From Candidatus Fermentithermobacillaceae bacterium (lineage in GTDB: Bacteria; Bacillota; Sulfobacillia; Fermentithermobacillales; Fermentithermobacillaceae), in assembly GCA_012842685.1 (NCBI GenBank), contig DUSI01000015.1, positions 1 through 35,660 of the forward strand: a DNA stretch of 35,660 bases. Reading direction: 5' to 3'. Every line of letters starts with the position of its first letter. The stretch's first letter is position 1. The notes under the pieces are model-generated. The model was not told the origin of the DNA, did not search any database, and saw only the letters and a list, made by a program, of their open reading frames with translations. The position numbers were made by a program, and so were the translations under genes. Below are positions 1 to 35,660 of this stretch, one piece after another.

Positions 1-257
1 GCCGAAGCGGTCGCCGTGACTACAGCCGTGTTTGCCACCTGGACTTTCTTGGCGTTAAAGGTCGCAACTCCCGTAAGCGCCGTAAGCCTCGTAGCCACAT
101 TCGACATCTTCGTCCTTATAGAATCCCAGGCGCTCTTCCGCTTGACCAAGAGGGACCTCTGTGACTCGAGCCTCTGAAGGGGCTGTCTCTCGATGGCCAT
201 GAGCTGCTGGATGATGAAGTCCGTATCCAGACCAGTCAAGTTGAGAGATATAGCCAT
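1..257 (-). CDS. fliD: Flagellar hook-associated protein 2 (filament cap), N-terminal part
   Basis: The first 85 codons of a gene that runs off the left edge of the window. The translation begins MAISLNLTGLDTDFIIQQLM and continues through MAIERQPLQRLESQR. This is the typical FliD N-terminus: a short G-L-(D/A)-(S/T) segment followed by a heptad helix that packs in the D0/D1 coiled coil. FliD forms the cap at the tip of the flagellum under which flagellin polymerises. The ATG is preceded by AGGTGAG at normal spacing. The gene lies 92 bases after csrA and has its own sigma-D-like promoter, so it is probably transcribed apart from the flgM-csrA unit as a late flagellar gene. The assignment rests on the N-terminal 85 residues only, because the central and C-terminal domains are outside the window. 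Confidence 0.88.
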   Translation of the reverse strand, partial: MAISLNLTGLDTDFIIQQLMAIERQPLQRLESQRSLLVKRKSAWDSIRTKMSNVATRLTALTGVATFNAKKVQVANTAVVTATAS

Positions 258-274
258 AAGGATCTCACCTCTAG

Positions 275-312
275 CCCGTTTCAGTTAAGCTCCGCTTGAG
301 AGACAAAACGGG
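275..312 (-). promoter_or_regulatory. Nested hairpin with GGA loop in the fliD leader (possible CsrA site)
   Basis: On the transcribed strand an outer 7-bp stem (CCCGTTT/AAACGGG, 275-281 with 306-312) encloses an inner hairpin, AAGC-GGA-GCTT (287-297), that exposes a GGA triplet in its loop. Known CsrA sites place GGA in the loop of a short hairpin, and csrA is the gene immediately upstream. The structure lies between the predicted transcription start and the fliD ribosome binding site. The hairpins are seen in the sequence. CsrA binding is inference, and the triloop is tighter than a typical CsrA loop unless the closing C-G pair opens. Confidence 0.35.
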
Positions 313-325
313 TCGATCACAGTAG

Positions 326-352
326 GTATCGGAAAGGAAGATGCCGAGTTTA
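326..352 (-). promoter_or_regulatory. Sigma-D (sigma-28) type promoter for fliD
   Basis: On the minus strand TAAA (349-352), a 15-base spacer and TCCGATAC (326-333) match the flagellar sigma-D/sigma-28 consensus TAAA-N15-GCCGATAA in the whole -35 and the CCGAT core. The -35 TAAA overlaps the csrA stop codon. The site is about 70 bases upstream of the fliD ATG, as expected for a class III flagellar gene. Confidence 0.7.
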
Positions 353-610
353 GGATTGGGATTGGGTTTCTTTAGCAGTCTTCATCCGCGCCTGGAGCTC
401 TTTGAGGTCAAACTCGCTTCCGCTGGCAAGGGCCATCTCGTCTACGACTTCTTTGATGACTTCTTCTCTAAGGACTTTTGTGCCTGGAGGCGCCTCAATA
501 CCCAGTTTCACCAGGGCTTTCGCTCCCCGGCCCCTGATCTCGGTCACCGTGACGACTATATCGTCGCCGATCAGGATAGCCTGCCCCTTCTTGCGGGTGA
601 GAACAAGCAC
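350..610 (-). CDS. csrA: Carbon storage regulator CsrA, RNA-binding translational regulator
   Basis: An 86-residue CsrA with the family N-terminus MLVLTRKKGQ, the core strand I-x-I-G-D-D-I-V-V and the segment KLGIEAPPGTKVLREEV, which includes the basic patch that contacts RNA. CsrA dimers bind GGA-containing hairpins near ribosome binding sites. In motile Bacillota CsrA represses flagellin translation until FliW sequesters it. The start is GTG, three bases after the fliW stop, so the two are almost certainly translationally linked. The C-terminal tail is longer than in gamma-proteobacterial CsrA (about 61 residues), which is usual for the FliW-dependent type because the extension contributes to FliW binding. 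The assignment is firm. Direct targets here are not known, although the fliD leader just downstream is a candidate. Confidence 0.96.
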   Translation of the reverse strand: MLVLTRKKGQAILIGDDIVVTVTEIRGRGAKALVKLGIEAPPGTKVLREEVIKEVVDEMALASGSEFDLKELQARMKTAKETQSQS

Positions 611-613
611 GGT

Positions 614-1069
614 TTAACCAGTCCTTCTTACCTGACTCGCCAGAGCCTTCAGGATACTGTGCTTTGTTGTATACTCCGGCGAAGCCAAAACCACCTGCTT
701 GCCCAGTCTTCTTCTTGGGTTTATCACAAGAGGGGCCTGCAAGTTGGCCGTCATCTTCCGCACGTCCTTGGGAACCGTGACAACTACCATCAGCATGAGG
801 TCGTCGGGTGAATCCACCTCAAGACCGGCGACGTCCGCAGGGTAAAGCTCTGGATCGTAATCCGGGAATACGCACCGCGGGTCCATTATGAGGAATTCCA
901 GGCCCGGCTCGTCCAAAGACTGGAGGAGCTTGAGGCACCCGTCGCCGCCCTCCACATCGATCACCAAGTACTGCTTGTACTCTGAAAACCCAATGAGCCC
1001 GTATGGAAAGGCCAGCACTTTCTCAGGATCCGCTTCCAAGAGCCCGAACCTTTTGGTGAGGATTTTCAT
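614..1069 (-). CDS. fliW: Flagellar assembly factor FliW, CsrA antagonist
   Basis: A 151-residue FliW. Recognisable features are the N-terminal strand ending in F-G-L-L-E, the segment PYGLIGFSEYKQYLVID and the late segment APLVINPRRRLGKQVVL, which is highly conserved in FliW. FliW binds both newly made flagellin and CsrA. When flagellin is exported, FliW is freed to trap CsrA and flagellin translation resumes. AGGAGG lies seven bases before the ATG. It sits between flgL and csrA, the order found in B. subtilis apart from the missing yviE. The flagellin gene itself is not in the window. Confidence 0.96.
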   Translation of the reverse strand: MKILTKRFGLLEADPEKVLAFPYGLIGFSEYKQYLVIDVEGGDGCLKLLQSLDEPGLEFLIMDPRCVFPDYDPELYPADVAGLEVDSPDDLMLMVVVTVPKDVRKMTANLQAPLVINPRRRLGKQVVLASPEYTTKHSILKALASQVRRTG

Positions 1070-1092
1070 GGGTTTGCCTCCTAAGAAATGAC

Positions 1093-1908
1093 CTACCTCA
1101 GGTAGTCAAGGAGAGTAGGCTGGATGAGCCTGGCCCCGGCGCCCAGCGCCGCCTGATAGGACGCTTCCGCTGACTTAAGCTTGACCAAGATCTCGGTCAG
1201 ATCCACGTCCTCCACGTTCGAAAGAAGCCTTTGGAATTCGATATCGAGGCTCTGGAGCTTGCTTTCAACCGCCTCGATGCGGTTGATCTTGGCGCCGTTG
1301 GATGCCCTCTTGGCCACGACAGCGTCTATGGCCCCGGAGATGTTGTCGATAGCTTGTTGGATCTTGGAGGTATCGCCTGACGGATCCTCGAGTGCGTCCG
1401 CCAGGTCTAGCAAGTACGCGTCGATGTCATCGAGGAGCGTCTTGTAGTTTTCAGCAGAAACCTTAACCCCGTCGCCCACCGTCCACTCGGGAGAGTCCTG
1501 GATGAGCACCTGCTTGTCTTCAACCTTCAGGCTCTTTATGCTGTCGATCTCGTCCCTGAGCTGCCTGATTTCCTCTGCTATGGCTTGTCTTGCATCCGGC
1601 GGCATGGTATCCGACGCCGCGTAGATCGCCAGCTCGTACGCCCTTTGCAGGGCGCTGGTTATCTGGGCCAGGCCAACTTCCACATGCTCCATCCAGGAGC
1701 GGGCCCGGTCCAGGTTCCTGAGGAACTGCATGGTCTCTGCCAAGTGGTGCCTCAAGACGATGGAACGCTGTACTCCTACAGGGTCATCCTGAGGGCGGCT
1801 GAAGATCTTCCCCGAGGAAGCCTGGTCCTGAAGTTTCTGGAGTCTCCTTTCCGCAAAGGCTACGTTATATAGAAAATTGCGCTCAATCGCGAGATCCGTG
1901 AGTCTCAT
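1093..1908 (-). CDS. flgL: Flagellar hook-associated protein 3 (hook-filament junction)
   Basis: A 271-residue flagellin-like protein. The N-terminal D0/D1 helix contains a flagellin-family segment (RRLQKLQDQASSGKIFSRP, with QDDPVG following) and the C-terminal helix contains ILVKLKSAEASYQAALGAGA. The middle is a compact D2 domain, slightly shorter than in the B. subtilis protein. FlgL joins FlgK to the filament and is exported by the flagellar type III apparatus, so no signal peptide is expected or seen. It follows flgK after 22 bases and precedes fliW, which places it in the sigma-D-controlled flgM operon. FlgL is preferred over flagellin because the central domain is short and because of its position next to flgK. 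Confidence 0.93.
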   Translation of the reverse strand: MRLTDLAIERNFLYNVAFAERRLQKLQDQASSGKIFSRPQDDPVGVQRSIVLRHHLAETMQFLRNLDRARSWMEHVEVGLAQITSALQRAYELAIYAASDTMPPDARQAIAEEIRQLRDEIDSIKSLKVEDKQVLIQDSPEWTVGDGVKVSAENYKTLLDDIDAYLLDLADALEDPSGDTSKIQQAIDNISGAIDAVVAKRASNGAKINRIEAVESKLQSLDIEFQRLLSNVEDVDLTEILVKLKSAEASYQAALGAGARLIQPTLLDYLR

Positions 1909-1930
1909 TCAGAACGCCCCCTTCGAGGGT

Positions 1931-3331
1931 TTACCTACCGGCTATCCCCATCCGGTTGATTATGGTATCGATCATTTCATCGGCTATGGTTATCACTCGG
2001 CTTGCCGCGCTGAACGCGTGCTGCTGGCGGATGAGGTTGGCGACTTCCTCGTCGACCGACACACCACTTATGCTGTCTCTGCGGTTTCTCAGTTCTTTAA
2101 CGAGGAGCCCTTGAATGATCGCGCCGGTTTCGATTTTCTGGGCCTGGGCGCCGAGCTCGCCAATGATGGCCGTCCAAGTCTCGACGAACGGGTCCACATT
2201 AGAGCTATCATCGCCCGGCGTCAGCTGACCGCCGTTTGCCAGAAAATCCGCGATCTCATGAGCTATGTTACCGGGAGATGCCCCGTCGGGAGATGTCGTG
2301 ATGATCTTGGATGGATCTGCCACTATTTCTGGGTTCACCTTTACAGCGCCGAGGTAAGGACCCGCAGGGTCTACTTCGAAGAACTTGAGGTTACCGTCCG
2401 CGTCCTGGTGTCTCGCGTTCACGCCCTCAACGATGTCTTTGAACAAGTCCTCCAGACGTTTCCTGAACTTAACCACGATATCCGCCTTCGCTGCCTGAAG
2501 GCCTCCGATCCTACCACCGACGCTGGAGATGGTCTTAGGCGAATTGTCTTCAGAAGAGCTCTTCCACCGGATCTCGGTTTCGTTCCCCGATATGTGGGCT
2601 TCAATCTCGTACGCTCTATCCCGGTCTACGAGGGGGAAGCCTCCAACTGTAAACCTGACCGCGTTCCCCTCGCCGATGTAGGTTACCGAGCCGCCCGTGA
2701 GCTCCGCGAGCTCATCGAGAAGCAGGTCTCTGCGGTCCATGAGGTCCGCGGCAGGTTCTTGCCTCGCGAGAGCCCTTGCGATCTCGACGTTCAGGGCAGC
2801 TACTCTTCCCGCGAGATCGTTTACGCGATCTACCAGGCATTTAATGTGTGTGTCGATGTCGTCGCTCACCGAATCCAGCTGGTATGCCAGGTGGTTGAAC
2901 AGATCCACCAGGGACCGTCCGCGCTCCATAAGCTGCGCCTTGGCGCTGATAGAACCGGGATCCGAAGCGACGTCTTCCCACGCCGCCCAGAAAGAATCGA
3001 TGACGGCTCTCAGGCTGCCGTCTCCAGGCTCAGCGAAGGCGGTCTGTACATGGTCAAGGACTTCCTGCTGCACCAGATACGCCGCTTCGCGGCCGATCTC
3101 GTTTCTGAGCACTGCGTCTACAAACACATCTCTGGTCCGCCTTATGTCGGCTACCCTCACACCAACACCGGAGATGTACGACTGCCTCTGTATAATCGGC
3201 TCCAGAAATGCGTCTTGCCTGGAATACCCAGGCGTCGCGGCGTTGGCTATGTTGTGGGACGTCACATCCATTGATCTCTTGGATGCGATCAGGGCCGATT
3301 TTCCGATCTCGAACATGGAGAAGGTTGACAT
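1931..3331 (-). CDS. flgK: Flagellar hook-associated protein 1
   Basis: A 466-residue FlgK. The N-terminal rod-type motif is SHNIANAATPGYSRQ, with serine-arginine in place of the Y-K seen in rod proteins. The C-terminal helix is SGVSVDEEVANLIRQQHAF followed by a typical A-x-R-V-I-T-x-A-D-E-M-x-D segment. FlgK forms the first ring of the hook-filament junction. The ATG follows GGGGGG at good spacing. It is co-directional with flgN (gap 19 bases), whose product chaperones FlgK and FlgL to the export gate. The length is near the low end of the family (B. subtilis about 507 residues), which suggests a modest central domain. Confidence 0.95.
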   Translation of the reverse strand: MSTFSMFEIGKSALIASKRSMDVTSHNIANAATPGYSRQDAFLEPIIQRQSYISGVGVRVADIRRTRDVFVDAVLRNEIGREAAYLVQQEVLDHVQTAFAEPGDGSLRAVIDSFWAAWEDVASDPGSISAKAQLMERGRSLVDLFNHLAYQLDSVSDDIDTHIKCLVDRVNDLAGRVAALNVEIARALARQEPAADLMDRRDLLLDELAELTGGSVTYIGEGNAVRFTVGGFPLVDRDRAYEIEAHISGNETEIRWKSSSEDNSPKTISSVGGRIGGLQAAKADIVVKFRKRLEDLFKDIVEGVNARHQDADGNLKFFEVDPAGPYLGAVKVNPEIVADPSKIITTSPDGASPGNIAHEIADFLANGGQLTPGDDSSNVDPFVETWTAIIGELGAQAQKIETGAIIQGLLVKELRNRRDSISGVSVDEEVANLIRQQHAFSAASRVITIADEMIDTIINRMGIAGR

Positions 3332-3350
3332 GTTGATTCCCCCCGTAGCC

Positions 3351-3755
3351 CTAGACCTTGTGGTCGAAAACCACCGGTCCCTTGGCTGGCGCCCCTCCGT
3401 AGGCCATCTGGGGCATGAAGAGTTTGAGTTCGAACTCTACGATCCTCAGAGCCTGCTTCAGGAGCTCTTGGTTCCGCTCGTTGAGGAGCTTGAGTTTGCT
3501 CACTTTGTCGCGAAGAAGCCGGCGAAGTCCCTCTACCTCGGCGTCTTCTTGGCCAGCCGAACCCATGAGACGAAGCCTCTCTTCTTCAAGAGCGGCAAGA
3601 GCCCGGGAAATCTGCTCTTCCTGGGCGGTAACTTCATTGAGACGCTCTATGTCACCGTTCACAATGGCATCGGTCTTGCGGTCCGCGAGTTCGATAAGTC
3701 CGTCCACCGCCGAACCGATTTCAGACAATATGGAGCTAAGGGTCCACTCCGCCAT
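3351..3755 (-). CDS. flgN: Flagellar export chaperone FlgN
   Basis: An all-helical protein of about 134 residues: a first helix around AEWTLSSILSEIGSAVDGL, then a run of charged heptads through LNERNQELLKQALRIVEFEL. FlgN proteins have low sequence identity, so the call relies on size, the coiled-coil pattern, the final helix L-N-x-R-N-x-x-L-L and position between flgM and flgK. FlgN binds the C-termini of FlgK and FlgL and delivers them to the export apparatus. An in-frame GTG at 3767 lies almost on top of the GAGGAG sequence, so the ATG at 3755, with that site 11 bases upstream, is the better start. Confidence 0.85.
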   Translation of the reverse strand: MAEWTLSSILSEIGSAVDGLIELADRKTDAIVNGDIERLNEVTAQEEQISRALAALEEERLRLMGSAGQEDAEVEGLRRLLRDKVSKLKLLNERNQELLKQALRIVEFELKLFMPQMAYGGAPAKGPVVFDHKV

Positions 3756-3782
3756 ATTGGGAAACACTCCTCAAGGAGGGGA

Positions 3783-4082
3783 CTACTTTATGCGGTCAGC
3801 CAGCAGCCTTCCGAGTATTTTGTCCGCTACTTCCGAAGCATCGACGCTATACTTACCGGCTTCTATCTGCTTCTTGAGGGCCTCGACCTTATCCAGGCGG
3901 ATGTCGGGAATGGTTTCGACAATACTCCGGACTCTGGCATGGTCTTCCTGACTGGCGGAAAGCACGACCTTATCCTGCCCCGCCCCGACGTCCTCAGGCG
4001 AGCCCGCCTTGGACGAAGACCGGACAGCCTGAGACCTGTAGATCTTCAGGACCTGACCAATCTGAGCCCTGGATATCATCAT
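3783..4082 (-). CDS. flgM: Anti-sigma-D factor FlgM
   Basis: A 99-residue protein with the FlgM layout. The N-terminus (MMISRAQIGQVLKIYRSQ) is polar and probably disordered. The C-terminal sigma-binding half contains D-K-V-x-L-S-x-x-x-x-D and the characteristic R-L-D-K-V-E-A-L-K-K-Q-I-x-A-G-K-Y, followed by D-A-S-E-V-A-D-K-I. FlgM holds sigma-D inactive until the hook-basal body is complete, and is then exported or otherwise removed. It is the first gene of the flgM-flgN-flgK-flgL-fliW-csrA unit and has a sigma-D-like promoter 40 bases upstream, which gives the classic feedback loop. Two tandem ATG codons open the frame and either could serve. Confidence 0.95.
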   Translation of the reverse strand: MMISRAQIGQVLKIYRSQAVRSSSKAGSPEDVGAGQDKVVLSASQEDHARVRSIVETIPDIRLDKVEALKKQIEAGKYSVDASEVADKILGRLLADRIK

Positions 4083-4123
4083 GTAACATCATCCCTTTTC
4101 GATTGCCCTTCTACCCACGTTAT

Positions 4124-4150
4124 TAATCGGAAAACGTGTTCGGGTATTTA
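4124..4150 (-). promoter_or_regulatory. Sigma-D (sigma-28) type promoter for the flgM operon
   Basis: The minus strand reads TAAA (4147-4150), a 15-base spacer and TCCGATTA (4124-4131), very close to TAAA-N15-GCCGATAA. Spacing and -10 core are the same as at the fliD site. It lies 42 bases before the flgM start codon in an 86-base gap after yvyF. It predicts that FlgM's own expression rises when sigma-D is released. Confidence 0.7.
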
Positions 4151-4168
4151 GCTAGTGATCGCGCCGCT

Positions 4169-4618
4169 TTAGTTGTCGTTGTCTTTATCCCGCGGACCTC
4201 TTCTCCTCGCTATCAGATCCATACTGTACATCTTGGAGCGATTCCTGCCGTTTGGAGCGACTTCATCGCCTATGCGGCGTCTCAGAGCCTTGCCCGTTGC
4301 GTCCATAAGTTCCTCGGCGCACTCCGCGCACACCCGGCCCATCCGGATGGGCTTCCCGCATATCTCGCAGGTAAGCATGCCGCTTAGGCTTTCCGTGGCC
4401 ACGAGTGAACCCTGCCGCACGAACTTCATGATGACATCTGCCGGAACACCGGTGGCCTCGCTGATCTCTTTCACGCTCGAGCGCGGGTGTTCATCAAGGT
4501 AACGCCTGACGATTTCGTAATACTCTTCTTCTTTCTTGAGACACTCTTCGCATATAGGAATGCCGACGTAGATCATGATCTTCCCGCATCTGCGGCAGTT
4601 TCTGATATCCCGGCTCAC
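4169..4618 (-). CDS. yvyF: YvyF/TIGR03826-type flagellar operon protein
   Basis: A 149-residue protein with two zinc-ribbon-like cysteine pairs at each end. The first pair is C-R-R-C-G-K with C-E-E-C near the N-terminus, and the second is C-E-I-C-G-K with C-A-E-C near the C-terminus. Between them is a small helix-turn-helix-like segment (HPRSSVKEISEATGVPADVI). This matches the family found between comFC and flgM in many Bacillota. Its molecular role is not established; the architecture suggests a DNA- or protein-binding regulator of flagellar expression. The start is GTG with GGAGGGG upstream. It sits 12 bases after comFC, so the two are probably cotranscribed, and flgM then has its own promoter. 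Confidence 0.85.
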   Translation of the reverse strand: MSRDIRNCRRCGKIMIYVGIPICEECLKKEEEYYEIVRRYLDEHPRSSVKEISEATGVPADVIMKFVRQGSLVATESLSGMLTCEICGKPIRMGRVCAECAEELMDATGKALRRRIGDEVAPNGRNRSKMYSMDLIARRRGPRDKDNDN

Positions 4619-4630
4619 ACGGCTCCCCTC

Positions 4631-5443
4631 CTAGTGGCGCAAGGTCCTCGCTACCGTTGCGCAGTAGACCTTCTCCGCTCCCAGTTTCTTGAGGACTCTG
4701 GCCGCCTCATCGAGAGTGGCCCCGGTGGTCGTCACGTCATCCACCAGAAGGCACCTCTGCCCCCGCAGGTTTATCTCGCAGGTCGCGACCATCGACTCCT
4801 GCAAGTTCCTCCATCTCATTTTTCGTCCAAGATCGACTTGATGTGAGTAACGTTTGTCCCGCGCAAGTATGTCAAGGAGCGGTATCTCCAAGAGACCCGA
4901 CACTTCTTTCGCGAGGTCAAGAGCCTGGTTGTACCCCCGCCTGATGCGGCTTCCCGGCTCCACAGGGATGGGGACCACGATATCGAGGGGCATGAACTCC
5001 AAAGCCGCTCTGGCCACAAGCCAGCCCAGCGGCCTTGAGAGCCACCTCTCGCCCTGGTATTTCATCCTGATTATTGCGCTTTTCAGGTAACCTTCGTATA
5101 TCCCGGCCGACCTCTGGCCATCGAAGAGGTAGAGGCATTTCTGGCAGTCGGGGCAGACCGGCAAAGGAGGCCGAAGGGGAGCCCCGCATACCTCGCATAC
5201 CCAGGACATCTGGCGTGAAAGCTTGTCCAGACACGACTCACAGATGCCGGGCGGGGTGTCGAGGGAAAAGTCAGGCCCTCCGTTTCTCCGCGTCAAGAAT
5301 GGGAAGGTCTTGCTTCGGGGGGTAACCTCTCCACAGAGGGCACACTCGGATGGCTGGCCGTACATGAGGCCGGTAACCGCGTCTCCCAGGCTCTTTAGCC
5401 TGGACCGGATGCCTTCCAGCTTTACCTTACCGAAGATCCGCAA
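4631..5443 (-). CDS. comFC: ComF family protein (ComFC-type phosphoribosyltransferase fold)
   Basis: A protein of about 270 residues with N-terminal cysteine pairs forming zinc ribbons (C-A-L-C-G, C-E-S-C, C-E-V-C-G, C-P-D-C-Q-K-C). A type I phosphoribosyltransferase domain follows, with the PRPP-binding motif CLLVDDVTTTGATL near the C-terminus. ComFC is needed for natural transformation in B. subtilis, where it works with the ComFA helicase. No comFA is present here, so competence is not implied. The frame stays open upstream to 5554, but the TTG at 5443 has GGAGG six bases before it, and the conserved region begins soon after, so this start is chosen. Downstream yvyF and flgM keep the usual comF-flagella order. 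Confidence 0.88.
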   Translation of the reverse strand: MRIFGKVKLEGIRSRLKSLGDAVTGLMYGQPSECALCGEVTPRSKTFPFLTRRNGGPDFSLDTPPGICESCLDKLSRQMSWVCEVCGAPLRPPLPVCPDCQKCLYLFDGQRSAGIYEGYLKSAIIRMKYQGERWLSRPLGWLVARAALEFMPLDIVVPIPVEPGSRIRRGYNQALDLAKEVSGLLEIPLLDILARDKRYSHQVDLGRKMRWRNLQESMVATCEINLRGQRCLLVDDVTTTGATLDEAARVLKKLGAEKVYCATVARTLRH

Positions 5444-5575
5444 AGTATACCTCCGTGTGTCTTTCAATGGCTTCCTGGCGCCTGCACCTACCGCGGTCCT
5501 GGGAACCATACTGCGGTACCCTGGAAGGTTGCTGGCACCCCGCTGGAGCCTCAACCAGCCGCGAGTGCGCTTTCG

Positions 5576-5917
5576 CTAAACCACAAAAACCAGGTCCGGC
5601 TCAAATCCAGACGACTCACGAAAAACCGGTCCGACCAGTCCTTCCTCTATCAAGATGGCTCCCAGAGCGTGCGCTTCTCGGTACATGGTACAAGAGGAGT
5701 CGATCTCAAGGCCTACTTCTACGTCCAGTCCTCTTAGGAAGGAAAGCTCCCATACAACACAACGAACAAGTCCTTCCACGAGATAGGGATTGTCCCTCGC
5801 CTTGATAAGTATTTTGAGTCTGGTGCGGTCTTTCCTCTTGTCCCGTAGGGCGTTTGACGCGATCTCTAAGACGCTGAGGACGATGATTACCAAAAGCGCG
5901 ACTTTCTGCAGCTCCAT
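5576..5917 (-). CDS. Small membrane-anchored protein of unknown function
   Basis: A 113-residue protein I do not recognise. Residues about 5-24 form one hydrophobic segment (VALLVIIVLSVLEIA), followed by a strongly basic stretch (ALRDKRKDRTRLK). This predicts a membrane anchor with a cytoplasmic soluble domain of about 85 residues ending in F-V-V. The start is well supported by GGAGG before the ATG. Codon use looks like that of its neighbours. It sits between metK (53 bases upstream) and comFC (132 bases downstream). No catalytic motif is visible, and no function is proposed. Confidence 0.75.
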   Translation of the reverse strand: MELQKVALLVIIVLSVLEIASNALRDKRKDRTRLKILIKARDNPYLVEGLVRCVVWELSFLRGLDVEVGLEIDSSCTMYREAHALGAILIEEGLVGPVFRESSGFEPDLVFVV

Positions 5918-5970
5918 GCAGCCTCCCCCCGGAGCATTCTATGAAGGTGCCCCGGGGGGAAGCTAGCGGC

Positions 5971-7167
5971 CTATATGTGCCTCAAGAGTTCGTCCTTGAG
6001 GTCCAGCTTTTCCCACGGAAGGTCGACGTCGGTCCTGCCGAAGTGGCCGTAAGCCGAAACGGCCTCGTAGATGGGCCTCCTCAGGTCCATCCTCTCGATG
6101 ATGGCCGCCGGCCTGAAATCCATGCACTTCTTCAGGGCCTCGAGGATGTGCTGGTCGGGGACTTTCCCGGTGCCCTTGGTGTCTACGAAGAGAGACACCG
6201 GTCGCGCCACACCGATAACGTAAGCCACCTGGACCTCGCACTCTTTCGCAAGACCGGAAGCCACGATGTTCTTCGCCGCGTAACGGGCAGCGTAAGCGCC
6301 GCTGCGGTCAACCTTGGACGGGTCCTTGCCCGAGAACGCGCCGCCGCCGTGCCTGGCGAAGCCGCCGTAGGTGTCGGCGATGATCTTGCGCCCGGTGAGC
6401 CCGCAGTCTCCCTGGGGCCCTCCGATGACAAACCGCCCGGTGGCGTTCACGAGCACTCTCGTGTCGGAATCCAGCATCCCGGGAGGTATAACGGGCTTGA
6501 TCACGTGGTTGAAGATATCTTCACGCACCTGCTCAAGGGTAACGTCGCTGGCGTGCTGGGCTGAGACTACCACTGTGTGGACTCTGACGGGTTTTCCATC
6601 GACGTACTGGAGCGTCACCTGAGTCTTCCCGTCGGGCCTCAGGTAAGGGATAGTGCCGTTCCTCCTGACCTCGGCGAGCCTCCTGGCAAGGACGTTGGCG
6701 AGATATATGGGCATGGGCATGTACACCGGGGTCTCGTCTATGGCGTACCCGAACATCATGCCCTGGTCGCCGGCACCGAGGGTATCGTGAGCATCGGGCG
6801 CTGTGCCCTCCTTGGATTCGAGGGACCTGTCAACGCCCAGTGCGATATCGGGCGACTGCTCTTCTATCGCCGTAAGTACGGCGCAGGTTTCCGAGTCAAA
6901 ACCGAACTTAGCCCTCGTGTAGCCTATACTCCTGAGCGTGTCTCTGACTATCTGGGGCATATCCACATAGCACTCGGTGGAGATCTCTCCCGCCACCAGG
7001 ACGAAACCTGTCTTGACGATGCACTCACACGCTACTCGGGCTACGGGGTCTTTCTCGAGAATCCTGTCCAAGATCGCATCGGCGATCCTATCCGCAACCT
7101 TATCAGGATGTCCCTCGGTCACAGACTCCGAGGTAAACAGGCGCACCCCTTCTCCAATGGTGGGCAT
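5971..7167 (-). CDS. metK: S-adenosylmethionine synthetase
   Basis: A 398-residue MetK that makes S-adenosylmethionine from methionine and ATP. Family signatures are [13 protein letters not shown] at the N-terminus (methionine/ATP site), the [12 protein letters not shown] hexapeptide region and the phosphate-binding loop [19 protein letters not shown]. Length is full. An in-frame GTG three codons earlier (7176) overlaps the GGGAGG site, so the ATG at 7167, eight bases after it, is taken as the start. The 55-base gap to fabZ is too short for a SAM riboswitch, so methionine-responsive control in cis is unlikely here. Confidence 0.98.
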
Positions 7168-7222
7168 CAAGAACACCTCCCTTAGCTTTCCGGCTTGCTT
7201 CGACTCGCCCTTGGCTGTCCGC

Positions 7223-7654
7223 TCACTTCTGGATGGCGAACAAGATGGTAGCCGAAGCTACCTCTTCGCCACCCATAGTGACTCTCCCGCGCGCTCTTCC
7301 CACGCCCAACCGCATGGATTCCAGGACGATATCCGCCCTCAAGGTATCCCCCGGGCGGACGGGCCGGCGAAACCGCGCGGATTCGATGCCTGCGAGATAC
7401 GCCAGCTTTCCTCTAAACTCCTCTCTCGATAGCACGGCCAGAGCTCCTGTCTGTGCAAGCATCTCCAATACTATCACGCCCGGCAAGATAGGATACCCCG
7501 GAAAATGTCCTTGGAGGATGGGAAGATCGTGAGGCACATCGTATTCTGCCGATGCGCCCTTCTCGGGGTCGATGGAGATGATCCGCGTGACAAAAAGAAA
7601 AGGCGGCCGGTGAGGTAGAATGTCCTCAGGGGCCGGATACTTCTTATCGTCCAA
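7223..7654 (-). CDS. fabZ: 3-hydroxyacyl-ACP dehydratase FabZ
   Basis: A 143-residue hot-dog fold dehydratase of type II fatty acid synthesis. The catalytic pair is His50 in [12 protein letters not shown] and Glu64 in V-I-V-L-E-M-L-A-Q, exactly 14 residues apart as in characterised FabZ. The N-terminal I-L-P-H-R-P-P-F-L segment is also typical. The start is TTG, with GGGAG about ten bases upstream. Location after the flhO-flhP cluster matches B. subtilis, where fabZ (ywpB) is likewise next to flhP. This is a housekeeping enzyme acting in the cytoplasm. Confidence 0.96.
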
Positions 7655-7704
7655 AACTCACCATCTCCCGGAGCGGCGCGTAAGCGCGCCACTTTCTCAA
7701 AGAG

Positions 7705-7971
7705 TCAGTCCGAGAGATGTTTCGACATGGTCTTGAAGAGCACCTTCGCGAGGCCAATCCCGCCAGATCTGGCCCAGCTCTGACCAATCGCTCCCTCGGC
7801 AAACGCTCCGTAAAGCCCAAGGTCCGTGCCGGACGACTTCTGCATCTCCTTCCATATCATTGACAGAAACACGGCTTCAAAATCCTGGCAGGTCTTGAGC
7901 AGCCTGGCTTCCTTGTTGGCCCGGTCGGCTCCGGACACATTTGCCGCTTGTACAGTTTCCTGGACCCTCAC
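7705..7971 (-). CDS. Rod-binding domain protein (FlgJ N-terminal type)
   Basis: An 88-residue protein consisting essentially of the FlgJ N-terminal rod-binding domain: L-x-x-x-C-Q-D-F-E-A-V-F-L-S-x-x-W-K-E-M, then Y-G-A-F-A-E-G-A-I-G-Q and a final G-G-I-G-L-A-K. The muramidase domain of proteobacterial FlgJ is absent, as is usual in Bacillota. It probably acts as a rod-assembly scaffold for FlhO/FlhP. The GTG start has AGGAGAG eight bases upstream. It follows flhP by 26 bases and should be in the same transcript. Confidence 0.85.
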   Translation of the reverse strand: MRVQETVQAANVSGADRANKEARLLKTCQDFEAVFLSMIWKEMQKSSGTDLGLYGAFAEGAIGQSWARSGGIGLAKVLFKTMSKHLSD

Positions 7972-7997
7972 TGCTAAAGCTCTCCTCGTCTAACCGC

Positions 7998-8759
7998 TCA
8001 GGGCTTCACGTTATTGGCGATACCCCACATCTGGTCCGCGGTCTCGATCGTCTTGGAGTTGAGCTCGAAAGCCCTCTGGGCGACTATCAGGTTCACCATT
8101 TCCGTCACGATTTCCACGTTTGATGTCTCTATGTAACCGCTGAGAAGGATCCCGGCGCCGTTTTCTCCAGGAGTGAGGAGCTCAGGTTCGCCCGACATGG
8201 GAGTCACCCTGAACAAATTGGCTCCCGATGCCTCAAGCCCCTGAGGGTTGGGGAACACGGCTATCTGCAGCCGGCCGAACTCCTCGATCCTCCCGTTCAC
8301 GCGGCCGAAGACTATGCCGTCTTCGGAAATCCCGAGGTCGGTTGCGTTCGCGGGGATTACAATGGGCGAACCATCTGAGGTAACGAGGTATCCGGATGCG
8401 TTCACGAGCCTGCCCTGGCCGTCTACCCGGAAAGAGCCGTCCCTGGTATAGGCGGTGCCTGTCAGGGTCTCGACGGTGAAAAACCCCGGACCCTCTATGG
8501 CCACGGAAAGCGGGTTATCGGTAGGCTCCAGGTTGCCCTGCCGGAAGCTCCGGTCTGTGGAGACAACGCGTGAACCGCTCCCCACCTCTGCCGTGGAGGC
8601 TATCCCCACGGGGATGTTCTCATAGTAGAGGTCCTGGAACTGGACTCGCTGCCTCTTGAAACCGGTCGTGTTCACGTTGGCCAGGTTGTTGGCGATGGTG
8701 TCGATCAGGAGCTGCTGGGAAGCCATCCCCGTAGCTCCGGTCCAAAGCGCTCTCAGCAT
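7998..8759 (-). CDS. flgG: Flagellar basal-body rod protein FlgG/FlhP
   Basis: A 253-residue rod protein. The N-terminal motif is NLANVNTTGFKRQRVQFQD and the C-terminal helix is V-N-L-I-V-A-Q-R-A-F-E-L-N-S-K, followed by T-A-D-Q-M-W. These paired helices form the D0 layer of the rod. In B. subtilis the equivalent pair at this locus is called flhO-flhP, with FlhP being the distal-rod FlgG homologue. It follows flhO by 21 bases. No signal peptide is present, as expected for a protein exported by the flagellar type III system. Confidence 0.94.
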   Translation of the reverse strand: MLRALWTGATGMASQQLLIDTIANNLANVNTTGFKRQRVQFQDLYYENIPVGIASTAEVGSGSRVVSTDRSFRQGNLEPTDNPLSVAIEGPGFFTVETLTGTAYTRDGSFRVDGQGRLVNASGYLVTSDGSPIVIPANATDLGISEDGIVFGRVNGRIEEFGRLQIAVFPNPQGLEASGANLFRVTPMSGEPELLTPGENGAGILLSGYIETSNVEIVTEMVNLIVAQRAFELNSKTIETADQMWGIANNVKP

Positions 8760-8780
8760 TCTCTATCCCCCGTTTCCTCT

Positions 8781-9524
8781 CTACACGCGACCTACTCTCT
8801 CGACTGCCATTCCGAGAGTCTCGTCGTGGGACTGGATCGCCTTCTGAGCGGCCTCGTAGGCGCGCATAGCAGCTATCAGGTTCACCATCTCTACCACAGG
8901 ATCCACCGACGATTTCTCGAGGGCTCTTGTTATGAGGCCTGGGTTTTCCTCAAGCACAGGCGTGGTGCCTTCTGCCCTGAAGAGGGACGTACCTTCCTTT
9001 ACGAGGGCGCTCTCGTCGGCAAACCTGTAGGTGTTCAGAGTATCTACAACTACGCCGTCGCAGACCACGGCGCCGTCTTCTCCGATGGCCCTGGTCCGGT
9101 ACTCGCCAACCTGCACAGGACCACTGCGCCCGAGGACCCGGAATCCACCGAGGGTGAGGTAACCATCCGTGGAAATCTCGAAGTCCCCGCGTCGCGTATA
9201 ACGGACGCCCGATGGGGTCTCGACGGCAAAATAGACGCCGCCCGGGAGGGCGACATCCAACAGTTCACCGGTGTACTCTACCGGCCCGACCGACCGTATA
9301 GTCTTAACATCGTGGACGACCGCTCCTGAAGACATTGCCCCGATAACCTGCGGGGTGTCGTTTCCACGAAACATCATGGTGAAGACGTCGTGGAAGCTGG
9401 AGAACGTGGTCGTGTCTTTGTTATACGCCGCAGTATTTACGTTAGCCAGATTGTTTGCTATGACTTCTTGGTTTGTCACCTGCGCGCGCATCGCGGTGAC
9501 GCCCGAAATGATGCCTCGAAGCAT
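8781..9524 (-). CDS. flhO: Flagellar hook-basal body rod protein FlhO (FlgF/FlgG type)
   Basis: A 247-residue paralogue of the following flhP. The N-terminal rod motif is NNLANVNTAAYNKDTTTF, with A-A-Y replacing the usual T-G-F/Y. The C-terminal helix is MVNLIAAMRAYEAAQKAIQ, followed by D-E-T-L-G. It is predicted to be a proximal-rod protein equivalent to FlgF. The ATG has GGGGGGAGAG upstream. It begins 62 bases after the mbl stop codon, the mbl-flhO-flhP order of B. subtilis. Confidence 0.92.
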   Translation of the reverse strand: MLRGIISGVTAMRAQVTNQEVIANNLANVNTAAYNKDTTTFSSFHDVFTMMFRGNDTPQVIGAMSSGAVVHDVKTIRSVGPVEYTGELLDVALPGGVYFAVETPSGVRYTRRGDFEISTDGYLTLGGFRVLGRSGPVQVGEYRTRAIGEDGAVVCDGVVVDTLNTYRFADESALVKEGTSLFRAEGTTPVLEENPGLITRALEKSSVDPVVEMVNLIAAMRAYEAAQKAIQSHDETLGMAVERVGRV

Positions 9525-9586
9525 CTATATCTCTCCCCCCAGCTACTTATCGGAGATTTTGGGGAGAGAGTTGAGCTAAGCTTGAT

Positions 9587-10574
9587 CTAGGCAGATGCGA
9601 AGGCGTCAAGACGTTCGAGGGCTATCTTGGTACCCAGCGCCACGCAAGACACCGGGTCTTCGGCGATATGCACGGCTACGCCGGTCTCTCGCCGTATGAA
9701 TTCATCGATGCCGTCTAAGAGGGCCCCGCCGCCGGTCACCATTATGCCCCGGTCGATGATATCGCCGAGGAGCTCAGGCGGAGTCTTGTCGAGCACGCTC
9801 CTCACCGCCTGTGCGATGATGGCGAGGGGATCCTTCATGGCTTCGTGGACGGCCCAAGTGTCCAGCACTATGCTGCGGGGCATCCCCGTGACCAGGTCGC
9901 GGCCTCTTACTTCGACCTCGGCCCGTTCGCCAGGATAGGCCGAGCCGACCGCTATCTTCGCCCTTTCCGCCGTCTGTTCGCCGATAATGAGATTGTACTC
10001 CCTCCGGACATACCGGACTATGGCATCGTCGAGGGCATCTCCTCCCACCCTCGTCGAGGTCTGGGTTACCATCTGGCGCATGGACAGGACGGCTATGTCG
10101 GTCGTGCCCCCGCCGATATCGACTATCATGTTTCCCGAAGGCCCGTCGATATCCAAGCCCGCGCCTAACGCAGCCAGGACAGGTTCCTCGAGCACGTGGA
10201 CAGTGCCGCCGCCGGCTTCTTTGCCTGCCTGGAGGACGGCCCTGCGCTCAACATGGGTAATCGACGCAGGGACGGCTATAAGGAGCTCGGGTTTCGTCGG
10301 AGGAAACCAGGGGACGCTCTTTTTCAGGAAATGGCGGAGCATTGCAAGCGTAACGTCGTATTCGGTGATGACTCCGCCTCTTAGGGGGGCGTACCGTGGC
10401 GATGGAGCCGGGCGTACGTCCGAGCATCCTTTTGGCTTCGCTGCCTACGGCGATGACTTTGTTTGTGGAGACTTCCTTGGCCACCACGGAAGGTTCTTTC
10501 GTTACGATGCCCAAGCCGCGAACGAACACAAGGACCGTGCAGGTGCCGAGATCGATACCGACCTGTCTACCCAT
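9587..10574 (-). pseudogene. mbl: MreB/Mbl actin-like protein, interrupted by a one-base frameshift
   Basis: The 5' part (from the ATG at 10574) encodes [19 protein letters not shown], the phosphate-1 motif of MreB, and runs to G-S-I-A-T-V-R-P. There the frame breaks in a run of six C (10384-10389). One base less restores [13 protein letters not shown], after which the MreB sequence continues uninterrupted to 9587, including the phosphate-2 segment M-I-V-D-I-G-G-G-T-T-D. The corrected product is 328 residues, a normal Mbl length, and nothing else is damaged. The most likely cause is a homopolymer error in the assembly. A genuine mutation or slippage at the C run is possible. Mbl polymerises at the membrane and directs lateral wall synthesis. 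The spoIIID-mbl-flhO order supports Mbl rather than another MreB paralogue. Confidence 0.9.
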
Positions 10575-10720
10575 GGGCATGCACTCCTCAAAAACCGAAG
10601 GCCCGGCGAGCTCAAGTGGCTTCCCCGGGCTATATCGACGTCATTTGGGAGTGCTGTTAGGGATTGTTATGACAATTTCCAAAAGGAATGTGAGAGCCTC
10701 ATCGACTGGCTTGCGACTCT

Positions 10721-10999
10721 CTACTCGGACCGGTTTAGGGCCTGTTCGGCCTGCTCGGCCCTGTATTTTCTCCTCGTGGCTTCACCTCCTCTTATGTGCC
10801 TCTCTGCCTTATTCATGTCGAGAACCTCGCGGACCAGCTTTGCCAGCTGCGGACGGATTTTGGGCAGCCGGTCGGTGACATCCTTATGGACAGTGCTCTT
10901 GGATACGCCAAACGAGCGCGCGGTCTCACGAACCGTGGCGTGGGTCTGGCCGATGAATTCGCCTATAGCGATCGCACGCTTCCAAATCACGTCGTTCAT
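10721..10999 (-). CDS. spoIIID: Sporulation transcriptional regulator SpoIIID
   Basis: A 92-residue DNA-binding protein almost the same length as B. subtilis SpoIIID (93). The helix-turn-helix at residues 22-41 reads TVRETARSFGVSKSTVHKDV. The basic C-terminal segment contains R-H-I-R-G-G-E-A-T, which contributes to DNA contacts in this family. SpoIIID acts in the mother cell as activator or repressor of sigma-E-dependent genes and leads to sigma-K production. GAGGGGG precedes the ATG. The gene is upstream of mbl and downstream of spoIIQ, the B. subtilis order. I could not find a convincing sigma-E promoter in the 246-base region before it. Confidence 0.97.
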   Translation of the reverse strand: MNDVIWKRAIAIGEFIGQTHATVRETARSFGVSKSTVHKDVTDRLPKIRPQLAKLVREVLDMNKAERHIRGGEATRRKYRAEQAEQALNRSE

Positions 11000-11124
11000 G
11001 GCAGGGCCCCCTCGCTGCGTCTTACGCTAATATGTCTATGCTCTAGTGCTGAGTTAATTCGGTTGGTGAAGCGTAAACCTCAGCTGGCTACATGACAGTG
11101 CGGCATAGGGCGAGAGGTCCGCTT

Positions 11125-11157
11125 GGCCTTCTCGAGGCCGCCCCCGGGACTCCGGGG
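11125..11157. repeat. Two adjacent GC-rich hairpins between spoIIQ and spoIIID
   Basis: GGCCT-TCTCG-AGGCC (11125-11139) is followed directly by CCCCGG-GACT-CCGGGG (11142-11157). Both are perfect stems. Neither is followed by a T tract on either strand, so they are not canonical intrinsic terminators. They lie in the gap after the spoIIQ stop codon and before spoIIID, where they could protect an mRNA end or assist Rho-dependent termination. No gene is seen in this gap. Confidence 0.5.
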
Positions 11158-11245
11158 CACAGGCGCTCCCCGGTACGGTACGGGCGGTCCGGCCAAACAT
11201 GCCCCGGCTTCTAGATGGATCCGGCTTTAGAGAAGCCGTCCCTCT

Positions 11246-12055
11246 TTAGGGCGACAAGAGCTTGGTAACCGGGATGATCTCGTCGTTCACCTTGGCCGCG
11301 AAGTAGAGACTTGTGCCGTCCGTCCGGGCGAACTCCTCACCCTGCTTCACCGTGTCACCAACGCCTAAGATGCACCCGGAAAGCCGTCCGTATTCAGTGG
11401 TGGTCCCATCGGGGTGCTCCAGGGCGACCACGTTCCCGAGGTCCGGGTCGGTGAAGACCGACTTGACCTTGCCCGACATGACCGCGGTCACAGGCGTGTC
11501 GGGGGCTACGGCGATCTCCACTCCGGGAAGGTAACGCCACTCGTTCAGGTAGTCCGAAAACACCCACCCAGGTTCGCGGACGATCTCTCCCTGGACGGGC
11601 CATATCGGAGTCTCGCTACTCAGGGCCGCAGCAGGCACGGCCGAATCGTCAGCGTCGCCAAGCAACTCTTCGTCGTCGCCCGGAAGGCCGCCCTGCGTTT
11701 CTCCGGTCGCCTGCGGGATCTCTTGCTTGGTGTCATGTAGAGTCTCTTCTCCGGTCTCCTGTCCGGTCATGTCCGGCGCAGGATCCGGGTTTCCTTCAGC
11801 ACTTGAGACATACCCCGGGCCACCGGCAGGGAGATCCTCGCTCTGAGGCAAGGTTTCCTCTTGACCTCCTGCGGGCGGCACTTCTGCGGCAAGGGGCTCG
11901 GGTCCAGAGCTTTCCCTAGACCTATGACCAAGGTAGATACCTGCAACAAGTAGTGCGAGGCAGTATGCGCCGATGAACGCGACGCGGAGGAACACCTGCC
12001 AGTTACGTTCCGCGTTGGCGCGCCTTCGATATCGCCGGGATGAAGTATCGTCCAT
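11246..12055 (-). CDS. spoIIQ: SpoIIQ-like forespore membrane protein with degenerate LytM (M23) domain
   Basis: A 269-residue protein with one transmembrane segment (about residues 20-43, FLRVAFIGAYCLALLVAGIY). A 100-residue acidic, Gly/Pro/Glu-rich linker and a C-terminal LytM domain (about 150-269) follow. SpoIIQ in the forespore membrane pairs with SpoIIIAH from the mother cell to form the engulfment channel. The LytM metal site is degraded: the H-x3-D motif is L-P-G-V-E, and the final H-x-H is S-L-Y, so no endopeptidase activity is expected. Known SpoIIQ proteins vary here, with B. subtilis incomplete and C. difficile intact. The start is the ATG at 12055, with GGGAGGG upstream; the frame is open further but unsupported. 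A sigma-F-like promoter precedes it, as in B. subtilis. Confidence 0.85.
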   Translation of the reverse strand: MDDTSSRRYRRRANAERNWQVFLRVAFIGAYCLALLVAGIYLGHRSRESSGPEPLAAEVPPAGGQEETLPQSEDLPAGGPGYVSSAEGNPDPAPDMTGQETGEETLHDTKQEIPQATGETQGGLPGDDEELLGDADDSAVPAAALSSETPIWPVQGEIVREPGWVFSDYLNEWRYLPGVEIAVAPDTPVTAVMSGKVKSVFTDPDLGNVVALEHPDGTTTEYGRLSGCILGVGDTVKQGEEFARTDGTSLYFAAKVNDEIIPVTKLLSP

Positions 12056-12075
12056 GAGAATCCCTCCCCGGCTGG

Positions 12076-12105
12076 TATAGTTACCATAATATGGACGAAC
12101 TATGC
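12076..12105 (-). promoter_or_regulatory. Sigma-F type promoter for spoIIQ
   Basis: On the minus strand GCATA (12101-12105), a 15-base spacer and GGTAACTATA (12076-12085) match the sigma-F consensus GYATA-N15-GGNNANANTR with one mismatch. It lies 20 bases upstream of the spoIIQ start. The spacer contains the palindrome CCATATTATGG. B. subtilis spoIIQ is a known sigma-F gene, so the match is biologically sensible. Confidence 0.65.
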
Positions 12106-12341
12106 GCCGGGATCCTGGAGACACGGGTCAGGTTAACTGGTGGTAGAGCCGTGGTGAGGGCAACGGGCCCTGAGCGATCATGTTCGCCCAAGTGGTCCGA
12201 AAAGCCCGGCCGATGACACCGAGCGGCAACGGTAAACTCGGGATATCGGTCGAACTGTCCTTCGTCGGTACGTACAGACGCTTCATTCAGACAGGAATGT
12301 ATTCAGCCATCCGTTTCCACATGTATGACTGTCGACAACAA

Positions 12342-13316
12342 TCACTCCTCAAATATCGCCGTGACCTTGGTCCCAGGGAAGTAGTAGCTAAGGATCTCGG
12401 TGTATGTCCGGCCTTGTCTGGCCATACCGTCGGCTCCATATTGGCACATCCCAACGCCGTGGCCGTAACCTTTTACCTGAAACACGGCGTTATTACCGCG
12501 GATCGCCCAGGACATGTTGGTGGAACGCAGCCCTAAGGCCATCCGGAACTCGAGGCCGCGGATACGTTCGCCGCCGACCATGACTTCCTTCACCCTGCCC
12601 GTCGGCGAAACCTGAGAGACCACAGGAAAGCCGCCCGAAGCGAGCGTCGACACTGGCACAGCGATGCCGAGGGTCCCCAGAGCCTCCGATACCCGCGACA
12701 GGGGGATCGTGACCGTCTGGGCGTTATAGTACGGCGAGTGGCTGCAGAAGTTGCAGGGGACGCTCTGGAGGTATGGCACGTCTTTGATCCAGACGTCCTT
12801 CGCCGCCTCGGTCATCCCACCGCAAGTTGAATGGTACACGACTTCCGCGGGAGCCGCGTTGTAGGTCAGAATGAGGCCGCGCGTCTCCTCCACGGCTCTT
12901 TCGATCTTCGGCCAGTTGAGCCAGAAGCTTACCGCGCCCCATCGCTCTTTGATTGCTTCTACGGGAGCCCACGCCTGGTCTTGCCGGTGATCCGAGGTTA
13001 CGTCGGCGTCTTCCCTCGACGGGGTGCCACCGAGGATGCGCATCTTCCGGGCGGCGTACGTCCTGGCCAGTACAGCCTGGGCCTTGAGGGCTTCCAGGCC
13101 GGCCGACGCAGGCATCTCGCAGGCAACGACGCCTTTCACGTATTCCTCCAAATCGAGTCTCACGACCGTGCCTTTTTCGGCGTAGTAGACGTCAATGCGG
13201 AGGAGCGGATCGCCCCCCAGCGGGCGCGTGGGAAACGTCGGACTCTGCCCGCGTGGCCCTGGGAGGCCCAGGTACACACCAAGGAGAAAGAGCAGGAAGT
13301 AAAGGATCCGTTTCAA
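12342..13316 (-). CDS. spoIID: Stage II sporulation protein D, engulfment lytic transglycosylase
   Basis: A 324-residue SpoIID with an N-terminal membrane anchor (about residues 4-20). The catalytic-type glutamate is Glu67 in G-V-V-A-C-E-M-P, followed by A-L-K-A-Q-A-V-L-A-R-T-Y-A. The family segments H-S-T-C-G-G-M-T-E and GYGHGVGMCQYGADGMA are also present. SpoIID, with SpoIIM and SpoIIP, degrades septal peptidoglycan during engulfment. It cleaves glycan strands after SpoIIP has removed stem peptides. The start is TTG with GAGGAGG eight bases upstream. A sigma-E-like promoter lies about 26 bases before the start. It sits between murA and spoIIQ as in B. subtilis. Confidence 0.96.
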   Translation of the reverse strand: MKRILYFLLFLLGVYLGLPGPRGQSPTFPTRPLGGDPLLRIDVYYAEKGTVVRLDLEEYVKGVVACEMPASAGLEALKAQAVLARTYAARKMRILGGTPSREDADVTSDHRQDQAWAPVEAIKERWGAVSFWLNWPKIERAVEETRGLILTYNAAPAEVVYHSTCGGMTEAAKDVWIKDVPYLQSVPCNFCSHSPYYNAQTVTIPLSRVSEALGTLGIAVPVSTLASGGFPVVSQVSPTGRVKEVMVGGERIRGLEFRMALGLRSTNMSWAIRGNNAVFQVKGYGHGVGMCQYGADGMARQGRTYTEILSYYFPGTKVTAIFEE

Positions 13317-13341
13317 GCGCCTTACCTCCTCGTGACGCTTG

Positions 13342-13370
13342 ATAATATGGCGTAGGAGGAGGGATTATGA
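13342..13370 (-). promoter_or_regulatory. Sigma-E type promoter for spoIID
   Basis: The minus strand reads TCATAAT (13364-13370), a 14-base spacer and CATATTAT (13342-13349). The -35 matches KMATATT at six of seven positions. The -10 keeps the CATA core and final T of CATACAHT, and the spacing is standard. B. subtilis spoIID is sigma-E-dependent. The -10 half is imperfect, so confidence is moderate. Confidence 0.5.
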
Positions 13371-13537
13371 CTCAGGGTTCAGAGGGCTTGTCAGCCTTCC
13401 GTGATACTCTTCTCACAGATCGTGTTCTCTGGGCCGGTACAGAAAAAGGACTCCCCTACTCAGTCTTCACATAGGTGATGAGCGTTTCTCAATGAGAGCG
13501 GCAACCTTCTCTGGACCGTGAGGACAGACTTCGTGTC

Positions 13538-14812
13538 CTACCGCACTGCGCAGACAGGCTTCGGCAGACCGGTCTCCTCTACATCCGCACCAAGAAGACG
13601 CAGCTTTCCTGCGAAATCGCTGTAACCCCTGTGTATATGCTCTGTTCCGGTGATCTCGCTTTCCCCTTCCGCAGCAAGGGCTGCCAGCGCGAGACAAGCT
13701 CCCGCCCTGAGGTCCGTCGCCTGGAGGGCGGCGCCCGTCAGCTTAGGTACCCCTTCAACGATGGCGTTTGAGTCTTCAATCTTGATCTTCGCGCCCATAC
13801 GGATGAGCTCTTCGGCGTGGTTAAACCGGTTCTCGAAAACGGTCTCCGATATCAGGCTCGTTCCATGTCCGAGGGACAAAAGGGCCATTATGGGCGCCTG
13901 GGCATCTGTCGGAAATCCAGGGTAGGGAAGGGTCTTAACGTGCACCGGGCTCGGTCTGGAACGCATTTCGATCTGGACCGACCTCGGGCCCTCGAGCAGG
14001 TAAGCGCCGCATTCCTTGAGTTTCGCGAGGATCGACCGGATATGGGTCGGGATTACGTTCTCAACCGTAACCCGGCCCCGGGTTATGGCGCCCGCGATCA
14101 GGAAAGTGGCGGCCTCGATCCTGTCGGGGATTATGCTGTAGCGAGTCCCTTTCAGCGTCTTGACTCCCTCTATCTTGATGCGGGAAGTACCGGCCCCTGT
14201 AACCTCGGATCCCATAGAGTTCAGGAAGTTGGCGAGGTCTACTATCTCGGGTTCCTGGGCTGCGTTCTCAATGACGGTTACGCCGTCGGCCAAAGTCGCA
14301 GCCATCATGATGTTTTCCGTAGCGCCCACCGATGGGATGTCGAGGTAGATCTCGGCGCCCTTGAGCTTTTTTGCCCGGGCCTTTGCGAAACCTCCCTCAA
14401 CGGTTATCTCCGCGCCCATGGCCTGGAATCCCTTGAGGTGGAGGTCTACAGGCCTCTGCCCTATGGCGCACCCTCCCGGCAAGGGCACTGAAGCGTGACC
14501 GAGACGGACCAGAAGGGGTCCCATAACGAGGAACGACGCCCTCATCATCCTGACCAAGTCGTAAGGGGCTTCATCGTGAAGCCTATTTCCCGGGTTAATG
14601 AGAACAGAGTTGCCGGTCACCTTGACGGACACACCGAGGGCTCTGAGCACCTCGGCCATGGTGCTTACATCCCTAAGGCGGGGTACGTTGTCGATTATGG
14701 AAATGTCTTCAGATAAGATCGCCCCCGCCATGATAGGCAGGGCAGCGTTCTTGGCCCCATCGCACTTTACCATTCCCTTTAACGCTTTTCCGCCCCGTAT
14801 GATCAGACTCAA
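13538..14812 (-). CDS. murA: UDP-N-acetylglucosamine 1-carboxyvinyltransferase
   Basis: A 424-residue MurA that catalyses the first committed step of peptidoglycan synthesis, transfer of enolpyruvate from PEP to UDP-GlcNAc. The active-site cysteine is Cys115 in PGGCAIGQRP, so the enzyme is expected to be of the fosfomycin-sensitive type. Other signatures are K-C-D-G-A-K-N-A near the N-terminus (Lys22/Asn23 region) and PGFPTDAQAP around the catalytic aspartate. The start is TTG with AGGAG eight bases before it. The 272-base region upstream holds a nested inverted repeat. Placement directly before spoIID identifies it with murAA of B. subtilis. It ends 221 bases before spoIID. Confidence 0.97.
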   Translation of the reverse strand: MSLIIRGGKALKGMVKCDGAKNAALPIMAGAILSEDISIIDNVPRLRDVSTMAEVLRALGVSVKVTGNSVLINPGNRLHDEAPYDLVRMMRASFLVMGPLLVRLGHASVPLPGGCAIGQRPVDLHLKGFQAMGAEITVEGGFAKARAKKLKGAEIYLDIPSVGATENIMMAATLADGVTVIENAAQEPEIVDLANFLNSMGSEVTGAGTSRIKIEGVKTLKGTRYSIIPDRIEAATFLIAGAITRGRVTVENVIPTHIRSILAKLKECGAYLLEGPRSVQIEMRSRPSPVHVKTLPYPGFPTDAQAPIMALLSLGHGTSLISETVFENRFNHAEELIRMGAKIKIEDSNAIVEGVPKLTGAALQATDLRAGACLALAALAAEGESEITGTEHIHRGYSDFAGKLRLLGADVEETGLPKPVCAVR

Positions 14813-14890
14813 GGTTACCGGCTCCTCACTTCGCCCCGAAGGCGTGTTTTCTTACTCCGCTCGGTCAGCCCGTTTCGGAGGCTTAACTGC

Positions 14891-14947
14891 CCGGAGGTCA
14901 TACCGAGTTTGACATCAGAAAAACAAAACTCGGAACGGCGCCTCCGG
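14891..14947. repeat. Two-tier inverted repeat upstream of murA
   Basis: An outer pair CCGGAGG/CCTCCGG (14891-14897 with 14941-14947) encloses an inner pair CCGAGTTT/AAACTCGG (14903-14910 with 14926-14933). The inner loop is 15 bases, and there are short unpaired sides between the two tiers. It lies 79 bases before the murA TTG, in the gap after the V-type ATPase operon. No T tract follows on either strand, so it is not a standard terminator. It may be a leader structure of the murA mRNA or an operator. Confidence 0.6.
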
Positions 14948-15084
14948 TTATCTCCCTTAGCAGAATTTGTAGTGAAGCGCTAAACGTTCCGCCTCAATCT
15001 GTCTCTGTGGGTCCACCGATAGTGTCTGCGGCGCCATTCGCCGCGATTCCCGGAAAACCAGGTGTCCCATTAGCAATTTGGCAA

Positions 15085-15771
15085 TCAGTGGGCCCTCACT
15101 ATGTCTTTGACCTTCATGAGCCTGGATGCGTTGGCCCGGTCCATCTCCTCGAGCCGCATTTCTACGCTTTTTACCGCCGCTTCCAGCTCAGGTATGAGTA
15201 TATATTCCAGGGCGTTTACCCTCCGCCTGGTCCTCTCTATCTCGTCTGCCAATAGCTGGATTTTTCGTTCCACTTCGGAAAGCTTAACCAGTAATGGAAG
15301 TATGCCCCGAAACTCCTTAATCGCATCATCAAGGTCAGACGAAGTCGATGCCAGGCCGTAGGGAGGGATATTGGCATCCACTACGTGCCCTTGGGACACC
15401 GCGCCTGCCTCTCCCGCAGCGCCATCTCCGTCACCATCGCCGGACCTTTGGATCTCCATCTCGGGCACCACGACGTTCATGATCCGCCGGTAGGTGATGG
15501 ACACTTCCTCAGGCCCGCTTGACGCCATGAGCGCTTCCTCGAGAACCGGCGGGCTCAAGACGGCTCTCGCCTGGGCGAAGCTCCTGTAGGCGGCGCTAAG
15601 GCGCTTCTCAAGCTCTTTCCTGAGCCGCTGGTTTTCATGGACTATGGCCATGAACTCCTTCATGAGCTGGTCCCGCTTATCCTTAAGGAGCCTGTGGCCC
15701 CGGACGGCCATCCTGACCCTGTTCTTAAGCCTCGTAAGCTCTTGACGGGTTGCGCTAACTCTGAGTTCCAA
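15085..15771 (-). CDS. atpD: V-type ATP synthase/ATPase subunit D (central rotor)
   Basis: A 228-residue subunit D that forms the coiled-coil rotor axle inside the A3B3 head. The N-terminal helix contains TRQELTRLKNRVRMAVRGHR and L-L-K-D-K-R-D-Q-L. The C-terminal helix contains RRVNALEYILIPELE. The N-R-V-N-A-L-E motif is the family hallmark. The middle has a short Gly/Asp-rich insert (around S-G-D-G-D-G-D-G). The start is TTG with AAGGAG upstream. It is the last gene of the operon, 15 bases after subunit B. Confidence 0.95.
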   Translation of the reverse strand: MELRVSATRQELTRLKNRVRMAVRGHRLLKDKRDQLMKEFMAIVHENQRLRKELEKRLSAAYRSFAQARAVLSPPVLEEALMASSGPEEVSITYRRIMNVVVPEMEIQRSGDGDGDGAAGEAGAVSQGHVVDANIPPYGLASTSSDLDDAIKEFRGILPLLVKLSEVERKIQLLADEIERTRRRVNALEYILIPELEAAVKSVEMRLEEMDRANASRLMKVKDIVRAH

Positions 15772-15786
15772 GGCCCCGTCTCCTTC

Positions 15787-17190
15787 CTATTCCGCCGCAG
15801 GGGCCGAAGCCTTGGCGAGCCTGGGCGCGAGGTACTTCTCGGCGTTCTTGTCGGATATGCGCTTGAGCTCGCTCCTGGGCAACATGGTCATGAGATCCCA
15901 GCCGATATCCAGGGTCTCCTCGATGGACCGGTTTTCGTTCATCCCCTGCTTGATGAACCTGTTTTCGAACTCGTCGGCGAACCTAAGGAACACCTTGTCC
16001 GTTTCGCTCAAAGCGGCTTCGCCCAAGACGACCGCCAGCTCGCGGGCTTCTCTACCCCGGTCGTAGGCGTCGGAAAGCTGGTTCAGGACGTCGGCATGGT
16101 CTTCGCGGGTCTTACCGTGGCCGATACCCTTGTCCTTAAGCCTCGAAAGGGAGATGGAAATGTTGATGGGCGGGTAAATGCCCTTCTTGTGGAGGTCCCT
16201 GGACAAGATGACCTGGCCTTCCGTGATGTAGCCCGTAAGGTCCGGGATCGGGTGGGTCTTGTCATCTTCCGGCATGGTCAGGATCGGGATCTGGGTGATG
16301 GAACCCTTCTTCCCCTGAATCCGGCCTGCACGCTCGTAAATCTGTGAGAGGTCGGTGTACATGTAACCGGGATAGCCGCGGCGTCCGGGCACTTCTTTCC
16401 TCGCGGCAGACACTTCACGGAGCGCCTCGGCGTAGTTGGTCATGTCGGTGAGGATAACGAGCACGTGCATGTCGCGTTCAAACGCCAGGTACTCGGCGAC
16501 CGTGAGAGCCATACGCGGCGTCGCGATCCTCTCGATAACCGGGTCGTTGGCGAGGTTTATGAAAAGCACGGCCCTGTCGATAGCGCCTGTCCTGCGGAAG
16601 TCGGCCATGAAGTAATCCGCTTCCTCGAAAGTGATCCCCATGGCAGCGAACACGACCGCAAAGGGCTCGCTGCCCGTGAGAACCGTCGCCTGACGCGCGA
16701 TCTGCGCCGCCAGCTGGGCATGGGGTAGCCCGGCGCCCGAGAACACGGGTAGTTTCTGGCCGCGCACCAGCGGGTTCATGCAGTCGATGCCCGAAATGCC
16801 CGTCTGGATGAACTCAGACGGATAGGCCCTGGCGTACGGGTTTATGGGGCTGCCGTTGATGTCCAGTCTCTTTTCGGGGATGATCTTTGGCCCGCCGTCT
16901 ATCGGGTTCCCGGCCCCGTCGAAGATCCTTCCCAGGATGTCGGGAGACACGGGGATCTCGAGCACCTTTCCGAGGAACCTGACCTTGGAACCCTTTACGT
17001 CAAGCCCCGACGTCCCTTCGAATATCTGGACAAGGGCCTTCCCGGCCGAGGCCTCAAGGACGCGGCCCCTGCGGATCTGCCCATCGCCCGTCTCCACCTC
17101 GACCAGTTCGTCGTAGTGGACCTCGCGGACCTGTTCTACTACGATAAGCGGCCCCGCTATTTCAGATATGGTCGTGTATTCAAGCGGCAT
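15787..17190 (-). CDS. atpB: V-type ATP synthase/ATPase subunit B (non-catalytic)
   Basis: A 467-residue subunit B beginning [20 protein letters not shown]. The nucleotide-binding region reads [10 protein letters not shown] in place of a P-loop, the hallmark of the non-catalytic B subunit. Also present are [35 protein letters not shown] and [20 protein letters not shown]. Three B subunits alternate with three A subunits in the head. The frame is open for 35 more codons upstream, but the conserved N-terminus and the AGGGGGAG site support the ATG at 17190. That start leaves a 16-base gap after subunit A. Confidence 0.97.
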
Positions 17191-17206
17191 CCCAAACTCC
17201 CCCTGC

Positions 17207-18994
17207 CTATCTCCTATCCTTAACGCTTGCCATTTCCGCCTCGATCTCCGCCGAGATGTCGGCCATAATCCTCTGGCACGTGGCGTCCCACTCATCCTCG
17301 GGAGTGACGCGCGCCCTGGCTATCCTCTCCTTGACCGGGAGAGAAGATATCCTTTCGATGCGGACGCCCTCGTCTATAGCCTGGAGCGCCTTGTGGTGGA
17401 ACGTGAGGATCGCCTGGAGAATACCGTACATCTTCTTCTGGGAGCAGTAGGTGTCCACATCGTGGAACGCGCTCTGGTACAGGAAGTCCTCGCGCAGCGA
17501 CTTGGCGGTGTCCAGTATCATCCTCTGCCTGGGCGAGAGAGAATCTATGCCGACAAGGCGCACGATCTCAGTGAGTTCGGCTTCCTGCTGCAAGAGGGAC
17601 ATGGCTTCGTCCCTGAGCTCGGGGAAATCGGGCCCTACGTTGGCCCTGAAGTACTCGTCCAGCCTATCGGTATACAGCGAGTAACTGGTGAGCCAGTTGA
17701 TCGCCGGGAAGTGTTTCCTAGCGGCCAGCCTGTCGTCAAGGCCCCAGAAGACTTTCACGATGCGGAGCGTAGCCTGGGTAACGGGCTCGGAGAGGTCTCC
17801 GCCCTGGGGCGAGACCGCGCCGATGACCGACACGGCGCCTTCTCGGTCTTCCTGGCCGAGCACCTTGACCCTGCCCGCGCGCTCGTAGAACTCGGCGAGC
17901 CTCGAACCGAGGTACGCCGGATACCCTTCCTCGCCGGGCATCTCCTCGAGACGGCCGGAGATCTCGCGCATGGCCTCGGCCCAACGGGACGTGGAGTCGG
18001 CCATCAGGGCCACGTCGTAGCCCATATCCCTGTAATACTCGGCGATAGTGATGCCGGTGTAGATGGACGCTTCGCGCGCGGCAACCGGCATATTGGAAGT
18101 GTTGGCCACGAGGACGGTACGTTCCATGAGAGGGCGTCCAGACCTCGGGTCTTTGAGCTCGGGGAACTCCATCAGTACGTCGGTCATCTCGTTGCCGCGC
18201 TCGCCGCACCCTACGTAGACGATGATGTCGGCGTTTGCCCACTTGGCCAGCTGGTGCTGGATAACCGTCTTGCCGCTCCCGAAGGGACCGGGGACGCAGG
18301 CGGTGCCGCCCTTGGCGATCGGGAAGAAGGCGTCGATCACCCTCTGCCCCGTCACGAGCTGTTCGTTCGGCGGGAGCTTCTCCCTGGCAGGCCTCGACCT
18401 TCTTACAGGCCACCTCTGCCTCATGGTGACGGGTATCTCGTTCCCGCCGGCTTCGAGCACCACTACGGTCTCAACGACGGTGAAATCGCCTTCGTTTATG
18501 CTCTTGACCGTTGCCTCCCCTACCCCTGGAGGCACCATCACCCTGTGCTCAACGAGAGGAGTCTCTTGGACGACGCCCAGGATAGTCCCCGCCGTCACCC
18601 TATCGCCCGGCTTCACTTTCGGCACGAAGTGCCACTTCTTCTCGTGATCGAGCCCTGGGACATCGATACCTCTGGCGATGTAGCTTCCCGCCATCTTGGC
18701 GATGACGTTGAGGGGCCTTTGGATTCCGTCATAAATGGCACCTATGAGTCCGGGTCCGAGCTCTACCGAAAGAGGCGCTCCCGTGGAAACCACCGGTTCT
18801 CCGGGGCCAAGGCCTGAGGTCTCTTCGTAGACCTGTATGGAAGCGGTGTCGCCCCTCAGCTCGATTATCTCTCCAACGACCCCCATGGTCCCGACTCGCA
18901 CCACGTCGTACATGCGGGAACCGGCCATGCCCGTGGCTACCACCAGGGGCCCGGATACTTTCACTATCTGTCCTCTCACCTGGCCATTAGACAC
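17207..18994 (-). CDS. atpA: V-type ATP synthase/ATPase subunit A (catalytic)
   Basis: A 595-residue catalytic subunit. The P-loop [18 protein letters not shown] lies around residue 235. The long non-homologous insert typical of V-type A subunits precedes it. Downstream are [11 protein letters not shown] and [19 protein letters not shown], the latter in a segment conserved across A subunits. ATP hydrolysis or synthesis occurs at the A-B interface. The GTG at 18994 (V-S-N-G-Q-V-R-G) matches the usual N-terminus. The ribosome site (GGGAGAGG) is about 12 bases away, slightly distant. A longer frame to 19036 would overlap subunit F and looks artificial. Confidence 0.97.
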
Positions 18995-19001
18995 AGCCGC
19001 A

Positions 19002-19325
19002 TCATTCCTCTCCCTTGAGCAGGATGTTGGCTCCAACCGCCCGCTCGACTCGTTTCCTCAAGAGCTCCATGCCCAGCCCTTTCGGCCGCCTGGCATCAGG
19101 CAAGATCGTGACGACCGGCTTCGGCTTCTCGTAAAGCGGCTGGAGCTCTTCTCTAAGCATCTCGGCTATCTCCTCGGTCACGAGGAGCACGGCGAAATCA
19201 TCTCTCAAAATCTTGTCCAGTTTCTCCCGGGCCTCGCTCACGTTATCCGCCGCGAAGGCAACGGCTCCAGAGGCTTTGAACCCGAGCACCGCGTCTCTTT
19301 GACCCAAGACGGCGACTTTAGACAT
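19002..19325 (-). CDS. atpF: V-type ATP synthase/ATPase subunit F
   Basis: A subunit of about 107 residues that begins [15 protein letters not shown]. It contains [20 protein letters not shown] and ends with [10 protein letters not shown] and a final amphipathic helix. Subunit F is a small Rossmann-like protein that sits on the D-axle and modulates coupling. The ATG at 19325 overlaps the end of subunit C by eight bases, indicating translational coupling. An upstream in-frame GTG (19334) would add three residues. It ends just before the subunit A start. Confidence 0.93.
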
Positions 19326-20376
19326 AAGTCTCACGCAACCTCTCGGCTATCTCCTGCGCGGGAAGGTCTGACTCTTTTCCCGACAGGATTACCCTAAGGT
19401 TTCTAACCTCGTTTTCCTTGGCGAAAAGGTACCCGAACACCGGCTCCGGGCCGATGGAGTAGTACTTGGCATTCCTTACGACGCCCATAAGCGCGTTGTC
19501 GCAAGACCTCTCCCACCTGGTGAGAGACTCCCGCTTCTCGGCCGCCTGGGCACCCGAAACCGCGAGGCTTTCCCAGGGAGTACCTCTGAAGACGGTACTG
19601 ATGCCTGAAAACCCGTCTTTGTACGCGCCGAGAATCTTTCCTGCCGGGACGTCCCCTCCGGGAAGGATCACTTCCTCGAACAGTTCGGGAGCAAGGCCCA
19701 TCCGGAGCCCGCGCATGGATATCCTCAGGTTAACCAAGTCCACTTCCGCCTTCTGGAACACTCTCAGCCCTGCGTAGCCGTAGCGCCTAAACACCCTCGC
19801 AAACCAGTCATAGTACCTGCGGTCTATCAGGCTGTCGACTCTCAGAGAGAGAAGCCCTTCGTGGGTGCTCTCCCGGCTTCCCTCGATGAGCTCCACCGCC
19901 TGACGGTAGGTTTGTCCGAGGGTATCGCAGAAAGAAGCGATCTCTTTCTTGCTCACCCTAGAGCCCAAGAGCCTCTCAGCCTCAGACAGAGTTTCGTCGG
20001 GATGGAGATCCGCGCCGAAGTTCCCGAGGGGCGAGAGGGCTTCTTTGTCGAGCGGGGTATCCAGCTGGAGCGACTTCGCCCGCACCTTCAAGTTGTGGAA
20101 ATCGTTTCGTGCCCGGTAGGCGACGATAAGCATTGGCTCGGGAGAGATCTCGAGGGCATACCCATAAGCCTCGGAAAGCGCCGCGACCAGGGCTTTCCCG
20201 TGTTCCTGAGGGCTCACCGCAGCGAAGAAGGGCCCGTAGAAGGTGTCCCTGAGGGCCAAAACGGCGCGCTCAAGGTCCGCGGCCTCAACGAGCCGCATCA
20301 GGTCGGCGCGCGAGAGGATCTCCCTCTCCTTGATCCTTATGTGTCCAACGGCGCTCGCCCAAGCAAACTCGTTCAA
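19318..20376 (-). CDS. atpC: V-type ATP synthase/ATPase subunit C (d-type stalk socket)
   Basis: A 352-residue all-helical protein homologous to the archaeal/bacterial V-type C subunit. The N-terminal segment is A-V-G-H-I-R-I-K-E-R-E-I-L-S. A central repeat-like part includes F-H-N-L-K-V-R-A-K, and the C-terminal segment is FGYLFAKENEVRNLRVIL, the most conserved part of the family. It connects the central rotor to the membrane K ring. The start is TTG with AGGTGG upstream. The end overlaps subunit F. Confidence 0.93.
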   Translation of the reverse strand: MNEFAWASAVGHIRIKEREILSRADLMRLVEAADLERAVLALRDTFYGPFFAAVSPQEHGKALVAALSEAYGYALEISPEPMLIVAYRARNDFHNLKVRAKSLQLDTPLDKEALSPLGNFGADLHPDETLSEAERLLGSRVSKKEIASFCDTLGQTYRQAVELIEGSRESTHEGLLSLRVDSLIDRRYYDWFARVFRRYGYAGLRVFQKAEVDLVNLRISMRGLRMGLAPELFEEVILPGGDVPAGKILGAYKDGFSGISTVFRGTPWESLAVSGAQAAEKRESLTRWERSCDNALMGVVRNAKYYSIGPEPVFGYLFAKENEVRNLRVILSGKESDLPAQEIAERLRETYV

Positions 20377-20406
20377 CGTCCACCCACCTTTGGCACCGGC
20401 GGCCTC

Positions 20407-21009
20407 TTAAGATCCCTCGCCAAAGAGGATCCTGGCCACCTCGATCTCCAGTTCGTCTTCAAACCTCTTCAGCAGGGCGGGAAATGTGCTGTTCAAAGAC
20501 ACGCCGCCGCTCGTGAGGATGTACCCTCCGCCCAGGGAACCCTCTGCGAATTCGGTTTTCACGGCCGTGGACTTGCCGAGGGAAGAAAGGCGTCTACCAA
20601 GCTCCGCCTCGAAGCCGGTCCCGAGCCGCTCCCGGTCTTCGGCGCCGAACACGACGGTCTCGCTGCCTTGCGCCGCACGCGCCAGAGACTCAAGGATGAG
20701 CTGCCTGTATTCTTCCGCCGGCATTGAGGACAGGGCTTCCCTGGCCTTCAGGAAGGCGCCTTCGATTAGGGCCTGCTTCTCCCTGAGGACGGCCTGCCTC
20801 TGCCTGGCGGCTGCCCTCGTCTTTGCCGTAGCCTCGATTTTCGCGGCTTCGGCTTCCGCGACGCTCAAGATGCCTGCTGCCCGCTCCTCGGCCTCAGCGC
20901 GGGCAGCTTCGATCCGCGCCTTCGCCCTCGCTTCGGCATCGCTCAAGATCTCTTTCGCGGTTTCCTCGGCCCGGCGTCGTATCGTACTCAGGATGTCCTC
21001 AAGAGGCAT
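20407..21009 (-). CDS. atpE: V-type ATP synthase/ATPase subunit E (peripheral stalk)
   Basis: A 200-residue protein. The first ~110 residues form a long Ala/Glu/Arg-rich helix (for example A-E-E-T-A-K-E-I-L-S-D-A-E-A-R-A-K-A-R-I). The globular C-terminal domain contains SLGGGYILTSGGVSLNSTF, the family signature G-G-x-x-x-x-x-x-G-x-x-x-x-x-N. Subunit E pairs with the G/H-type subunit as the stator stalk that resists rotation. It is 12 bases after subunit K and 30 before subunit C. Confidence 0.93.
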   Translation of the reverse strand: MPLEDILSTIRRRAEETAKEILSDAEARAKARIEAARAEAEERAAGILSVAEAEAAKIEATAKTRAAARQRQAVLREKQALIEGAFLKAREALSSMPAEEYRQLILESLARAAQGSETVVFGAEDRERLGTGFEAELGRRLSSLGKSTAVKTEFAEGSLGGGYILTSGGVSLNSTFPALLKRFEDELEIEVARILFGEGS

Positions 21010-21021
21010 CTAGACGGCCCC

Positions 21022-21582
21022 CTAAACCTTGACCGCGAACATGATCAAGAGGACCGACGCAAGAAGTCCCAGAACCGCGTAGGTCTCGACCATAGCGGGC
21101 ATGATTAGGGCTTTACCCGATTCCTCGGGGTGTTTGACGACGATATCCATGCCGGCCAGTGAGACTTTGGCCTGCCAGATACCCGAGAGGAGACATGAGA
21201 TTGCGACCGGGAGGCACGCGAAGATGAACTGCCACCCTTGGGCGATGTCCAGCGCGAGCACGCCGGAGAAGCCGCCCATCTTGAAGATGGCCAAGAAGCC
21301 GACAAGGAATCCGTAGATTCCCTGAGTACCCGGTAGAGCCTGGAGCAGCAAGAGGCGTCCGAACTTCTCGGGATCTTCCGAAGTGATGGCCGCGGCCTTT
21401 TCTCCAGTTATTCCCGTACCGATGATGGACCCGATCCCGCTGACGAAAACCGCGATACCGGCGCCGATTAGGGCAAGGCCGTTCCCGCCGAGGGCCGGGC
21501 CAAAGAACACCCCTATGGCCAGGGCCACAAGGATGATGGCCATTCCTGCTGCGAACCAGACGTTAGCATTACCTCCGAACAA
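21022..21582 (-). CDS. atpK: V-type ATPase proteolipid subunit K, Na+-site type, with an extra N-terminal hydrophobic segment
   Basis: A membrane rotor-ring subunit of 186 residues made of two helical hairpins. Residues that bind Na+ in Enterococcus hirae NtpK are all present: Leu83, Thr86 and Gln87 in LPGTQG, Gln137 in S-G-I-W-Q, and Glu166 in M-V-E-T-Y-A. Spacing within each half is identical to NtpK (L-x2-T-Q, and 29 residues from Gln to Glu). This favours Na+ as the coupling ion. Ahead of the first hairpin is an added hydrophobic stretch (VWFAAGMAIILVALAIGVFFG) that NtpK lacks. It may be a fifth helix or a cleaved leader. The TTG at 21582 has AGGAGGGG six bases upstream; an earlier ATG at 21609 has none, so the TTG is preferred. 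Confidence 0.93.
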   Translation of the reverse strand: MFGGNANVWFAAGMAIILVALAIGVFFGPALGGNGLALIGAGIAVFVSGIGSIIGTGITGEKAAAITSEDPEKFGRLLLLQALPGTQGIYGFLVGFLAIFKMGGFSGVLALDIAQGWQFIFACLPVAISCLLSGIWQAKVSLAGMDIVVKHPEESGKALIMPAMVETYAVLGLLASVLLIMFAVKV

Positions 21583-21612
21583 ATCCGACCCCTCCTGAAT
21601 TATGCTCATTCA

Positions 21613-23619
21613 TTAGTCAAGGGCTTGAACTGACACATTCTCGCTCACGCGTTTAAGCGGCCTGAACGGTGTACCTCCCCCCTCGAAGAACTTGGTGAAG
21701 AACTCAACAAACTGAAGTCGCCCGGCGTGTATGAAGCTTCCGAGGACGTTGATTACAAGGTTGAACACGTGTCCGCCGGCTAAGATCACCGGCACCAAGA
21801 CCCAGCCCACATACGGGATCATGCTCGATACGAGCTGGGAGATCTTGTTCACCACGACACCGATGATGGCGCTGGCGAGACCCAGTGCCAGGAGCCTCGA
21901 GTACGAAAGGGTGTCTGAGAAGTACGAGACAATGCCGTAGAGGCCGTAGAGCCCAGAGAACGGTTTGAGGAGTATGTTCTTCTGACCTCTCGAGGCCCCG
22001 TACATGACCATGAGCGCCCCCACGACCATGATGTAGAAGGGAAGGCGGCCCTCTATCATGCCGGCTTTAGACAGGACCCACAGGACCAGCCCGGGCAGGA
22101 ACACGAGCCACGAGCCAGAAGACCATATTCCCTCCGCGTAATCCCCCTGCCTGAAGCTGCTCAGCATTTTGACGCCGATCCCGACCCATACGTGGATGAT
22201 CCCGAAGCCGAATGAAACCAGCATCATGGTCAGCGGGTCCTCAATTGGGTTTAGGAGCGCGAGGTTCGCGAAAAACCTCTCGATGGCAGTCCCAGGCAAG
22301 AACACGGAAAAAAGGTCGGCCAGCCAGCTGTTGGTCGCCGCCCCGGCAAGGAACGTGGAAAGCCCGCAGTACATGAGAAGGCGCGGCAGCTTGTCTGCGG
22401 GATACTTCAGGCCCTGGCTCCTGATGAACCACCAGGCCCCGATGGTGAGGAGAATCCCGTAGACCGCGTCACCCAGACAGATCCCGAAGAAGATCCAGAA
22501 GAAAGGCGCGAGAAACGGGGTTGGGTCGATCTCGTCGTACTTCGGGAAACCGAAAATGTTGGTTATCACTTCGAAAGGAGCTATGATCGGGTGGTTCTCC
22601 AGTAGCACTGGTACATCGTCATCCGGAGAAGGATCCTCCGCGACGAGCTCCATCTCCTTAAACTCTTTGAGGCCATCCTGAAGCCTGTCCAGGTCTTTGG
22701 CCCTAACATAACCCTCGATAACCAGCGTGAAGGCCGTCCTGGCGACCGACTGCCCGAGCCTTTCCAGGTTCTCTTTATCCAGATAGTAGTCGATGAGAGC
22801 CATGATATCCATCATCGAAGAAGACAGCTTCCGGTCTTCAGAAACTATCTCTTCTTGCTCGGCGCTGAGTTCCGTGATCCTTCCCTCAAGCGCCTGAAGC
22901 CTGTCTTTCACCGTGGCCCCCTGGACGAGAGACTCCTTGAACGTCACAACCCGCCCGCCGAGGGCGGCAACGAGGGACGCGGCGTCGCCCGGCGAAGCAC
23001 CGTAGGCCACCAGCCATACTCCCGATTCGGAGCGGTCTTGCCAGAGGACCTCGTAATGAACCGGCCCGTAGGCCTGTCCTTCTCCGAGCCTCCCCAGAGC
23101 CGCGCTGGGAAGCACCGCCAGGGTGCTGTAGCAAAGCTGCGTGGCGCCCAGCATGTCAAGGGGAATGTCCAGGGCCTCCCACTGGGAAATGGCCTTTACT
23201 TCCTCGCCTAGCCTCGACAGCTCTTCGGCTATCTCACCAAGGCGCTTCTCGTGGGACCGTGCCTTCTGGTAGACGGCTTCGATATCGTACTCCGCAGTGA
23301 GCTTCCTGAGGGCGTTCAGGGACATTTCCGGCTTCTTGCCGGTAAATCCATCGATGAACGACTTTTTGACGGGAGCGTACTTCCAGAAATAATCCTTGAG
23401 GAATTGCAGCTTTGAGAGGGAGTCAGAGACCTCTTCGGGTATCTCGACAGGTTCCCGGGCTATAGCATCCCCGCCCGAGCTTTCGGCCGTAAGGATGCGT
23501 GGCCCCGACTTCTCCGACGTGAGGTGGAAAATCCCAAGGTCTCGGAGGCGCTCAAATATAGGGCCCCTCAGGTCCTTCGCGGCGTATATGGTGATCTTCT
23601 TCATCCGTGCAACGGCCAT
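21613..23619 (-). CDS. atpI: V-type ATP synthase/ATPase subunit I (a-type stator, ion path)
   Basis: A 668-residue subunit. About 370 N-terminal residues are cytoplasmic and helical (beginning A-V-A-R-M-K-K-I-T-I-Y). The C-terminal half has seven to eight membrane helices starting near DPTPFLAPFFWIFFGICLGD. The conserved arginine that faces the ring glutamate is in T-L-S-Y-S-R-L-L-A-L-G-L. The end contains GSFIHAGRLQFVEFFTKFFEGGG, which closely matches the family. The subunit supplies the two half-channels for ion passage. It is preceded by the H-type stalk subunit (42 bases) and followed by K. Confidence 0.96.
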   Translation of the reverse strand: MAVARMKKITIYAAKDLRGPIFERLRDLGIFHLTSEKSGPRILTAESSGGDAIAREPVEIPEEVSDSLSKLQFLKDYFWKYAPVKKSFIDGFTGKKPEMSLNALRKLTAEYDIEAVYQKARSHEKRLGEIAEELSRLGEEVKAISQWEALDIPLDMLGATQLCYSTLAVLPSAALGRLGEGQAYGPVHYEVLWQDRSESGVWLVAYGASPGDAASLVAALGGRVVTFKESLVQGATVKDRLQALEGRITELSAEQEEIVSEDRKLSSSMMDIMALIDYYLDKENLERLGQSVARTAFTLVIEGYVRAKDLDRLQDGLKEFKEMELVAEDPSPDDDVPVLLENHPIIAPFEVITNIFGFPKYDEIDPTPFLAPFFWIFFGICLGDAVYGILLTIGAWWFIRSQGLKYPADKLPRLLMYCGLSTFLAGAATNSWLADLFSVFLPGTAIERFFANLALLNPIEDPLTMMLVSFGFGIIHVWVGIGVKMLSSFRQGDYAEGIWSSGSWLVFLPGLVLWVLSKAGMIEGRLPFYIMVVGALMVMYGASRGQKNILLKPFSGLYGLYGIVSYFSDTLSYSRLLALGLASAIIGVVVNKISQLVSSMIPYVGWVLVPVILAGGHVFNLVINVLGSFIHAGRLQFVEFFTKFFEGGGTPFRPLKRVSENVSVQALD

Positions 23620-23661
23620 ACCTGCGCCGGACGGGCCTTGTCGGCTTTCCCGGCTCCCTCC

Positions 23662-23979
23662 CTACAACGCCTTCTTAACCCTGGAGACTATCGTTTCGAC
23701 CGCGTCCTGCAGCCTGGAAGCGTAAGCTTCCCTCAAGGAGGCGATCTCCTTTTCGGCTTCTTCCAGGTATGCTTTCTCCAGCGCATCCGAAGATGCGGTC
23801 GCCCTTTCAATGAGGCGCCTGGCTTTGGACTGGGCATCCTCGACGGCTTCTTGGAGGAGCCGTTCGGCCTCTTTGTCGGCTGCGGCGAGTATCTCTCTGG
23901 CCTTGGCTCTCGCGGACTCCAGGGCCTCGGCCGCCATTTTCTCGGCTTCAAGGATCGCGTCCAGTTCCTTCTTGGCCAT
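23662..23979 (-). CDS. atpH: V-type ATPase peripheral-stalk subunit (G/H type)
   Basis: A 105-residue, almost entirely helical protein rich in Ala, Glu, Lys and Arg. Right-handed coiled-coil periodicity runs from A-I-L-E-A-E-K-M-A-A-E to the end at V-S-R-V-K-K-A-L. Position as first gene of the operon, directly before subunit I, and composition identify it as the small stalk subunit (AhaH/NtpF equivalent) that pairs with subunit E. No ribosome binding site is evident before the ATG. An in-frame TAA lies nine codons upstream, so no longer start is possible. The leader contains a hairpin that may affect initiation. Confidence 0.85.
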   Translation of the reverse strand: MAKKELDAILEAEKMAAEALESARAKAREILAAADKEAERLLQEAVEDAQSKARRLIERATASSDALEKAYLEEAEKEIASLREAYASRLQDAVETIVSRVKKAL

Positions 23980-23999
23980 GTGCGTGCCACGAAACCGGT

Positions 24000-24014
24000 C
24001 CGGTTACAAACCGG
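24000..24014 (-). repeat. Perfect hairpin just upstream of the V-type ATPase operon
   Basis: CCGGTT-TGT-AACCGG on the minus strand is a perfect 6-bp stem with a 3-base loop, 21 bases before the first ATPase start codon. Next to it is the 10-base palindrome GGGGCGCCCC (24022-24031). Together they form a structured leader. No convincing sigma-A promoter was found in 24015-24157. Confidence 0.5.
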
Positions 24015-24157
24015 CCGGGCCGGGGCGCCCCTCCTCTTCGCAAGTCTCTGGGCAAATCGCCCGCCTTATCTCTGCTCTCAGCATTCTGCCCTGACGAAAT
24101 AACATCTGCCGGGCAAGAAGAAATCCCTGCCGCCTGCAGATTACATAAAGTGTTCTT

Positions 24158-25318
24158 CTATTTTCCGGGCGAGAACTCCTCCGGGGCTTCGTGCGTAAGT
24201 CCGTACCGGTACAGAAGGGCTTGTACGATCCTCTGGGATGCGCGCCCGTCCCCGAAAGGATTCTTTACCTGCGACATCCGCTCGTACCTCGTCCTATTGT
24301 CCAACAGATCGCAAGTCGTGTCCACTATCTTTTCAATATTTGTGCCCACAAGGACGCAAGTGCCGGCTTCGAGGGCCTCCGGCCGCTCCGTCTTCTCCCT
24401 GCAGACGAGGGTGGGGACTCCCAGGGACGGCGCCTCCTCCTGGGCGCCACCCGAGTCGGTGATGATGAGGTATGCCCGGCTCATGAGGTTAACATAATCG
24501 GGGTAGTCTATGGGGTCGAAAAGCACCGTCCGCGGCGCGCCGCCGAGGTGCCTGAGGATGGGCTCTCTCGCGTTCGGATTACGGTGGACCGAGACCAAGA
24601 GCTGCACGTCTTTCCGCTCGGATGCGAGCCTGTAAAGTGCCCGGCCTATGTTTTCCATGCCTTCGCCGAAGTTCTCGCGGCGGTGCACTTCGACGAGGAT
24701 ACTCCTCCTGGAATCGAAATCTATCTGGTTTAGCCGGTCTTCCTTGAACCTGTAGTCTCTTTTCACCGTCATGAGGAGCGTGTCCACCGCCGTGTTCCCC
24801 GTCACGTACACCGACGAAGGATCGTACCCTTCCCGGAGGAGGTTTTTCTTGGCGTTTTCTGTGGGAGCGAAGTGGAGGTCGCTGATGAGGTCCGCGATTT
24901 TCCTCATTATTTCCTCGGGAAAAGGAGCGTACTTGTCTCCGGTGCGAAGGCCGGCTTCCACATGGCCTACGGAAATCTTGAGGTAATACGCGGCGAGGGA
25001 GGCCGCGCCCGTGGTGGTTGTGTCACCGTGGACCAGGACTACGTCGGGCTCTTCTTTTTCCAGGATTGGAGTCAGGCCCTCGAGGACGCGCACGGTGGTC
25101 TCGGCGAGGGTCTGGTTGGGCCTCATCACGTCCAGGTCGTAGTCGCTCTCTACGCCGAAATCGGAAAGCACCTGGTCGAGCATCTCCCGGTGCTGGGCGG
25201 TAACGAGGACTTTGGATTCGATGAGAGGGTAGCGATCCTTAAGCGCCCTCACGACCGGCAACATCTTTATCGCCTCGGGGCGCGTGCCGAAAATGGAGAT
25301 TACCTTAAGTTTTTCCAC
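24158..25318 (-). CDS. wecB: UDP-N-acetylglucosamine 2-epimerase (non-hydrolysing)
   Basis: A protein of about 386 residues that interconverts UDP-GlcNAc and UDP-ManNAc, feeding wall teichoic acid or other surface glycans (mnaA in Bacillus). Signatures are G-T-R-P-E-A-I-K-M, V-H-G-D-T-T-T-T-G, V-E-A-G-L-R-T, F-P-E-E-I, H-R-R-E-N-F-G and SGGAQEEAPSLGVPTLVCR. The catalytic-type Asp, Glu and His positions of WecB are all retained. Two starts compete: TTG at 25327, and GTG at 25318 with AAAGG nine bases upstream; the latter is chosen. It lies 30 bases downstream of the WecA-type transferase, as expected for a shared glycan pathway. Confidence 0.95.
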   Translation of the reverse strand: MEKLKVISIFGTRPEAIKMLPVVRALKDRYPLIESKVLVTAQHREMLDQVLSDFGVESDYDLDVMRPNQTLAETTVRVLEGLTPILEKEEPDVVLVHGDTTTTGAASLAAYYLKISVGHVEAGLRTGDKYAPFPEEIMRKIADLISDLHFAPTENAKKNLLREGYDPSSVYVTGNTAVDTLLMTVKRDYRFKEDRLNQIDFDSRRSILVEVHRRENFGEGMENIGRALYRLASERKDVQLLVSVHRNPNAREPILRHLGGAPRTVLFDPIDYPDYVNLMSRAYLIITDSGGAQEEAPSLGVPTLVCREKTERPEALEAGTCVLVGTNIEKIVDTTCDLLDNRTRYERMSQVKNPFGDGRASQRIVQALLYRYGLTHEAPEEFSPGK

Positions 25319-25348
25319 GAGCCTCAACCTTTCAGGCGCACCGAGATC

Positions 25349-26407
25349 TTACCCCCGCCGGCTCCTGCTCTGGCCGTCTTTCTTGGAACCGAGGCTCAGA
25401 AGCCCCGCCTTATAGGCCACGGCGAACATGCACAGGACGGCTAGACCGGCCAGGGGACCTCCTGTGCTGAGCGGGACGAAACCCGAGACGAGACCGAGAG
25501 CTCCGAAGCACAGGCTGACGAGGTAGATGGCCAAGACCGCCTGCCTCTGGCTCATCCCGAGCTCCAAGAGCCTGTGGTGTATGTGGTCCTTGTCCGCTTG
25601 AGAGGCGGGCCTGCCCGAGAGCTTCCTCCGCAGGATGGAAAAAGCCATGTCGGATATGGGGACCATGAGGGTAAGGATAGGGGCCAAAATCGACATGGCC
25701 ACGGCTGACTTCACCAGCCCCTGCACGGATAGGACCGAGAGGGCCAGCCCCAGGTACATGGCTCCCGCGTCTCCCATGAAGATGGAGGCAGGGTGGAAGT
25801 TGAAAGGCAGAAAACCAAGGGCCGCTCCCGCCAGGGCCGCGGCCTCAGGGGCAACGTGGAACGCCCCCGCCTTATCCATGGCAAATATCATCGTCGTCGA
25901 AGCAATCCCAACTATGCCGGCGGCCAGGCCGTCCAGACCGTCGGACCAGTTTATGAGGTTTTCAAAAGACACTACCCACAGGAGAGTGAGGGGAAAAGCC
26001 AAAGCCCCGAGGAGCAAGATCTCTCCCGAGAACGGGTCTTTGAGGAACGAGATGCTGACCCCAAGGCGCACGACCACTATCCCGGAAGCTATCTGCCCTA
26101 TGAGCTTTTGCCAGGGCTTGAGGGGCCAGAGGTCGTCTATCACTCCGACCACGAGTATGACAAGGCCGCCCAGGGCGATGGCGCGAAACGCGCTCGCGTC
26201 GCCTCCCCTGACGGCGTACATGGCTACGACAGAGCCGATATACATAGAGACCCCGCCCAGGTACGGGACGGGAACCTTGTGAACGCTTCGCGAGTTGGGG
26301 TAACACATGGCGCCGGTTTTCTTGGCTATGAGGCGCATGAGAGGGGTGAGTCCGAACGAAACAAGGAAGGCAACCGCGAAAGCCAGGCCTGTCTTCTCGA
26401 ACTTCAC
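25349..26407 (-). CDS. WecA/TagO-type undecaprenyl-phosphate N-acetylglucosaminyl 1-phosphate transferase
   Basis: A 352-residue polytopic membrane protein of the MraY/WecA superfamily with about ten membrane helices. Key motifs are N-W-S-D-G-L-D-G-L-A (catalytic aspartates), F-M-G-D-A-G-A-M-Y-L-G-L-A (Mg2+ site) and H-I-H-H-R-L-L-E-L-G-M. The H-I-H-H cytoplasmic loop distinguishes the WecA/TagO group from MraY. It is predicted to load GlcNAc-1-phosphate on undecaprenyl phosphate and so start teichoic acid or polysaccharide synthesis. GTG start with AGGAGGGG upstream. Its neighbour makes UDP-ManNAc, the usual second sugar of wall teichoic acid linkage units. Confidence 0.92.
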   Translation of the reverse strand: MKFEKTGLAFAVAFLVSFGLTPLMRLIAKKTGAMCYPNSRSVHKVPVPYLGGVSMYIGSVVAMYAVRGGDASAFRAIALGGLVILVVGVIDDLWPLKPWQKLIGQIASGIVVVRLGVSISFLKDPFSGEILLLGALAFPLTLLWVVSFENLINWSDGLDGLAAGIVGIASTTMIFAMDKAGAFHVAPEAAALAGAALGFLPFNFHPASIFMGDAGAMYLGLALSVLSVQGLVKSAVAMSILAPILTLMVPISDMAFSILRRKLSGRPASQADKDHIHHRLLELGMSQRQAVLAIYLVSLCFGALGLVSGFVPLSTGGPLAGLAVLCMFAVAYKAGLLSLGSKKDGQSRSRRG

Positions 26408-26497
26408 AAGCGCCCCTCCTCCCCGGTGCCGGGGCCGACTAGAAAGTCCATAATGCCTATTCTACCTGCGCCATTGTACAAGAGCCTGTCCAAGGAG

Positions 26498-26950
26498 TCA
26501 ACGAAACATCTCCATAACCACCTTGGATTCTGCCAAAAGCTCCTGGGCCAATTTGTCGGGATAGGGGTTCTTGTACACCACCTTGACGATCCCGGCGTTT
26601 ATGAGCATCTTGGCGCAAGTGACACAAGGCTGGTTGGTGCAGTAGATAACGGCTCCCTCCAGGGAGATACCGTACCGCGCCGCCTGCACCAGCGCATTCT
26701 GCTCGGCATGCAGCCCCCTGCACATCTCGACGCGCTCTCCCGAGGGAATACCCAGCTTTTCCCTGAGGCAGCCGACCTCGCTGCAGTGGGCCAGACCCGT
26801 AGGAGCCCCGTTATAGCCCGTAGCCAGCACTCTCTTGTCTTTTACAACCACAGCCCCGACATTCCTCCTGAGGCACGTGGACCTCTTGGCTACGACCTCG
26901 GCAAGCTCCATAAAATACTCGTCCCAAGACGGCCTTTTGTGTTCCGCCAT
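26498..26950 (-). CDS. comEB: dCMP/deoxycytidylate deaminase family protein (ComEB-like)
   Basis: A 150-residue zinc-dependent deaminase. The catalytic motif H-A-E-Q-N-A-L and the zinc cysteines in Q-P-C-V-T-C-A-K are intact. The N-terminal half carries [10 protein letters not shown] and [18 protein letters not shown], typical of dCMP deaminases. A further H-C plus C-L-R-E segment in the middle is common in this subfamily and may form a second metal site. The product is dUMP for dTTP synthesis. A strong GGAGGAG precedes the ATG. It sits between the DUF436 gene and the wall-precursor genes. Confidence 0.92.
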
Positions 26951-26980
26951 TACTTTGACTCCTCCGGACTTAGAAAGGTT

Positions 26981-27595
26981 TCAGCATGTCTTCGGGTTCT
27001 TTCCGAATTTCTCTTCGACCTCGTCCCAGGCGTATACGGCCCTCGCGCCGCCTATGAGCTTGGGTCTCGTCCTGGCGAGCGTAAGGTGGGCGTTTCCTAC
27101 GCTCTTCTGCTCAAGCCTCACGGGGACCGCTACCGGCCGGAGGTGCATCCCGATGAGGGTATCTCCTATGTCGATCCCCGCGTGGGCCTGGATAGACTCT
27201 ACAACCACGGGATCGTGGAACCTCCGGAGGGCAGTGGCGGCTGTGGCGCCTCCCGCCTTGGGAACCGGCAGGACCGTCACTTCGGTGAGGTTGTACTTCT
27301 CCTGAACCTCCCGCTCAACCACCAGAGCCCTGTTGAGGTGCTCGCAGCACTGGACGGCCAGGTGGACTCCCGTGCCTCTCAGGGCTTCTTGAACGCCGTC
27401 GAGGACGACCGCCGCTACATCGGTGCTTCCCGTCGAGCCGATCCGCTTGCCCTGGATCTCGCTGGTGGAGCAACCGAGGACAAGGATCTGCCCTGGCCGG
27501 AGTTTGGCCGCTTCAAGGAGCCCTTTGGTCGCCTTGTACACTTCTTCCTTGACCTTCTGGAGGTTTATCTCCATCTCTTCCCGTACGGCGTCCAT
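26981..27595 (-). CDS. ywlG: YwlG/TIGR01440 (DUF436) family protein
   Basis: A 204-residue protein of the DUF436 family. Typical segments are L-V-L-G-C-S-T-S-E-I-Q-G, GVHLAVQCCEHLNRALV and DTLIGMHLRPVAVPVRL. The conserved cysteine and E-H-L-N region looks like a small catalytic or ligand site, but no activity has been established for the family. The ATG follows the rpiB stop codon directly (TGA then ATG), so translation is coupled. In B. subtilis ywlG also follows rpiB (ywlF). Confidence 0.9.
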   Translation of the reverse strand: MDAVREEMEINLQKVKEEVYKATKGLLEAAKLRPGQILVLGCSTSEIQGKRIGSTGSTDVAAVVLDGVQEALRGTGVHLAVQCCEHLNRALVVEREVQEKYNLTEVTVLPVPKAGGATAATALRRFHDPVVVESIQAHAGIDIGDTLIGMHLRPVAVPVRLEQKSVGNAHLTLARTRPKLIGGARAVYAWDEVEEKFGKNPKTC

Positions 27596-28051
27596 TCAGC
27601 GTGCACCCCCATACTTCTTCTCGATTTCTTTCATTTTCTCAACCCGCCTGAGGTGGCGCCCTCCCTGGAAGGAGGCGCCCAGGAAGCTGGTCACTATGTC
27701 CCGGGCTAGGCCGCTACCCACGACGCGGGCCCCGATGCAGAGAACGTTGGCGTCGTTGTGCTCCCTGGCCGCGCGGGCCGAGAAAGTATCCGATACGGCC
27801 GCGGCCCTGATGCCGGGCACCTTGTTGGCCGCCATAGCCATGCCGAGGCCTGTCCCACAGACAAGTATGCCGAGGTCGGCCTCACCGGCCAGGATGGATT
27901 CGGAAACCTTAACGGCGAAATCCGGGTAGTCCACGGATTCGTCCGAGTCCGTCCCCAGGTCGATGGCTTCGTGTCCCATTTCCCTGAGTATGCCGGCTAT
28001 CTCGTCCTTGAGGCGGAAACCGGCGTGGTCGCTTCCCAGGGCGATCCTCAT
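27596..28051 (-). CDS. rpiB: Ribose 5-phosphate isomerase B
   Basis: A 151-residue RpiB/LacAB family isomerase interconverting ribose 5-phosphate and ribulose 5-phosphate. Motifs are A-L-G-S-D-H-A-G-F at the N-terminus, V-D-Y-P-D-F, the catalytic-cysteine loop V-C-G-T-G-L-G-M-A-M-A-A-N-K and the segment N-D-A-N-V-L-C-I-G-A-R. Three ATG codons lie in frame near the start. Only the third (28051) has GGAGG at eight bases, so it is preferred to 28066. It is followed directly by the DUF436 gene and preceded by the Sua5-YwlE fusion, the B. subtilis ywl order. Confidence 0.95.
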   Translation of the reverse strand: MRIALGSDHAGFRLKDEIAGILREMGHEAIDLGTDSDESVDYPDFAVKVSESILAGEADLGILVCGTGLGMAMAANKVPGIRAAAVSDTFSARAAREHNDANVLCIGARVVGSGLARDIVTSFLGASFQGGRHLRRVEKMKEIEKKYGGAR

Positions 28052-28085
28052 TTTCATTACCTCCATCCGAAACGGGCGAGCTCCT

Positions 28086-29612
28086 CTACCCGTGCGCCCG
28101 CTTTATTCTCTCACAAACGGCCCTGAGGCCGGATATCAGCTCATCCCTAGTTCTCAAATACGCTTCCTGGCCACACCCAAATGGGTCGCTCACGTCGCCG
28201 GCCACGGCCCCGCCAGAGGCTTCCGAGAGGGTCACCACCTTGCCGGCATAGGACGGATAGCGCTGGAACAGGGCACTCTTGTGGGACCTCGTCATCGTGA
28301 TGACGAGGTCCGCCCATTCGAGATCCTCTTCCGAAACCATCTTGGCCCTGTGTCCCGTGAGGTCGATCCCGCGCTCGGCCACCGCCCGGATGGCCTCCTG
28401 GGTCGCAGGCATGCCGTCGGCGGCGGCCGTCCCTCTTGAACGGACCTCCAGGCCTATCCCGGGGCATTCGGACCTCCACATCTCTCGCGCCAGGGCTTCG
28501 GCCATGGGGCTCCTGCAAGTGTTTCCCGTGCATACGAAGAGGATCTTCACCGGCCCAAGCCTTCGCCCCCCACTGGCTTTCTCGAGCCTGTTTTGGATAG
28601 CCAATCCGAGCCCCCTCTCGGGGAACGACTCGGCGAGGATTACGTCTGCGGAGATCTCGTCGCCGTACCGGAGCGCCGAAAACAGCCTCGAAGCCACCCG
28701 CGCCAGGTCGTGCCGCGGGCCCAGCTCCAGGACTACGAGCTTCCCGGCCCATTTCTCCGCCAATGGGGCATACGCCGGGAGGTTCTCCGTAGAGGAGAGG
28801 ATAAGTACCCGCTTCCCGTCAGAAAGCTCCGCTCCGGCGCGCAGCCTCACCGCCTCCGCTTGCTCAGGGGGACTCCCGGCCGCCAAGTAGACCGGCGCTT
28901 TCGGCGCGTAATGCCTGTATTTCATGCCGGGCGAAGGAGGCGGGCCGTCAGACGGCACCCCAGACGCGACCTGGACGTCGCCCAGGACTCTCCTCAGGTC
29001 TTCGAGAGATAGGCCGCCGGGACGCAGTATCCTCGGGACGGGACCGGTTATGTCGAGCACCGTGGATTCGACTCCGATGCCGGATGGTCCGCCATCCACG
29101 ATGATGTCTACCCGCCCGTTTAGGTCCTCAAACGTGTCTTCAAACGTAGTCGGGCTGGGCCGCCCCGATAAGTTGGCAGAAGGCGCCGCCACAGGTACCC
29201 CCGCGAGGTCGATGAGCCTCTGGGCCACCGGATGGTCGGGCATCCTTATCGCCACCGTCGGAAGGTTTGCGGTGACGATGGGAGGCACAAGCTCCGATTT
29301 CTTAAAGAGCAGCGTAAGGGGACCCGGCCAGAAGGTCTCCATGACCCTCAGGGCCGCCTCGCTTATCTCGGCGACCAGAGGCGCGACGGCCTCCGGCCTC
29401 GAAACGTGCACGATGAGTGGATTGTCCTGGGGGCGGCCTTTGGCTTCAAATATCCGCATTACCGCCTCGGGCAGGAGTGCGTTGGCTCCGAGGCCATACA
29501 CCGTCTCGGTGGGGAATGCCACCAGTCCCCCGCGGCGGAGGACTTCGGCGCACGGCACTAGTACCGACTCGTCCCTTGCCAGAGGGTCTACCCTCACGAC
29601 CTTAGTTTCCAT
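28086..29612 (-). CDS. Fused threonylcarbamoyl-AMP synthase (Sua5/YwlC) and LMW phosphatase, probable protein-arginine phosphatase (YwlE)
   Basis: A 508-residue two-enzyme fusion. Residues 1 to about 345 are a full Sua5: F-P-T-E-T-V-Y-G-L-G, K-G-R-P near residue 56, A-P-S-A-N-L-S-G-R, the linker S-P-G-M-K-Y-R-H-Y-A-P and the C-terminal Sua5 domain. This part makes threonylcarbamoyl-AMP for tRNA t6A. Residues 355-508 are a complete low-molecular-weight phosphatase with the P-loop C361-T-G-N-T-C-R367-S and the acid Asp476 in S-D-P-F-G. Thr365 corresponds to Thr11 of YwlE, the residue linked to phosphoarginine specificity. In B. subtilis ywlC and ywlE are separate genes in this same neighbourhood. 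There is no stop or frameshift at the junction. An in-frame GTG at 28550 with AAGG upstream could also allow separate synthesis of the phosphatase. Confidence 0.93.
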   Translation of the reverse strand: METKVVRVDPLARDESVLVPCAEVLRRGGLVAFPTETVYGLGANALLPEAVMRIFEAKGRPQDNPLIVHVSRPEAVAPLVAEISEAALRVMETFWPGPLTLLFKKSELVPPIVTANLPTVAIRMPDHPVAQRLIDLAGVPVAAPSANLSGRPSPTTFEDTFEDLNGRVDIIVDGGPSGIGVESTVLDITGPVPRILRPGGLSLEDLRRVLGDVQVASGVPSDGPPPSPGMKYRHYAPKAPVYLAAGSPPEQAEAVRLRAGAELSDGKRVLILSSTENLPAYAPLAEKWAGKLVVLELGPRHDLARVASRLFSALRYGDEISADVILAESFPERGLGLAIQNRLEKASGGRRLGPVKILFVCTGNTCRSPMAEALAREMWRSECPGIGLEVRSRGTAAADGMPATQEAIRAVAERGIDLTGHRAKMVSEEDLEWADLVITMTRSHKSALFQRYPSYAGKVVTLSEASGGAVAGDVSDPFGCGQEAYLRTRDELISGLRAVCERIKRAHG

Positions 29613-29645
29613 GCAGCCGGACCTCCAAGAATCCTTGTGACCGCG

Positions 29646-30512
29646 CTAGGTCGCATGCGTCCACGCTACTACCACGCGGTCCTTCCCTCCGTAATCTTTG
29701 AGGACCTCCACTCCGGCCCAGGTCTCTCTATCTTCCATGATAATACCTCTACAAGCTTCTCCCTGATCTGAGCCGATCTCCATGATAAGCCGCCCGCCGG
29801 GTTTCAGGACGGCCGGAACCTCACCGGCTATCCTCCGGATTATCCGGAGCCCCGATTTCCCTCCATCCAGGGCGATCCGGGGCTCGTACTCGCGTATCGT
29901 CGGAGAGAGAGTCTCGATCTCGTCTGTGGGGATGTAGGGCGGGTTGGCTGTGAGGATGTCGAATTTCCCGGAAAACCCTGCCTTAAGCAGGGGCTCCACC
30001 AGGTCTCCAACGTAGAACGCAACCCGGTCCACAACGCCCAGCCTCTCCGCGTTCTCCCGCGCCAGGTCCACCGCTTCCCGTGAGATGTCGCTCAAGACCA
30101 CCCGGGACTCGGGGATCGCCTTGGCGATGGAAAGGCCGATGACTCCGGAACCGCAGCATATGTCGGCGACGAGGGGAGAAGGGTTACCCGACAAGAGCCG
30201 GATGGCGGTCTCGGCCACCAGTTCCGTCTCCGGACGGGGGACAAGCACCCTGCGGTCTATGAGGAACTCGTGGCCCATGAATTCCCTGAACCCTCTGATG
30301 TAGGCGATGGGCTCTCCAGACGCGCGCCTCTCGAGGAATCCGTTGTACGCGGCGAAGGCTTCTTCGCTCACGGGGGTTTCAGGGTGGAGGTACACAAACT
30401 GAGAGGGCTTACCCAGGGCGAAGGCAAGGAGGAGCGCTGCGTCCCGGGCAGCCGAGTCGGACTTCCCCGCAAGGTGACGCCTTCCCAAGGCCAGCGCCTC
30501 GCCTACGGTCAT
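29646..30512 (-). CDS. prmC: Peptide chain release factor glutamine methyltransferase
   Basis: A 288-residue class I SAM methyltransferase that methylates the glutamine of the release-factor GGQ motif. The SAM loop is [13 protein letters not shown] and the substrate-gripping motif is T-A-N-P-P-Y-I-P. The N-terminal helical domain contains [13 protein letters not shown], typical of PrmC. Its ATG overlaps the prfA stop codon (ATGA at 30509-30512), so enzyme and substrate are translationally coupled. Confidence 0.96.
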
Positions 30513-31612
30513 ACCTGCGACGCTTCCTCGAGCCGCTTTCTGTCTTCTTCCGCAAGCAGCGCGTCGATGAGTTCGTCGATATCTCCGTCCAGGAATTCCG
30601 TCAGCCTGTGGGTCGTGTAGCCGATCCTGTGGTCGGTGACCCTGTTCTGCGGGAAATTGTAGGTGCGGATCTTCTCGGCGCGCTCGCCCGTACCTACCTG
30701 GGACCTCCTGGCCTGGGTGAGTTCCCTGTTCCTCTGTTCCTGGGCCAGGGCCAGAAGTCTCGACTTAAGGATCCTCATGGCCCGCTCCTTATTCTGGAGC
30801 TGGGACCTCTCATCCTGGCAGGTGACAACGAGTCCCGTAGGCAGGTGGGTTATCCTCACCGCAGAGTAGGTGGTATTCACTCCCTGGCCGCCTTTGCCCG
30901 ACGAGCAGTAGGTGTCGATCCGGAGGTCGTCGGGGTCGATCTCGATGTCGTCCACTTCCTCGGATTCGGGCAGGACCGCCACCGTCGCGGTGGAAGTGTG
31001 GATGCGGCCGCCCGATTCGGTGGCAGGTATCCTCTGCACTCTGTGGACGCCGCCTTCATGCTTGAGCCGCCTGTAGGCGCCCTTGCCGGATATGGCGAAG
31101 ATGATCTCCTTGAAACCTCCGAGGTCAGTCGGGCTCGAGGTGAGCACCTCGAGCTTCCACCGCCTGTCCTCGGCGTAGCGGCCGTACATGCGGAAGAGCT
31201 CCGCGGCAAAGAGAGCCGCCTCTTCCCCTCCTGTCCCGGCTCTGATCTCCATGATGACGTTCTTGTCATCGTTGGGGTCTTTGGGGACCAGGGAAAGCCT
31301 GATCTCCTTTTCAAGCTGCGCCTTGGTCTCCTCAAGGGAAGCCAGCTCTTCCTCGGCCAGCTTCCTCAGTTCTTTGTCTTCTTCGGTCTCGAGGATCTCC
31401 CGGCTCCCGGCTATGTCGTCCAGTACCCGCAGGTACTTCTTGTACAGGTCCACGGTGCCTTCGATGCGCGCCCTCTCCGTGGCCAGCTGCCGGTACTTCT
31501 TCGGGTCTGAGAAGACCTCGGGCTTTTCCAGCTCGGAAGTGAGGAAATCGTAACGCTCGACAAGGGAGTCAAGCTTGCCGGCGAAAGTCGCTCCTTCGTA
31601 AGCGGTACTCAT
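30509..31612 (-). CDS. prfA: Peptide chain release factor 1
   Basis: A 367-residue RF1. The catalytic motif GGQ is at residues 241-243 in [10 protein letters not shown]. The stop-codon-reading tripeptide P-A-T is in [20 protein letters not shown]. The P-A-T and not S-P-F signature identifies RF1, which reads UAA and UAG, rather than RF2. Length is normal. The ATG overlaps the end of the upstream DUF1385 gene (ATGA), with GAGGTGG before it, and its own stop overlaps prmC. The three genes thus form one coupled unit. Confidence 0.97.
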
Positions 31613-32544
31613 CTAAAACCACCTCTTTCGGCTTCGACCAGGCGGGCAAGGCTGTCGGCCGCGACCTCTATCTGGGAAGGATCCGGCTCCCTGGTGGTCA
31701 TGGCCTGAAGCCGCATCCCAGGCGCCCTGAGGAGGCGCCAGAAAACGCCCTCTCTCACGGCCGAAGCTTTTAGGAACTCGTACGACAGCCCGGCGGTCAC
31801 GGGCAAGAGGAGGAGCCTGGCCAATACTTTGTTCAGCACGCCTTCCGGCGTGATGAAGAGAAACAGCACCCAGGAAATAAGCGCTACTATGAACAAGAAG
31901 CTGGTCCCGCAGCGAGGGTGCAGTTTGGATTCACCCCGGGCCTTCAGCGCCAGGAAATCGCTTATCTCCGGAACTCCCCATTTTTCCAGGTAAATCCTGT
32001 CGTTTATCTCCCGGTAGTTCTTCTCCCATGCCCATATGACTTTGTGTTCGGCGCCGTGGTATTCGAGGACCCGCTGGATCTCTCTCATACGGGATATGGA
32101 AGCTATATACGCCACAAGCACGAGGACGCGGATGGAGGCTTCAACTAGCGTCGCCCAGAAGGTCCCGGTCACTTTGAGAAGTCCCGTAAGGTAAGGCGCG
32201 ACCACCGCAGGGAAGACGATGAAAAGGGCGACGGCGAGGACAGCGGCAAAAAGCACGCTCAGGTCTAAGACGCTCTTAGGCGCCTTTTCTTCCTCGGGAA
32301 AACAGATATCCGCGGACTTCATAAGCATCTCGACGCCCAAGACGAGGGACTCCCAAAAGGAAAGCGCCCCCCTCAGCACGGGGAGCCGCCATATGGAGCT
32401 ATTCTGGGACAGGGAATCGGTCCTCTTCACAAATGAAACTATCTCACCGCTAGGGTCCCTCACAGACATGGACGCGAAGCGAGGACCCCTCATCACGACC
32501 CCTTCTATTACCGCCTGGCCTCCGTAAGAAGGCGGACCCGACAC
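31609..32544 (-). CDS. yqhQ: DUF1385 (YqhQ-like) membrane protein
   Basis: A DUF1385 protein of about 311 residues. It has the family N-terminus [14 protein letters not shown] and the central H-G-A-E-H-K segment. The C-terminal part contains [19 protein letters not shown]. Three to four hydrophobic segments (for example [15 protein letters not shown]) mark it as an integral membrane protein. Its function is not settled. Start choice is uncertain: GTG at 32544 has GGGGG eight bases upstream and places the conserved motif near the N-terminus. ATG at 32589 would add 15 polar residues but has no ribosome site and lies only 22 bases after the rpmE terminator. A weak TAAAAT could be the -10 of a local promoter. 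Confidence 0.9.
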
Positions 32545-32610
32545 GTTATGAACCCCCAAATTCGCCTTAGGCTCGGACTCTTTCCGCATATCACACACTA
32601 TTTTACAGGA

Positions 32611-32644
32611 AAATGAAAAGGCAGAAACCACAGGGGTCCCTGCC
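32611..32644 (-). terminator. Rho-independent terminator after rpmE
   Basis: On the minus strand GGCAGGGACC-CCTGT-GGTTTCTGCC forms a 10-bp stem (two G-T pairs) with a 5-base loop, followed directly by TTTTCATTTT. It starts 15 bases after the rpmE stop codon. It separates rpmE from the DUF1385-prfA-prmC unit. Confidence 0.85.
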
Positions 32645-32658
32645 TTCCATGTAAAATC

Positions 32659-32898
32659 CTAGCGGGATTCCTTGGAAACTTCTTCCCTCTTCTCGCCTTC
32701 GATATAACCGTACTTCTGGCGGAATCTCTCCACGCGGCCGCCCGTGTCTATAATCTTCTGCACGCCGGTGAAGAACGGGTGGCACTTGGCGCAGATGTCC
32801 ACCCTCACGTTCTTCTTGGTGGAACCGACGTTGTATGTGGCGCCGCAGGCGCAGTATATCGTCGTCTTTTCGTACGGCGGATGGATTCCGGACTTCAT
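32659..32898 (-). CDS. rpmE: 50S ribosomal protein L31 (zinc-binding type)
   Basis: A 79-residue L31 with K-S-G-I-H-P-P-Y at the start. The four zinc ligands are C-A-C and, after 16 further residues, C-A-K-C, followed by H-P-F-F-T-G. This is the C+ (zinc-containing) type that can be replaced by a zinc-free paralogue under zinc limitation in some bacteria. The K/E-rich tail is slightly longer than usual. The ATG at 32898 has GAGGTG six bases before it. A GTG three codons earlier overlaps this site and is not preferred. The gene has its own promoter and terminator, making it a monocistronic unit after rho. Confidence 0.97.
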
Positions 32899-32932
32899 TC
32901 GAATCACCTCGAAGTATGGAGCAAACAGAAGA

Positions 32933-32961
32933 AGTATAGCACGGTTCGGCTACCTCATCAA
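32933..32961 (-). promoter_or_regulatory. Sigma-A promoter for rpmE
   Basis: TTGATG (32956-32961), a 17-base spacer and TATACT (32933-32938) on the minus strand match TTGACA-N17-TATAAT at 4/6 and 5/6 positions. The -35 lies inside the last codons of rho. The predicted start point is about 30 bases before the rpmE ATG. Confidence 0.65.
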
Positions 32962-35358
32962 CGCCAGTCTCCTCTTCAGGATGGGCAGCGCCTCCCTGTT
33001 GCTGCTTGTCTTGCTCAGGAGGTCTATGAGGGCCTCGAGGACCTTATCTGGCTCGAGGTCGTTGGTCATCTTCCTGAAGAGCCACATGGCCTCCATCTCT
33101 TCCTTGGTCTGCAGGAGCTCCTCTTTGCGGGTACCCGACCTCTTGATGTCTATGGCCGGGAAGATCCTGCGCTCAGAGAGCTTCCTGTCGAGGTGGACTT
33201 CCATGTTGCCGGTTCCTTTGAACTCTTCGTAGATGACGTCGTCCATCCTGGAGCCGGTGTCTATGAGGCAGGTGCCAAGTATGGTAAGGCTGCCGCCTTC
33301 TTCTATATTTCTGGCAGCGCCGAAGAACTTCTTGGGCTTGTTGAACGCAGCCGGATCCATACCTCCCGAGAGCGTCCTGCCCGAAGTGGGCTCTATGAGG
33401 TTGTAGGCCCTGGTCATCCTGGTGATGCTGTCCAGGAGCACCACGACGTCTCTCCCGGTCTCGACGAGGCGCTTGGCGCGCTCGAGGACCATCTCGGCGA
33501 CCCTGGCGTGGTTCTCCGGAGGCTCGTCGAAAGTGGACGCTATAACCTCCCCGTTCACCGAACGCTGCATGTCGGTGACTTCCTCCGGTCGCTCGTCTAT
33601 GAGGAGGACCATTAGGTACGTCTCCGGATGGTTGGTCGTTATCGCGTTGGCTATGTTCTTGAGGAGGACCGTCTTACCGGCTTTGGGCGGCGAGACGATG
33701 AGTCCCCTCTGTCCCTTGCCGATGGGCGCCACGAGGTCGAGGAGCCTTCCGGAGATGTTGTCCTTCGTGGTCTCGAGCTTGAACCTTTCATTCGGGAATA
33801 TGGGCGTAAGGCCTTCGAAGTTGGGTCGCTCCCGGGCAAGTTCGGGATCCTCACCGTTTATGGCTTCTATGCGGAGAAGCCCGTAGTACCTCTCTGTATC
33901 GTGAGGCGGGCGCACCTGCCCGGAAACCAGGTCTCCCGTCCTGAGGTCAAACTTCCTGATCTGGGAAGGCGAGATGTAAATATCGTCCTTGCTCGGGAAG
34001 TAGAACGCAGGCCTCAAGAATCCGTACCCTTCGTTCAATATCTCCAGGAGGCCTTCGGCGAAGATGAGCCCTCCGGCCTGGGTGCGGGCCTTGAGGATCT
34101 CGAAGACCAGTTCCTTCTTGCGGAAGCTCGAGTACCCGGCGATCCCCAGCTCTCTGGCTATCCGCTGGAGGTCAACGAGGGTCATGTTGGAAAGCTCCCG
34201 CATGCTAGGCCCCGCGTCGGGTCTTGCGCGAGGGGCCACTTTGGCCGGACGAACGTAGAGAACATCGGCAGGCGGCTCCTGCTGGGCCTGGAGCTGCCTT
34301 GCGTCCCGCCCGTCAAACGTCCTCTGCTCCGGGGCAGGCCTCAGATCTGCCTGTTCGGACGCCGGCGTCCTGAGCCTCGGAGTCTCCGGCGTAACCCGCT
34401 GGAACCCAGGCCGCTCCAGCCGCTCGGCATTAGGCCGCTCCTGCACGGCGCGGGGAGCGATCTTCGGCTGGGCAGGGCGCTCTGCCTGAGCTCCGGGGAC
34501 GGAGCTCGGCTGATACGGGTAGCTCCCGGGGAACGGCCTGTCGGTTATGGTGCGGCCGAACCTGTCGGGTGCCTGGACGCGCGGAAATTCAAGGGCGGTC
34601 TTCTCTTCGAGAGCCGCTTCTCTGGGCGGCGCTCCGGCCGGCACGACTTCTTCGGAGACCGGCGGCATCTCGGCGGGAACCGGCTCCATGGGTACCGGGG
34701 CAGGGGGTACGGGCTGGGCCGGCTCCTCCGCTGGCGTACCTACCTGGGGAGGAACGCTCTCCTGCGCGGCTACTTCCTGTTCACGGGCCTCCGTCACGGG
34801 AGCTCCGGCCTCAGGAGGCACGGCTACATCTAGAGAGGATACGGTTCCACCGGCTTCGCTGGGAGAAACTTGGGAAATGGTGTCGCCTTCGACGGTTTCT
34901 TCGGACTTCTTCCTCGTACGGCGGGCTGCTCGGGTTTTCGCGGGCTTCTCAGGTTCTGCCTCAATAGGCCCTGCTTCAGGGGGAGGCACGGAAGATACGG
35001 TCTCCTCCCCTTCGCCCGGAGGTTTCCCCTTGCGCCTACCGCCACGCCTCTTACCGGTATCCTCGGCGACCTCAATAGCCGCAGCACCCTCAGGCTGCTC
35101 TTCCTTTGCCGTCTCAGACGTCACGGCGCTCTCACCGGTCTCAGGCGAGGCTTCTCCGGAGGTGGCCTTCCTTGTGGTCCTGCGGGGACGTTTGGCTGGG
35201 GGCGTTTCTTGGGGGACCTCGGCGGCCTGGACCTCTTGGGTGGCTTCACCGGCCGCCCCTTCCTCTGGGCCCGTTTTGGTCCTTACCCGCCGCCTGGTTC
35301 TGGACGTCTCCGGCGGCGCGTCCGCATTTTTGGTCTCTTTGGTTTCTTCCTTTTGCAT
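32950..35358 (-). CDS. rho: Transcription termination factor Rho with a ~385-residue disordered N-terminal extension
   Basis: About 802 residues. From the methionine encoded at 34203 a standard Rho of about 417 residues follows: an N-terminal helical domain ([15 protein letters not shown]), the RNA-binding cold-shock domain (L-N-E-G-Y-G-F-L-R), Walker A in S-P-P-K-A-G-K-T, Walker B in [10 protein letters not shown] and the R-loop segment R-S-G-T-R-K-E-E-L. The preceding ~385 residues are unusually long for Rho, rich in Pro, Ala, Glu, Thr and Arg, with several basic clusters (such as K-R-P-R-R-T-T-R-K and R-R-G-G-R-R-K-G-K) separated by acidic stretches. It is probably disordered and may add nucleic-acid contacts. 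GTG at 35361 or ATG at 35358 could be the start; both follow AGGAGA. Confidence 0.96.
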
Positions 35359-35518
35359 CACGTCACATCTCCTATGGGCGTCGGCAAACCTGGAATCCGC
35401 TGCCCGAGCATTTGGAAGGATAAGGATATATGGAAACTGGCGACCCGATAGTGCGCTTACCGGGCATTCATAGACTTATGGGGACACATCGGTAGGCGGA
35501 ATCTCGCTTTCCTACTCG

Positions 35519-35547
35519 AAACTATCATACGCATTTCTACCAGTCAA
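35519..35547 (-). promoter_or_regulatory. Possible sigma-A promoter for rho
   Basis: TTGACT (35542-35547), a 17-base spacer and TAGTTT (35519-35524) on the minus strand lie just after the transaldolase stop codon, with TG one base before the -10. The -35 matches at 5/6 but the -10 at only 3/6. If used, the rho mRNA would have a leader of about 150 bases. No other candidate in this gap is better. Confidence 0.35.
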
Positions 35548-35555
35548 GATTCAGT

Positions 35556-35660
35556 CTAACCCAGCTCCTTCTGGACTTTAGCCCAGTCCTCCTGGAACCT
35601 CTTTATGCCGATGTCCGTAAGCGGGTGACGGACCATCTGCTCCAGCACCTTGAAAGGCAC
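35556..35660 (-). CDS. Transaldolase / fructose-6-phosphate aldolase family, C-terminal end
   Basis: The last 34 codons of a gene that enters from the right edge. The sequence includes [16 protein letters not shown], followed by I-G-I-K-R-F, D-W and a lysine-rich end. This is the characteristic C-terminus of the small transaldolase/FSA family (TalC). These enzymes act in the non-oxidative pentose phosphate pathway or cleave fructose 6-phosphate. The catalytic lysine is outside the window. In B. subtilis the transaldolase gene (ywjH) also lies close upstream of rho. Confidence 0.85.

Follow-up and report, generated by a model that had tools for sequence, protein, structure and literature searches.

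Fusion of Sua5 with a YwlE-type phosphatase in Candidatus Fermentithermobacillales, a probable bifunctional enzyme

A single gene encoding a Sua5 protein joined in frame to a low-molecular-weight (LMW) phosphatase of the YwlE type was found at positions 28086..29612 (minus strand) of the window, the whole stretch of 35,660 nucleotides analyzed here from a Candidatus Fermentithermobacillaceae bacterium (contig DUSI01000015.1). We consider its product most probably (roughly 0.8) to be a bifunctional enzyme derived from two fused neighbour genes, in which the active sites would most likely be independent and co-made in a 1:1 ratio. Sua5 starts the synthesis of t6A, an essential and universal tRNA modification, and its product, threonylcarbamoyl-AMP, is consumed by TsaD, the next enzyme of the pathway. 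The N-terminal two thirds of the fused protein are predicted to make threonylcarbamoyl-AMP for tRNA t6A synthesis, and the C-terminal third is predicted to act as a phosphatase of the YwlE type, which would dephosphorylate McsB-marked arginines and so spare proteins from ClpCP. The two active sites are expected to work independently, and the main effect of the fusion would be that an essential housekeeping gene yields both enzymes at once and in equal number. Both activities are likely, and we infer them, together with the 1:1 dosage.

The gene forms a single uninterrupted frame on the minus strand, with an ATG start and 508 codons for 508 amino acids, and several stops occur on the plus strand of the same interval. 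The boundaries given in the sequence-only reading were exact, with the strand now assigned as minus. The protein consists of a YrdC/TsaC-like catalytic domain (residues 23-199, 29016..29546; PF01300 Sua5_yciO_yrdC, 2.8e-63), a SUA5 C-terminal domain (residues 202-348, 28569..29009; PF03481 Sua5_C, 1.6e-31) and an LMW phosphatase domain of YwlE type (residues 357-497, 28122..28544; PF01451 LMWPc, 6.9e-31), all on the minus strand and all with Pfam matches far exceeding the cut-offs. The N-terminal part was identified as an L-threonylcarbamoyladenylate synthase (NCBIfam TIGR00057, 208 bits against a cut-off of 123). For the phosphatase domain no NCBIfam arginine-phosphatase model matched, the best match being Wzb, below its cut-off. 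The AlphaFold2 model of the fusion is confident throughout (mean pLDDT 95.2, pTM 0.84), with residues 3-355 aligning to the P. abyssi Sua5 6f87_A (Z 50.1, 338 residues, 1.5 A) and residues 354-505 to B. subtilis YwlE (Z 26.8, 148 residues, 1.3 A), the matches among YwlE structures being 4etn (Z 26.8) and 4kk3 (Z 26.5). Pfam, motifs and structure matches together bear out the earlier claim that a complete Sua5 is joined in frame to a complete LMW phosphatase.

The Sua5 part and the phosphatase are separated by a short junction of about eight residues (349-356, 28545..28568, minus strand). A GTG codon with a weak purine stretch occurs in this junction at residue 355, and ATG is found there in three members of the genus. 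A conserved internal start for a free YwlE was nevertheless rejected, because other members of the family have CTG, TTA, CTT or GTA at that position.

The motifs of both active sites were located on the minus strand and compared across fifteen aligned fusions. The KxR motif (K58-R60, 29433..29441) and the SxN motif (S145-N147, 29172..29180) of Sua5 are invariant, as is the HY of the Sua5 inter-domain linker (H234-Y235, 28908..28913), and entry 6f89 of P. abyssi Sua5 has mutations at an H and a Y with the same numbering. In the phosphatase part, the P-loop CTGNTCRS (28509..28532) provides the nucleophile C361, the specificity position T365 and R367, with C361, G363, N364, T365, C366, R367 and S368 all invariant, and the general-acid motif DPFG (D476, 28176..28187) has an invariant D476-P477. 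The YrdC and SUA5 domains with their KxR and SxN motifs are those of Sua5/TsaC2, and the LMW-PTP fold, the CX5R P-loop, the DP general acid and the Thr at P-loop position 5 are those of YwlE. At this fifth variable position Thr directs the enzyme to phosphoarginine and Ile to phosphotyrosine (PMC8001253), so the invariance of Thr365 upholds the sequence-only reading, which had pointed to a Thr at the position tied to arginine-phosphate specificity. The dN/dS ratio is low in both domains, with dS values near saturation.

We searched 61 genomes for the fused frame and found it intact in 21 of them, including the complete chromosome (G004, L087; 2316832 bases) of Ca. Fermentithermobacillus carboniphilus. 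Within the order Ca. Fermentithermobacillales (Bacillota) it is intact in fifteen of the seventeen genomes, with no match in the other two; twelve of the fourteen genomes of the family and all three of the sister family contain it. Six further genomes with the fusion (G023, G044, G048, G053, G054 and G059) belong to other families of the class, at least six of which contain fusions, another fusion with an intact P-loop was found in one gut Clostridia genome (L092), and some Lachnospiraceae also have the fused form. The same two-domain architecture, for which a search across Bacillota had been proposed, therefore does occur elsewhere in the phylum. The fusion is genuine, and neither chance nor an assembly error, because the domains are joined in frame with no stop and as one frame in 15/17 genomes of the order. 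We also regard the join as old.

The fused gene lies within a cluster of housekeeping genes that are all read on the minus strand. Upstream are prfA (30509..31612; TIGR00019), which overlaps prmC by 4 bases, and prmC itself (29646..30512; TIGR03534), 33 bases from the fusion. Downstream are rpiB (ywlF; 27596..28066; TIGR01120) at a distance of 19 bases, a ywlG-type TIGR01440/DUF436 protein (26981..27595; Pfam and NCBIfam) and a ComEB-like dCMP deaminase (26498..26950; PF00383), for which ComEB was the best NCBIfam match, below cut-off. In unfused relatives the order prfA-prmC-sua5-ywlE-rpiB-ywlG-comEB is kept, with sua5 and ywlE side by side and often overlapping, as in G037 where the two genes overlap by a few bases. 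As judged from this gene order, two operon neighbours in the prfA-prmC-sua5-ywlE-rpiB cluster collapsed into the fused gene, which agrees with the earlier suggestion of a gene fusion between neighbouring genes. The model for that suggestion, B. subtilis, holds in part: its ywlC and ywlE are close but not direct neighbours, the gene immediately upstream of ywlE being ywlD (PMC10448178). In the tree of Sua5 the fifteen fusions of the order form one group (SH-aLRT 99), and the tree as a whole needs eight changes of fusion state, at least three of them forced by well supported (starred) branches; on this phylogeny, therefore, the genes were joined at least twice or a join was reversed.

Several variants of the locus were also observed. 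In G025 (L018/L033) the Sua5 and the phosphatase share a frame that is split by a single TGA, one codon from a fusion. Linker length in the fusions varies between a few residues and dozens, without conservation, and the linkers of L017, L028, L029 and L030 (genus g4, G044) consist of dozens of low-complexity, charged residues. Elsewhere in the window, the Rho protein (32950-35361, minus strand, 803 aa) has an N-terminal extension of ~386 residues ahead of its Rho_N domain, and no Pfam or NCBIfam model matched this extension.

It is a real possibility, although not the one we would favour, that the fusion is neutral, with overlapping and co-translated genes being easily joined in frame and co-synthesis as the sole effect. 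This reading is favoured by the unfused relatives, in which the two genes share a few bases or are split by one stop codon, and by the variable linkers that are not conserved, whereas the retention of the fused state across the whole order (fifteen rows, SH-aLRT 99) speaks against it.

The bifunctional reading also agrees with the remainder of the genome, which is 97.5% complete and has no Sua5 match and no LMW phosphatase other than the fused protein. TsaD is present, and McsB was detected with PF00217 at 9.4e-70. The gene order ctsR-mcsA-mcsB-clpC-radA was observed in L025, with genes named by reading their translations, and McsB was found in 58 of the 61 genomes. Both mcsB and clpC, which the sequence-only reading had proposed to look for, are thus in the genome within a ctsR-mcsA-mcsB-clpC operon. 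The presence of this operon, with no other LMW phosphatase, supports a putative arginine-phosphatase role of the phosphatase part, and as the only Sua5 match the fused form would have to supply threonylcarbamoyl-AMP if t6A is made. The predicted pieces for a phosphoarginine cycle and for t6A synthesis are present, and the fused gene is by homology one part of each.

A single chain would join a universal tRNA modification to a bacterial protein-arginine degradation mark, and such a link accords with the report that TsaD of B. subtilis carries phosphate on Arg282, is broken down by way of McsB/ClpCP and is kept stable by YwlE, with McsB and YwlE setting its stability (PMC7546277). These observations in B. 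subtilis favour a functional coupling, in which Sua5 would bring the phosphatase to the t6A machinery and keep the marks of McsB off TsaD so that t6A synthesis continues under stress. The repeated occurrence of the fusion and its constant adjacency favour it too. Arg282, which we take to be the Arg of GGVAANxxLR in the B. subtilis protein, has a candidate equivalent in this genome's TsaD (GGVAANSLLRR). However, this Arg occurs in every relative in which the motif was found, fused or unfused, so that it does not discriminate and was set aside as a marker of coupling. The fact that ywlE has several other neighbours in the same housekeeping cluster weighs against coupling as well, and we therefore retain it as a tentative hypothesis, less probable than a neutral join.

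The phosphatase part might also act on phosphotyrosine or on a small phosphoester and not on phosphoarginine. Its LMW-PTP fold is shared with phosphotyrosine enzymes, which were also matched by Foldseek and VIA-align. This is improbable given that the specificity position holds Thr, and never Ile, in 15/15 aligned fusions, that the best structural matches are YwlE and a YwlE-type enzyme from T. tengcongensis, and that McsB is in the genome.

A different picture was observed in Lachnospiraceae, where our scan of public genomes found the P-loop of the phosphatase next to or fused with sua5 to be mostly broken (SGTDSARGP, SDSDTCRGP and AESGTSRAP, among others); the DPYG loop often survives. We sampled 70 genomes of the family to which L098 belongs, and 36 of them have the domain at the loci examined; the catalytic Cys or Arg is lost in 28 of these 36, and six of the 36 are fused. 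Loci of this dead phosphatase family were observed in fused form (L097, L098, L102, L108, L133) and as separate genes (L094, L095, L101, L103, L104, L111, L137, L143, L146, L154; also L168-L217). Even so, the domain is unlikely to be junk, because a stretch RGLVVLFPEPxNQKAEAV is shared, a close pair of domains shows low dN with near-saturated dS, and the predicted structure still has the LMW-PTP fold (pLDDT 92.2), a YwlE (4pic) being the nearest solved structure for that half. The retention of a dead domain means that its presence alone is no proof of phosphatase function, and it raises the separate question of the role of the domain without its chemistry.

Where the sua5-linked phosphatase has an intact CxGNTCRS, McsB tends to be present: it was found in 9/9 genomes with the intact motif against 3/16 with a non-canonical one (p=1e-4). 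This comparison, like the tests below, ignores shared ancestry and includes some incomplete genomes. Among the 36 Lachnospiraceae, the two-by-two test of P-loop Cys and Arg against any McsB match was not significant (p=0.086). For the full CxGNTCRS, McsB was found in 4/5 genomes against 5/31 (p=0.009), and a requirement for McsB above 200 bits, a threshold picked after seeing the data, gave p=8e-5. Diverged McsB proteins (149-179 bits) occur together with a degenerate P-loop in L101, L103 and L104, which suggests that the phosphoarginine system may be in the course of being lost or altered in these genomes. One could speculate, with considerable doubt, that the phosphatase is a functional partner of Sua5 that guards TsaD or the t6A machinery from arginine marking in lineages with McsB, and that in those Lachnospiraceae that lack canonical McsB it has turned into a catalytically dead partner and gained a new conserved surface.

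For the fusion itself, a mainly structural or regulatory domain serving Sua5 is very improbable: the survival of the Lachnospiraceae domain after loss of Cys or Arg and its newly conserved stretch would fit such a role, but the catalytic residues are all intact in Ca. Fermentithermobacillales. A sequencing or assembly artefact, including the stop or frameshift between the domains that had been named as grounds for refutation, is effectively refuted by the same conserved, intact frame in 21/61 genomes, one of them a complete chromosome.

In our literature searches we found no report of a Sua5-LMW phosphatase fusion, and a survey of the Sua5 family (PMC10321239) does not use the word "phosphatase", while domain databases may list such a fusion. 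Compared with Sua5/TsaC2 (P. abyssi 6f87, T. maritima 9d3h), the protein shares the two-domain Sua5 fold and the KxR/SxN and HY motifs, with 48% identity to 6f87 over 338 residues (Z 50.1), and differs by the extra C-terminal phosphatase domain. With YwlE (B. subtilis 4kk3, G. stearothermophilus 4pic) it has in common the CTGNTCRS P-loop, DPFG and the gene neighbourhood, the B. subtilis enzyme showing about 43% identity to the phosphatase part (Z 26.5-26.8), but YwlE is a free-standing protein of about 150 aa whereas here it is a domain of a larger protein. Sua5 is also joined to other enzymes in TsaN (8ide), a natural TsaD-TsaC-SUA5-TcdA fusion, although its partners are enzymes of t6A/ct6A synthesis and not a phosphatase. 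Finally, HypF and TobZ likewise have a YrdC-like domain in a multi-enzyme chain, where it is fused to a Kae1-like domain (PMC10321239, PMC9654439), but they differ in their chemistry and partners and are without an LMW phosphatase.
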